NCBI RefSeq assembly: GCF_013426205.1
Contig: NC_089425.1
Location: forward strand, 3,286,001 to 3,350,000
DNA: 64,000 bases
Source of the DNA: Metarhizium brunneum
Lineage: Eukaryota > Ascomycota > Sordariomycetes > Hypocreales > Clavicipitaceae
Reading direction: 5' to 3'
The notes beneath the pieces were generated by a model. That model had not been told where the DNA came from and did no database searches. It saw nothing but the letters and a program-made list of their open reading frames with translations. Below, in pieces: positions 1 through 64,000 of the stretch (its first letter is position 1; the number at the start of each line of letters is the position of its first letter). Position numbers and translations under genes: made by a program.

Positions 1-917
1 TCGATCTCAGCCAGGCGCTCCAGGGTCTGCATGTGTCAACGTCCGCATCTCATCCGACATTCTTTCCTCAGTCTAATGGGGTACATCAATTACAAATGTC
101 ACAGCAGCAGCAACTGTATCAGCAGTACATGTCGCCGTCTGCTCCCGCTAGCCCTCAAAGTTATCAACCCATGACCTTCCAGAGCAGCATGACATATCCG
201 CAGCCGATTTCTTCACTCCAGCAACCCATGCAGACGGGCTACAACCCGTTCTTCTCCCAACCGTCGAGTCCAGCTCCACCGCCGCAAAATTTGACCGTGA
301 AAACGGCACAAGGAGGGTTTGCCAATAATCCGTTCTTACGATCCCCTTCGAGAATAGCATCACCGCCTCTTATACAGATACCGGAACAGGCCCAATCCAA
401 CTTTGCCGAGTCGCCGTTCCTGAGTACATCACCCCAACCGCTTCCGACACCATCGAATCCTTTCTTTACCAACATGCATCAGCCGCAGCCGCAAGTACAG
501 CAATTTGTGCAACAATCATATGCTGTTCAGCAACCCCAACAGCCGTACTACCAGAAACCCCGACATGACAAGGCTTCGATAATGGCGCTATTTAATCAAC
601 CTGGACAATACACCCCCAAGCCTGCAGCCACAGAGCCAAGTATGAATACAACAACCCCAAGTATACCAGAAAATCAGGCTATCTACACTCAGTCTACCCA
701 GCCACTGCCCACGGCAAACCAGCAACCACACAGTACGTCACAGCCAATAACTGGGAATACGAATCCATATATGAACCAAACTACGACCCAATCGGATCCT
801 TTCGCATCAAATAAGCATATTAGCAGAGAGAGTATGAACCTTGGCCTTGATATGGCTTGGACCAATGGAAGACACAGCCCAGATGCATTTGCGAGTCTGA
901 GCGCAAGGCATGTATAA
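1..917 (+). CDS. C-terminal part of a Q/P-rich NPF-motif protein, probably an ArfGAP (5' end outside window)
   Basis: The frame is open from the left edge (codons in phase from base 3) to TAA at 915-917, so this is the 3' end of a longer gene. About 305 residues are visible, low in complexity and rich in Gln, Pro and Ser. Three NPF tripeptides can be read (NPFFSQ, NPFLRS, NPFFTN), plus a related SPFLS. NPF motifs are known ligands of EH domains in endocytic proteins. A conserved-looking DKASIMALFNQP block follows; similar K-A-S-I-x-A-L-F/Y-N blocks occur in the tails of fungal ArfGAP proteins of the Age2/SMAP type. The catalytic zinc-finger domain would lie upstream and cannot be seen, so coding status is well supported but the ArfGAP name is an inference from tail features. 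It could instead be another endocytic adaptor. Confidence 0.6.
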   Translation, partial: DLSQALQGLHVSTSASHPTFFPQSNGVHQLQMSQQQQLYQQYMSPSAPASPQSYQPMTFQSSMTYPQPISSLQQPMQTGYNPFFSQPSSPAPPPQNLTVKTAQGGFANNPFLRSPSRIASPPLIQIPEQAQSNFAESPFLSTSPQPLPTPSNPFFTNMHQPQPQVQQFVQQSYAVQQPQQPYYQKPRHDKASIMALFNQPGQYTPKPAATEPSMNTTTPSIPENQAIYTQSTQPLPTANQQPHSTSQPITGNTNPYMNQTTTQSDPFASNKHISRESMNLGLDMAWTNGRHSPDAFASLSARHV

Positions 918-2169
918 TGCTAATGAGAGGGGATGAAACGGAACTGTCAAAGTTGAACAAGATGCATATTCGGTGTAAGTGGTAGCAGAATCTGTATGAT
1001 GTGGATATTCATGTTGTGTTAGGAGGAGAGTTAGACAGTATGGCGTTGAGAGTGACAATGCCGATCGATGCGTAAGCCGACAAATTGCAGATGGTCACCA
1101 AGCTCAGAGTTGCTACACAGCTTGGTGACGCATACCATGCCGTTTGCCGCAGTTGATGGGGTGTCCCTCAGAGAGCAGATGCAAACGAAAATTCAGATGT
1201 AAGTATTTTGGATTGGTTAATAATACCCGTGCAGCCTGTGATCTCCTCTTCGAGTGCAAGTTACCTGTCAGCGACTAAGTGGGCGAGCCCACCTAGCCGC
1301 CAACGAGCGCGTAGTTTCATGTACTCCGTAACTCTCTTTCAGACGATGCGGAGTATTGGGCTCGACCATTGATTGGGAGACGTGTAACTGTTAAGTAGCA
1401 CTACTTCATGCCCAGCCTTGTGCTCCTGCAAAATTAGTCACATCAATTTGCATTCACGCAATTGGCGACGCAATGACGAACTTGTCTAGTCGCCGAGACG
1501 CCTTGCTCGACGGCTACGTCGGGCTTGGCGGGCAGGCCTCAGGCTGGACATGAAGGTATGCACGTGGTCGCAGACAGTGCCTTTGACGCGAGGCTGACTG
1601 TACAGACGAAGCAATTGTCAAGCCATTCGCTGGTCTGCAGCTAGCTGGAAGTGCTGCGTCTTTGTTCTCGGCACGGTACGAAAACGCCATTGCAGACAGT
1701 GCTGCAGAGTTTCCCACGCTGCGCCGCTCTCCGTCTAATCCGGCCGGATGGTGCATGGCGTTTCACAGCTGGCTCTGGTGGTCCGCCACGAAATGACTGG
1801 ACATCGAAGGATCCAGTCGGGGTGTCTCAGGTGACTTGTCACCGCTCTCCCCCCGACACCAGCAGTTCTGCTTTTTCTTCTCCCAATCCACACACGTTGC
1901 ACCGCACAAATCCATCTCAACCTCGCTTTTCCACGCAGCCGACTTTCGCAGCACACCTTCCGATCTTCTATCGATTGCATCTTTGTCTCACCGACTAATT
2001 CTACGAGATTCTCTTCGATTCAAATCATCAATCTAGCACCCACATTACTGCACCGTCCAGTCGCCACTTCAAGTCACTCCGCCGACGTCGCCAGCCAACT
2101 TGCCTGCGACGACCTCTCATCGAACCCATCGAATCCTCTCAAGACAGTAATCGTGGAACAACGATAACA
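918..2169. other. Intergenic region and antizyme 5' leader
   Basis: No supported gene. Short ORFs at 1514-1998 overlap on both strands and look spurious. One copy of the TACTCCGTA 9-mer lies at 1322-1330. From about 1850 the plus strand becomes rich in C and T, with many short CTC/TCT runs, as expected for the leader of the antizyme gene that starts at 2170. Confidence 0.5.
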
Positions 2170-3222
2170 ATGGCGCTTTTAAGTAACCAGAATTTGAATT
2201 GTAGTAGTAATTACGGCGAGGACGTCGTTGCCCGAGTCAACGTCCTTGCCTCCTGCTACATTGTCGACTCAGCTGCCCAGCTCAAGGGCATCCACTACTG
2301 CACTACCGGGGCTGCAGGTATGTTCTCCAAGACTTCCTCTGACTTGACAATAATGCTATATCCCATGTGGTTCGGTTATCTGTGACTACCTTCAAATCAT
2401 CATCATTCTTCTTCTTTATATCTTGTCGCCGGGTTGTTTTACTGACTAATCTAAAGGGGCGGAGTGGTATTCCTGAGGTCCCTACCTCAGGACTACCTTC
2501 TCCTCCAACAAGCCCCCCCCTCGCCGCGCTGACTTCGTCTAACGAGCTCGCTCTTCTTCCGAAGAACAAGAAGCGCGACAATTCGGGCCACCGTCGCCCG
2601 GAGCGACGAGGGGGGGCAGCACTCACGATCAGGGAAGAATGTGAGAGATTCTTTTGTGAGCCCATGAAGACAGCATTCCACGGTGAGAGGAACCTGTCGA
2701 TGAATGGCTCCGGCCTGTCAGGTGCTTATTTACAAACGCCGCCACCAGAGAGCCGGTTATCCGACGCCTTCCGGCAGAGCATGGACATCAAGTCTCAGGG
2801 ATTTGAAGTCGATGCCTGGATGGAAGTTTGGGATTACGCTGGTGGTGCGAGCTTTCGGGCCTTTGTGGCAAATAACGGACAGGAGAAATCCTTGTTTGTC
2901 TTTTTTGACATTGAAGGTGCCATGGGACGAGATCTCAAGAAAGCGTGAGTTACCCTTTCTCTTGTTAGATATTTTGCGATGACTGAACCTGATTCTGACG
3001 ATTTGTCCTAATAGTCTTATGGCTCTTATCGAACTTGCTGATGGCCCTTTGGAATGTGCACACATCGTGACTTGCATTGATCGCCGCATACCCTTTGAGG
3101 AAGCACACGAATTGACCAAGAGCCTTCAGTGGGTTGGATTCGAAATGACCACTCTAGACCACTGGGCAAATCACCTCGATGTAACGAGCAAACGGTGGGT
3201 ATTCATGGGCATGGAACTCTAG
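2170..3222 (+). CDS. OAZ1: Ornithine decarboxylase antizyme, decoded by +1 programmed frameshift
   Basis: Antizyme binds ornithine decarboxylase, sends it to the proteasome without ubiquitin and blocks polyamine uptake. Proposed exons are 2170-2317, 2457-2944 and 3015-3222. ORF1 starts at ATG 2170 in an ACAATGG context and ends after 55 codons at W-Y-S-TGA (TCC 2471-2473, TGA 2474-2476). Skipping T2474 continues with GAG GTC CCT (EVPTSGLPSPP) in the second frame, giving about 280 residues. The C-terminal part carries the antizyme fold: DAWMEVWDYAGG, then LMALIELADGPLECAHIVTC, then LQWVGFEMTTLDHW, matching the LLEFAEEQL...HVFICF...FSFLGFEIV region of animal antizymes. The first intron (139 bp) ends only 14 bases before the TCC codon. 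High polyamine levels are known to raise frameshifting in this family, so expression is probably autoregulated. The family call is very secure; the splice sites are likely but untested. Confidence 0.93.
2471..2476 (+). promoter_or_regulatory. +1 ribosomal frameshift site TCC-TGA
   Basis: TAT TCC TGA GGT: the P-site codon UCC followed by the UGA stop is the classical antizyme shift site. The upstream frame ends here and the downstream frame, beginning at GAG 2475, continues with the conserved antizyme domain. The six bases after the shift are GAGGTC. Confidence 0.9.
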
Positions 3223-3725
3223 GAGTGATTGTGTATCCCTCGTCTCCTGGACCCAGAGTTTGGCCACATTATAGTCTCCTGTTTCGAACCCGGACTTGAG
3301 TTGTCAAACTCGTTTGCCCTCTCTCCAACTTCGTCTCGTAGCCATTTTGCCGCGTTTTCTTTGTTTTGCAGCTTGGCCATGAGCGGTAAAATGCTTTCCG
3401 GCGTTGGGCAGATGGAAATGTTAGCCTGGCGCAGTGTCTACCTTATGTTTTTCTTTCTTGTTCCTTTCGTGTCCTATTAATTTGTCTACCCTCGGTCTGG
3501 AATGTATCTTTCCGGTGGCGTTACAGCATTTAAGAGTGGTTTGATTTGATTGTATCAATTACCTACCGGAGAAGCAGGTCGCAGCATCATGGACACACGA
3601 ATTGAAACTTTTTAGCCTTGAGGAGTTGGTGGAAATTGAATAAAATGATCTTTTGATCCCCAAAACATGGGCCAAGTGCTAAATGAACACACCAGCTGTG
3701 AAGTATGCCGCCTTATTCATCTATA
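3223..3725. other. Convergent intergenic region between antizyme and HIS7
   Basis: Holds the 3' UTRs of two convergent genes. A short ORF at 3229-3480 has no recognisable features. Nothing else is supported. Confidence 0.5.
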
Positions 3726-5512
3726 TCATGACAGGTCTTGTTCAAATTGCCTCACTACGAGGCCCTTGTCCTTTAAGTAATCCTTCACCTGCTTGACTGT
3801 ATACTCGGCGCGGTGGAACATGCCGGCGCCGAGGGCGGCATCCGTCGTAGTCTTGCTAAAGACCTCTTCAAAGTGGCCCGGGTTGCCAGCACCGCTGGAG
3901 GCAATGACGGGAATCTTGACGGCATTCTTGACCTGGGTGATGAGCTCGAGATCAAAGCCGGTATTTGAGCCGTCCTTGTCGATGCAGTTCAGCAGCAATT
4001 CTCCAGCGCCCATGGCCTCGACCGCCTGCGCCAGCTCGACGACGTCCATGTCCCGCGTTTCCCTGCCGCCCTTGATGGTGCAGGCGTACCAGCAGTACGG
4101 CTCGCCCCTGGGGCCGGGGAACTTGGTCTCGATGATGTTGTGGCGGGTGGCGTCGAGCTTGGGCACGTAGACGCGCTTGGGGTCCACGCTCACGACGACG
4201 GCCTGGTTGCCGTACGCGCGGGAAATCTGCTCAATGGCCGTGTTGCCGAAGAGCTTGCGGCCGAGGGAGTAGTACTCCTCGGCGGCGATGACGGCGTCGC
4301 TCCCGATGGAGACCTTGTCCGCGCCCGACTTGAAGTACATTGTTGCGATTTCGAGCGCGGAGACCTTTGTGCCGTCCGTGTCGACGGTATCGCGGATGCC
4401 GCCGCCAATGGTGAGCGGCACGAAGACGGTCTGCGATGTCTGGCGCAGGACCTCCAGCATGGGGAGGTCGGCGATGGGGCAGTCGCGGAAGGACGTGATG
4501 TTGAGGAAGGTGACTTCGTCGGCGCCGTCGTGGTAGTACTTCTTGGCCATTTCGACGGGCTTGCCGAGGTTGCGGACGTCGCGGGCGTCGTTCTTTTCGC
4601 GGACGTCGTACTGGTCGCCCTTTGTGACGACGAGGTCGCCCTGGTCGTTGGTGCGGACGTCGAGGCAGGCTATGACGCGGCGGGTGAGGCCGTCCTTGGC
4701 CTCAGAAGAGACTGGATCGACCGGCAAGGATGGCGAACCCAGGGTTTCGGCGCCCTGGCCGTTGAGGAATGCGCGGAGGGTTCGCAGGCCTGCGACGCCC
4801 GACTTTTCCGGGTGGAACTGTGTTGCGTAGATGTTGCCCTTGGCCACGGCGCCGACAAAGGTTTCCGTGCCGTAGGTGCCTGTCGCGACGGTCCATCCTT
4901 GGCCTTCCAGCTGGCCCTTGACGTAGGGGAAGCGGTATGTGTGGACGTAGTAGTATTTCGAGTCTCGGCGCAAGTCGTACATGGACTGGCCGGCGGTGCT
5001 GGCGCTGTTCCAGCCAATGTGCGGAACTGACTTGATCGAGTCGTCGAAGCGGCCCAGGGATCCCTTCACCACACCGAGCCCGGGTACGTCGGGGTCCTCG
5101 ACGGACCCTTCGAATAGGGCTTGCAGGCCGACACACACGCCCATGAAGGGTTTGCCCTCGTCAATATGTTTCTGGATGGCGGGCAGGTAGCCTGCCTGGG
5201 AGAGTTGGGAGAGACAGTGGCCAAAGTGGCCTACTCCAGGAAGAATGAGTTTCTAGATATCTTGGTCAGTAATTTCGAATCATTCATTTCGCCCTCCCCC
5301 GCGAAAAACAAGTCTCTTCTCTCTCTTTCTCTCTCTCTCCTTTTTCTGGGTTTTCCTATCCGCATTGGGGGAGGTGATGTGATGCATACCTCTGCTCGGG
5401 ACACATCTTCTGGCGACCGGATCCAATCGACCTCATAACCCAGCTTCTCTACGGCGTTGACCAGACTGCGAATGTTGCCGGCGACATAGTCCAACAAGTG
5501 AACCTTGGGCAT
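3726..5512 (-). CDS. HIS7: Imidazole glycerol-phosphate synthase (glutamine amidotransferase-cyclase, HisHF)
   Basis: Catalyses the fifth step of histidine synthesis: glutamine and PRFAR give imidazole glycerol phosphate and AICAR. Two exons: 5390-5512 (41 codons, starting [13 protein letters not shown]) and 3726-5252, joined across a 137-bp CT-rich intron; 549 residues in all, close to yeast His7 (552). The N-terminal glutaminase domain shows LPGVGHFG, the nucleophile Cys81 in MGVCVGLQ, and the triad His188 and Glu190 in QFHPEKSG. The C-terminal TIM-barrel cyclase starts at [10 protein letters not shown] and contains [11 protein letters not shown] and [15 protein letters not shown] with the expected catalytic aspartates. 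All key residues are intact. A TGACTCA site lies 200 bp upstream, fitting cross-pathway amino-acid control. Confidence 0.97.
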
Positions 5513-6168
5513 TGTGAGCCCCCCTATGAGAAATCGCGAAGATGCGATCTGATGCGACAAAGAGGAGGTGGGGGGTGAGGATGCGGTTGGAGGTCAAGGG
5601 ACGATACGAAGGTTTCTCAGTGATTGGAGTCACTGATCCTAGCTGAGGGCAAATTATGGATGGTCGGATTTTTGAGCTGGCTACGAGGCAAGTAGGCGCA
5701 TAACAAGAAGGTGACTCAATCTCGAATGCCGACAAAGGCGCATATGACACGGAAGTGCCATGGAAATTCGGTTGCGATGGCGGGGCATTTGAGCCCCACG
5801 TGGTTTTATCGATAGAGAAGAGTGAGTGTTGGGCGTCTAACCCTGGCTGGCTGGCTGGATCCTTGCCACCTGGCCAAAAACAGTATAGTTCAAAAGCAGA
5901 TTGACAGAACCGACAACGCCTCACCAGAGTCACCACTTGCCACTCACTTACATTGAAACCAAGCAAACAAATATCATTATATTATGTGTATTTTATCCAG
6001 GCTTTCACGGCTAACAAATCACATGCTCGTCTCTTGTAACCCAAAGAAAGAGTAGGGTGTGAAGAGTGCAAAATTGTACAAATCGGGATTGGGCGTCCGG
6101 TTTTTGCCCCGATAGTCGCCCTATTTTTTCTAACCCACTCACTTACTGAAGCCGTCTCATCACTATAC
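5513..6168. other. Divergent intergenic region HIS7 / TFIIIC subunit
   Basis: About 656 bp shared by two divergent genes. It contains the TGACTCA site at 5712-5718 and the small inverted repeat at 5617-5636. ORFs on the minus strand here (5433-5966, 5982-6350) show no recognisable features. Confidence 0.5.
5712..5718. promoter_or_regulatory. TGACTCA, candidate CPC1/Gcn4 binding site of HIS7
   Basis: A perfect TGACTCA lies 200 bp upstream of the HIS7 start codon. This is the Gcn4/CPC1 consensus that controls amino-acid biosynthetic genes in fungi. A small perfect inverted repeat with a GAGTCACT core (TCAGTGA at 5617-5623, TCACTGA at 5630-5636) is closer to the gene and may be a second, weaker site. 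Confidence 0.5.
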
Positions 6169-7415
6169 ATGGCAATGGAGAGACCAAAGAGCGTGTTTAC
6201 CCCGGATGAACCCGGGGCTTTGCCTCTCGACCAGGTCCTCGCGCAGGTAATTAACGACGACCAGGAAGAATGGGAGTACGAGTACTCCGCCACAGAGACA
6301 GAGGTAGGTCCATCTCTCTCTCTCTCTGCCTTCTTTGCATCATCGCTCACAAATTTTCACAACAGACATTCTACCTCACAGTAGAACTCTCGTATCCTGA
6401 GTTCAAAGAGCGCGCAGCTAGAATCCCTCAGCACAGTCGCGGCGGATACTACAGGAACTGGGCGGAACAGGACGCGCCGCGCGAAACTCCCAAACCGCCG
6501 CCGCAAGAGGCCAGACCAGCCGCCGGCGACAACAGCGACAACGAGGAAATCACCGCAGAGCAAGACTACGAGGATGACGGCACGCCGCTGGACCCGGCCC
6601 TCCTAGCCATGAGCAACGGCAAGGGTAAGGACAAGGCAACAACGCCTCTGCCCGCAGACACGCCAAAACACCAAGAAGGAGCCCAGCCCGCCCAAGCCCA
6701 AGAGGAACCCCTGGTGACGGAAGACATCCAAGTCCTGGACCTCCACACGCCCAGCCCCCTCTTCTCCTACAGAGGCCGCCTCTTCCAAGGCCACTGGGCA
6801 GAGGTCATTGGCACCGAGGTCATCCTCGCCGGCACGCCGCCCTCCGACGACTCGGCCGCGCTCCCCTCGCTCCGCACGCTGCCGGGTGACATCTCCCTCC
6901 TGGCAGCCAGTTCCTCCCGCATCATGACGAGCGAAAAGATGCCCCGCCCCAAAATACCCGCTGTGGACAAGCTCGCTCCCATCAAGGAAGAATGGAACAT
7001 CCGGATCCCTCGGGCCAAAGACAAGACGGGCGAGCGCGCAGAACAAGTCAACTTCCTCGAGAACCTGATGGCGTTCAAGATTAAAAAGGGCAACAAGGAC
7101 CAAGTCACCGTCTACGCCACCGACGGCAAAGGGAAAGATTGGGACGACAAAAAGTCTGTGTCTTACAGACCGAGACGGAAAAAGATTGGCGAGGAGCACG
7201 ATGCCGAGAAGCCAAAGAAACAAGTGGGCAGGCGGCCGAGGGGCAGACCGAGTCTGGCAACGAGACTGGAAGGGTACCCCGTGGGGTTCGGGGAGGGTGC
7301 GACAAGGCATATCGAACTGTCGACCATGACGCCGACGAGATGGGATGACCTGGATAGGGAGGATGCTGACGAGGAGGGCAGTGAAGACGGTGAGGATGTT
7401 ACTATGACGGGGTGA
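6169..7415 (+). CDS. Transcription factor TFIIIC tau55-like subunit (TFIIIC_sub6 domain) with a C-terminal AT-hook
   Basis: TFIIIC recruits RNA polymerase III to tRNA and 5S genes; this small subunit partners the tau131/tau95 side. Two exons, 6169-6303 and 6366-7415, give 394 residues. The intron (62 bp) opens with GTAGGT and contains a CT repeat. The splice joins the start of the domain, TETE|TFYLTVELSYPEF (about 42-57). An acidic, Pro-rich linker follows, then the second half, VLDLHTPSPLFSYRGRLFQGHWAEVIGTEVIL (about 168-199), which forms the triple-barrel segment. Near the C-terminus RRPRGRPSL (about 334-342) reads as an AT-hook DNA-binding motif. The tail is acidic (DADEEGSEDGEDV). A second in-frame ATG at 6175 could be the start. 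The S. pombe counterpart is Sfc7. Confidence 0.82.
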
Positions 7416-7747
7416 TGTGTACCTCCACGCTGGCACCAGACGCAATTGGAATCCGTCTCGGTGTCTTGGGATCTAATATTTCCGCGAGATTTATCCCATG
7501 TCATCAATTTTCAAGTACAAGGAGGCTGTGGAGAATATCTGGAGCTGCTGCTGCGGGAAACTGAACACGAGCCAAGAATCAAATTCAACTCTATGAACGC
7601 CTAGCTATGCCCTTTATTGCATGTTCGCCAAAGAAAACTTGGGCCGCGAGTCGAGCCCATGGCGGGTCCGAAATGCCAGGCACGCGGTACCGCATCACCA
7701 ACTACGAGGACATCTCCGCACTCAGTACAGCCGACTGGTCTCGGGGA
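7416..7747. other. Convergent intergenic region
   Basis: About 330 bp between two convergent genes. Short ORFs near 7607-7969 run into the hydrolase gene on the opposite strand. No feature seen. Confidence 0.4.
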
Positions 7748-9658
7748 TTAGAATCGGGGAATGGCGGCCTGGTAAGCAGCTTCAAGATCGGCCAAGCCCG
7801 GCCTACTGCCCGCCTTGGTGACGGGCCGATACGGTTTCACATCAGCATAGCAATGGGTTTCCGCCTTGTCAGGGATAGTGCCATTCAAAAGGTAAGCGCG
7901 GAAAAGGCGATCCGTGCAATTCGACACATGTGCCCACGAACCGTGGCCGTACCCATGCTGAACAATTAACCTGGCGTTCTTCGTACCCATTTCGCGGAGG
8001 AGCTTTCGGCCATTTACAAGCGGCGTGACCGGGTCGTGCGTCATGGACGTCAGCAGGAGGGGGTTCCTCAGGGGCTGGCCGAAGTCGCCGCGATACACCT
8101 CGGCCCCCTTTGGCCAGTACTTTTTGTAGTTTCGGCAGGGAAACACGGATGCAAAGTTGGCGTGGCCGCTGAGGAAACTCTTCTTCACCATTTCTCGCCA
8201 GAGATTCTCCCAGAAATCGAGACCTTCGGGCTGGCTGGTGTCGCTCACGTCGCCGCAAACCACCATGAGGAGCAGTTCTGACCCCGAGTCAGCTTCGAGA
8301 TTCAGGTCCGGCGGCTGGTAACTCCAGGACTTGGCTACCAGGGCAGTCGTCGATGCCAACCTGCCCGCTTCCAGCTCCTGGAGTACCTTGGCTGCGCTGG
8401 GCCAACTTGACGGCGCATACAACGTTGCTGAAATCAAGGAAACCACGTCGCTGTATGTGATGATCAATGGCCCGCTCTTTTTGCTGTATGTTGGTATGGG
8501 ACGCTCTGCCAGTCCTTGGAGAAGCTTCTCCATCCTCTCCTTCAACGAGTCTAACGTCACATGAGAGCCATTGACAGGCTTAGCTAAGGCGCAGCGTTGA
8601 GGGCCAGCTGCAACGCATTCACCCAGGAAGCCGTCGTTCCAGACATCAGTTGTGTTGTATAATGCTGTTCGTCCGTAGCCTCCCACGGCTCGGTGATCTC
8701 TGGCATAGTCCATTCCGTCCAAGATCATGCGCCCTACACTATCCGGGAACATATTAGCGTATATCTGAGCCAATGTGGTTCCATAGCTGGCAAAGTATCC
8801 CGTTAGTTGCGTTTCGTTTAAAGCAATTCGGATAGACTCCACGTCGCGGGCAACGGCTGCCGTGGAAGTAAATCGAGGGAAGTCACCAAGCCTCTCCCGG
8901 CACGAGCGAAACGTGGCGTCGTTTATGGCATTGACCGTCTCCAGCTGTTGTCGAGCACATGCCGACTCTTTGAGATCCTTGCCCAACACCAGGGACCAAC
9001 GGTCTTCGAGACCGGCGTATGGGAAGCATGTCACCTGGGGCTGTGAGGAGCCGACACCGCGAGGGTCCCAGCTGAGCACGTCGAATGTGCCATTCGTCAA
9101 TGCTGCGGCCAAGTTCTCTGCGGATTTGAGAACAAACGAAACGCCGCTTCCTCCTGGGCCGCCGGGGTTCAGCACAATAGTTCTCTGGCTTTTCTTGCCG
9201 ACGCCGGAGACTTGGTATTTGGCAACGGCCAACCGAGTGATTCGAGGATCGGACTTATTGTGGTAGTCCACGGGAACGTCCAAATAACCGCAAAAGAAGA
9301 GACCTTTTCTCTTGGTAGACGGCGAGGCTGAGGAATTAAGACCCGATCCCCCCCAAGCCCACGTATCGGGGTTGGGATTAAACAAATGACTCCATGTGCC
9401 TCGGTGATCTGTATCATTCAGAAGAGGAAAATTCAGCGTCTCTATGGCATTGGGGCAAGGAATGAAGTTGAACGGGTCATTTGGTTTCGGAAAGCGTTGC
9501 GATGTTGTTTTGTGTTCAACGTGAACATGAGCACCTGCTTGTGCCGCTTCCACGCCCTGCACGTTCATCAGGTGCCACAAAGGGCCGAAACTGATACTCA
9601 GGGACACTAGCTTGAACCAGAGCCTCGGAAAAGCGTTCAAGCCCGTTTTGTGCTCCAT
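7748..9658 (-). CDS. Secreted alpha/beta-hydrolase, TAP-like peptidase (MEROPS S33 type)
   Basis: Single-exon gene of 636 residues; the ATG at 9658 is real. The N-terminus has a hydrophobic stretch (about residues 15-41, ending VEAAQA) that could be a signal peptide or anchor. The oxyanion motif NPGGPGGSG (about 164-172) and SWDPRGVG (about 196-203) are typical of prolyl/tripeptidyl aminopeptidases. The nucleophile is probably Ser291 in FASYGTTLAQIYANMFPD, the acid Asp542 in THDPVTP and the base His572 in GYGHGSW, the last two lying in the TAP-like C-terminal domain. Many Asn-x-Ser/Thr sites and Cys residues suit an extracellular enzyme releasing short peptides. Odd: the position two before the nucleophile is Phe where Gly is usual. 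Exact substrate unknown. Confidence 0.85.
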   Translation of the reverse strand: MEHKTGLNAFPRLWFKLVSLSISFGPLWHLMNVQGVEAAQAGAHVHVEHKTTSQRFPKPNDPFNFIPCPNAIETLNFPLLNDTDHRGTWSHLFNPNPDTWAWGGSGLNSSASPSTKRKGLFFCGYLDVPVDYHNKSDPRITRLAVAKYQVSGVGKKSQRTIVLNPGGPGGSGVSFVLKSAENLAAALTNGTFDVLSWDPRGVGSSQPQVTCFPYAGLEDRWSLVLGKDLKESACARQQLETVNAINDATFRSCRERLGDFPRFTSTAAVARDVESIRIALNETQLTGYFASYGTTLAQIYANMFPDSVGRMILDGMDYARDHRAVGGYGRTALYNTTDVWNDGFLGECVAAGPQRCALAKPVNGSHVTLDSLKERMEKLLQGLAERPIPTYSKKSGPLIITYSDVVSLISATLYAPSSWPSAAKVLQELEAGRLASTTALVAKSWSYQPPDLNLEADSGSELLLMVVCGDVSDTSQPEGLDFWENLWREMVKKSFLSGHANFASVFPCRNYKKYWPKGAEVYRGDFGQPLRNPLLLTSMTHDPVTPLVNGRKLLREMGTKNARLIVQHGYGHGSWAHVSNCTDRLFRAYLLNGTIPDKAETHCYADVKPYRPVTKAGSRPGLADLEAAYQAAIPRF

Positions 9659-12600
9659 CTTGTGTGTCGCGATCAGCAGCTATGGATCGCTTTTAACGTG
9701 GACTTGGCCCTTCATCAAATCTATCTATTGAGGGAACTGGGGCTTTCTTTATAGTTGGAAATCGGAAGGCATTGGAAAGGCCCTAATTCTAAAGTTTTAA
9801 CTAGCTAGCTTCTAATTTGAAGCTTGCAGCTAGCTCAAACCTTGGAATCTAATTTGAACCATCTAGATGACGAGGCCTAGCCAGATGATTCATTTGACGA
9901 CCTAGATTACGTATTCGTTGGCACAGCCTTGCACCTTGGATCAAAGCTATTAGTATATGTCTGTATCCGAATTGTCAAGGCTTTTAATGACATTGGTGGT
10001 GTTGAGAAGCCCTAGCAGCCAAACGGATTCTTCGAACCTTTGACCCGGCAGGACCTTGGTCAATCTAACAGCTAGACTATGAGCGCTCATACGCACCTGG
10101 TATTCAAGGTTTCTCTTGAGTAGTGTGATGTTTTGGCCTCTACCCAATCTTGCCTGTTGGCATTGGCTGCCGTGAGGGCGGCTTGTTTAATTCGCACCAG
10201 GCCCTTTTGCTATAGAGGCTTCAGGGACCGGATTGTGTTGAAACTCATGATGGTCCAATCGGGCTAGTCCTCGACAAATAGGCCTCTTAAAGCTAGCTAT
10301 TACAAATATTAACGTCCTCCCGGAATGACAGTGTCCATTTCTTAACTGCTAGCTCTTTGGTGTCTTTCTTCATCTTGGCGCCGCCTTTTGCCACCTCTGG
10401 CGTATCGCGATGCGTTCATGGTGTATTGTGTGGTCTGTTGCGGTTCTCGTACCCAGGCACATTGTGTTACTGTCGCCGGGCCATATATGATTTAGTGCTT
10501 GCACGATCATTCGGATAAGTCGAAAAACAAGAAAAAAAAGAAAAAAAGTAGAGCCCCTTGGAAGTTTGCGGGTTTACTTACGGAGTAACTATCCGTGCTA
10601 TGTTCTAAATCAAAAAATGTAGTGCAGTGTCTCTTTAGGTAGTTGAGTCGTCGGTGTCTCGGCAACTCCACCCAACTAAACAAGGCGGCGTCGCAAGCCC
10701 ACGCAGGCTGGTGAGAGGTTTTTTGTAGGGCCAAGCTGAAGGCGGAGCAGCCAGTCACGATGATTTCAGATGTTTGCCAACAGATAATGCACATGGCCTC
10801 AACATGCCGCAAAGCCAAGCTGTTGTATCCCTCTTGTGCGCAGGTCTAATTTTTGTAACGGGCCAGGGTTCTAGCCAATAATAAGTAACTAAGATTTTAA
10901 AAGATATATAAGTATATAAAAATATACTACCTAGGTAGTTTATTATACTTAATAATAAAGTATCTTTAAGTATTTTTAAGTATTTTTAAGTATCATAAAA
11001 GAACTGGGTTGAATACATCAATTGGACCTGTGCACATTCAGAGGGATTGTGATGGCTTCACGTTCTCACTTCCTAGGCTCTAAGCAACCGTCAATAAGGC
11101 CATCAGTCCAACATGCAAGACCATGAATAGGAAGCCACACAGGCGTACCATGTGGCGGGCGGGTCGATGCCGGTTCGCCAGATTGGAGATCTCGGCATCA
11201 ACATGGGACGATTTCTTATTTCACAATGTTTCCCCCGTGCAATGACGGTCAAGCTGCCTGGCATTAGGAATGCAGCAATCAGCGGTCAGCAAGGTCGGGG
11301 TCGTTCCAGATCCGAGTCCAGAAACTTCGCTGTGGCTGAGTGCAACGCAACATCTGTCGAATGACCAGCCCGAGGTGTCGTCACGACATGGCATCAGGGC
11401 CAGTGATTCGCTCGACACAAGGCATGGAGCAGGGTTCTTTGTTTTGCCGGGACGATCTGATATAAAATATGTTTGCCTTGTCTACAAACCCCCAGATGGC
11501 AGTTGGAGAGTGGGAGATATTGCTTTTAAAGTCGGGGCGTGGACCCTGCTAGTGTCAATGGAATCCCACCCAGAGTCTTGGCTTCGACAACGCGACAGTT
11601 GCGGGGAGGAAGTATTGGCTCCCAGGCTTTATTTGTTGTTTGTCGGCATCGTCGCCGAAGATGTGATTGAATCGTTGGAGAGGCTTGACGAGCGCTGGGC
11701 TTTGTGGCGGTCCATACGCAGAGTAGGTACAGCGCACGGAGTACTCCGTAGACGGGGTAACTACAAAGGCACAGTCAGTCATTCATGCACAATGAAACGG
11801 GTGGTGGTTGGCGTGGCGGCGTGGGCATGTGATGGTTTGGGGTCACGCAGGACGCAACCCCAAGGTGATGAAAATCGTCATGTAAAATGCGGTCACGGAC
11901 TCGTAGCCAACGTTGGCTCGTGGCCACGCCTCTGCACAGCTTGCGGTCGTTGGTTGGATGCTCGTGGCCGTCTAACTGACTTCTGATGGGGGTAGCAACC
12001 GAAGCCGTGTTCAGGAAGGAGCCCTGACGGTCTTCCGGCGCCGGAGGGACATGTCAACGAGGCAAGGTCCAATCATTCGAGGTCAACGGGAGCGTGGCAA
12101 GCCGGGGGTGGTGCCCCGCTGACTAGCGACCTGGTGGATACATGCACGTCCGAGGAAAGCGCCGCCGTCCCCATGTACATACATATCGCAGTGGTGCCGG
12201 TGGCTTCGCATCTGGCCCACCAGCGCACCAGCCCAACGAAGAACTCGGCAAGTACGACTCCGTACGGCGTGACACGCAACAGGTCAACTGGTGCCTGCCC
12301 AAACGGCATTGTCGGTTTCGAGGGTTCCCATGTCCCGCTCCCGCAGCCTTCTCGACCCTGCGGCCTGCAGAGCCTCGATGCATGACTAGCCCGGCTTGTG
12401 CGTGTTTCGTACGTGCCTGTCCTCACTCACCTCTTTGACGGCCGTGTAAACTCTTCAAACTCTTCCCTTCCCTTCCCATCTCTGCTGCTCGACCAGTCGG
12501 CGACGGCACTGTCACTGTGCGAGCCCTGTTCCCTTCATTTCGTCGTTATGCTCTCACATATAGCTGGCCTATTTGCACTCTTGCCCTCGGTACTCGCAGT

Positions 12601-13023
12601 CTCGCACCACCCTCCACCTCGCCTACTCTGACCGTGCACTAAGGGTCCTTGACCTTGACTCCTTGATCGCTTGGCTTGTTCTCTGCCCTCACTGTCCGGC
12701 CGTATCAACGCCGGTGCGGCTTGCCCGTCACTTTCGTTGACATCCCCGATTTCTCTCGCTCTCTACCTCGTTACCATCGGACTTGAACGAGCCGCGGTGA
12801 TTTTTTCCGAGACGTGCCGGGTTGACGATACGTGCTCGAAGCGAAGCCTTGTGACGCCCGCCCCCACCACGCCCAACTGTTGCCGCTGCCTCCGGTTCTC
12901 AGCGCAACCTGGAATCACAGCACGACAACCGTCTCGAAACCCGCCTTGTTTGCATGAATCTAATCATCTGCCCACATAGGAGGATACTGGCCCCCGCGTC
13001 TTGTGCGTAGGCCTCAGGAAGCC
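9659..13023. other. Gene-poor region with degenerate repeats
   Basis: No convincing gene in 3.4 kb. It contains a degenerate repeat with a CGCGATGCG core around 10395-10460, an A-rich tract near 10526-10550, an inverted-repeat AT-rich element (10827-11048), and TACTCCGTA 9-mers at 10579-10587 and 11742-11750; the second is part of the palindrome ACGGAGTACTCCGT. The GC-rich stretch 12100-13020 gives overlapping ORFs on both strands and is probably the promoter and leader of VPS62. Confidence 0.5.
10827..11048. mobile_element. MITE-like inverted-repeat element with AT-rich core (degenerate)
   Basis: Left arm from about 10827 (ATCCCTCTTGTGCGCAGGTC...) and right arm about 11001-11048 are inverted copies of each other over roughly 45 bp with mismatches and a two-base gap. 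The core (about 10877-10998) is very AT-rich, with repeated AAGTATTTTTAAGTA units. Total length about 222 bp. Several mismatches are C/T or G/A. No target-site duplication is certain. Confidence 0.5.
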
Positions 13024-14604
13024 ATGTACTGGCTGCGGCGCGGCAGCATTGTGCTGGCGCTATTGTTGGTGGCTTCTTTCATTGCCTGGTTCGTCCCGCG
13101 AGTCCTCGACCCAACGACGCATGGCCCAGCCAGACGAGCCCGCGATAGCCTTTGGGTGAGCAGCAGCCCCTACTGGATTGACCGTCAACTGTGTCGCTGG
13201 CTGAGTCTTTGCGGCCTGCATCACCTGCGCCGTGATCCCGCCTCGCTGCCGAACCTGGACGCTGTGTCCGTCGACAACGTTGACGACCAGGTGTGGAGCG
13301 AGCTTCGCAGGAGATCCGCTGAACCCCTGTCGTGGGAAGACAGAACATCCGACGAGTCCGGCGCTGCAACTGCCAAAAGACAGGACAAGAAGAGAAACAC
13401 TTTCGAGAGGCGACGAATCCTCAAGGACATTCCCGACTACGTTCTCAAGCACGCACCCCTGGTACACCTGTACTCTGGCGAGCAGTTTTGGCCATCCGAT
13501 ATCCGCGAGCATGTGCGCCATATGGAAGTCGTCGTTGACGATGAGTTGGTCAACATCACCGATGACAAACTGACGCTAGACAATCTTCACCGCCTCAATA
13601 AGTTCGAAGGCGTTATCACTCTTCACAGCCTCGATGATGTCGAAACCCGGCCCACTTGGCTACACAGCCATGACAATACTCCTAGCCCCTTTGACGACGA
13701 TGGAGATGGTCGTGGCCACAAGGGCGAGCATAGCAGTGGTGCACCTGCTGGAGGCGAACGCACAACTTGGTTCGATGTGGACAAGGATACTCCCTTGCAT
13801 CGAATCTCCGACCCGCGGCTCCGCGGCTCCCAGCGCCGACTGCGATCCCGGTCCCGTGAGCCCCGCCTCCAACGCCGAGGACATAAACCCGACGCCAACG
13901 GCTATTCTCGAGCTCCCGCTGTCCTTGTTATCGTAGACAAGGGATCGGGCATCATCGATGCATTTTGGTTCTTCTTTTACTCGTACAACTTGGGGCAGAC
14001 AGTTCTTGGTATCCGCTTCGGCAACCATGTCGGCGACTGGGAGCATTCCATGGTGCGGTTTCAAAATGGCGTTCCCAAAGGCATTTACTTTTCGGAACAC
14101 GAGGGCGGCCAAGCCTACGCATGGGATGCCGTAGAGAAACGTGGTGATCGCCCCGTCATTTACTCGGCTGTTGGTTCACACGCCATGTATGCCACGCCTG
14201 GCGACCACCCCTATGTCCTGCCATTCAAGCTGCTCAAGGACGTCAGCGACAGAGGTCCACTCTGGGATCCAGCGCTGAACAATTACGCCTACCACTACAA
14301 CTACAAATTGGAGAAGCACACCGAGATGGATGAGGAGTCTATCGAGGGTCACAAACGCACGCCGAGCCTTGTGCCCGCGTCCTCTAACCCCCATGCACCG
14401 ACGGGGTGGTTCCATTATGACGGCTACTGGGGCGACCGCCTGTACACCTTGGCAGATATCCGGCAATGGCGCCTCTTTGGACAGTACCACTACGTTACTG
14501 GGCCCAGCGGGCCGAAGTACAAGCAACTTGACCGATCCAAGGTGTGCCAGAGACCCCAATGTCGGATTCTATACAAGCTTGATCCAAAGGGGACCTGGTA
14601 CTAG
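13024..14604 (+). CDS. VPS62: Vacuolar protein sorting-associated protein 62 (Vps62 family)
   Basis: 526 residues from ATG 13024; the in-frame GTG at 13003 upstream is not a likely start. Vps62 family proteins act in vacuolar protein sorting, with the molecular role still unclear. A signal-anchor or signal peptide is visible at residues 8-24 (SIVLALLLVASFIAWFV). The family core is clear: IPDYVLKHAPLVHLYSGEQFWPSDI, then IDAFWFFFYSYNLGQTV, FGNHVGDWEHSMVRFQNG, IYFSEHEGGQAYAW and VIYSAVGSHAMYATPGDH, then the C-terminal GPLWDPALNNYAYHY and WFHYDGYWGDRLY. A charged, low-complexity Arg-rich insert (about 240-285) interrupts the conserved part. Single exon. Confidence 0.92.
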   Translation: MYWLRRGSIVLALLLVASFIAWFVPRVLDPTTHGPARRARDSLWVSSSPYWIDRQLCRWLSLCGLHHLRRDPASLPNLDAVSVDNVDDQVWSELRRRSAEPLSWEDRTSDESGAATAKRQDKKRNTFERRRILKDIPDYVLKHAPLVHLYSGEQFWPSDIREHVRHMEVVVDDELVNITDDKLTLDNLHRLNKFEGVITLHSLDDVETRPTWLHSHDNTPSPFDDDGDGRGHKGEHSSGAPAGGERTTWFDVDKDTPLHRISDPRLRGSQRRLRSRSREPRLQRRGHKPDANGYSRAPAVLVIVDKGSGIIDAFWFFFYSYNLGQTVLGIRFGNHVGDWEHSMVRFQNGVPKGIYFSEHEGGQAYAWDAVEKRGDRPVIYSAVGSHAMYATPGDHPYVLPFKLLKDVSDRGPLWDPALNNYAYHYNYKLEKHTEMDEESIEGHKRTPSLVPASSNPHAPTGWFHYDGYWGDRLYTLADIRQWRLFGQYHYVTGPSGPKYKQLDRSKVCQRPQCRILYKLDPKGTWY

Positions 14605-15813
14605 TCATGATTCTCAGGCGCATAGACGAAAGCAAAAAAAGAAAAAAAAAAGAGGTCATCTCTGTTCATGTTTCATGAAGACATATTCCATCAATGGATA
14701 TAAAAGGTGATGGCCGGCGGTGTTTGTACACCGAAACAAGATTTAGACGCGGAAGGGAAGCAATCTACAAGTACAAGCCTTAGAAGTATGGAGTTTTTTG
14801 GGGGGGGATTTTGTCGGAAATGTATACACCCATAAGTTGCGGTGTCGCGTGTCGATTATGGAGTTTGTTCATTATTCAGGGTTCGGATTGGGCTGTGCGT
14901 TGAATTGCATTAGACCGTAGTGGAGGGTGGCTGAACTTTGATACCCGGCGCTTCGGATTGGAACAGTTGAATACATGGTCATAGAGGGTGGAAATGAAAT
15001 GATGGAAAGGCGTGTGAGCGACTGTGGCATGAGTGAGGACAACCAAATGGGCCCGACGCTCCCAGCAGCCCATGGCCTCGGCATTGGAAGAACAAGGAGC
15101 CTCAAGGCGAGCCGGGGACAAGGCGGAACATTTGAAGACTTTTCTGCAGCTGCCGTCCCGGAAGGTATGATGCCGTCGTGGATCGGCTTGCACTCTCGGC
15201 CTCGGCCCTGTCCTGCCGCCGACGCAGCGGGATGCAAAATGGGTGCAAGGAGGAGCGCATTTTCATGTGTACGTTGTTCCGTTTCGAGTGACGTCTGAAA
15301 CAATTCCATGTTGGCTTGATCCGACTCTGCACGCTCTTCTATGATGACGCGAGGGCCACTTGGTGCCCACGTGTGTGCCCCTGCGCCGCTTGGAAGCTTT
15401 TCAATGACGCCTCTGCTCATCATCTACCACGCGTCCTCTAGTTCCAGTCGCGATATCCCAATGTTTTAGTTACCATGACTACCGTGGGGCTAAACATGGC
15501 GTGGCTATCGACCATTGATGCTCGCGGATGCTTTTATATAAGGCGGCTATGGAAAGACGAGAGTCTGTGGAAAAGCTGTTCATCATATGTCTCTCCATTC
15601 TTTTCAATACACCACACCATTCTGTCTTTTTGAACAACACACCATATCTTTGCACTCTTTGAACAAACCAAGCCGATTCCATCGTTTCAATACACCATAC
15701 TATTCCATCTTGGGGAGAAAAAAAAAACCATATCCTTGCGCTCTCTTTGAACAAACCGAGCCCGTTCATTCCATCTTCTGTCTGTTCATGAAAAGAAAAG
15801 AGAGAGAGGAAAA
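14605..15813. other. Intergenic region and leader of the secreted-protein gene
   Basis: Overlapping ORFs at 14872-15423 on both strands have no recognisable domain. The last 210 bases hold an imperfect tandem repeat (15602-15774) directly upstream of the start codon at 15814. Confidence 0.45.
15602..15774 (+). repeat. Two-copy imperfect tandem repeat of about 83-89 bp in the promoter/leader
   Basis: Both units begin TTTCAATACACCA (15602 and 15685) and contain CCATATC(T/C)TTGC(A/G)CTCT and TTTGAACAAACC(A/G)AGCC. The second unit carries an A-rich expansion. Differences are largely C/T and A/G. The repeat ends about 40 bases before the start codon of the secreted-protein gene. Confidence 0.7.
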
Positions 15814-16590
15814 ATGAAGCCAACCGCTGTCCTCGTCGGCGTCTGCATCCCTGCTCTGGCCTATGCTATCAACTTGTTTAGCCCTGCTTTGTACAATGTC
15901 CGCCTTGGCTTCCGGTGGAAATTCATCGACGGCCCGGAGTCGGGCCTCAAAGACATCACGTTCCCCGTCAACATGGCCAAGACTTCCCGCGAGCAGGGCT
16001 ACTACCTCTCGCAGCAGTTCAGCTTCCACGGCGTCCGGCGCCAGGGCCACATCGCCATCCAGCCGCGCCCCGACAACAGCAAGGGCCAGGCCATGCTCCG
16101 CGCCAACTTCACCTCGCACCAGGCCGGCACGGCCACCTGCCACCCGGCGTGCCAAGCCGGCCCTGGGCGCGGCGGCGCCGAGGGCAGCCGCGACGGCGTC
16201 ACCTGCGCCATCGACGTGCCCGCCGACTACGCGCACACCTTCAACCTGACCGTCGAGAACGTCCGCGACGCCAACACCTGGCGCGGCCTCCTCGTCGACA
16301 CCGTCACCCGCAAGACCCACGAGATTGGCGTCTGGACCCTGCCCACCGGTGCCGGCGACATCCAGCGCTCCCGGTTCGGCTTCGTCGAGTACATCCACCA
16401 GCCCGGGAGCCGGGGCGGCTGCGAGAACTACCCCAAGCTCGAGGCCACCGTTTACCACCCCTGGTCCAACTCGGCCGGCGCGGGGGAGCTCCACAACGTG
16501 GGTAGTATGGACCTGGGCTTGTGCGGTAAGAATATTTTCAAAAAAATAAAGGTCACGAATGGATTCACTGTCTACTACGGCCGGGGGTAG
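15814..16590 (+). CDS. Small secreted protein of unknown function (possibly DUF3472-like)
   Basis: 258 residues, single exon, ATG in an AAAATGA context. The first 18 residues (MKPTAVLVGVCIPALAYA) are a convincing signal peptide. The mature part contains HIAIQPRPDNSKGQAMLRANF, four clustered Cys-containing segments (CHPACQAG, VTCAID, GGCENYPK, LGLCGKN) and Trp-rich beta-like strands such as NTWRGLLVDTVTRKTHEIGVWTLP cut over two lines of the fold. This order resembles fungal proteins assigned to DUF3472, but I cannot confirm that without a profile search. Coding bias is strong, with G or C in nearly every third position across the middle of the gene, unlike the AT-richer flanks. It stands alone between intergenic stretches. 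A role outside the cell, for example in host or substrate contact, is only a guess. Confidence 0.7.
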   Translation: MKPTAVLVGVCIPALAYAINLFSPALYNVRLGFRWKFIDGPESGLKDITFPVNMAKTSREQGYYLSQQFSFHGVRRQGHIAIQPRPDNSKGQAMLRANFTSHQAGTATCHPACQAGPGRGGAEGSRDGVTCAIDVPADYAHTFNLTVENVRDANTWRGLLVDTVTRKTHEIGVWTLPTGAGDIQRSRFGFVEYIHQPGSRGGCENYPKLEATVYHPWSNSAGAGELHNVGSMDLGLCGKNIFKKIKVTNGFTVYYGRG

Positions 16591-17415
16591 CTCTATCTAT
16601 GCCTTGGTACATATGTGTGCCTCGATTGTTGCGGGGGAAAAAAGGGGGGGGGAGGGAGTTGCGTATCGTTTTGTGTATACTCGATAACTGCTCCGTATTA
16701 TAATTTTTTTTTCACTTGACTACAGAGCGAAACAGTACTCCCCGTTAGTATTTTAATTTGCCGAAAATAGAGGACCCCTGTTAAACAATTATCTAGTATA
16801 TATCCCTTTTGTGCCCCTTGCAGCGAATACATATGCCATGAGCCAGGGTGGCCAGGCCCTTGCAAAGGCTGAATTGAGCCACCCATTCTATATATTGTAC
16901 GCCAGAAAAAAAACAAATTCGATGCTTACAATGCTCCCCTCATCAGACGCCGTGATGCGGTGTGATTGATGATTGCTGGTGGGCCGGGGCAGATGCCAAG
17001 ACCGTCAAGAAGGGACGATCGGTTGCGGATGCCACGCGGCACGACCCGCAACGACCGACGCCGATGGTGGTGGAGACTCCGATATTATCGATTTATTGCA
17101 GAGCTCTCCACTACTACGGAGCCCGCCGGGCGACGCGGGAGATGCAAATACGAGATGCAAAATGACGGCCCATGGTACGGCCCATCCCATCTCCTCATTC
17201 CCGAACCCGCCTGCACGTCGTCTACAAACCGCGTGGCATAAGTGATAAATTTCTGAGTATATACAACACAAGATGAGTGGTATCTGATCTGTAATAAATA
17301 TCCCAAAGTCCAAGCTCCCAAGTATCAAGTTCAGCATCTACATGTCCAGATTCATCGCCCGTCCATAACGCCAGACATATTCCCATTCAAAACGTATTCA
17401 AATATCTGACATTCT
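16591..17415. other. Intergenic region
   Basis: Poly-G and A/T homopolymer runs near 16636-16710. A 22-bp segment at 16710-16731 is shared (21/22) with the interior of the transposon-like element at 46876-46897. Short overlapping ORFs around 16962-17337 look spurious. Confidence 0.4.
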
Positions 17416-20247
17416 TCATTGTTCCTCGTCCTCGTGGATTGTAAAGCCCATTTCATCGCCGGGCCACGCTCGCTGCGTGCTGGGGTACTCGGACGGCTGA
17501 CTGCTGCCCTCGCTGTCTCCCTGGGGGTCGTCAGGGTCCACGTTTTCCCCGTTGGAAGAGCCCTCCTGATCTTCGATGCCGGGCCACGGCTCGTCCTCAG
17601 GTAGCTGCTCTGCATGTCCTGGCTTAATCGAAGGCCGGGTCATGTCTTCACTGCTGGAGATACTCTCTTGGCCGTCGTGGTATGACTCCTCGCCGCTGTC
17701 GTAGATTTCTACTTCAAACCGCTCGTCTGTTGGGTATTCCATGGCCACGTGGGATACTGCGCTACGGGCGACACTGCCTCCTCGTATGGGGCGCAACTCC
17801 TGTAGAGGCGCATTGCTGAAGGGCGTGGCATAGGCGGGCGGCGTCATACCACGGGTAACTTGGCGGTCGTTGATGGCAGACGGCATCGGACTGGGAGACG
17901 CGGTCCACCGCGGCGTGTGGTGCAGGTAACTCGGGGAGCGGGTGCTGCGTCTTTTCTGGATGCCTTGGTGTGAGCCGCGGCCGAAGGGGGACGAGTGCCT
18001 GGATGGTTGCACACCGTGGGAGACGATGCTGCGACGACTGGCGGCGCTTGGGGTCGGTTGGGCTGTTAGGGGGGCCGAGGCCGTGCGGATGTGAGGTAGT
18101 CGCGGGGCGGGACGGCGTCCAGAGGAGAGCATCGGAGACGGATGGCGGATGGCAGCGGGGCTGACTGAGCGCCATGGTTGTTCGAGCGAAACGAGTGCTG
18201 GCGAGACAGTGTGCTGGCGGCGTTGGCGCATGTTCAGCGACGTCGGGATGCTGGGGGCCTCGTCGAGTTGTTCGTTCCACAGCCAGCAGTGCTCCATGGC
18301 GTCAGCTTCCTTGACTTGTTGGGATTCCGACACGTCTGGTGAGACACGGTCCATCTCACGGACTCGTTGCCACGCACAGCCGGACTCGTATGCCTCATAG
18401 TCTTGTATGTAGGCGTCTGGGTGGGTGATGAAGAGTCGAGGTTCGGCAGACTTCATGGCTACCGAGTGTAGGAAGCCGACGTCCCATAATGTAGGAGTCA
18501 GCATTTCGGCGGCGCTGAGGAATCGAAGCCGTGATTCTTTGCGGACTTTGCGAAGGGGTGCCCATGATTCCTGGAGTCCAAGGTACCTTGAGAGACGTGG
18601 GTCAGTAGACTGGCGTCGGGGCGTAGTGCCCATGGTTCGAAAGACTGAACCAAATGCCTCGTGGATGCCGGCTTGGACGCTTCTGGCATCGGGGCCGTAG
18701 AAGGACACGGTTTGTATCAGACCACGGCTCCGTAGCCTTTTGTCCTGGGTGCTTTTATCACCACAGGCCCTGGGGTAAAGCCACTCCGCGTCGTGGTCGG
18801 AAACAGTCCAGTCGCCGCCAAACGGTGATTGAGACCGCAACGTTGCGCTGCTGAGCGTCATGGGGATTTGCGTCCAGTCGTCATTGCTGATGCTGGCATC
18901 GTTTTTGAACTGCGAGAGTTCTTGCCAGAGTCTTTTCAGTGGAAATGGCAAAAAGACCACCTCGATTGTCCATGCGTGGCCGTGTGATGGGAGAAACGAC
19001 TGAAGGTGAGTGACTTGGGCTCGCAGGCTGTCGATCTGAGACATAATTTCTTCTGGGTTTGGCAGGCTGGCAGAGCCTGCAGCCGTCGAGAAGACACTTT
19101 TAACACCATCGTCTTCTCCGTCGGCTTGTTTGTTGGTCAAGCCTGCAACATCCATGACCTTCTCTACGCCCTCCATCCTCTGCTCTAGTTCAGTTACACG
19201 TAAATCCATATGGTCATGCAAATCGACGCATTCTTCATGCCCATTTGCAGAGAACGAAACAGTCTCCAGGCGGTCCAGACGTTGTTCATGACCACTCACT
19301 ACGTCTGACAGGTTTTGAAGAGTCTCTCGGGAAATTCTATGGGCTGCTGCAGTAGCTCGAGGTTCAAGTTGAGTAGCAGTGTCGGGCTGTGATGTTGCCA
19401 GTCCTTGTATATTACGGTCAACAAATACGAAGTCATCGTTTGATGTGGCAGGGTCTGCAGGCGCAGCACTTGGAAGATTTTTATCAACTTTTGATGGTGG
19501 TGGTTGTTGTTGTTGCCGCGGTGAGCGGGGTCCAGGGGGAGTTACATCAAGTGTACCAAGACCTTTCCCAGCAAATGGTCTCTGGTACTTGGCCTGAATA
19601 GAAGAGGTGGTGGAACCAGTCTGAGAGGCCATCAGAAACTGGGACGGAATAGGGGGCAACGCCATAGGGTCGGAGGGTGGTCTTGGACACTGCGACGGCT
19701 GTTGAAGATATTCCTCCCATGCCAACGTATCCGGCATGGAGCCTAGAGGATGAGGACTGGCCTCTTGCTTCGAAGTGTCCTCAAACTCATGAACAAAGGA
19801 AAGAGGAATGCCAGGACTAAAGGCAGCGAAATCAAATCCGGGTACGGTAGAAACGCCTTGCATAGATGCATCCACGACGGGGCTCAGTGGTTCGCGTCCG
19901 GTGCGGGGTCTCTCATTTTCTTGTCCAAGGGGCGCGAAACCAGTTTGTTGCGGCAATTGCTGTTGTTGCTGCTGTGCGTCATCACGAGATCGTTCATCGT
20001 GATAGCACGCGTGATGGGCGCACATACACCATCCAGACTGGCCAGCAACAGGATTCCCCATCGCCTGGCGAGGCCAGAAACGACGGCATCCACATTTTGC
20101 TCCGGTGGCCCCAGGCGTCAGGTCAACAAAATTGCAAGATCCATTAGGCAGGCTCGGAGAAGGCGGCGGCAACGAGGTAGCAGCATCAGTATATATATCG
20201 AATGGACTCGCGCCTGGGTTTGAGGGATTTGGGAGGTTGGCGGCCAT
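17416..20247 (-). CDS. Large conserved fungal protein of unknown function with an N-terminal Cys/His cluster
   Basis: 943 residues from ATG 20247 (MAANLPNPSNPG); the frame also has a GTG 33 bases upstream that I do not use. The only clearly structured N-terminal part is a Cys/His cluster at residues 52-83 (KCGCRRFW ... GWCMCAHHACYHDE), which could bind zinc. A poly-Gln segment follows. A predicted coiled coil lies around residues 300-410 (LSDVVSGHEQRLDRLETV, LDLRVTELEQRMEGVEKVMDV-like heptads). The middle (about 420-640) is likely globular: HAWTIEVVFLPFPLKRLWQEL, YLGLQESWAPLRKVRKESRLRFLSAAEMLTPTLWDVGFLHSVAMKS. The C-terminal third is disordered, Ser/Pro-rich and ends acidic. I do not recognise the family; nuclear or regulatory roles are possible but unsupported. 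Single exon. Confidence 0.75.
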   Translation of the reverse strand: MAANLPNPSNPGASPFDIYTDAATSLPPPSPSLPNGSCNFVDLTPGATGAKCGCRRFWPRQAMGNPVAGQSGWCMCAHHACYHDERSRDDAQQQQQQLPQQTGFAPLGQENERPRTGREPLSPVVDASMQGVSTVPGFDFAAFSPGIPLSFVHEFEDTSKQEASPHPLGSMPDTLAWEEYLQQPSQCPRPPSDPMALPPIPSQFLMASQTGSTTSSIQAKYQRPFAGKGLGTLDVTPPGPRSPRQQQQPPPSKVDKNLPSAAPADPATSNDDFVFVDRNIQGLATSQPDTATQLEPRATAAAHRISRETLQNLSDVVSGHEQRLDRLETVSFSANGHEECVDLHDHMDLRVTELEQRMEGVEKVMDVAGLTNKQADGEDDGVKSVFSTAAGSASLPNPEEIMSQIDSLRAQVTHLQSFLPSHGHAWTIEVVFLPFPLKRLWQELSQFKNDASISNDDWTQIPMTLSSATLRSQSPFGGDWTVSDHDAEWLYPRACGDKSTQDKRLRSRGLIQTVSFYGPDARSVQAGIHEAFGSVFRTMGTTPRRQSTDPRLSRYLGLQESWAPLRKVRKESRLRFLSAAEMLTPTLWDVGFLHSVAMKSAEPRLFITHPDAYIQDYEAYESGCAWQRVREMDRVSPDVSESQQVKEADAMEHCWLWNEQLDEAPSIPTSLNMRQRRQHTVSPALVSLEQPWRSVSPAAIRHPSPMLSSGRRPAPRLPHIRTASAPLTAQPTPSAASRRSIVSHGVQPSRHSSPFGRGSHQGIQKRRSTRSPSYLHHTPRWTASPSPMPSAINDRQVTRGMTPPAYATPFSNAPLQELRPIRGGSVARSAVSHVAMEYPTDERFEVEIYDSGEESYHDGQESISSSEDMTRPSIKPGHAEQLPEDEPWPGIEDQEGSSNGENVDPDDPQGDSEGSSQPSEYPSTQRAWPGDEMGFTIHEDEEQ

Positions 20248-22853
20248 TGGATCGCGGGAGAAGCGTATTTGATGAGACACGATTCGACACGATAACAGAA
20301 TTCGAAGAACGGCTCGCGCGAAGCTCGGTCAGGTTGTCGTGGCCAGGCGGCTTACGCTGGCCCCGGCAGGGTCGCTCGCAAGACGCAATGGTCTAGTTCA
20401 TTGCACTGGAGACAGGGTGGAAATGGAGTCAGCTCAAGAAAAGAATGGTGATTCCCAACAGGCACGAGGTAGATTCGGACGGCAGGAGATAAGGCGAGGT
20501 GGGACGAACAAGACGGGTGGTGGTTGCTATCCCGATTGACTGTCGCGTCGAGCTTCTGGCGCTGAGGTCGGACCGAGTGGCATGAGAGGCCCTTTAAGTA
20601 GTTGAGCAGGACGAGGACGGGACGAGAATTATATAGCGCATTCGGAGCAGAAATCGGGCGCAAGATGCCACCGGCTGGGCAACGAAAGAAATATAACGGC
20701 AGCGGAGCCAAGGCCGTCACGCAGCTGGAGGTCGCAGGGCCAGATGAGGCGGAGGGATGGGAGAGAAAGCAGGACTTTCAGGACGTCGAGGGTGGACATT
20801 GGGGTGGTGGAGAAAGACGACCGACAGCAGCATTGCAGCAGCTCTTGTGCATTTCGGGACACGCATCACACCCCCCCAGGACCCCCAAAGCTCGCTCAAA
20901 AAAGGCGAGGAAGGCTTTGCTGCCTTGTCGACCTGCATGGCGTGGCTCAAAACAGCCAATGTCTGCTTTGCCCAGCTGACGGGCGTTGGCGTTGATGTTA
21001 CCATCCAATCCCACAGACAGGTTTGGAGACGTGTGGTTCAACGCCGGCATCGTCAGCCACCAAAGCTCAACGGCATCAAGCGTCGACTCACTCAGATCCA
21101 CAATTGCGTCTTGCTTTCGAGTCACAGCTGCATACCTAGGTACGTTAAAGCTGCCCCGGCTCAAGGACGATGGGTGCTTAGAACCATAAAGAGCCGAGCC
21201 TGGATGGATTGGACGGCCTTGGCTTGCCTGGCACCTTGAATGGCGCCGAGCATTTCACCACCGCGCCTATCCAGGTATTTTTGAGAGCACAAGCTTAAGC
21301 CTACCCCGCCAAGTCGCGCGCGCTTTACGCCCTCACGTTCTCTGAAAAGTACATGGACGGATGCGCCCCACTGTCGCGCCGTCCCGCCAATGGCGGCGCC
21401 TGGGAACCCGTTCCGGAAGCTGGTCCACTAAAAAGTAGTGGCATCGGGACATCTGGATCAATAAGGGACTGACTGGGACATTCAGAATGCAGCCCTCAAG
21501 CGACCATTGTTTGGTCTTGCAGTGGTCAAGTTCTAGTATCCGATGCTGCTTTGGAACCTCACGGCCATCTTGCAGGCATTCGGCACTCAACCACTCCAGC
21601 TGTGCGGACAGGCCGGTCCGGCGCCGGGTTATGTGTCCGGGGCACTTTGTTCAAGTACCAGACGCGACACACACATTCTGTGCGTTTCTGCAGATGCATC
21701 ATCTGATCTGAGAGCCCAGAGGCATTGGCCATCTTGCGTACCCGAGTGACTTTCTGCGCTCGAGTACGTAGACTCTCCTGGTACGAGAGAGGGGTCAACG
21801 CGCAACCTCTGACTCAACGGGCGTTGCGAAGATAGAGGCCTCAGGAATTGAATGTCGACTACTTTACTTTACGTATTGTACTCGGTACGGCGCACACCAC
21901 TCGCACGCAGAGCAGCTGGATGGTGTCAATCTGCAAGGAACCAGGACACACATCACATCAAGTGGTGGCCTCGTCAGCACCGCCAATTGGCACTTGCAGC
22001 CCATCGCGCCATCGACCGGCAGTCAAGATCCAGGACGTGGGAGATTCGTCCGCCCATGCATCGGGAACCATCTTGTGGGCGACACGGCTCCGCAACAAAC
22101 ACGCCTAGTCGGGCGACCAATGGATTGGCTGGCGGCCAAGGCCCAATGGCACAAATCAAAAATTCATACATCCTCAACTCCATCAGGTATTATATCTCTG
22201 TGTCGATACCATGGCGCCATGTGTGGAATGCGCCAGACCTTGTCCGCATCCACTCGCTCGTTCACGCACACACGCCCATAACTCACCTTGGGTCGTGAAC
22301 GGGTGACAAGTGCTGCTGTCCTGGAAAAGGCCGACACCCTGATATGGGGCTGCAGCTGCCCCGGAGTTGTTCCTGCGACGTCCTCAATCCAACCGCTCGC
22401 CGGGACTTGGTTTCGAGTTTCCTGGGGCCATAGAGCTCGAAACACACTCTATTGACGATATATACTTTTGAGCATGGCGAGGTTCCTCCCCACATATGCC
22501 CAACCAGTTACTCCAAACATCCATTATTAAAACCCATCACAACCAATGCGCGCCTCCCAGTTAAGTTGGCCATTATACAAACGCCCGTATGATCCTTTGC
22601 ATCCACCATATCACCTAGCGTTGTGCAAAGAGTCTGGTTGCGTATGCCCGCCCCACGGGCCGCCGTTGGCGAACATTGAAGATGGGTGACGAGGTCAGGC
22701 AGGCTTGCCGCGTCCCCACAGATCATTGATGGTTGCGCCCCTGCCGACGACCGCTAACCACGAGCCAATCAGGTGTATAGGAGCCGATACACTTCTTGCT
22801 CCAACTCGAACCTCGGGGCAGTATTTCTACGACATGGCGAAATATTACCTTGA

Positions 22854-23260
22854 TCAGACCGCGTAGTCCCTTGCGCGATAAGCGACAGCAATATACCTTG
22901 TCTCGCGTACATGTCCCGGCTGCCGTACAGCCGGTGGTTCACGGGCATCATCGGCGGCCCAATGCAGGAACTCCAGAGGCAGCGGATGTTGTTCCGGGCG
23001 CGGAACCAGGGATAGTTCTTCTTTGCCGCCAACTAGTTAGCTTTTTCCCTCTATGTATAAAATTACATGTATGTAGTTGATGGTTTTCCTTCTTGTCCAA
23101 TTGCCCATCGCTCCCACGCCCATGGCAACGTACCGTCTCGATAGCTGGTGGTTCGCGCTCCTTGATAGCGGCTCTTATACCACCGCCAGATTACAGCCAC
23201 GGCTGGCGGGAGCGCAACTACCAGTGCAACAATGGCAACAGTTGTCTCTGGACTTAGCAT
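22854..23260 (-). CDS. Candidate small single-pass membrane protein (two exons)
   Basis: ATG at 23260 opens MLSPETTVAIVALVVALPPA and continues into a hydrophobic run ending at WRWYKSR (a membrane segment at about residues 7-26 followed by positive charge). This layout, SPET-x-(I/V)-A-(I/V/L)-VAL then PP then a Trp/Lys-rich stretch, resembles the N-terminus of many short fungal membrane proteins. The uninterrupted frame ends after 65 codons. Splicing a GTACGT donor (exon 1: 23134-23260) to a CTAG acceptor (exon 2: 22854-23032) would give about 101 residues with LSLVPRPEQHPLPLEFLHWA. The branch-site spacing is poor, so the intron is uncertain. Confidence 0.3.
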
Positions 23261-23450
23261 AGCTCATTCCTGGGCGATGTTCCCCAGCCACTTAATAGGT
23301 GGTTGTCGTCGTCGTAGCCAGCGTTAAAGCGATGTCGTGCAACGCAGGCTCCTTTAATAGGATTGATAGACCACAATTGGCGGATAAGGGTAGCTTGGAA
23401 ATTATCGTGTCTGACTGAAGAACAAGCTGTGTGACAAAGACGACAATGAT

Positions 23451-23529
23451 GGAGGAGGAGAATAAGAAGAGGAGGAGAGGAAGAAGAAGGAGAAGGAGAA
23501 GGCCGAGGACGAGGAAAAGGACGAAGGAA
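23451..23529 (+). repeat. Polypurine tract (GAA/GGA-rich)
   Basis: About 79 bases that are almost entirely A and G (GGAGGAGGAG, AGAAGAGGAGGAGAGG, AAGAAGAAGGAGAAGG), with a handful of T or C interruptions. It lies in intergenic DNA. Confidence 0.7.
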
Positions 23530-24231
23530 CAAGAACGTGGTTGTAAATGAAGATGTGCCGATAAATTGGGATTGTGTGAAATAGTGGGCCCGTGCGGAAA
23601 CGTCACGGCAGATAGTATTGCGGTTTTGATGTCTTTGCCTCCGCATTTGGCGGAAATGAGGCGACATGACACCAGCAACCCCAGTGAAGCCCATCCATCA
23701 GGCTGACAGCGCAGCCAATAGCAATACGGAGTACTAGTGGCCTGCAGTCTGTTCGCTTAACTCCCCCAACAAGCATCTACACCGTCCTCGAACCAGTCAC
23801 AATGATGGTGGCAGAGGAGCCTGCGTGATATCTTACTTCGTCAGGTTGTAGAGGAGCCCAGGCTGAATTTGAGTTGCACATTTCCAGCGAACCAAGTTGT
23901 GATGAATGTCATACATGCAGTGCAGGCATCGGACCCTGACAAGGTGGTCAGATGGCCCGTCAACCGGCAGCAGCAGCGCCTTCTTCCTCTTCTAGGCCTG
24001 CTAAGAAACGTGACCGCCGGCCGCTTTACATCAACGTGTATATTCAGTGCCTAAATATATGGTTCGGGGTAGTGTATATGTTGTTTCTCTACTTATGCTT
24101 GTCCCGGCCATCCAAAACTTCAATCCAAATAGGAAAAGATCAAAAACTCCGTTAACATCTGTTCGTTAGATACTGTACAAAGTTTCAGTCCATAGAGCGT
24201 ATGAACTCCGGTATGCAGCGTCGTGATTAGA

Positions 24232-25899
24232 CTACACTTCACCCCAGCTTCCCATTGGGCCGTTGGAGGCAATGACCGACCCAGTGCCGAGAGAGCCACC
24301 GATATCCCAATAGTGCCTTGATGAACAGCTACTTCTCCGAGCCGACCGCCTAGTACTTTGGCTGGCGCAGCTGCTGTGGTGGCGCAAGACCACTGGGCTG
24401 TTGGGTGCTACGGCCTTGAACGACCGACGCTCTACCTGCCGCGTTCGAGCGATGAGAGGATGGTGTTGACGAACGCGGGCCACCTTGGCTGCGGTGTCCT
24501 GTTGAGTCGGTGTACCGTGATGTGACGTGCCAACAGTAGGGGAGTTGCCAGAGCGAGACGCAAAACGTGAAACAAGGTAGCGGAATACCAGCTTGATATC
24601 CAGACTCTTCTCCCACTCCTCTTTGGTAAAATCGGTGTCAGTCATGTCAATATCATTTCCAGAGCCATCACTCTTCTGCCTCCGACCTGGGATTCCAATT
24701 GGTTGCGAATGTTGGTGCATAGTAGGCTGGAATTCTGGAACAGATGGCTGGCTGCGTCTCTCGAGTTCTGTTACTGGACCAGTGATGCCAACATCGCTAG
24801 ATTCTGGAATGACTGGGAGACCAGCATACGGAAGAGGTAAGTGCTGCATCCTAGAATAGGTAGAAAATGCGCCAGGATGTGGTGATAGTTGGTTAACAAG
24901 CAGACCAAGCTCCCTAGATAGCCTTTCCAGAATTCGGATTTGCCATGAGGGCTCGTCCGAGGTAGTCAAAATTGGACGATTACTCGGTTGGGAGGCTCGC
25001 GGAGTAGATGAAAGTGCCTCCTCGTCAGGCAGTTCCTCACCTAAGAGAATCGACAGCATAGTGTCGTCGATGCCTAGGATATCTTTGACTACCGTACGTG
25101 TTATGCGCGCTAAAAAGCCCTCTTGCTCCGTGTGGGGCTGGAATGCCTCTTCATCATGCCATGTTAGATTATCTGTTTCAGCATCCGTATTGCGCCGTGA
25201 ACGGTGCATAGATGCCAATGACTTGCGTTGTCGTCTCGTTTCTCGTTGAACTTCGTTAAGTAAGACCCGGCTATGCTCCAGGCGCCATGCCTCGATTCGC
25301 TGTCTTTTATCCTCTTCTTGGGTCTGAACCTCGTCCAGATCAATATGGGTATTGTCAAAGCTGTCCAGTCTCCGGCGAAACTTGCGAGGATTGAACCTCT
25401 CGAACTGATATATCTGGTCCTGTGCATCAGCACCCAGGACAGGCCGATCAAAGCGGAACGAGCCTAGACCATCATGAGAGGGAAAGACTGGAGTAGCATT
25501 GTGGCTACCTCGTGGTGACAGAGTATTCAGACCAGGTACGGAGCGAAATTCGGGGAGGTGACTGTCTAGGCTATCGAGCTCAGCGTCGTCGTCGTCATCA
25601 ACAGCTGACAAAACGGAAGTCGATTGTCTAGCGTGAGATGGACCTTCAGATCTCGCCACGGTATGCAAGCTTCCAACATCACTCAGCCGTGATCGTCCAG
25701 GCGTCTCTACAGAGTGTTCTGACTCTGTGAGATATGATGAAGTTGTGACTTCAGTAGGGGGTGAGAACAGCACCCATGCCTGTGACTCATCTAGTCCTTG
25801 TTCAGATGTCGACGGTACAACGGCAGGACTCTGGTCTTGGACAGCTGCCGGGCGAGCTGCCCGCTGCACAGGTTGGCGAGTCGGTTGCTGAAAGGCCAT
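24232..25899 (-). CDS. Conserved fungal protein of unknown function, disordered with central charged helices
   Basis: 555 residues from ATG 25899 (MAFQQPTRQPVQ); the open frame extends further upstream but the leading part reads as leader sequence. Residues 1-180 are low in complexity with acidic patches (VDDDDDAEL). A basic/helical region follows (FNPRKFRRRLDSF, RQRIEAWRLEHSRVLLNEVQRETRRQRKS cut into two helices). A segment at about 260-290 (GFLARITRTVVKDILGIDDTMLSILLGEELP) and another at 470-490 (EWEKSLDIKLVFRYLVSRF) look structured. The C-terminus ends SSRHYWDIGGSLGTGS...GPMGSWGEV, which looks conserved rather than random. I do not recognise a named family. The gene stands between two gene-poor regions and has no visible intron. 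Confidence 0.7.
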   Translation of the reverse strand: MAFQQPTRQPVQRAARPAAVQDQSPAVVPSTSEQGLDESQAWVLFSPPTEVTTSSYLTESEHSVETPGRSRLSDVGSLHTVARSEGPSHARQSTSVLSAVDDDDDAELDSLDSHLPEFRSVPGLNTLSPRGSHNATPVFPSHDGLGSFRFDRPVLGADAQDQIYQFERFNPRKFRRRLDSFDNTHIDLDEVQTQEEDKRQRIEAWRLEHSRVLLNEVQRETRRQRKSLASMHRSRRNTDAETDNLTWHDEEAFQPHTEQEGFLARITRTVVKDILGIDDTMLSILLGEELPDEEALSSTPRASQPSNRPILTTSDEPSWQIRILERLSRELGLLVNQLSPHPGAFSTYSRMQHLPLPYAGLPVIPESSDVGITGPVTELERRSQPSVPEFQPTMHQHSQPIGIPGRRQKSDGSGNDIDMTDTDFTKEEWEKSLDIKLVFRYLVSRFASRSGNSPTVGTSHHGTPTQQDTAAKVARVRQHHPLIARTRQVERRSFKAVAPNSPVVLRHHSSCASQSTRRSARRSSCSSRHYWDIGGSLGTGSVIASNGPMGSWGEV

Positions 25900-28553
25900 G
25901 GTGATGATGCCGCCTTGTTCCTGGGACGATGCAGAGGGTGGGCGGGTAGATAGGTGTTGGAATGGATGATGCGATAAGAGCGTTATCTGTCGAGCTGCAG
26001 CTAGATGGCTCCGGGTTCGGCACAGTGGGACGCGGCGAGCGTGGGCACTGGAGTCGAGTATTTGGAGACGGTGGTACGCGGGTAGGGCGGAGCAGAGAGC
26101 GAGCACCTCGAGCAGAGGATACTCCTCAAAGAGTTAGGGGCGCGGATAGGCAAGCTGCAGTGTCGAAAAATTGGAAAGCGAGCGCAGTAGATGGGTTAAG
26201 AGGCTGAACAAAGTCGAAGATGGATGTGAGAGGGAAGCCAACATGATAAGCAGGCCAGGAGGTGGGAGTGATGACGGCGCAATGCGATACGGTGAGGCCA
26301 GCTTAGTAGAACCGGACCGAACAACAGCCCACTTCCACTGGTGCTCAGGGATAAGGTATCCCAAATTTCAGTTTGTACTCCGTGTTTCCTCAAGTGCGCA
26401 GGTGAGTCGTCTTGACTCGAGCCGGGGTAGGCGTCGCGTGGGAGGGGCGCTCCTGCCTTCCATTTGCTCCTCCCAAAGCCCCATTGCTTTGTTGAGACGG
26501 CCTGGTCATTTACGGCACATTTGCGATGTATCATCTGTCCTGCAAGGGTGATGCCAGCTGCCGGCCTGCACCACACCAGACTCGTTAAGGTGAATTGTCG
26601 AGTTGAGTTGCGCTTGGGAGGCGTCGTTGGCATTATTTACTCGCGCGCTGCTACGTACAAGTAGAATAAGGTAGCCAATAGTTGGATGATTGAGTTCCAG
26701 TATCACTGTAGTACATGATTGCGTCCTGAGCATGAGTACGTACTCCGTACTTTACGCAGGCTGACAGGCTGGCAGAGAGGAGACGAGTGGAGCACACCTT
26801 CTAAAGTGGTGGCTCGCGTGCTCGGAGGCACAGGATGCCGCGAATTGCTCGGCGGGCTTACACTTTTTGCCAGGTGCGCTCACGCCCTATCTAGTACCTG
26901 GTTATTAGGTATTATATTATAATCCATTAATATATATTTTACGGTAAGTGAATACATTTTATTATGAAGTATTTGAAGTATATATAAGAGTAGTTTCAGT
27001 ACCAGACAGCGAATAGTGGGGCGATAAGCGCACCTAGCAAGAAGAGTGAGCCGCCGCGCTACAGCCAACGTGGTCGTATGTACCGAGTATTCTCGTCCCA
27101 TGCCATTCTTCGTTATCGCATTGTTGGCCACAGGGCCACTATGTCCCCGTTGATCCCGCTTCCAGCAGCTCGGTTCTCAGCTGTTGAGCACAAGACGGCC
27201 AGAAAATGACGTAGTTGTTGATAGCCAGCCTTGCACGATATTGTACTTGACACTTTTTGCTCCGTACATGCATGTCAGTCCGTGGCAGCACAACCAAAAC
27301 CAGAACAGGGTCCTGTCTTCGTCTCTTTTCTCGACCAAGTGACGCCATCAGTTGAAGGCTCCTAGTAGTATGCGTTGTTCCCCGCTTGCTTGTCGCGTGG
27401 CCCAAATCATTAACCCGGCATCCTCGCCATGGCCTCGGCTGGCATCCATTTCCACAGGGCCCGTCTGGTAAATTGGTCCCGACTCCCTCCCCTACAAAGT
27501 AACTTGCAAGATGTGCTGGAGATGGGGCCATCGGGTAAGGCATACTAGAGACTGAAAACAACAAATATGGTGAACGCCTTTACCATCCTATTCTCCTATT
27601 CTAGCAAGCGTACTAGCTACATCTGTTGTCACGCAACCACTCCGTCCTCTTGGCATACATACAGAGCCCGGCATTATTATGCCTACTTGGGCCACATGGA
27701 ATCTGGATTGATTGAAACACGCGTCCGTGGCGTCCCAATCACCATGATCTGACGCAGCGTGGTAGAGTGGAGGGACGGGCAGCAAGCCTGTTGGGCTGGA
27801 TGAAACGCGCCGGCAGCCATGACGTTCCCAAGCGCTCACGACTCAAGACAGCCCCGACTTAGGAACAATAGACGGTGAAAACTGCGAGCTTGAAAGTTGA
27901 TGTTATTCTACAAAAAAAATAACGCATCTAGGCGGTGGAGTCGGCTCGCTTTTCTGATTGTGACATGGTGGTCATGTCCATTGCTGGAGATCTACCTCGA
28001 CAGTTTCAAAGGTCACGCGGGCTTTCGCAGCCGACGTCCGATGACTAGCCTCGCACCGGTTCGGGCGACCGAGTAGATGAGATTGATTGATATGGCAAGC
28101 CGTGGTACTCCGTAGGCTAGTACGCATCAGCAAGTAGATTGACGAGCAAGATGGCTCGATAATCGATATCAACTGGCAGCACATTGTATACGCAAAGCCT
28201 CAATCTTCTAGGCACTATTCATCACGGTTCAGGCTGTGATACAATCGTTGGCAATTCTCCTTGAGTCTGATTCGCAAAGCGTTGCGCCATGAGCCTATTT
28301 ATCTTCCCCATCAGATCAAGGCTACAATGTTTTGTCATACGCACGTATAATTCATATCTGGGCATGGTTATGTGCGTCCGAAGACGCGGTTAACAAGCCT
28401 ACACATCACTCATACCACACATAACGCATAGTGAGAAATTTGTGACGAATGCACTATTCTTTGATTTGCCAATTGCGACCGCCTGTCTTAAGAGGTCCCT
28501 ATCTGACATGCCACTATGACGCCATCCTTAACCCATATGAACCAACAAACACT
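25900..28553. other. Gene-poor region
   Basis: No supported gene. It contains an inverted-repeat AT-rich element at 26849-27057, TACTCCGTA copies at 26741-26749 and 28106-28114, and many short ORFs with no features. Confidence 0.45.
26849..27057. mobile_element. MITE-like inverted-repeat element with AT-rich core (degenerate)
   Basis: Left arm 26849-26887 and right arm 27019-27057 are inverted copies over about 40 bp. Both share the core CAGGTGCGCT or its C-to-T variant TAGGTGCGCT, and most other mismatches are also T versus C. The core (about 26900-26998) is AT-rich. Length about 209 bp, close to the elements at 10827 and 53394. Confidence 0.5.
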
Positions 28554-29511
28554 TTAAGCGGTGAAAGCATCGGGGAAGCGGCGCATGTTCTGCTCCAAAG
28601 AACCGCGGTTGCTAAGGAACTGAACGTAAGCACCATCGACCTTAACACGGCCAGCAGCCTTGCGCTCGAGGTACTCGTCGCGGCGAAGGGGAGTGAAGCC
28701 CCAGTTCTTGGAGATAATAATCTTCTGGCGACCTGGGAACTTGTACTGCGATCGTCGCAGAGCCTCAAGAGCGAGGTGACGGTCTGTTTAAAGAAGAAGA
28801 AAAGCAATTAGTAATGTGGCAAAACTTGGCAATGAGTCACGGATTCAAAGACTTACTGGAGTCACGAGTGCGGACGCTCATGATGATCTGACCAATGTTG
28901 ACACGGGCAACAGTGCCGTTGGGCTTGCCCCAGGCACCACGCATACCGGTCTGCAATCTATCGGCACCGGCGCAAGACAACATCTTGTTGATACGGACGA
29001 CGTGGAAGGGGTGGGCGCGGACACGCAGGTGGAAACCTTCCTTGCCGCTGTGCTTGACGAGGTACTTGTTGGCGCAGATACGGGCGGCCTCGAGGGCCTC
29101 AGAGCTCAGCTGCTCATACTCGTTGGAGACAAGGTGGATGCACAGGGGGAAGTCGTCGACATTGGCACGCTTGCGGCCCAGATCGAAGATCTTGATCTTG
29201 GGGTCGGGTACACCACGGTTGAACCGGGACTTGGGGAACGGCTAAAGCAGAACATTGAGTTAGCAACTTGCTTCTGCTTATTATGATTTTTTGCAGCGAT
29301 TATGGTTGTAGAAAAAACTTGGCGAGGCGTGGATTTGCCCAAAATCTCCCTTCATGACGCCAGAGAGAAGTAGGAAATCCTGGGATCCAGCATCGCAAAA
29401 TTTCGTTCCGCAAGTCGAGAAGAAAATCGGCGGCAACGTAGGAAATTCGAAGATAGAATATCTCACCTTGTTCTTGCAGTATCGGTAGCAACGAGCAGGA
29501 CGACGAGCCAT
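28554..29511 (-). CDS. rpl10: 60S ribosomal protein L10 (uL16)
   Basis: Structural protein of the large subunit near the peptidyl-transferase centre, added late during 60S maturation. Three exons: 29467-29511 ([15 protein letters not shown]), 28857-29241 and 28554-28783, giving 219 residues, the usual length. The middle exon encodes [74 protein letters not shown] in several conserved blocks, and [13 protein letters not shown]. The last exon has [16 protein letters not shown]. Introns of 225 bp and 73 bp use GTGAGA/TAG and GTAAGT/CAG. It is divergent from rpl30, with 434 bp between the two start codons. Confidence 0.97.
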
Positions 29512-29945
29512 CTTGTCGGATTTTGCTGGTGTTGTCCTAAAGTTGGTGATGTGTTTTGAGCAAGATCAGTCCAGACCGGGGGTGAACCAGTAGTACTGCC
29601 ACTCGTTCTCGAAATACGCACTACTTTGATTTCAAAGCAGCCTCTTTGTAAGCCAAAATGGTGCATCTCGCTTAAACCTCGGGTCTTTAGGGCTGGGAAC
29701 AGCACGTTAGTGGATTGTGATTGGTTGGTGTAATGCAAGCGGACCCGCCGAATCTTTTTCCACGAAACTGCAGGTAAAATCGCGCCTCCAGACCTTCGAA
29801 TGGACACCATCCTACTCTCCATCACCAACAATTCGGCTGCAGACTTTGGAAACAAGCTGCCTTTCATTTCCCTGGCTTTGTCCTTTTTATTACGATAAAC
29901 CATTTCATCCAGGATTTGGAAAGAAGAGAGCCGAATCACGTCAAG
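29512..29945. promoter_or_regulatory. Shared bidirectional promoter of rpl10 and rpl30
   Basis: 434 bp separate the start codons of two divergent ribosomal protein genes. Visible elements are a CCAAT box in inverted form (GATTGGTTGG, near 29720) and CTTTAGGGCTGG near 29688. Co-expression of the two genes is a reasonable inference. Confidence 0.6.
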
Positions 29946-30556
29946 ATGGCCCCTCAAAAGAAGAGCAAGAAGGATGCCAACAGCATCAACTCAAAACTAG
30001 CCCTCGTCTTGAAGTCCGGAAAGGGTACGAATTTCAAGACTCAACCTTCACCGTTGGGATAGACTGCTAACCAGATTTTCAATCAATCAGTCACGTTGGG
30101 ATATAAGTCAACGTTGAAATCGTTGCGATCCGGCAAGGCCAAGCTGATCATCATTGCTGGCAACACTCCTCCTCTCCGCAAGAGTGAGCTCGAGTACTAC
30201 TCCATGCTGTCCAAGGCTCCTATCCACCATTTTTCCGGAAACAATGTAAGTACAGAACTCGTTGTATGAATCGAACCAATCTATTGGTGATCGATTTACT
30301 CTCGATGTGAAGTTTGCGACGACTTGTCATCTTGTTTCGAGAGGCAAAGTCTCTGCTAAGTGAGAAGATTGTTTCTTGCGCTCTACCCAGAGAAAAAGTC
30401 TTTCGTCTAGACTTTGGAGGGTTCACCTTGGCTTACATAATCTCTTTTCTTTTACAGATTGAGCTCGGCACTGCTTGCGGTAAGCTCTTCCGCTGCTCTA
30501 CCATGGCCATCCTCGACGCTGGTGACTCCGATATCCTCAGCGACCAGCAGGCTTAA
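29946..30556 (+). CDS. rpl30: 60S ribosomal protein L30 (eL30)
   Basis: Large-subunit ribosomal protein of the L7Ae-like kink-turn binding family. Three exons: 29946-30024, 30091-30245 and 30458-30556, giving 110 residues. The sequence [20 protein letters not shown], then [39 protein letters not shown], then [20 protein letters not shown] and [12 protein letters not shown] matches eL30 closely and is full length. Introns are 66 bp and 212 bp with GTACGA/CAG and GTAAGT/CAG ends. In yeast the protein represses splicing of its own transcript; whether intron 1 here folds into a similar site was not tested. Confidence 0.97.
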
Positions 30557-32532
30557 GCCACCACTTGGTGTACAATTTTTCATGAAAAAACGGCGTTTCG
30601 GGGTAGAAATTGGTTTCGGCAATTTTTGAGGATATATCAAGCAATGTGATGCGATAATGAGAACCCTTGATCGAGGGGCCCAACAGGCTATTGGCCCGTG
30701 TGGGGTACGCCTCACTAGTATCCTGCTGCTTTTGCAGTGTTCAAAGCAGCAGATACTGGGAACAGTCACCTCAATATATCAATATAACTGATGACCTTTT
30801 TACTCCTGCCACTACCGTATCCAATTCATCCTTGCTGTGACACTGTGACGTTGATTGAACGACTGTGCGCAATTTCGATTTATGTACGGGGTCACCGCTC
30901 CGCGAACCTGTAAACAGTGCCCTGGTGCAACGTACCAGTGCTAGGCGCGGCTGTGGGCTCAAGCAAGTGTTGCGTAGGACATGTATGTATGAAGCGCGGT
31001 CTTGGCGAAGTATACTAATAATATATGTCCATCGGTTTATGTGGTTTCGTTGAAATCAATACTTGAACCAAGTCGGGACCTTTCTGCACACTGGGGAGCA
31101 GAACATTGCTTGAAAATATATCATTCTGTAGCCGTAGACATGGAAAGATTGCATGTTGGCGGGTGTCCTCTACTGACTGGATAATCTTGGCAGAGACAGT
31201 TGTTGGCCATGGCGGCCTTGACTCCCATCAAACGTGATGCCAAGGGGCCTGAAGATGATCCAAAGGCCGAAGCGGTGTATGTATAGTATTCTGCATACAA
31301 TGTATCCCGTACCCACGACGAGCACGAGCGGGTATTACCACACTTCATGCGGCATGTCAAGGCATATTGTGCAGGTACTTGTAGAAAATGGCTACGGAGT
31401 AGTTATTATGTGCAAATACATGACACCTCATCCTCTGTAATTTGCCAAGTGGAGGTATGGGACTTTGGATCTGCATGAACAGCATCGGGAATTTCCTCTC
31501 CAACAAGCCCCCAAAGCAAGAGGAACCAAAGGGTTGGAGGGTGGCAGCCGGGCAACGCTAGCTGGTTTCGGGTGTGTTCCCCAGTTTCTGGGCGTGGTGG
31601 TGTTGTTTCACAATCAATGCCAAAACAGACGCAGTTATCGTTGCAACGTGGTCGTTGCGAGCCAGTAGCGCGTGAGTACAATGGCATGGAAGGGTGGCTC
31701 GTATTGGCATTCCTGGCGATGACGGCACAAAGATTGGGCGAGGACACAGCAGCCATGCCGCGGCCATACTGCATATGCTCAAGCGTTGATTCTAAAATTG
31801 CACCGAGGTGGCGACAAGTAAGAAGGATGGAGAAGTTGGCTGGTGATGGATGGACCGAGAGCTAGCGAAGGCTGACGGTGGCTTTTGCCTGACATCGGAC
31901 ATCGGACTGGATGGAGCCATCTGAAAATTCCACGGCCTCATGCACGTGCAGTTTGTTGTTGTTGTCGTTGTCGTTGTCGGTGGTTGCTGACAGCTATTTC
32001 GCGACACCGCTCTCTCTCTCTCTTTGTCACGGAGGAACTTGGCTCTCGTCCATCAACCTCTCCAGGCAGTATTTGTATTGTTCATGCCCGCGTCCAGTCA
32101 GGACTACAAAGCAGTACATGTGCTCGGTACAACCAGACATTTGACAACACATCGTCCATGTAACGAGTGGAGCCTGTTGTCTGAAAGGGGAACGGAACAA
32201 GACCCTTTGAACTGACAAGGAGGTGCCAGGCGCTGTTGCTCGTCAACGTTGGAACCCTGCAGCGCCAGACGAGTCTGGTTGTCCGGTTTCCAATTTGCGC
32301 TGAGCACGTCCCCCGCCGGAAGCCTCAAGGCCAACTGCTACATGTAATATTCTAGCCAGCACACCAGACATGCTTACCACAGCAACCATCTGACACCCCC
32401 GGATAGACAATACACCCGTGGCATCACGCTCGTCCCATCATCTAGCTCCTTTCTTTAATCTTTCCCCCCCTACAACACATTTATACATACGTCCGCTCCT
32501 TTCCGCTTACCGCCACCTCACAGCTTGACGAC
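30557..32532. other. Intergenic region
   Basis: Nearly 2 kb without a supported gene. Contains a TACTCCGTA copy (inverted) at 31393-31401, TTG/TCG triplet repeats near 31950-31982 and a short CT repeat near 32011-32023. The last 150 bases, with CCCCCC and CT-rich runs, look like the leader of the next gene. Confidence 0.45.
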
Positions 32533-34466
32533 ATGTCGGCTGCATCCACCAAGAAGCCCCCTTCCGGCGGTGTGGGCCGAGTATCTGCTACAGAAGCAGG
32601 CACCACATCGCCAGGAGCTTCGCCCTCACGAACCACCGCCCCAAGATCGTCGACTCCCACGGGACACGTTCGTACGAGATCGGTTCGAAGTGGCCCTCCT
32701 GTTTCTGCTCGCGCCGCAGTCCGCAGAGACTCTGCCGATGCTCGAGCGGAGGCCGCCTCTGCCCTCGAGGACCTCCAACAGCGCCTTGAGAAGGAGGAAA
32801 AGCTCTCGGAGCAGTACAAGAAACAGTCCGAGGTGCTTCAATCGAAGCTTGACGAGGCGCTTAGAGATGCCGTCAAGTCGGAAGAGAAGCTTCACGAATA
32901 TGAAGAACAGCACGAGGTTATTGTGAACGACATGAAGGAGGCCAAGCGCGAGAAGCGGGAGATGGAGACCATCTACGAAGCCGAGCGAAGCGCCATTCTC
33001 AAGGAAAAGGAGGAGTTGGCAAATAGAGAAGAAGAAATGCAGACTGTGATCCAACGGTTAAAGGACAGCCTGGCGCAGAGGAATAATTCCGATGATGATG
33101 GCCGGCCATCAAGGCAAGGTAAGGAAGAACTGCCTTGACAAGTTGACACCATAGCCCTGCATCGCCTTCTCCTGTTACACAGGTGCGCTAACCCTGTGTG
33201 TCCTATTTGCTAGGCAACTCATCGCCGTCCCTGGACGGTAGCAGCTTTGCGCCACCCTCCTCTCTGCAACGGAGTGATTCTCGAAACACCTCAAAGCTCA
33301 TACTTCAAAAGGACAAGTTGATCGAGTCCCTGCGATTAGAGCTTGCTGAGTCACAAATCAAGCTGGTCGAGTCGGAGAACCAGGGAGGCGGCAGGCTTCA
33401 AGAGGTCGAGCGCCTGCTCATGGAAGCTCGCATGGCCAACGCCCGCCTCATGGAGGACAACGAGAGCTACCAACTCCTGCTTCAGGAAAGGACACTCAAG
33501 GGCGACTTTGGCCAGACCGACTTCAGCTACATGAGCGCCGGTACCAACCAAGACGCGCTCAATGCCCTGGAAGGCAAAACCGGCGGGTCCAGTCTGGCAG
33601 ATGAGCTATCCGATGCTACTGAGGCCGAAAGCGAGGCCTACCGCCGACTAGAATCCGATCTCAAATCAATGAGGGAGCAAAACAAGGCGCTCACGCTGTA
33701 TATTAACAAGATCATTGAGCGCTTGCTGCAGCATCAGGACTTTGAGTCCATCCTGGACACGTCTGGGGAGGTCAAGACAGGTCCAATAGATATTAACAAG
33801 GACCTTCCTGCACCGCCATCCGGTGAGAAGCAGGCAAATGGTGCCGCTGCACTGCTGCAGCGAGCCAAGTCTATTGCCGTTGGTACTGGAAAGCCAAAGC
33901 CAAGGCCTCTATCGTTCATGCCATCTGCAGCCAGCTCGGCTCATACGGATCCAGAGACGGCTCCCAGCATTCCTATTGGGAATCTAGGGCGATCTGCAAG
34001 CACGAGGCGATCTCGGCCGCAGAGTGATCAGTTCACTGGCGCCGCGAGTCTCGTCAGCCAGATGTACAAAGGACCTGATGGTCCCGCTTCGCCTCCCCTG
34101 GGCAACCCACGACACTCGCATACTTTCTTTTCACCCCCAAACATGACAAGCAACCCGACAGTCACATCTCGTTATCCCAGCGGAAGTCAAGCCTCATCCG
34201 GGAACTTTCCCGGCATGAGGAGCGAGACGTCAAGTATCAGTGGAGAGTCGGGCGACATGTCAACATCCACACCGCCGTCTCAATCACCACCGCGCTCACA
34301 CAGCGACAAGCAGACGACATTTGCGGGCGGCAAGCCACGTCCCCTGAGACTAGTCCAGGAGAATCAAGATGCGGTCAAGGACAATAAACGAGCAAGCTGG
34401 TACACAGGCTGGAGCTGGGGCGGTAAGAAGGACGAAGCCCAACCCGGAGCACCCATTCCCGAATAA
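32533..34466 (+). CDS. Coiled-coil protein (fungal 'M protein repeat'-type), cytoskeleton-like
   Basis: Two exons, 32533-33118 and 33214-34466 (intron 95 bp, GTAAGG/TAG), give 612 residues. The N-terminus (1-65) is Ser/Thr/Pro-rich. Residues about 66-195 form one continuous coiled coil (LEDLQQRLEKEEKLSEQYKK and following heptads). After a Ser-rich hinge, a second coiled coil covers about 215-350 (KDKLIESLRLELAESQIKL, RLMEDNESYQLLLQERTL, YRRLESDLKSMREQNKALTL), with a compact segment LYINKIIERLLQHQDFESIL. The C-terminal 230 residues are disordered and end in a Trp-rich ASWYTGWSWGGKKDE. Similar fungal proteins are usually annotated only by repeat similarity. Role unknown; a scaffold is likely from shape alone. 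Confidence 0.78.
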
Positions 34467-37400
34467 ACTTTAGACGGCACGATTCTTGCATCATTGTGTC
34501 CCTTTTTTTTTTCTTTTGCATACATAATTTTCTCTCGACCAACAAACAAATGGGCAGGAACTGCAGAGCAGCTCAAATGGCGTCTATGGTGTCGCATCCC
34601 CAGGTTCTTGTGTTTTGGGAGAAAGTTTACGTTTGAACGTGAAGGAGGAGGGAAGGGAGTTGTTTTGGCATAATGAGTATTCTTCATCCAGAGTGGTTTA
34701 TTTGCATCGGCGCGGAAGGGGTTGGATATACGCGCAGATGACGTACCGACACGGGAGAAACATGAAGCACTTGGACGGGTATGGTTAGATGTGACGAATT
34801 TTTTGACGTCGATAGATATTGATATGAAACGGTATTTTCGGGATGGCAATGTTCCGGCGTTTGCGTTTAAGTTGCCGCTTGTGTCGATATGTGACGTGGC
34901 AAGGTGTAGCTTGGGCCTAATTCACATTGTTGTGTACAGCATTCCAGGGCATTCCGTTAGTGGTGTGCTGGTGAGAGTTGGTCGATACGTTGCTCGGGAT
35001 GCTCTGTGCTGTTCTTGTCGGGGACATGGGATGGATTGGAGCTGGTGAGATTTCGCCATGTCGGGCATGTGTAGTCCATCAGCTCTGGATAAACGATGGC
35101 CATTGCGTGTATATGTCGACTTGTACTGGGACGATGAATCAATGTTCACTTTGCGATTGTTGCATGAATATGGAGTGGATGTCCGAGTATTTGGATAGGA
35201 GGAGAGTGTTGTTCCAACTTGTCAGCAGAGGCGGGCAGCAGTGGGAGGGGTTTGCGGTGAATATGTCAGGACTCTGGAGCCTTTATGGCATGAGGTTTTT
35301 TTTAGTTTTTTTTTTAAAGAAAAAAGTATAATATTAATAAATAAATAAAATCAGAGAGGCGGGGAGATGGAAGAAATTCATGGCTGGTTAGATGCATGCC
35401 CTGCTTTTGCGTGTGTTTGGACGGGCACGGCTTTGTGCAACCGCGAACACGGAATGACGAGTCGAATGCTTAATGTATGCAAGGCGCACAACCACAACAT
35501 GGCGTTTTTTGTTTAGTTCGCACGTATGAATCGCACACGGCGCAAGAAACTGAATCCTCTCATTTTCCGCAGATCAATGATGAATCACATCGCTGGACAA
35601 GGCCCCGAGACAAAGTTAATGCCGGCACATCAAGCAGCGTCGGCTACAGGGTAGTTGCACCCACACGAACACACTCGCGTTACCGTGCGGTAGCTTATGA
35701 CATATCAATCGAGAGGACACGGAATGGCCCTGACGGCCATCGTGGCACCTTTGAATGGCAAAACTCGGATCGCAGCTTTTCCATTCTTCGTGTGGATGGC
35801 CGAGGCAAAGCTGCCGAGGGCGGGCCGTCCCACAAGTCATGTTGCTACTGTGTACGTATTTTGGGTGTCATTGCAGCCTTTACGGAATATCGCGTGTCTG
35901 GGGTCTGGGGTCTGGGGTGCATGGCCAGCATGGTGTCAGTGACGGACAGAGAACACGTAATTTATGTTTTGAACGCTGCGTCAATTGCAGTCCGAGGCAA
36001 TAACTAGCGTAACGGGTGGCCTCGTAAGGCATTGTGTATTTCCAGCTTGGCCTGATTCGGTTCGGAATATGAACTGGGATCCATATGGTTGTTCAAGTCT
36101 TCACCACCAGCAACGTTGGATGTTAGCAGACCGGCCTGGGGTGGACGGACGTCCAGTCTTGAAACGTTTGACGTGACGCCCATGTGTACGTACGAGGTGG
36201 ACGGACGGGCGGCTTGGTGGTGCCATCTCCTGCTCTGGTCGGATAGAAACTATGTCAATCCGGGAAGACCAGCTAGAGAATCAGTTGAGTTCTCTGAGGC
36301 AAGCTTGCCCCTGTTGCGTGATTGTACATACGTAAAGTATGTAGTGAGGCAACTGGGTTGGTATTGGTCAGTGGCCGCGTGTTATGGGCAGATGCGCACC
36401 ACACCAAAGCCCTTGCTCCGGCTCTCACGGGCAATTGGCAGTGGATGGTAGCTTTGCATTTGTATCGTGTCGGACTCTCACAGGCTGATCCATGTTCAAT
36501 CATGGCGATAGGGGTGCACTGTATCCTGACTTGTTGTTGGCTTACGAAGCGGCCTTCTGTCTGGCCAGGACCATGAGGAGGCCCAAAGCGCGAGGAAATG
36601 GAACGAGATTGAACCCGTCTCTCTGCCACGGTAGATTTTCTTTCATTTTTTTTTGGGGGGGTAACAAGACGGCGAAAGAGGCATTGAGTCGTATCCGTGT
36701 CATTGCCTTGGACGGATAGTTGAGCCCAAGAAATCCCCGCGTATATGACTAGTTGGGAAACGCGCTGTAGGATCGCCATTGAGGAGTTGGAGTCTCCGGC
36801 GTCACATTCTTGCTAAATAGAGCCTCTTGCATACTTGCGTCAGCCAACTTATGAATCAGCCAGCGCAGCTGCCAACTCATGTACGATGTACCAAGAGGAG
36901 TGACTGCAATGAACAGGAATCTGCGGTCCAAATATTGAATGACATTGGATTGGCAATGTCTCGTTGCCTGGTTGAAGAGGGATTTTAACGAGTAGGAGTG
37001 GTACTAATACCCACGGCACTCTTACAATCCTCACGCCCTGCCTACCTATCTACTTAAGGAGGGTCTGGTTATCTCTAAGTACTTACTTAAGTAGGTACTT
37101 AAGTAGGCAGCGAGCTGTCCCACTGTTGCTAACACTCACCGCTAGAGCAAGACATCCATGGGACGTACTATTCGTCTGGGGAAATAAATGCTCATGTCGG
37201 GGAACCAGCCGTAGATGGAGAAAGTTGATCATGTGGTCGCTTGTTACACAAACATACAGACATGGGCTTGTCTCCTCATGTTTGGTTCGCCGCATTACTC
37301 CGGAAGAGCTGATTCGTCTATCCGAGGAGGCTGCTTGATTGTCATTAATTGAATGCATTGAATGCCGCCTTCACCCAAAACAGAATATACTGAGACATCA

Positions 37401-37969
37401 CCACACCACCTTGCCAGCTATTGAGCCCCTTTGCACTGGGAATTCGTGTCTGAACCGATGGACAAGAGACAAAGTCGGTTAGTCGGATCAAGAATGACGG
37501 CTCCAACAAAGCATTCGAGAAGACATTGTAGTAACAGAGGGTGGGGGCGAAGACATGGGTACTCCGTACTGTGTCCGCAGTGCCGCCGGGAATAGTACCT
37601 ACTTCCTGGGTAAGTACTTAAGTGCTTACTTACTTTATGTATGTACATCTAGGAGCTACTAAAAGCCACTCCAGAGTCGAAGCTGCTAGTACTAGCCAAA
37701 CTACAGTAGCAGCCTGCATGTACTAAAAACATTGAATCTCTTTAGATGCAGCAGCAGAGGAGTCTCCACGATCTATTCCGCATCTAAAGAGATAGTAGGC
37801 GGGGTCCTCATGTGACACGTGACACCAATATCGGCCCCACAAACTTTTTAACCTTGATTACTCACGCCCTTAATCTCAAAAATGCTCTATTGGTCTTATC
37901 GATCCCATTGATTTCATCGGCCTTAAAGACGTAACAAATACAACAAACGCCACTCACAAATACTTCAAC
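34467..37969. other. Gene-poor region upstream of argininosuccinate lyase
   Basis: 3.5 kb without a supported gene. Contains a T/A-rich patch at 35296-35352, short tandem AAGTACTTACTTAAGTAGG-like repeats near 37040-37105 and again near 37610-37640, TACTCCGTA at 37560-37568, a perfect 14-bp inverted repeat at 37736-37793 and a CACGTG box at 37816-37821. The ORF at 35477-36007 is not convincing. Confidence 0.45.
37736..37793. promoter_or_regulatory. Perfect 14-bp inverted repeat upstream of argininosuccinate lyase
   Basis: ATCTCTTTAGATGC (37736-37749) and its exact reverse complement (37780-37793) flank a 30-base spacer. The pair lies about 180 bp before the start codon at 37970. A CACGTG box follows at 37816-37821. 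It could be a dimeric regulator site, a hairpin in a long leader, or the ends of a tiny element. Confidence 0.55.
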
Positions 37970-39624
37970 ATGGCCGAGAAAAAGGCGGACGCCCCGGCAG
38001 CTGGCATGCTCTGGGGGGGCAGGTTCACAGGTTCAAATATCTCGGGAAACAAGCTTTGGATGCAGTATACTGACCTCATGGTGCGCAGGTGCGATTGATC
38101 CTCTCATGTATAAGTACAACGCCTCCATCCAGTACGACAAGGCTCTTTATAAAGAAGATATCCTCGGATCAATTGCTTTTGCCAGGGCCAACTCAAAGGC
38201 TGGCATCATCAGCAAAGACGAATTTCAGGCGATTGAGCGTGGTTTGCTCCAAGTGATGGAAGAATGGACGCAGGGAACTTTTACCATCATGCCGAATGAC
38301 GAAGATGTGAGAGGCCGCTCAATTCTACTCAACTTGTCGGGGCTAACACCATGGACCAGATTCATACGGCAAACGAACGTCGCCTAGGAGAGGTCATCGG
38401 CAAGGACATCGCGGGTAAGCTGCACACAGGTCGCAGCCGCAACGAGCAAGTCGTCTGTGATATGCGCATGTGGTTACGCGATCGGATCCGCGAAATTGAC
38501 AGCCAACTCGTCGCATTCCTCAAGGTTATTGTCACGCGTGCCGAGTCTGAAATGTAAGCCTAGCCTCTACCTCTGGCCAAAAGCGGCCCCCTTGTTGACC
38601 GACAACCTCAGCGACTACATCATGCCTGGATACACCCATCTCCAGCGTGCGCAGCCAGTTCGGTGGTCTCAATGGCTGATGTCACATGCCGCTGCGTTTA
38701 AGCAGGATCTCGAGCGGCTGCGCCAAGTTTTCGAAAGGGTCAATCTAAGTCCGCTTGGTTGTGGCGCTTTGGCCGGCAATCCATTTCAAATCGATCGAAA
38801 TATCATAGCTGAGGAGCTTGGGTTTAGCGGAATAACCTTGAACTCCATGAATACTTCGGCCGACCGCGATTTCCTGATTGACTTCCTGGCCTGGAACTCG
38901 ATTTTCACCAACCACGTCAGCAGGTGGGCTGAGGACCTCATCATTTATTCGACGTCTGAGTTCAGTTTTGTGCGGCTGGCCGACGCCTATTGTACGGGTA
39001 GCTCTTTAATGCCTAACAAATTCAACGGGGACTCTTTAGAGCTTTTGCGCGGCAAGTCAGGGCGTGCTTTCGGTCAAATGGCTGGGTTAATGATGGTGAG
39101 TCCTCATATTAATATCCCAGCCAGTTGAGGGTGACTAGGAGCGTGTCAAGAGTAGCTACTAACTATTCACTTGGAAGACTGTGAAAAGCTTGCCATCTTG
39201 CTATAATAAAGATCTCCAGGAAGGGTGGGAGCCTATGCTGGATTCGGTTCAGACGGTGTCGGATAGTCTAGGCATAGCCAATGGGGTCATTGCTACATTG
39301 AAGGTGCGGCCAGAGCGGATGGAGGCTGCTCTGGACAAGACGATGCTAGCCACTGATGTCGCAGAGTGGTTGGTGAGGAAGGGATGTCCGTTCAGAGAGG
39401 CTCACCATATCTCTGGACGCGTCGTTGCACAGTCTGAAAAGCTGCAAATTTCGATGGACAAGCTGACCCTTGAGCAACTGCAAGCCATTGATTCTCGGTT
39501 CACAGCAGACATTGCGGAGGCATTCGAATATGAAACGAGTGTCGAGGCGAAAACGTCTAAAGGCGGTACCAGTCGATCAAGCGTGCTGGAGCAGATCCAG
39601 GTACTCAGGGCTATGTTAGATTAG
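37970..39624 (+). CDS. Argininosuccinate lyase, diverged copy
   Basis: Cleaves argininosuccinate to arginine and fumarate. Five exons give 467 residues, the normal size: 37970-38030, 38089-38306, 38360-38553, 38612-39095 and 39178-39624. The order of family motifs is intact: [63 protein letters not shown] (catalytic His) and [20 protein letters not shown]. The last is the fumarase/lyase signature, usually SSLMPQKKNPDS: the Ser pair and first Lys are kept but KKNPD has become KFNGD. Other core positions also differ from typical fungal enzymes ([32 protein letters not shown]). The first intron needs a weak GTTCAA donor. Codon use is more AT-tolerant than in neighbours. It may be the only ARG4 of the genome or a relaxed paralogue; the window cannot say. 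Confidence 0.85.
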
Positions 39625-42600
39625 GGGTCTGATAGCCTGGTGCTGGATGCGGCCGGAGCAAGGGAATCTGGGACGGACATTACAAATGGCGCGGCTTATT
39701 TGTGGAAAAATATATGATTTGAGAGCGACGCTCTTGAACGAACCAAAAAGTTCTAAAAACAATATAATGTTCTTAGAGAACTCAAACAGGATAATTGTCG
39801 CGCGAGCCGGATATAAGAGGAGTCGTTGTCGATTAATAAACGTTTAGCCTTGAAGGCATCTTCCTATAAATAGTTGAGTTCTTGAGAATCGTCAGTCAAG
39901 ACGCCAAATTGCTGCCAGTAGGAATACGCAGAGGATGTTTGTCTAAACGAGCCAGGCACAAGGCATCGCAAGGGGATATTAGAAGGTAGAGCCCAACTGG
40001 CTCTCCGCTTTGCTTGTCCCTCCGCGGTGACCTCGGGGCAGCCTTGGCCCCTGGTACACTTGTCAATCGTACTTTAAGAAACTTCTGTAGACAGAGTAAT
40101 TTTTATTGCGTGATGAATGCCAATGGCAGAAACAGGCGATATTCGGTGGCGATTTGTCTAAGGGAATCTCTCTATCTACAGCAATATTGGCCAAACTCCA
40201 GACACTTTCTATTCTTTCTCCTCTTGCGATGTTCTTTCTCCTATGGGTGTAGACTATTGACATCGCGCACAGGTAAGCTAAGCATGGCATGATGGAATCG
40301 GCGTCTATGGAAACTACTTGTACATGGACTCGCCGTTATTATTGCTGTTATGGCCTTTTTTGCTGGGGTTGTAGTGCGCGTTGGGATTGTTAGTCTTGGT
40401 GGCCCCCATGGTCCTTGCGGCCCACTTTCCTTGTGTGATCTTTGTGGCTGGTGTGGCCGGCTCTCCAAGACTCTAATTGTCACCGCTTGTAGAACCCTCA
40501 ATTGTGTTCATAGCGTGTGCGTCGGCGACGAAAAGACTTGGAAAAGACTTGTATTATCCTTACCTAGGAAACTCTGGTTCTGTTTCAAGAATGTCGCCAA
40601 GAATTCCGCGTTGTGGCCCAGGTGATCCTCAAATAGGTTCCCCTCAAGGTTGATTGAGAGTTCCTCCACAGATTCATCGCCTGGGATGTCCCCCCAAAAA
40701 TTTCCCGTCTTCGTTCAAGAGCTCATCGATCTGCCGTCAGGCAGTGCCTGCAGTACCAATACTCGCAAGCCTCGAAATGTTCTTTGTACTTGTCCTTCTC
40801 GTGGTAGTGTCTGCATTTCCAGCACTGTATCTTGAGTCGACCAGGACATTCCTCGCGATGCTGCTTCATGTCTTCGATTCTTGGCATTTGGCAGGACCGC
40901 AAAGGAGCCACGGACATGTGAGCCTGTGTACCGCGAGCTTGCTCTTTGGGAAGCGGACCCTGCACTTGTAGCATTCGCTATAGGACCCCGGACAAACCTG
41001 TGAGTCCTTCTTAAACCAGTAGAAGTACTGCTCGCACACATGGCATCTCCAACGGGGCTAGGCATACTGTAGTCCACGGCATTGTGACTGTGTGTACCCT
41101 CTGGTTGCTGAACCACCTAGGAGCCGTCGACGAGGTCGGCCTGGATGGACCAAAAGCAGCACAGGGATCGTCTATTTTTATGACACCTGAAGTGAGATCG
41201 TCCTATCGGAAACAACGGTATTTCTGATATATGGGTTTCCCTGAGCGTGTACGGAGTATATATATATATAAAGCTTTCCAAGGTTTTTTATTTTTTTAAT
41301 CTTATTCACGTATTACAAAGTCCTGAGGTTAAGTCCTGGTGCAAACGCTCCGTGCAGGCCACAGGCATTACGACGAGCGAGGAAGGAGCAAGGGACTTGA
41401 TCTTTGGTAGCTTCTACCTATGCACGGGCGTGGCCTTTGTGGAAATAATAGTATGCGGTACCACCACCACCGCCGTCATCAAAGTTGCCCAATCCTGCCT
41501 GCACTGGCAACTGTCAAACCTTTCCATGCGACTCAGGAGGCGAGTGGAGTCTGGTGCCCACCCCAGCAGGTAGTAGTACTTGACTAATACTGTCAAACAG
41601 CCTGTTGCTCAGTAGCAAGGTGCCTGAGCTCGAGTCGTCAATGCTATTCACGCTACACCCCCACCTAGATTTTAGGCCGACCCCCCAGCCTGCCACCATC
41701 ATTTCGCCTATGATGGCTGTTTTGGTTCTGGAACAGGGAAACGGTTTCCGCTCTTGCCTGGCCAACAAGTGCCCCGAGTCACAAGCAGAATGATTTCAGC
41801 ATTTTCCAAGTTGGCCGGAAGCTCACATCAAACTGTCGACCTGTCCCGCTCCTTCTCAGCCCAGCCGGTACATTCTAATACGTTAAAATTACTAGATAAA
41901 ATATGTATCTTTTTATATACCTGGAGATAAGCAGTACCTATACTCCGTAGCTTTATATGATCTCTTAGTATATTAATGTATCTCCTATATTAAGATTTCT
42001 AATTGGCCAACATCCTTGTTCGGTACGAAATTGGCGCCCTCGAACACCCAAAGGGATTCGAGTTGCATTTCGTTACACGCAGCATTCGAAGGCGCTGCCA
42101 TCACAATACCATCTTTGGCTCTCCATCCCGCCGACCCCGGTGCTGCAGGACAATTGTCTGGGACACGCCGAGGTGCGTCGTAGCGCAACATCCACGCTTA
42201 TTACGTACTTGTACACCGCAACAGCGAATACTTGAAGCTCGGGCGCTGCAGTTGGCCAGTGAACAAGGTTCTGAAGCTGAGCAGTTGACCATCCATCTGG
42301 CTCCTGTGCCACCCACCTGGCCGCCCTACGCCTGCGCCTGCGCCCAGGGTACACTGGTGTCCGGAGCCAATACTCGTCGGCCAGCTCAAGCATCCATGTC
42401 GTTGGCCCTCGAGTACGGAGTCCCACGGTGCCTGCCCTAGGTTCCGAGTACGTGCTCCAGTGGTCGGTGCGTGCCAGCCGGCCGCCACAGGCACGCCAGC
42501 TTGGACTCGACGACATCATCCACTTTATGCGGATACCAGCAAACCAGCTTCTGCCAGCTTCCGCCAGGCTCTGCCCTCTTCCTCCAGGCTAAGCAGTCGC

Positions 42601-43026
42601 CGACTGTCAATCTGCCAACTGCCACCCTCCCGATTAAACCACGCTAAGCCTGGACTCTGAGTGCTACTTGCTAGGCCGAGAGTCTCATTCGTCATATTCT
42701 GCTTAACCGTCCAATCCCCGTCGCTTTCGCTGTCGCCCAGGCTCAAATATTCAACTCCTACGAGCCCGCGCCTGGCCTGCAGGCCAAACCACCCTCCCGT
42801 CCATATCTCGCTTCGTCTCTGCCATCACCGCGCGCACTCTTGCCAGCAACAACAGCCAACTGCCGACATCGCATCTCATTTTGGGCATCGTGCCCTGGCT
42901 TGCCTCGTGTCACCCGTGGCATCCGAGCTCGTGCTACGTCCATGACGAGCCACACACGATGACACAGTCTTTTCCCAACTCATCTAGTCGCCATTCTTGA
43001 CAACCTTCGTGGCCACGCCTGTGGAC
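39625..43026. other. Gene-poor region with a zinc-finger relic
   Basis: Contains the frameshifted zinc-finger relic at 40723-41057, TACTCCGTA copies at 41250-41258 (inverted) and 41941-41949, an AT-rich patch at 41874-42000 with no clear inverted repeats, and the CT-rich promoter and leader of VAC7 from about 42650. Confidence 0.45.
40723..41057 (-). pseudogene. Frameshifted relic of a Cys/His zinc-finger (TRAF-like) gene
   Basis: On the minus strand, one frame (41057 down to a TGA at 40866) reads RWRCHVCEQYFYWFKKD, then CYKCRVRFPKSKLAVHRLTC. A second frame (to TGA at 40723) reads CQMPRIEDMKQHREEC, then CWKCRHYHEKDKYKEHFEAC and CRHC. Both show the same spacing, C-x2-C-x10-12-H-x3-C, so they look like successive fingers of one array. 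They are separated by a frame change near 40885-40895, and a stop (TAG, 41058-41060) lies just upstream. No short intron can rejoin them. This suggests a decayed gene, or an exon pair with a sequencing indel. The parent family is not certain. Confidence 0.45.
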
Positions 43027-45742
43027 ATGCACACTCTGCAGACACCACAGGACTCGCTCATAATAATGGAGAAGTCTTCTGCTACGGCGGACGGCGCCGC
43101 TGGTACTGCTTCCGCCGCCGCCGTCGCTGCCGCCCCGTCCAGCACCAAGACCAACAACACGACTGGGCCCAATGGCCCGTCATTACCACCGCCGAACACC
43201 TCTACGACCGAAAGCCAGACCTCGAAACAATCATCGGCTGCCAATTCTGTTGCGCATTCACCAGCCGCCTCCAGAGATGGCTCGCCTTCTAGGCAACCGC
43301 GTGGAGCAACTTCGTCTACTATGCAAACCGGGAGCAGGTCCCGTACGAATAGCCATCAAGAGACGAGCCCAACACGCCAACTAAGACAGGGTAGCCAAGA
43401 TCAGGGTGCACCGACCCGAACTTTGTCATCCATGACTACCCCAAACCTACGTCCCAGCAACAGGGAAACCCCGATATATGCGCCAACACCACAGAAGCCA
43501 TCAGCCATCCCGGACCTGAAGGATAACCCGCGGTGGCCAGTATCTCCACGACTACGATCACCTCCGCCTCAACTAGGCCGACCTAGGGCGACAACTCCCA
43601 CACGCCGCAATGAACAAGAGGCTCCGGTGATCAGTATTCAACGGCCAAGTCCCTCGCCACACGTCTCCGATACGCAATCGCAAGTCTTGGACAGCGACAC
43701 TGACGACTCTCACGCCCCTTCAGGTGTTCGAACTCCAGCTCGAGGGTTGTTAGAGACTGTCCAAGAAGTGAGCCATAACAACTCACCTGCACGGCCTAGC
43801 GATTCTGCCTTGCTGGAACAAGTCAAGGAGAAGCTTGGAGCCCCCGAAAACCACTCGGACGGTGCCCTTAGTGATGGGGGCCGTACCTTGAAATCGAAAA
43901 TGAGCACTGTTAATGACCAGTATGGAGCCGAGAGCGGCACTATCAGAGCGGACTCGAGGAGACCAAGCTCAGTCCCCCCTCCGCCCTTGGTATCCAGACA
44001 GTCTAGTGCCATGTCGGGAAAGCAAACCAAATCGAAGCCTGAAACGGGTTCTACTCAGAGCATGACTGTCGAGACTGAGACAGTCTCAAGTATTCCACAG
44101 GTAGCACTCACGACGGCTACGAAGGAAGGGGGCAATGCAACGTTGAAAGCCAAGCCAAGCACGGAAACCATTAAACCTAAGAAGGAAAAGAAGAGGACCG
44201 CCAGGAAGCAACCAGCAGTTAGTGCGGGTACAGGTAAGACATCTTTGCTCACTCATGGTTCCAATATTCACAAACACCACGATACTGCGGCCTCATCCTC
44301 ACCGGAGACTAACACTTTATTGTTTGATAGCCTCTTCTAAAGCCGACAACTTCGAAGCTAAGATAGCTAGTGCTGTTGATGAGGCCAATACTTCCGATTC
44401 TGAGGAGACCTTTGTTTATGATTCGAATCCGCCAGATAATACGGAAAGAACGAACCGCCGCTTTCACTCCCGGACGCCCAGTGCTACATCCATGGCTAGT
44501 CAAGTTGACCGACCAAATCTGCGGTCCATCTATGGTATAATGGAAGGCACCAGCCACGGGCCTGTTGCCAAGAAGAGCATGAAGTTTGTGAACACCTTTA
44601 ATGGCAATGCTAGTGACAGCCTTACACCGGGGGATGAAGACGGCAAGGGCAGTGGACGCAGTGCCGGGGGATCTGCCAGAGGAACGGTGCGACATCATCA
44701 CCACATTGGTCGATGGGGTCGACAGCCAGGCAACGGCCACGCTTCTTTATTCGATACCGAGTCTCCGTTCCCTAATGCAGCCAAGTCAAAATTTTCCTCA
44801 AGCAACAACCTCAACAACTCTCGCAATACCTCCAATCTTTCAAGCCCGAGGACATTCCTTTCTACTCGCGGGCATTTGAATCCAAAACGCTCCACGATGC
44901 AGATGTCGTCGAATTACGATTTAGACGACACTACTGGCGCTGACGATGAACGCACGCCGCTGCTTGGCACAGTACGTTCTTCACGAGGCGGGCGACGACG
45001 ACCTCACACCCTTCGCCAAGCCGAGTCTCAGACTTATACCAGGCGGTCATCATATCTCAATCGCTTCGCTGCGTGCCTTGTGTTGACAATGATGCTACTT
45101 TTAGTCATTACAGGAGCCATTGGGTTTATGTTTGCCACTTCTCAACCCATGACGGACATCGAGATTATGTCAATTAAGAATGTTGTTACAAGCGAGCAAG
45201 TGTTGATGTTCGATTTAACTGTCAAAGCACACAATCCCAATATTGTTGTGGTGACAATCGACCACGCAAATCTGGAGATTTTTGCCAAGTCCGAATATGC
45301 CGGAAATGATTCAGACTGGCGGAAATCTCCGGGAGGTTCCAACGAGATTCACACCAGAGATGATCCCGTGAATGATCCACCGAAAGGCCCCGGAGAAGGC
45401 GATGGGGGTGACACCGATTCTAGGCCCAATATTTTATTAGGACGGATCACCGAATTTGACAGTCCACTGACTTTTGAGGGCTCTCTATTTCACCAAGGCG
45501 CTTCTTCTTCGACAGGAGAGATGCAACTTCCAAATCCAGGAAATGGCACTTCTGGCGGCTCTGAACGATGGGGTCACATCTATCAAAATGAGTTTGACCT
45601 GATTGTGAAGGGAGTGGTGAAATATAGCCTACCGCTGAGTGCTCATATCCGTAGTGCTACAGTATCTGGTAGGACTACCGTAAAGCCAAATTCGGCGAAC
45701 GATCCGTCGCACAAGCCGAACAGTACTATTCTGGGCATATAG
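43027..45742 (+). CDS. VAC7: Vacuolar segregation protein Vac7 family
   Basis: Vac7 is a vacuolar membrane protein that activates Fab1 kinase to make PtdIns(3,5)P2. Two exons, 43027-44233 and 44331-45742 (97-bp intron, GTAAGA/TAG), give 872 residues. The N-terminal two thirds are disordered, rich in Ser, Pro, Thr and basic clusters (KPKKEKKRTARKQP). The conserved C-terminal domain begins around VDRPNLRSIYGIMEGTSHGP, passes through DDERTPLLGT, and has one membrane span at about 648-671 (RFAACLVLTMMLLLVITGAI). The lumenal part starts with MTDIEIMSIKNVVTSEQVLM and contains FDLTVKAHNPNIVVVTIDHANLEIFAKS, an LEA-like strand pattern typical of Vac7. The frame has TTG in phase upstream; ATG 43027 is the first Met, ATG 43066 an alternative. 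Confidence 0.9.
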
Positions 45743-47400
45743 CATGCTGCAAGTAATACGTTACTGTATAGAGGCTTGCCATGACTTCAGTTTTCTTTGT
45801 TAATACCTATCTGTTTCGTGCATTCTTTTTTAAGCGCAATCGCATTGCATGAGAAAAGAAAAAAAGCGCTGGCGTTGGAATTTACCTCTCCAACTGCATT
45901 ATGATTATGACTGATCAAACCTGATCAAAGGCTGGGAGATAAAAATTGATTCAAGTTTATGTTATTCTAAGGCTCTCTTTTTGGTTATAGATGGGGCGAA
46001 ATGTCTACATCACAGACGCTCTGTGCCAGAAGAGGAGAGGAATGTACTACACAGCGACGAGAAGCTGAAATGCTATCTTCTACTTTGGGGTGGAAGAGGT
46101 AGAAGGGTTTTGTTTTGCTTTACGACTTTGGCTGCTATAGAAAGCAAACTGGGCGACTACTATATATGTAATTATTATGGTTCATGATGCAACAGACACA
46201 AGCGAAAACGAGAAGCGACGAAGTTGAATCTGGTGCAGGGGACAGGACATGTAACTCAATGACGCGGATTACTTGGAACTTGCTCAAAATTCTACTACAG
46301 TAGGTGTTCAAAAGTCTGCGAGCACCCCATCCAGTGCGAATAGCACACATTATTACGTGCATGGTGTTATTTATATAGTATATATTTTACTATATATTTA
46401 AAGTATTATAATTATAGTAAAAAAATATCTAAAAATATCTAAAAATATAATATATATATATTAAATAAAATTCTATTATAAATATAAGATTATATATTTT
46501 TATTAAATTTTATTATTTAGGGTCTTGATAGCAGAAGAATGACTTGGATAGAGAGGAACAGGACCGACTTGGAATGTGGGCGAGACCACGCAGATATACT
46601 GCGTGTGTGGGCATTTTAGGTTTTCGGTGTGACTCGGCGTGAGTCACGGGCGCGAACTACAACACACAAGGTTTGCCTCTATAATGACGGTGGCTGAGGC
46701 TATCGCGAGATGGCCTTGGCTAGCGGCCGCGGCGCGGCACCAATTGCGCTGGTACGTCTGATGCGTCACGATGCGTAGACGGTCTACTTTTCTAGTCTCC
46801 TACTGTCCTTGGCCTGGTACAGCCTAATACTGTTTTAGATTTTACGCTTACACGATACCTGTATCATGCGTGTAATTTCATTTGACTACAGAGCGAATCA
46901 ACCACAAATTAAAAAAAATTTTATTATTTTAATATATATTTTTTAAAAACCTAACTTTATAGCCCCATAATAAGGGTGCTCGCAGACTTTTGAACACCTA
47001 CTTTACGTACAACAAAAAGAGACTGCAGATGAGAAATGAAAGATGCCCAGGTCGATTTCAAGGTGTACACACTTTTAGTAGACATGCATGGAAGATGTAA
47101 CCAGAGGCATGTTGATCATCATATCCAATTTATGTGTGTTTGACGCATCGCGATGCGTTCTTGGTATATCGCGCGGTCAGCTACGGTTCCGTAGTCTGGT
47201 ACGGCTGGTCTTGATTGATCATTTAGCCCTTTTCTTATATTAACTTAATCATACCCAGTTTATTTGATAACGTCTTTGCTTCGCCCTGACCAGAAACGCC
47301 AATCATGCCCTCGTTTTGCAAATGCGTATCGACACGAAATCTCCGTCATGTGTGTCACGTTGCCGTTCCTATATCCACGGCCAAATGAAATCAAACCACG
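45743..47400. other. Intergenic region carrying a transposon-like element
   Basis: Holds the 3' end of VAC7, the 700-bp inverted-repeat element (46301-47000) and, just downstream, another copy of the degenerate CGCGATGCG repeat (47140-47185). No gene is supported. Confidence 0.5.
46301..47000. mobile_element. 700-bp non-autonomous DNA transposon-like element with perfect 27-bp terminal inverted repeats
   Basis: The left end TAGGTGTTCAAAAGTCTGCG... (46301-46327) is repeated perfectly, inverted, at 46974-47000. Each end carries TA, so a TA target duplication with 25-bp repeats is equally possible, as in Tc1/mariner-Fot1 elements. The interior has two AT-rich blocks (about 46350-46520 and 46905-46965) around a GC-richer middle. 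No transposase frame is present. A degenerate copy of the CGATGCGT repeat lies inside at 46757-46775. Confidence 0.8.
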
Positions 47401-48640
47401 TCATGAAAAATGAATCCCCTCCTCGTTGAATGCAAACAACAGACGCAAAAAGTCATTCTCATCGCACTTGCCAGCTCGCTTGTCAGCTAACTCGGTAACA
47501 TCCTCCAGCACCTTGCGAATCTTTTCCCGAACCAGCTCCGCCACCTTTGTCTTCTTGCGCTTGCTCTTGGTCTTGGGCGCACTGCCGGCCGACCTGGTCA
47601 TCTGCTTGAAAAAATCTGGCGCATCGTCGTCATCCACATCCATGCCATCGCCCTCCTCGGCACCCAGGCCAGCACCAGCACCAGCATCCGTGTCCATTTC
47701 CTCTTCTGCGTCGTCACCCTCGACGAGGGTCTCATCCACAGCGACGCCATTCATCGCACACCACGTCCGGTAATTCTTCTCAACCATGGTCAATACCTCC
47801 CTTGTGCCTAGCCAACTTGCCCGCAGGGTCTTGTTCTTCCTGACAAAGCATACGCGTAGCAGGCCGTCCCATTCGTCCCAGCTTACATTGGGTCTGTCTT
47901 TGCCGACTTTTGGTTCAATCCGCACCACGGAGGATTCGACTTGCGGTGGAGGGCGGAAGTTGTTCTTGCCGACTTTCATGATGTGCGTGATTTTGGCCCA
48001 GAACTGCGCGTTGACGGAGATGCGCGAGTACAAGGAGTCGCCGGGCCGGGCGGTTAGCCGGAGGGCAAATTCGCGCTGGAACATGAGGACGGACGTCCGT
48101 GGGGGGTTGGGCATGGCGAGAAGTTTGAAGACGAGGGGACTTGAGATCTTGAATTTTTTTTAGCCCGGCTGTTCATGTCCAGTCTCCTCGCAGGAGATTT
48201 TGGAAGGCCAGGTTACGTACCTGATATGGCGTATTTGAAATGCAGACATCGAACTGTGGCAACTCCGTCTTAATCACATCGCCCAATATGACCTCCAGTT
48301 TCCTCTGCTCCGGCGTCCCCTGCACACGCTTCGTCACTTCTGCCGCCATGCGAGGATCCAACTCGACGCAGATACATTTTTTGGCACGCTCCAAAATTCG
48401 TACTGTCAAATTACCAGTTCCGGGACCGATTTCCAAGACGGTGTCTGTGGGTTTTAAATATGCCTTTTCGACAATGGCGTCGGACACACCAGGGTTTTTG
48501 AGAATGTGCTGGCCGAAATTGGTGTTGAACTTGAAGACATTGTTCTTGGAGTTTGCGCCGGAATTGCTTGAGCCACCGGATGGTCGATCGTAGGGGCTGG
48601 AAGGCGCGCCGTTTCGCTTCGACTGCTTGACTTTGCCCAT
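47401..48640 (-). CDS. DIM1: 18S rRNA dimethyladenosine transferase Dim1
   Basis: Dimethylates two adjacent adenines near the 3' end of 18S rRNA in the nucleolus and pre-40S particles. Two exons, 48221-48640 and 47401-48147 (73-bp intron), give 388 residues. The N-terminus is basic; [10 protein letters not shown] (41-50) and [12 protein letters not shown] (68-79) form the SAM-binding site, ELDPRM the acidic motif II, and [17 protein letters not shown] the catalytic NxPY motif split by the splice. Conserved [15 protein letters not shown] and [13 protein letters not shown] follow. Compared with yeast Dim1 (318 residues) the C-terminal half holds an extra acidic insert ([14 protein letters not shown] and [13 protein letters not shown]) and a Lys-rich patch. 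It diverges from the Prp1/Prp6 gene with 322 bp between start codons. Confidence 0.95.
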
Positions 48641-48962
48641 TGTGAAGGTGGTGGCAGTGTTGGATCTCGCGGTGAGGAGGGGCAGGTGTCGATTTGGTGT
48701 TCAAGGAAACTTTTTTCTGGGGACTGTTCTTATCGATACAGGCGCCCTGGCGTGCGAAACAGGGCTGACCATGTGAAGATTTGGGCTGCGAGGCTAAGGG
48801 AAACCCGGTCTTCTTTTCACATGGCCCATGCTTTTGCCACATGCTTGGAACGACAGGCAGCTTTCCCTGCACTGCAGCTAGACTTATCCATCAAATTTAT
48901 CTTTTGCAGCGTTTTGTATTTTATTTTCCCTTTTGCCCGCGCAGAACGCGCACGAGAATACA
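48641..48962. promoter_or_regulatory. Short bidirectional promoter DIM1 / prp1
   Basis: 322 bp separate the two start codons, so both leaders and promoters must fit here. No standard box stands out. The half next to prp1 is CT-rich. Confidence 0.5.
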
Positions 48963-51740
48963 ATGGCGTCCAAACTCGATTTCCTCAACCAGAAGGCGCC
49001 AGAGAACTACGTCGCCGGTCTCGGTCGTGGTGCTACGGGCTTCACAACGAGATCTGACTTGGGTCCAGCACGCGACGGTCCCAGCGAAGACCAAATCAAG
49101 GAGGCTCTTGCAAAGCGCGCTGCCCAACTCGGTCTTGCGCCTGACGGCAAGAAGAAGGACGACGACGACGACGATGACGAGCGATTCCAGGATCCCGATA
49201 ATGAAGTTGGCCTGTTTTCCGGCGGCATCTACGACAAAGATGATGAAGAAGCCGACCGCATATGGGAATGGGTAGATGAGCGCATGGATAGAAGGAAAAA
49301 GCAGCGCGAGGCCCGAGAACAAGCCGAGCAGGAGGAATACGAGCGCAAGAACCCCAAGATTCAACAACAATTTTCAGATTTGAAACGTGCCTTGGAGACG
49401 GTCACGGACGAAGAATGGTCGAATTTGCCCGAGGTTGGTGACTTGACGGGTAAAAATCGGCGAAGCAAGCAGGCTTTGAGGCAGAGGTTCTACGCTGTTC
49501 CAGATAGTGTGCTTGCTGCTGCGCGAGATTCTACCGAGATGAGCACCACGGTTACCGATGATGGTGTCGCGTCAAGCGCTACGGACAAGGCGGACGGGAC
49601 TATGACCAACTTTGCGCAGATTGGTGCTGCCCGCGATAGAGTGCTTAAATCGAGATTGGAACAGGCATCCCGAACGAATGGCGATGCTTCGAATGGCAGT
49701 TCCACGAGCATCGATCCCCAGGGCTACATCACAAGCCTGAATAAGATGCAGATGAATGAGGCCCAAGCCCAGGTGGGAGACATCAACCGAGTGCGAGAAC
49801 TTTTGCAGTCAGTGGTCAAGACGAATCCAAATAACGCACTTGGCTGGATAGCAGCAGCTCGATTGGAAGAGCTGGCGGGCAAGATTGTGGCGGCGAGAAA
49901 AACGATTGATCAGGGTTGCGAAAAGTGTCCAAAGAGCGAGGATGCTTGGCTGGAAAACATTCGACTTAATCACGACTCGCAAAACGCCAAGATTATTGCC
50001 AGAAGAGCCATTGAGGCCAACAACCGGTCTGTGAGACTGTGGGTGGAGGCCATGAGGCTGGAAAACATACCCAGCAACAAGAAGAGAGTCATCCGTCAAG
50101 CGTTGGACCACATACCGGAATCAGAAGCTCTCTGGAAGGAAGCCGTCAACCTGGAGGAGAACCAAGACGACGCCAAGCTGATGCTGGCAAAGGCTACGGA
50201 ACTGATACCATTATCAGTCGACCTCTGGCTCGCCCTAGCACGCCTCGAGTCTCCCGAAAACGCACAAAAGGTGCTCAACAGAGCACGAAAAGCGGTGCCC
50301 ACGTCCTACGAGATTTGGATTGCTGCCGCACGCCTAATGGAACAGCTCGGACAAGCTAGCAAGGGCAACGTCATGACGACGGCAGTGAGAGTCTTGGCCA
50401 AGGAATCCGCCATGCCCAAGCGGGAAGAATGGATCGCAGAGGCAGAGAAGTGCGAGGACGAAGGCGCCATCCTCACCTGCCAGAACATCATCCACGCCAC
50501 GCTGGGCTGGGGTCTCGACGAAGACGACGACCGCAAGGATACATGGATGGAGGACGCGAGATCCAGCATCAACCGCGGCAAGTATGACACCGCCAGAGCC
50601 ATCTACGCATACGCCATCCGCATCTTCTATAACAGCAGGACCTTGCGCATGGCGGCCGCTGACCTGGAGCGTAACCACGGCACCAAGGAGTCTCTCTGGG
50701 AAGTCCTCGAGCAGGCCGTGGACGCGTGCCCCACGAGCGAGGACCTGTGGATGATGCTCGCCAAGGAGAAGTGGCAAGCCGGCGAAGTCGACAACGCCCG
50801 TCTCGTCCTGAAGCGCGCATTCAACAAGAACCCCAACAATGAAGACATATGGCTGGCGGCCGTCAAGCTCGAGTCCGAGAACGACAACGCAGAACAGGCG
50901 CGCAAACTGCTTGAAATCGCGCGAGAGCAGGCCCCCACCGACCGCGTCTGGATGAAGAGCGTCGTCTTCGAACGAGTACAGGGCCAGGTCGAAACGGCGC
51001 TCGACCTCGTCCTGCAGGCCCTCCAGCTCTTCCCCGCCGCCGCAAAGCTCTGGATGCTGAAGGGCCAGATCTACGAGGACCTCGGCAAGACGGCCCAGGC
51101 GCGCGAGGCATACGCAGCCGGCGTAAAGGTCGTCCCCAAATCCGTCCCCCTCTGGCTCTTGTACGCGCGCCTCGAAGAAAAGTCCAGCATGACCATCAAG
51201 GCCCGCTCCGTCCTGGACAGGGCCCGCCTGGCCGTTCCCAAATCGCCTCAACTGTGGTGCGAGTCCGTACGCCTGGAGCGCCGGGCTGGAAACCTGTCGC
51301 AGGCCAAGTCCATCATGGCAAAAGCGCAGCAGGAGATCCCCAAGAGCGGCCTGCTGTGGGTCGAGCAAATCTGGCACCTCGAGCCGCGGACGCAGCGCAA
51401 ACCGCGTAGTCTGGAAGCCATCAAAAAGGTTGACAATGACCCGTTGCTGTTTGTAGGCGTGGCGAGGATCTTTTGGGCGGATCGAAAGCTGGAAAAGGCG
51501 CAAAATTGGTTCGAGAAGGCTCTTGTGCTGGATAGTGACTCTGGAGATAGCTGGGCCTGGTACTATCGGTTCCTGTGTCAACATGGCACGGAGGAAAAGA
51601 GGTCAGAGGTGGCTAGCAAGTGTGTTTTGAGCGAGCCCAGACATGGGGAGGTTTGGGAGAGGGTGGCAAAGGAACCTAGGAATGCCAGGAAAGGGGTGGA
51701 GGAGATTTTGAAGTTGGTTGCAGAGGAGCTGGAGTCATGA
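48963..51740 (+). CDS. prp1: Pre-mRNA splicing factor Prp1/Prp6 (U4/U6.U5 tri-snRNP)
   Basis: Bridges U5 and U4/U6 in the spliceosomal tri-snRNP. 925 residues in a single exon from ATG 48963; the open frame begins 30 bases earlier without an ATG. The PRP1 N-terminal domain is obvious: FLNQKAPENYVAGLGRGATGFTTRSDLGPA, an acidic stretch, DNEVGLFSGGIYDKDDEEAD and RKNPKIQQQFSDLKRAL. From about residue 270 to the end there are tandem HAT/TPR helical repeats with the alternating W-x-x-A-A-R-L-E and P-x-S-x-x-L-W pattern (NPNNALGWIAAARLEELAG, PLSVDLWLALARLESP, PKSVPLWLLYARLEEKSS). Length matches human PRPF6 and S. pombe Prp1. The gene is strongly GC3-biased in its middle, which creates long antisense ORFs. 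Confidence 0.96.
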   Translation: MASKLDFLNQKAPENYVAGLGRGATGFTTRSDLGPARDGPSEDQIKEALAKRAAQLGLAPDGKKKDDDDDDDERFQDPDNEVGLFSGGIYDKDDEEADRIWEWVDERMDRRKKQREAREQAEQEEYERKNPKIQQQFSDLKRALETVTDEEWSNLPEVGDLTGKNRRSKQALRQRFYAVPDSVLAAARDSTEMSTTVTDDGVASSATDKADGTMTNFAQIGAARDRVLKSRLEQASRTNGDASNGSSTSIDPQGYITSLNKMQMNEAQAQVGDINRVRELLQSVVKTNPNNALGWIAAARLEELAGKIVAARKTIDQGCEKCPKSEDAWLENIRLNHDSQNAKIIARRAIEANNRSVRLWVEAMRLENIPSNKKRVIRQALDHIPESEALWKEAVNLEENQDDAKLMLAKATELIPLSVDLWLALARLESPENAQKVLNRARKAVPTSYEIWIAAARLMEQLGQASKGNVMTTAVRVLAKESAMPKREEWIAEAEKCEDEGAILTCQNIIHATLGWGLDEDDDRKDTWMEDARSSINRGKYDTARAIYAYAIRIFYNSRTLRMAAADLERNHGTKESLWEVLEQAVDACPTSEDLWMMLAKEKWQAGEVDNARLVLKRAFNKNPNNEDIWLAAVKLESENDNAEQARKLLEIAREQAPTDRVWMKSVVFERVQGQVETALDLVLQALQLFPAAAKLWMLKGQIYEDLGKTAQAREAYAAGVKVVPKSVPLWLLYARLEEKSSMTIKARSVLDRARLAVPKSPQLWCESVRLERRAGNLSQAKSIMAKAQQEIPKSGLLWVEQIWHLEPRTQRKPRSLEAIKKVDNDPLLFVGVARIFWADRKLEKAQNWFEKALVLDSDSGDSWAWYYRFLCQHGTEEKRSEVASKCVLSEPRHGEVWERVAKEPRNARKGVEEILKLVAEELES

Positions 51741-52054
51741 TCGGGTTTGTATTATTTATTATATTATATTGCCTATGTGAACACGTCAGGTATTGGGTGT
51801 AAGTGAGTAGATTGAGGTTACTACTAATGAGATATGCCATGAGAACGATGATAGGCCAGCCCGCAGGTGGGCGGTTTATATGATGGAAAACGTAATGGCA
51901 ACATGACAAGCTCAGAGTGTACGGGTGGCGCGTAGAAGTAATTACTAGATTTCGAAGCCCGAAAATGTCATGAACTTTACTAGTTACAACAGAAACCCCT
52001 GTACATAAGCCTTGACCCGACTAACGCATCTTAATATGTATGACGGACGTGGCT
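51741..52054. other. Convergent intergenic region
   Basis: About 314 bp between convergent genes. AT-rich 3' UTR sequence; nothing else seen. Confidence 0.4.
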
Positions 52055-52694
52055 CTACTTGCTGCCACCGCCAAACCATCCCGAAATACCACTCTTGGCC
52101 TTGGCAGCACCGTCCTCGACCGTCTTGTCAAACTTGTCGACGGCCTTGATGGCCTCAGCCTTGGCGTCCTTGACGTAGGATTCAGTCTGGCTCTTGATTT
52201 TTTCAGCCTTTTTGTCGGCTTCGGCCCACTGCAATCTTGTTAGTTTACCATGCCGCACAGTCGCACTCTTGCGCCGTACAAGTAGAAGGCGGAAGAACAA
52301 TACATACAGCCTTGTCAACCTTGGCACCGGCCTCGGCTCCATAGCCCTCAAGTTTCTTCTCAGCATCAGGCTTGCTACCAGGCAGACGGTCCTTTACCTT
52401 GGCGGCGGCGCTGTGGACGTCGCCTGAGGAATGTGTTAGTCTCGTCATGAGTTTGTTGCAAGCGCTGCTGCTGCTGCTGCTGCTGCCAGAGGCCCCAGCG
52501 GTCTCAGCGCACCGCGCACCAAAGCGTAGCTGAGCCGTGTCGAAGCAGCGCCATCAATTGTAGCATGGGGTAGCCAACATACTTTCAAACTTGTTCTCGG
52601 CGGCTTTGGGGCTGCCGCCTGCATTGTATAGGTAGTACCCGACACCGCCTGCGGCACCGAGACCGAGGATAAGAGGCATACGTGATTTGGACAT
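52055..52694 (-). CDS. Small CWH-like (calcofluor white hypersensitive) membrane/amphipathic protein
   Basis: Three exons, 52583-52694, 52308-52423 and 52055-52228, give 133 residues. MSKSRMPLILGLGAAGGVGY followed by YLYNAGG is a Gly-rich membrane-like segment at residues 6-22. The rest consists of amphipathic, Ala/Lys-rich helices (AAAKVKDRLPGSKPDAEKKL, AEADKKAEKIKSQTESYVKD, AEAIKAVDKFDKTVEDGAAK) of LEA-like type, ending in GWFGGGSK. Short fungal proteins with this layout are often annotated as calcofluor white hypersensitive protein, a name from a cell-wall stress phenotype; the biochemical role is unknown. The 159-bp first intron holds a (GCT) triplet run. The 79-bp second intron starts GTATGT. 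Confidence 0.72.
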
Positions 52695-54852
52695 TGTGTG
52701 TGAGGAGAGCGACGAGGTGTATAGCCTGATGGAAGGACCGGAATTTGAGGCTTCACACGATGAGGCGGGAAGGTGGAAGTAAAAGGCAGAGATTTGGACC
52801 GAGGGTGGGTGGCTGGAGAGGAGGAGGGACGGTTTTAGCTGGAGGGGAGGAGAAGCTTTGGTTCCTACGAGCTGCAGCTTTCTACAGATATACTTGGGGA
52901 GGACATGGATGACGGAGGGCAGCTACCCGGGCACGCGTGTTTGCGCGGGCAGGCGCATGGAGATGGAATGTGGGAGGAAGTCACTTTAATGTTACTCAAC
53001 GGCTGGAGGCGGCATGAGCAACTGTAGAACGGAGAGCGGGAGGCGGCACCAGCGGCTTTGGGGCTCGACGTCGGGGGCCCGACTGCAGTGAGATGCCGAA
53101 TGATGGTTCCATGTGTCTGCTGCTGAGCTCAAATGTTGATGGCACAATCGAATCATGGGCCATGGCACTTCGGCGACGGCCGAGCTTGAGCTTGGATTCC
53201 AGAGTTGGTAGGCGCATCTGTTGCTTTTGGCCGTCGTGATTGGCTGGACGGCAGTCATGACGTAGATCTGGCTCTGGGTTCTGGGGGTTGTGCAGGGGGG
53301 AGGACACAGCAAGACAACAAGGCCTGGGGAATATGGATCGGCGTACCGAGTAGGACGATGACATAGCTTATGAGGCAAGACGCCTACGGATCCTATTGAG
53401 TATGCGAAGGTGCAGCTAAGAAGCCAATTATTAATAAATACTTATTTTTTCTAATAAATAATATAAGAATATAAGTACTAGTTATCTTTAAATATATATA
53501 AATATACATAAAGATATCTAAAGATATATTATTATATATTATTATACCGTGACTAGATTAAGCAATAAAAGTATCTTAAAGGTATCGCAAGAAAATACGT
53601 CCGCTGCACCTTCGCACACTCAATACATATTGATGCAACCAGACCAGTCTTACATGTGCCGCTAGGCAGGCCCCGTTGTGCCGTGAGAGGTTTATGTCGC
53701 CGCTGCACGGCCCCAAGGTGCTGAATAAATGCTCTAATGCCTCTTCTTTCGCGCTTAAATGAAACGGCAGCATCTGACCTCCGCCGCCCAAGTCGTTACA
53801 TCATGGCGACATCCGTCTTTGCCCACCAGTTGCCGGCGGCCTTGCTCCTTCAATGTTCCAATCGGCCCACAGTGGTGACCTGCATCTTGGATTTTTGGGG
53901 CACGCTTCGACATGGATGAGCCGCGCAATCCCTGTTCATTGGTACTATCCTTTGCTGGCGGTGTTCCCGAAAATGGCTACTGACTGGTGCTAATAATAAT
54001 GGCCTTGCAGAGCTGTGCATGCATCATCAGTCCATAATGACCATGAATTTGTCGTGATGCTTCCGTGCCCTTTTTGGTCCTTAAGCCAGACTGCTCCTGC
54101 CGTTTTCTTTCATCACTCTGCATTCAGACTCGTAGTCCCACCTGCCAACAAACATTAAAACAATAATCATCACATCTCCACTTTCAAGCTTAATGGAGCT
54201 TTTATCGCTTGTTTGCGCGCCAAGCTCCATGTCATTTTGATCCGACCATCTTTCACGTCAAGGCTAGACTGTGGCTCAGCAAGCTGGAAACCCGCAGTGC
54301 TTGGTCTTTGTCTTTGGCTCGCGAACCCAGGCCACCGTTGCTCCGTTGCATTTTAGCTTTCCTGCTTCCTGCTCTCAAACGCTTTCAATCTCCGACCGCT
54401 TCACTTTCTTTCTTCCCTTTCTTTTCCCTTCTCTTACCTCTTTGTTTCCCTTCTCTACTGCTGGGCTGACGTCAATCCAACACCGTTTGCTCATTGTTCC
54501 TTCACGCCGCAGTCTTATTTTTCAAGTCTTCAACCTCTTCTCTCTTTCCTTGGGATTTCTGTGCGACGATTTTGGCCGACGCTGAAGACATTCGACGACG
54601 CAAGCCCTTGCCACTGGCAATCGTACCGAGTACTCCACTGACGCAATCCGAACACGGCGGCGGCATCTCTTTGCGTTTGTTCAACCAGTACGGACGAGCC
54701 CTTACACAACAGTGGGCGGCGCCACACCTTCACTCGTACCCAGCCGAACAACCGTCCAGCCTCATACTTTCGTCATATCCGTACCCAAGGATTTGGTAGG
54801 CGCTTCACCAGCGTACACTTAGATCCGTCATGCTCGCAACCTTGGATGCGCA
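52695..54852. other. Intergenic region with a MITE-like element and a long CT-rich leader
   Basis: Contains the element at 53394-53625. From about 54340 to 54600 the plus strand is rich in TTTC/CTCT runs and probably is the long leader of the DysF gene starting at 54853. No other gene supported. Confidence 0.5.
53394..53625. mobile_element. MITE-like element, 232 bp, with 23-bp terminal inverted repeats
   Basis: TATTGAGTATGCGAAGGTGC... (53394-53416) is matched at 22 of 23 positions by the inverted copy at 53603-53625; the one mismatch is a transition. TA at both ends may be the target duplication. The interior (about 53425-53580) is over 80% A and T. Confidence 0.7.
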
Positions 54853-56374
54853 ATGGTGAAAGTTCGGAGCTCTCGCCGTGTCGCGGGTCTGAAACCAGGC
54901 GATTACGACCACGAGATTGGCCTGGTCAACCATGATGGGGTGGATGACGATTCACACACCGTGCTGACATCGGATGTTGATACTCGTAGGGGCTCAACAA
55001 CATCTCGATTGATATCGCTAGCGGGTGATAGCGGACAAGAAGATGAGGCAACCCGGGCTGAAGGTAGCCAGGCAAACAAAAACCGCATCCATGACCAGCA
55101 AAATAGTGTGGTGGTGGTGGATGTGTCGGAGGAGAGTGACAATCGACTCCGTCCTGAGGATTCTCTTCCTCAGCCGTCCACCCAGCCATCAATTGAAGTC
55201 CATGGTAAATATCTCTCTCGACATAACGGACTCCAACCACCGGGGACTAACCATCTACCTGCGCAGCTGCGACACCAGACATATTCCACGATCCCACGCA
55301 TCGAATCATGCCCAAGCAGCCACGCGAAACTCGGGAAGTTGCTATTGACGTCATGTACGAGAATGAAAGAGGGGGTTTTATGTGTGGTATAGCACTATTT
55401 TCATCTAAAGCTCTCGGTGGCCTTGATCCGCCTGCATGGAGTAAGTTGCCTTTTGGCCACATGCCAATCCTGAAGCCGGAAATACTGACCGCAGAAAAGC
55501 CAATGCTTACCATAAACCATCACTGACCAACATTTACAACGCGGTGGTTCCAGATCCCTCATGGGAGTGGATTTGGTCAGAGTGGCGAATAAACTATGAA
55601 GAAGGCGTGGACGAGGGCGGCTGGGAATACTCCTTTGCGTTTTCAAAAATGTTCTCCTGGCACGAACCAAGTTGGTGGAACTCGTTCGTTAGAAGGAGAG
55701 TTTGGATCCGGAAAAGGGCAAGGAGAAGATCTGCAGATTTGAATTCCTCCGGCAACCTGCTCAACTCCGACTACTTCACCATTCGACCCGCGTCTTCTCG
55801 CAGCACTAATCAGCGATCTGTGGCGAGCGTGGCCAGCAGCCGTGTTCCCAGCAAGTCCAGCCTAACACGCACATCTATCAAGGAGGTAGAAGAGGCCCAG
55901 GAGATTGAGAATATAGAAACGTTACTATCGGTTCTGCGGTCATCGAGAATTGATCGTGAGAAGAGAGAGGCCGTCGAAAATTACCTTGATCATGCAATGG
56001 ACCTCAGCCAACTTCAAGACGAGATGCACGAAATCATGTCGATTTTCGTTTTTCAAGCATCACGGCGACAGCTTCTGACCCATTTGATGCGTAAATACGA
56101 TGACACGACACGCAAGCTGGAAGAAAACGACAACAAGGACAACAAAAATCTCCAGGAGCGGAAGAAAGCGCTCGAGGCCGCCGTCAAACATGCAGACGAG
56201 GAGGTTAGCAAACTGGCCTACTGGAGCGACGTCAAAAAGATGGCCGAGAGAGGGGAGCTGAGGTTGTCGCTCGATGAAGATCAGGGTTGGCATGAGGCAC
56301 GTCCTGGTTTGGATCGAAGCGGGCCAAATGCACCGAATATGGGCGAGTTGCCAGGATCTGGAAGATCCCATTGA
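54853..56374 (+). CDS. DysF-domain protein, Mug65/peroxin-like
   Basis: Three exons, 54853-55204, 55267-55440 and 55500-56374, give 466 residues. The start of the fold is VAIDVMYENERGGFMCGIALF (about 132-152). The DysF core is in exon 3: VPDPSWEWIWSEWRINYEEG (from about residue 192), then DEGGWEYSFAFSKMFSWHEP and WWNSFVRRRVWIRKRAR, with the paired Trp/Arg pattern typical of this domain. Such proteins (Pex30/Pex31 family, S. pombe Mug65, Spo73) work at ER-peroxisome or prospore membranes. No reticulon-like membrane part is visible here, so it fits the soluble Mug65/Spo73 type better. The rest is a disordered N-terminus and helical C-terminus (ERKKALEAAVKHADEEVSKL). The last acceptor was chosen at AAAAG (55499), since the nearer GCAG (55494) leads to a stop. 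Confidence 0.82.
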
Positions 56375-57322
56375 AGGGGGGTTACATCATATCATACTCT
56401 TATCCCCCATCCTATCTCTTTGTGGATAGATTATTTTGTATACTTAATACCCTCATCGTCGATAGTTTCTTTTTCTGCTATTTTTCTAAAAAGGGATCCG
56501 GGCCAAAGGGCATTCCCGTGCTGACAGCTCTTTGCATGACTGGGAGGCAGAGGGAGTCTGGAGTTTTCACAGTCACATCCGTTTCTGGGGTTGAGCATCG
56601 CATACGACGAACCGCATCATGTTGAAACCGCAGGTGTCGAGGATACTGCAATACTCAAAGTGTATGAAATACAAAAGACTAATGAAATTCATGCTCTACA
56701 TTTTGACAGTATGCTTCATGGACAAAGATGCTGTCACGCTACAGACGCAAGTGCCAACTGGTTGACATGGTTGGTCCATATGCTAAAGGCGGCTCTCAAT
56801 TGTGATATTGGCAGCTGCACCACTTCAATGTAGTATCATAAAATGGTGAGTTTTACAGTTTTACGGATTGTCTCTACTGGCAGATGTGGCAGTTTTATAT
56901 TGTGCATACTGCTCTGGTATGTAAAACACTTGATTTCGAACATCGTACATTTCGTTCAAGAATTGATAACTTGGGAAGTGCTATGGGGCCTTTTAAATCG
57001 CACGAAATCCCTGGATGTCACGAATAGCAAAGGGTCAGGGCCATGGTCAAATTCTTACTCGCGGCTTGGTAACTACGTTGCAGCCGGCGCAATGACAGTG
57101 CTCATTTTTGCCCGTTTCCCGAGCCATTTTGTCTTGTTTCTCGTCTTTCATGGTTGCGGGCGCGGTGTAGTCAACCAGTCAAGTGGCAAAGGCCTTTCTC
57201 GGCGGCTGTGTCTGGCCCGGTGTCTCATAGCTACTAGCGTATTTGGCCAGTATGCTCTGACCAACTAACTGCTCGAGGCGTTAACACTAGATTCACTAAC
57301 GTGCTTGGATGTAAATTGAGAG
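56375..57322. other. Convergent intergenic region
   Basis: About 950 bp without a supported gene; short ORFs at 56591-57268 show no features. Confidence 0.4.
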
Positions 57323-59173
57323 CTAGATGATGCAGAATGTGCGTTCTACAAAACCCCTGCTCTTTTCAAATACCTGGCCATCCATGAACCCGTGGACGTA
57401 GCATGGGCCCACGAATAGGAAGTCGCTGTTTGCTTCATTTGCACCTCCATCTCCGGATGGGACGGGCCTCAGAACAACCGGTACCTTTGCGCCCTTTAGC
57501 ACCGTGATCCAGTCGCCGTCTTGGGCTCCGTGCGGAAGCCTGCAGTAGATCCCGCCCTTGGTCATGGCAAAATCCCACGTATACCACTCAAACACGGCGT
57601 CTTGGACTCTAAAATCGATGTCGATGTCTCTGTTGCTATCTAGAGGCGTGGTGATCCATTTGGTGAACCGCGGCGCCAGCTCCTCGATGTCGGCGCTCGT
57701 GAGGCGAGCCATTGGGTAGCGCTTCACGTCCATCATCATGGTGCGCCAGAAGGCTTCAAACGAGGCTGGGAAGTTGGGGACGTCGCAGGCACTCGCATCC
57801 GGGTGGTTGGTCTTGAGAAACGAGGACAGCGAGGAGTTGCCATTGCGGATTGCCGCCCGGATGAGGTCGTCTGGCATCCACTGCAGGCAGTGGTTCGCGC
57901 CAGGGGGGTAGGGCACGGCGTTCTGGTTTTGCGGACTATATCTCGAGACATGGGATAGGGTGTCGATTTCGTAGCCCGCGAGCTGCAGCGTGCCCTCTGA
58001 GACGGAGAGCGGCAAGTCCACCTCGGCGCCGCCAGCGTTGAAGATGGACCTCTGCGCGAAGAGTATGCTCGTTTGGCCGGGGCTGGCAAAGTCTATGGTC
58101 CACGATGGCAGGTCGCTGCTGCGACTGTCGTTGCCGTAAAGCTGCCAGGCGGACTGGCACAAGAGGTCGAGGTTCCGATCGTGCTCCATTAGCCTTTTCA
58201 TGCAGTCGATGTAGATGGCCCTTGTGGAGAGGCTGTAGTCTACTTTGATGTCGAGTCTATTCGACGTGAGACTTAGGAGGGCGTATATCTTGTCCCGCGG
58301 ATCAGTGGCATCGGTGTACCGAAATCGGGAGAGAACATCCAGCATTGATGATGGCTCGTTGGCCTGGACCTCGTCCCTCACCACTCTTCGCTGGTGGCAC
58401 ATGATTTGCGGGTAGGCAATCGCTCCGCTTGCCCAGGACCGGATGCTCATGTCGTGGCTGAACGGGCCGTGAAAGGCGTCGGGGACACCGTATCTCTCGA
58501 TATAGACGTCGACGTCGAGGAAATCCTCCACCACCGTCCACGGCAGCGTCGCATGCCCTGCCACGAGAAGAAGGCTGGATGCAAAGGCTACCTCCTGAAC
58601 GATCCAGACCCGTCTCCATAAGGCTGGCGTTGCAAAGAGATGGCGTAGGTTCTCCTGCATGCGCTCCAGCGTCTGCGTCTGCTCGTCGCTCAGGTCCAGC
58701 CATCTCTGGCGCAGCTCGTCCTCCAGGCGAAACAGGGAGCCGAAGTGAGCCATGGAGGATGCTGCGTCTTGCAGCATTTTGGCATCCCCGCCGAGCCAGA
58801 GGAGGTCTGTGGCGCATCGTTGGTAGACCTGGCTCATGTAGCCTATGTGGTTGCTCTTCTCTGCGTGGTTCGCCTGGTCGATGCAGATGGCGTCGGCCCA
58901 GATTTGACGTGGCCTGTCTGGTAGGCGGAGGTGGCGAAGGGCAGTCTCCAGGTTTCTAGTTGCGTTGAACATGCCGTGGCCGACCTGAATCGGCCGCGTT
59001 TCTGTGGTTTGGCCCCAGACATAGGACAAGGCTTCAAAGGGCGGGTGGTTGTGAAGCTCGACGTTGTGCAGCTCGCACTTGATGGGGCTCGAAAAGTCCG
59101 AGGATGGTTGCAGTGTTATGAGACGGAATCCGCTGTCTGGTTGGAGCGGCTTGTACTCTACAGTGGACTGCAT
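57323..59173 (-). CDS. HET-domain (heterokaryon incompatibility) protein
   Basis: 616 residues from ATG 59173 (MQSTVEYKPLQP); an in-frame ATG at 59242 would add 23 residues but lies outside family similarity. The HET domain is complete: FEALSYVWG (46-54), NATRNLETALRHLR (70-83), IWADAICIDQANHAEKSNHI (91-110), QVYQRCATDLLWLG (115-128). It continues with LWRRVWIVQEVAFAS and the downstream segment TDATDPRDKIYALLSL. These proteins trigger cell death when genetically different hyphae fuse, although most members are untested. The C-terminal 250 residues lack a recognisable partner domain. The gene is single-exon and shares a 436-bp region containing a telomere-like repeat with the divergent PPR gene. 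Confidence 0.92.
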   Translation of the reverse strand: MQSTVEYKPLQPDSGFRLITLQPSSDFSSPIKCELHNVELHNHPPFEALSYVWGQTTETRPIQVGHGMFNATRNLETALRHLRLPDRPRQIWADAICIDQANHAEKSNHIGYMSQVYQRCATDLLWLGGDAKMLQDAASSMAHFGSLFRLEDELRQRWLDLSDEQTQTLERMQENLRHLFATPALWRRVWIVQEVAFASSLLLVAGHATLPWTVVEDFLDVDVYIERYGVPDAFHGPFSHDMSIRSWASGAIAYPQIMCHQRRVVRDEVQANEPSSMLDVLSRFRYTDATDPRDKIYALLSLTSNRLDIKVDYSLSTRAIYIDCMKRLMEHDRNLDLLCQSAWQLYGNDSRSSDLPSWTIDFASPGQTSILFAQRSIFNAGGAEVDLPLSVSEGTLQLAGYEIDTLSHVSRYSPQNQNAVPYPPGANHCLQWMPDDLIRAAIRNGNSSLSSFLKTNHPDASACDVPNFPASFEAFWRTMMMDVKRYPMARLTSADIEELAPRFTKWITTPLDSNRDIDIDFRVQDAVFEWYTWDFAMTKGGIYCRLPHGAQDGDWITVLKGAKVPVVLRPVPSGDGGANEANSDFLFVGPCYVHGFMDGQVFEKSRGFVERTFCII

Positions 59174-59260
59174 TTTTATTATAAATATCAGGCAGATGGC
59201 ATTGTTGATGTTGGAACCCCAACAATCAATCACCTGACGCATTTACCAGGATGATGAAAA

Positions 59261-59278
59261 ACCCTAACCCTAACCCTA
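59261..59278. repeat. Interstitial telomere-like repeat (ACCCTA)3
   Basis: Three perfect ACCCTA units, the complement of the fungal telomere repeat TTAGGG. The flanks are ordinary AT-rich sequence, not a degraded telomere array. Confidence 0.8.
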
Positions 59279-59546
59279 TTATACCCCTTTGCCATGTCGG
59301 CAATTGGAGCATACCTTGGTTATGGTGTAGTGATCACCATATTCCACAACGCCTTAGAACGGTGTCAACTACACAATGCTGTCTTTTAATCCAATTTTAT
59401 AGCCTTGATTTAGACTTGATGTCAAATCAAAATATTCATGGTCGTTGGTCTTACAGTATCACCACCACCTCTGTTGAGCTGCTGCGTCACAGAAGCCTGG
59501 CACGTGACGTGGTGGACCCTTGCAAACCCGGTTTAGAGGGCTCTCC

Positions 59547-59606
59547 ATGTTTTCACTACGTCTCCAAATCACCAGACTATTTACCACCATGCGGCACGCC
59601 TCATGA
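59547..59606 (+). other. Upstream ORF before the PPR gene
   Basis: ATG 59547 opens a 19-codon frame, MFSLRLQITRLFTTMRHAS, that stops at TGA 59604-59606, three bases before the main ATG at 59610. A further out-of-frame ATG lies at 59603. The peptide itself looks like a mitochondrial presequence (Arg-rich, no acidic residue). Confidence 0.5.
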
Positions 59607-59609
59607 CCA

Positions 59610-61997
59610 ATGTCCTTGGGGATCAAGTCAATATGGCGGACTGGGTCCCGGTGCATCGGCTCACCTGGAGCGCTTCCCATTTGGAAATGCGGCCTGCCCT
59701 CCAGGAGATCTCTGCTGTCAGCATCTTTCTCAACAAGTCGCCGACAGTACGTGGCTGAGCAGGACAAGGACAACACTGGGGATTTAGCGACCCTTGCTTC
59801 CCAAGCTCTGCCTACGACATTTGAGATCGAACAGTCGGTCAAAACACGCGGTGAGGTGATGGAGACGAATCGTGCGAGAAACGCCTTCATGAGAGGCGCT
59901 TTCAGGGATCAATCACCACAAATACAGGCTGCTGTGGACAAGAAACGAAGCTCACCTTATGTGCCAACTGCTCGCGACTATCCGTCCGTGGCAGCAACCC
60001 GAGCAAGTAAAGGCTTCACACGCAAGATGGCTCGCGTTCAAGTGGGATTCGATATGATCTGGGAGCACTTTGGCAGAAAGGTACCTGAGTGGAGCGAGAC
60101 ATTCAACTTGCTGAAACGAATGACGCCGAAACGAAGCGATACTCCGAGCATGGTGGCTGTAAGAGTAGTGCTACCCTCATCGTGGGATATGTCTGTGGGA
60201 AACAAGCGGATCGAGTTCTTGGATGCGACAACGGGCCTGGCCACCAAGCTGCGAATATCTGCGGATCACCAGAATCCGTCAGCTGTTGTCTTGAGAGGCG
60301 AAAGCGCCGTCTTGGCGAAAGCAGCAGACGAATTGATCAGGGCATGTCCGGATGTAGAAATATTTAAGCTGGGGGATGTAGCTACGGTGGACTACAAAAC
60401 CAAACAGCTATGGCCGGCGATTGAGGACGCCCAAGATGCAGGGTCGACAGTCCCGCCGAGCAACAAGGACAATATATGGGTGCATAAGGAACTGCCGACA
60501 TATTGGATTGACCTCCCGTACGAGCAGACGCCCAAGCCAAGGCAGTGGACTAAGGAATCATTCGAGACGTACATTACGGCTCTTGTGTGTGGGCGACTAC
60601 AGCCACATTTGGCCATGAAGTACTACAGACAACCCCGAGAAAATGGCAAACTCATTGATACAGAAGGCATTCGAATTGGACTAATTTTAAAGGCGTTCGA
60701 GGACCCGGCAGCAAGAGAGTGCATCACCACGTCCGTTTTGAAAATGGCGATAGGATTCATGGCCCACAAAGGGGGCCACCGTGCATCCGCAGATCGACTC
60801 TTCACGCTCGCTGAGGGATGGGGCCTGCCCATGGATACTGAGCTCTTCAACGTCATTCTTGGCGGATACGTCGCCAAGCAAGACGTCGCCTTCTTTCACA
60901 AGCTCCTGCAAAAGATGGAAGAGCGGTACTTCTACCCCAATGCCAGAACCTGGCTCCATTTCCTCAAGCTCGTCCAGCGAGACGATGAGAGACGACAGGT
61001 TATAGCCGCCATGTACGAGAATGGTCTGTTCGAAGACCCCTCCACGCGAAGAGGAATCGCTGAAACTATGGCTAGCAACGACTCGTTCGCGGCCTTCAAG
61101 GCCGGTAAAAGCCTAGACGTCTTCCTTGCAGACCAGGCCATGCGCTACGGAGAAGATTGGTACACACTCGAAGCAGTAAACCGCATCCTTGAAGAATTCT
61201 TCTGGTTTCACGACCCTTCGCATCCCGATTTCTCAGCCTTCAAATCCCTCCTGGACCGCTACACCTCCAATGGCCACCAGATAGATATCGGAAGCACGTC
61301 CAACGTCATCATCAAATCCTGTATCAGCAGAGGAGACTGGTCTACCGCCCAATGGGCCCTGTCACGCATGCTGCAGCACGGACGGGAGCCCAACTCCCAG
61401 ACGTACACTTCTCTCGTGTCGCTAGCCATGTCCTCCAGGGCATACTCTTCTCTCGGGGTGGTCTTCTTCTACGGCGTTCTCTACCGGAAGCTACGAAAGG
61501 GCCCACGGAGGGTCATGCAGGGCGTCATGCTTAAGCGACTTCTGGACGGCTTTCCCGTCAAGATATTTTCCAACAAGATGGGCCGACTGTTGACAAAGAA
61601 GAAGGTAGCAAACGACCACGCAATAGTTGCAGGCGCCGAATGGGCTATCCTACACTCATGTAAGAGCTACAAACCCGTCAAGTCCCTCGCCGCAGCGCTG
61701 GACACGACGTGGCGAACCATGGACCAACCCCTTTTGCGAACGGCCCTCGCTGCCGATCCGGAAGCAAGTGCAGAACAAGTCCTCTCGCACGATTACGCGG
61801 TCAAAATGCGAGATGAGTCCGGCCAACAGCCCCCCATCATAGTCCATCTAGACACGGCGTTTGATCCGGAAACAATGCTTCGAGACTCAAATCCTGAAAA
61901 TAAGCCGCGGTCGCAGCATGTTCCTACAGACGCAAGGTCTGATATCAAGGATAAATTGAACGGAGAAAAGAGAACAGTCGAAAGCATTGATTATTGA
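59610..61997 (+). CDS. Mitochondrial pentatricopeptide-repeat-like protein
   Basis: 795 residues, single exon from ATG 59610. The N-terminus is basic and lacks acids (MSLGIKSIWRTGSRCIG) and ends in a likely cleavage region, LLSASFSTSRRQY (about 35-47), so import into mitochondria is likely. Helical repeats in the middle and C-terminal parts fit PPR units: HRASADRLFTLAEGWGLPMD followed by TELFNVILGGYVAKQD, then FFHKLLQKMEERYFYPNART, and STAQWALSRMLQHGREPNSQ followed by TYTSLVSLAMSSR. Such proteins act on mitochondrial RNA stability or translation. The fungal gene family is not specific enough for a name. The upstream ORF next to the start may limit translation. Confidence 0.78.
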   Translation: MSLGIKSIWRTGSRCIGSPGALPIWKCGLPSRRSLLSASFSTSRRQYVAEQDKDNTGDLATLASQALPTTFEIEQSVKTRGEVMETNRARNAFMRGAFRDQSPQIQAAVDKKRSSPYVPTARDYPSVAATRASKGFTRKMARVQVGFDMIWEHFGRKVPEWSETFNLLKRMTPKRSDTPSMVAVRVVLPSSWDMSVGNKRIEFLDATTGLATKLRISADHQNPSAVVLRGESAVLAKAADELIRACPDVEIFKLGDVATVDYKTKQLWPAIEDAQDAGSTVPPSNKDNIWVHKELPTYWIDLPYEQTPKPRQWTKESFETYITALVCGRLQPHLAMKYYRQPRENGKLIDTEGIRIGLILKAFEDPAARECITTSVLKMAIGFMAHKGGHRASADRLFTLAEGWGLPMDTELFNVILGGYVAKQDVAFFHKLLQKMEERYFYPNARTWLHFLKLVQRDDERRQVIAAMYENGLFEDPSTRRGIAETMASNDSFAAFKAGKSLDVFLADQAMRYGEDWYTLEAVNRILEEFFWFHDPSHPDFSAFKSLLDRYTSNGHQIDIGSTSNVIIKSCISRGDWSTAQWALSRMLQHGREPNSQTYTSLVSLAMSSRAYSSLGVVFFYGVLYRKLRKGPRRVMQGVMLKRLLDGFPVKIFSNKMGRLLTKKKVANDHAIVAGAEWAILHSCKSYKPVKSLAAALDTTWRTMDQPLLRTALAADPEASAEQVLSHDYAVKMRDESGQQPPIIVHLDTAFDPETMLRDSNPENKPRSQHVPTDARSDIKDKLNGEKRTVESIDY

Positions 61998-62764
61998 AGA
62001 AATTCGTGTACGATATACAAACAGGTGTTTTGATACCCACTCCAGCATTATAGATGGACAGTGCAAGCTTTTCATTTAGGGGGACGTCTTTTATCATTTG
62101 CTGCTAGTGACTAGCACTACTGCGTATGGGATATATAGAGATCTTAAAAGCTGTATAATAGAAGCCCCAATCAAACCGTGCAAGAATTTTGTATTCCTTT
62201 ACTACCCTCGCCAAAACGCCCGTGCTCTGGTCGATACGGCGGCTCTGATGACAAGTCATGTGAAGTGACGAGACAAACAAAAGCTGACAAGGTTGTGAAC
62301 AACACGAGAAGACAATGGAGAGAAAGTTGTGAAATGGTAGTTCTGCCGTGTCTTTGTCTGTCTCGCCTGCAGCTCCTGTCTGTCTGTAATGCATTTCACG
62401 CATCCGACAACCGGTAATACACTGAGCCGTAATGACGACGAACATTACTTCCGTGGAGGGAGCAAAAGAAACATCAAACAAATGTCTAATCGTCCAACCG
62501 GTTGGTCAATTCGGAGAAATGCAACCCACATACACACACCCTTTCGCCCACGTCCCTATCCTTCCATTTCCTTCACACAAAGGCGCGCGTGAAAAGAACT
62601 AGACTTCGAGAAAAAGAAGAGAAAAAAAATGAGACTTCGTGTGAATAAAACATATCAAAACGCAAGCCAGCCCAAGCGAGACCCATTTGTGTGTATTGTT
62701 TGTGCTTTCACTTCTCCGACACCTATCCTCTGATGTCTACTCCAATTGAATGCGAAAGGACCAC
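61998..62764. other. Convergent intergenic region
   Basis: About 770 bp between convergent genes; it probably carries the 3' UTR of the phosphatase gene. ORFs at 62104-62592 have no features. Confidence 0.4.
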
Positions 62765-64000
62765 CTATTCCTTCTTGCTCTCGTCGGAGGTCGATTTGGG
62801 CTTGGCTTCCTTCTTCTCATCCTGCTGCTCGGATACAGCCGCTGAAGCCTTGACGATTTCTTTACCAGATTTTGACTGGGTTTCTGGTTCTTGTTTCGAT
62901 TCGGCGGCTGCGGCGTCAGCGGTGGAGGTCGGGGCATGTTCTTTCTCTTTTGATGTCGAGTTATTCTTAGACACTTGACTCTCGAGGTCTTTGTCTTCGT
63001 CGGCGTTATCGAACAATTCGGTATCATCTGAATCGGTGAGAACCTCTGTGCCATCGCCGAGAAAGATTATTCGGCCTCGGTACCCACCAACGCCGAAGCT
63101 TTTGCCCTTGTTCTCCGCATCCATCTCATAGCCACTGTCACTATCTTCGTAGTTGTGGTGGACGCCAGGACCACGGAACTCGGCTAATACGAGTAAAAAG
63201 AACAGTTGTCAGCTTAAACTTTTGATGAGAGCCAATGGCATACACAAAGTCCACTCAGGGGCCGGTCTATTTTTGTGTATTGGGGAGGGTTATGCGCACC
63301 ATATTCTGGGGGGGCGCAAGGGCCGTCTCCGTTTGCGACGCGCTTGGCGATCTCCTCGTACCATTGCTCCTTGGTCTTGCCATTGAGAAACCCGATAATG
63401 GACATGGTCATGTTATCGCAGCCGACACCGCCCGTTTCCGAGTTTGAAGCCAGGCAGTTGTCCATCATGTTCTCGCAGATCTTATCCAGATCCTGCTTCG
63501 CGGCGATGCCACGTCTGACAAACTCGACAACAGCCTGTGAAGATTGGCAATCCCAGATACCTAGGATAATTTGTCAATGCTAATTTCCTTTGGGCCATAG
63601 AGGTGCCACTCCCAACGTGCTTGTGACTTACCATCGCAAGCAAGGACCAAGAATTCGTCTTCGTCCGTGAGCTCGTGTTCTTCGACGTCGGGGAATGCGG
63701 TAACAATTTGCTGCTCCGGGGGCAGCTCGGCGCTCTTCTTGAATTCAAAGTCACCAATGGCGCGTGACAAAGCCAGGTTGCCGTTGACACGCCCAAAGTC
63801 GACGAAGCCACCGGCGGCCGTGATTCGGTTCTTTTCGTCTAAATGAGAAAAAAGATGGAAGTCAGGCACCAGTACATCTCCATCTAAAGGGTAAATGCCG
63901 CGGTAGGGCACTCAGAATTAAAGGTGGTGTTAACGAACTCTCAAGTTGAGGCTTGTGGTCCTGAGACATGGGCTTTGCCCGGCCTTTGATACCCAACACA
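62765..64000 (-). CDS. Protein phosphatase 2C, Ptc2/Ptc3 type (5' end outside window)
   Basis: Mn/Mg-dependent Ser/Thr phosphatase acting on stress MAP kinase and checkpoint pathways in related fungi. Visible exons, 5' to 3': 63939-64000 (partial), 63632-63838, 63300-63560 and 62765-63183. The joined frame reads [19 protein letters not shown], then [52 protein letters not shown] (metal-binding Asp) and [15 protein letters not shown] (second Asp). Conserved [19 protein letters not shown] leads to the C-terminal extension of Ptc2/3, which is acidic, rich in Lys, Glu and Ser, and ends SDESKKE. All visible catalytic residues are intact. The N-terminal third (with the RxxMED motif) lies beyond base 64000. 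Introns of 116, 71 and 100 bp have GT...AG ends. Confidence 0.93.

Follow-up and report, generated by a model that had tools for sequence, protein, structure and literature searches.

The skipping of a single base at a UGA stop codon in the making of antizyme is already known from yeasts to humans. According to one source (PMC5009743), antizymes typically have UCC_UGA and a strongly conserved UGG that precedes the shift codon by two codons, and some antizyme mRNAs carry a pseudoknot located 3 nt downstream of the site. Within the phylum of the locus described here, fungal antizyme genes have been reported from the ascomycetes Emericella, Botryotinia and S. pombe (PMC3432380, PMC4505036).

The present locus was found in a window of 64,000 nucleotides, the whole stretch of DNA that was analysed, and is a well-supported ornithine decarboxylase (ODC) antizyme gene of a Metarhizium-like ascomycete, of a kind already known. 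We consider that its best explanation, with a probability of about 0.92, is a UCC-UGA +1 frameshift yielding a 280-aa antizyme that acts in the polyamine/ODC circuit. The initial annotation had also proposed an antizyme recoded by a +1 shift at UCC-UGA, and this remains the best reading after the addition of a conserved context and of two introns, both absent from that description. The locus is otherwise ordinary for antizymes; its meaning lies in the fact that database gene models conceal the base skip.

Gene structure and the proposed frameshift

As read from the sequence, the antizyme gene has three exons and occupies positions 2170-3222, with all of its parts on the plus strand. Exon 1 (2170..2317) carries the ATG and the first 49 codons of ORF1 and ends in phase 1, as judged by translation and by the alignment of ORF1-sized relatives. 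Intron 1 (2318..2456; GTATGT...ACTGAC...AAG) is predicted from its splice signals and frame and from the absence of this stretch in the ORF1-sized relatives; ACTGAC is a branch-like site, and the acceptor ending at 2456 is AAG, which is a weak type of splice acceptor. Since this intron has 139 nt, that is, 1 mod 3, position 2474 is out of register with the unspliced ATG frame. Once spliced, ORF1 has 55 codons ending GAG TGG TAT TCC TGA, with its end lying within exon 2 (2457..2473; last codons GCG GAG TGG TAT TCC) and with the UGG two codons upstream of the shift codon in place. The shift site UCC-UGA itself (2471..2476) can be read directly, U2474 being the base skipped, and the positions given by the initial annotation for TCC (2471-2473), TGA (2474-2476) and the +1 frame from GAG 2475 proved correct when checked on the sequence. 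Its statement that frame 1 stops at TCC TGA stands for the message with intron 1 spliced out and falls for the unspliced DNA, in which the frame of ATG 2170 already stops at 2383-2385.

The antizyme domain begins in the +1 frame of exon 2 (ORF2; 2475..2944), as seen from translation and the domain match, and from GAG 2475 this frame reads EVPTSGLPSPPTSPP. ORF2 reaches the stop TAG at 3220-3222 only when intron 2 (2945..3014; GTGAGT...TAG, 70 nt) is removed, an intron predicted from its splice signals, from the frame and from the domain matching both flanks as separate exon pieces; the remainder of the domain is in exon 3 (3015..3222). Both introns are, of course, predictions from the DNA sequence. 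Skipping U2474 gives a product of 280 aa that covers Pfam ODC_AZ (PF02100) over its full length, positions 1-114 of 114, with E 2.9e-47 and 159.7 bits against a cut-off of 24.2. Chance is excluded by such a full-length match of the joined product, which also bears out the earlier claim that the antizyme domain continues in the +1 frame. Given the predicted intron 1, the locus would have the arrangement by which an antizyme with a programmed +1 frameshift is recognised: ORF1 is short and closes on a shift site of typical form beside its stop, and the +1 frame encodes the domain.

A search of the genome (37.77 Mb, 7 contigs) found a single antizyme locus, as two exon pieces, together with one match to an ODC-type decarboxylase (Orn_Arg_deC_N, E 3.0e-79). 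For the 13-mer TGGTATTCCTGAG, a genome search gave a single exact match, and 47 places when up to one mismatch is allowed. Among solved structures, there was no sequence match at E 0.01, either with the single sequence or with profile A1, by a method that misses distant relatives. Rfam, which includes an antizyme element built on vertebrate sequences, gave no family at its gathering score in the 64-kb window, and no tRNA genes were found there.

In the mechanism that we propose, ribosomes would translate the 55-codon ORF1 until UCC has been decoded and UGA occupies the A site; there, a fraction of them would terminate while others would slip by +1, skip the U and read on through ORF2, yielding the antizyme of 280 aa. 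By analogy with the established antizyme circuit, polyamines would raise the shifted fraction, and the antizyme would then bind ODC and deliver it to the proteasome; the slip, the polyamine response and the ODC binding are all ascribed to this locus from its family. The slip may be modulated by a predicted local hairpin and by the conserved UGG-UAU that precedes the shift codon. Because the TGA at 2474-2476 sits 468 nt upstream of the next exon junction, the unshifted mRNA might undergo nonsense-mediated decay.

Several other genes were seen in the window. A HIS7-type histidine biosynthesis gene (His_biosynth plus glutamine amidotransferase; minus strand, 3726-5144, its upstream part extending to about 5512) adjoins the antizyme gene, and its first part is seemingly in a separate exon. 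A Vac7 gene (43027-45742, plus strand) falls into two ORFs that overlap but differ in frame, and it needs no recoding, since an ordinary-looking intron of 97 nt (GTAAGA at 44234 to TAG at 44330) would explain the split. A HET (heterokaryon-incompatibility) domain protein of 639 aa is encoded at 57323-59242 on the minus strand, and three long ORFs have no Pfam match at E 0.001: 17416-20247 (minus, 943 aa), 24232-25899 (minus, 555 aa) and 33420-34466 (plus, 348 aa).

How the gene models of relatives cross the stop codon

The search with the full product returned 434 matches, and the best 120 of these 434 were sorted by their way of crossing the stop. The +1 frame across the site is read as GIPEV in 52 of these 120 models; 39 have an AAG-LPSPP-type junction that resumes only at a distal CAG; another 12 show AE-CPPLAA or a variant of it (P0114 being the variant), with a short intron that starts inside the site; 13 contain ORF2 only, and 4 are of other types. 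This bears out what the initial annotation had foreseen for gene callers, a shortened protein or an invented intron. The WYS peptide is in none of 207 relatives, made up of these best 120 of 434 and of 87 further ones from a search with a Leotiomycete protein (best 120 of 343). Such incompatible ways of crossing the stop among the 120 models, none with WYS, are expected if no common intron exists.

The missing stretch persists in separately called proteins of ORF1 size, which, when searched for apart, gave 45 matches, 38 of them ending in EWYS; the remaining seven diverge past the conserved end of exon 1 and stop elsewhere. In Purpureocillium, the ORF1 and ORF2 proteins even carry adjacent locus tags, PLICBS_005018 and 005019. 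The context TAT TCC TGA GGT had been taken as private to this locus, a view contradicted by EWYS-stop in 38 of the 45 ORF1-sized relatives and by GIPEV in 52 of the best 120 of 434. By the genetic code, where WYS-stop and IPE are both encoded, TAT TCC TGA plus a purine would be the only fit, and the shift site is conserved in both overlapping frames at the protein level of the relatives. Of the ORF1-sized matches, 12 apparently retain the intron (a narrower pattern caught 6), and in them, GAEWYS or GVEWYS is preceded by L, P, S, T or I, which would fit an acceptor YAG|G in those relatives; the Metarhizium locus has AAG. At the level of DNA, no relative was confirmed in scans of genome contigs and viral contigs; the two stretches given by a 17-mer scan of the viral contigs were taken as chance and rejected.

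The absence of WYS from all 207 relatives, together with its persistence in the separately called proteins, shows the mis-modelling of these genes. Structural work, peptide searches and studies of fungal ODC regulation that use such models begin from wrong or missing N-termini.

The predicted hairpin and the alternatives to frameshifting

The shift site falls within the 5′ arm of a predicted hairpin (2461..2503, plus strand), located by folding and by an inverted-repeat search, in which UCCUGAGGU (2471-2479) pairs with ACCUCAGGA (2484-2492) through nine perfect pairs around CCCU. Folding of the 84 nt from 2457 to 2540 gives -32 kcal/mol (z -3.47), with 1 of 200 shuffles equally good, and inverted repeats of this kind (9 bp, loops of 3-8) occur three times in the window, one of them beginning at the shift codon. 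When ORF2 was recoded synonymously, 926 of 20000 draws folded at least as well, and therefore the support for the hairpin from this single sequence is modest. A perfect 9-bp arm appeared in 1243 of 200000 synonymous draws, in a test chosen after the arm had been seen. The amino-acid sequence with the fixed 5′ part already favours pairing, with a null mean of -21.9 kcal/mol vs. -12.4 kcal/mol in 391 equally long coding windows. Backed by the folding of one sequence, the hairpin is suggestive. If it forms, it would more probably act on the approach of the ribosome or before translation than as a classical 3′ stimulator, because a ribosome at the site would have already opened the stem. Looking for a 3′ stimulator after the stop, we found stretches of 50 and 80 nt that fold no better than shuffles (z -0.76 and -0.03), and one of 141 nt with z -2.65, for which 1 of 200 shuffles was equally good. 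Local RNA features of fungal antizymes, perhaps this hairpin among them, may already be described in a 2007 survey by Ivanov and Atkins.

The 3′ arm of the predicted hairpin also contains the distal CAG (2488..2490, plus strand), a candidate frame-joining acceptor by virtue of its frame and of its use as the junction in the Metarhizium guizhouense model P0001; from the donor of intron 1, it joins ORF1 to ORF2 in frame. The 39 AAG-LPSPP relatives would imply a TCA serine codon at this place, compared with a 14% share of TCA among the serine codons of 11 long ORFs in the window; this is only a hint, because such models need that codon to be built and come from related species. Among the 207 relatives, 78 models read GIPEV (a count that left out the GFPEV, GVPEV and GIPEA models), and their residue pair at the distal-CAG place is S-G in 72, Q-G in 5 and T-G in 1. 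The Q-G pair could keep UCAGG in another register, with the acceptor out of phase, which would favour an RNA sequence over a splice site; the T-G model would break UCAGG. One may imagine that in Pezizomycotina antizymes the shift site is set in a hairpin kept by selection, and that an in-phase acceptor lies in its 3′ arm (UCAGG); folding would hide this acceptor and preserve frameshift control, and opening would give a frameshift-independent antizyme, as a second route into the polyamine circuit at the level of splicing. We regard this as unlikely. If the frame-joining acceptor were used, splicing would bypass the control of antizyme. Our literature search found nothing on antizyme together with Metarhizium, and alternative splicing of fungal antizymes was absent from the titles and abstract openings that it listed.

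A further step would be to take splicing as the main route to the antizyme, with intron 1 ending at the distal CAG and a joined protein of 269 aa. Here, the acceptor is in phase and the frame is open, the competing acceptor AAG at 2456 is of a kind generally known as weak, and the same junction type is modelled in 39 of the best 120 of 434 relatives, including the closest of them, M. guizhouense P0001, with 268 of 269 residues identical to the distal-CAG model of our locus. These deposited models are, however, predictions, and they disagree on the intron, given that the other 81 of the best 120 of 434 use different solutions or have no ORF1. Moreover, EWYS is kept as the end in 38 of the 45 ORF1-sized matches, and in the five Q-G relatives a CAG codon would put such an acceptor out of phase. 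We consider splicing as the main route quite improbable. Two more frame-joining options exist at the locus, an intron of 46 nt (2467-2512) that starts inside the shift site and a donor after 2262 joined to 2457, and each gives an open frame, the junction type of the former being found in 12 of the best 120 of 434 relatives. The 46-nt intron would nevertheless be very short, the donor after 2262 would delete a conserved stretch of ORF1, and splice choice varies between species, so that we hold it very improbable that either intron is real.

An in-frame stop might also come from a sequencing error or a decayed gene, a reading for which the stop itself is the only argument. The same stop and its flanks recur in the ORF1-sized proteins of relatives and in the GIPEV reading, and the ODC_AZ domain is intact; error and decay were rejected on these relatives and this domain as hardly credible. 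Readthrough at UGA occurs in general, and readthrough in the same frame would do without any frameshift, yet the zero frame past this UGA meets its next stop after 21 codons and the ODC_AZ match falls in the +1 frame, for which reason it was rejected on the reading frame and is the least credible of all these readings.

Comparison with described antizyme systems

At the level of gene models, the UCC-UGA frameshift reading of this locus shows no difference in kind from the known ascomycete antizymes, whose models likewise vary in crossing the stop; the Botrytis cinerea antizyme P0214 is itself a relative of the locus (search with the Leotiomycete protein, best 120 of 343). With mammalian antizyme 1, as described in PMC5009743, it shares the UCC-UGA site and, by analogy, a +1 shift on the final ORF1 codon and the ODC feedback; in contrast to the antizyme mRNAs with a 3′ pseudoknot, the Metarhizium locus is without an Rfam match and its 50 and 80 nt past the stop fold no better than shuffles. 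The Agaricomycete antizyme with a nascent-peptide stimulator, according to PMC4505036, likewise shows sequence conservation immediately upstream of its shift site; in contrast, its shift codon is UUU and its structure starts from 19 nt 3′ of the site, while in Metarhizium, the codon is UCC and the predicted hairpin spans the site. Finally, M. guizhouense P0001 is the same protein outside the skipped stretch (268/269 identical), and its model differs in being drawn without a frameshift, with the distal acceptor as its junction.
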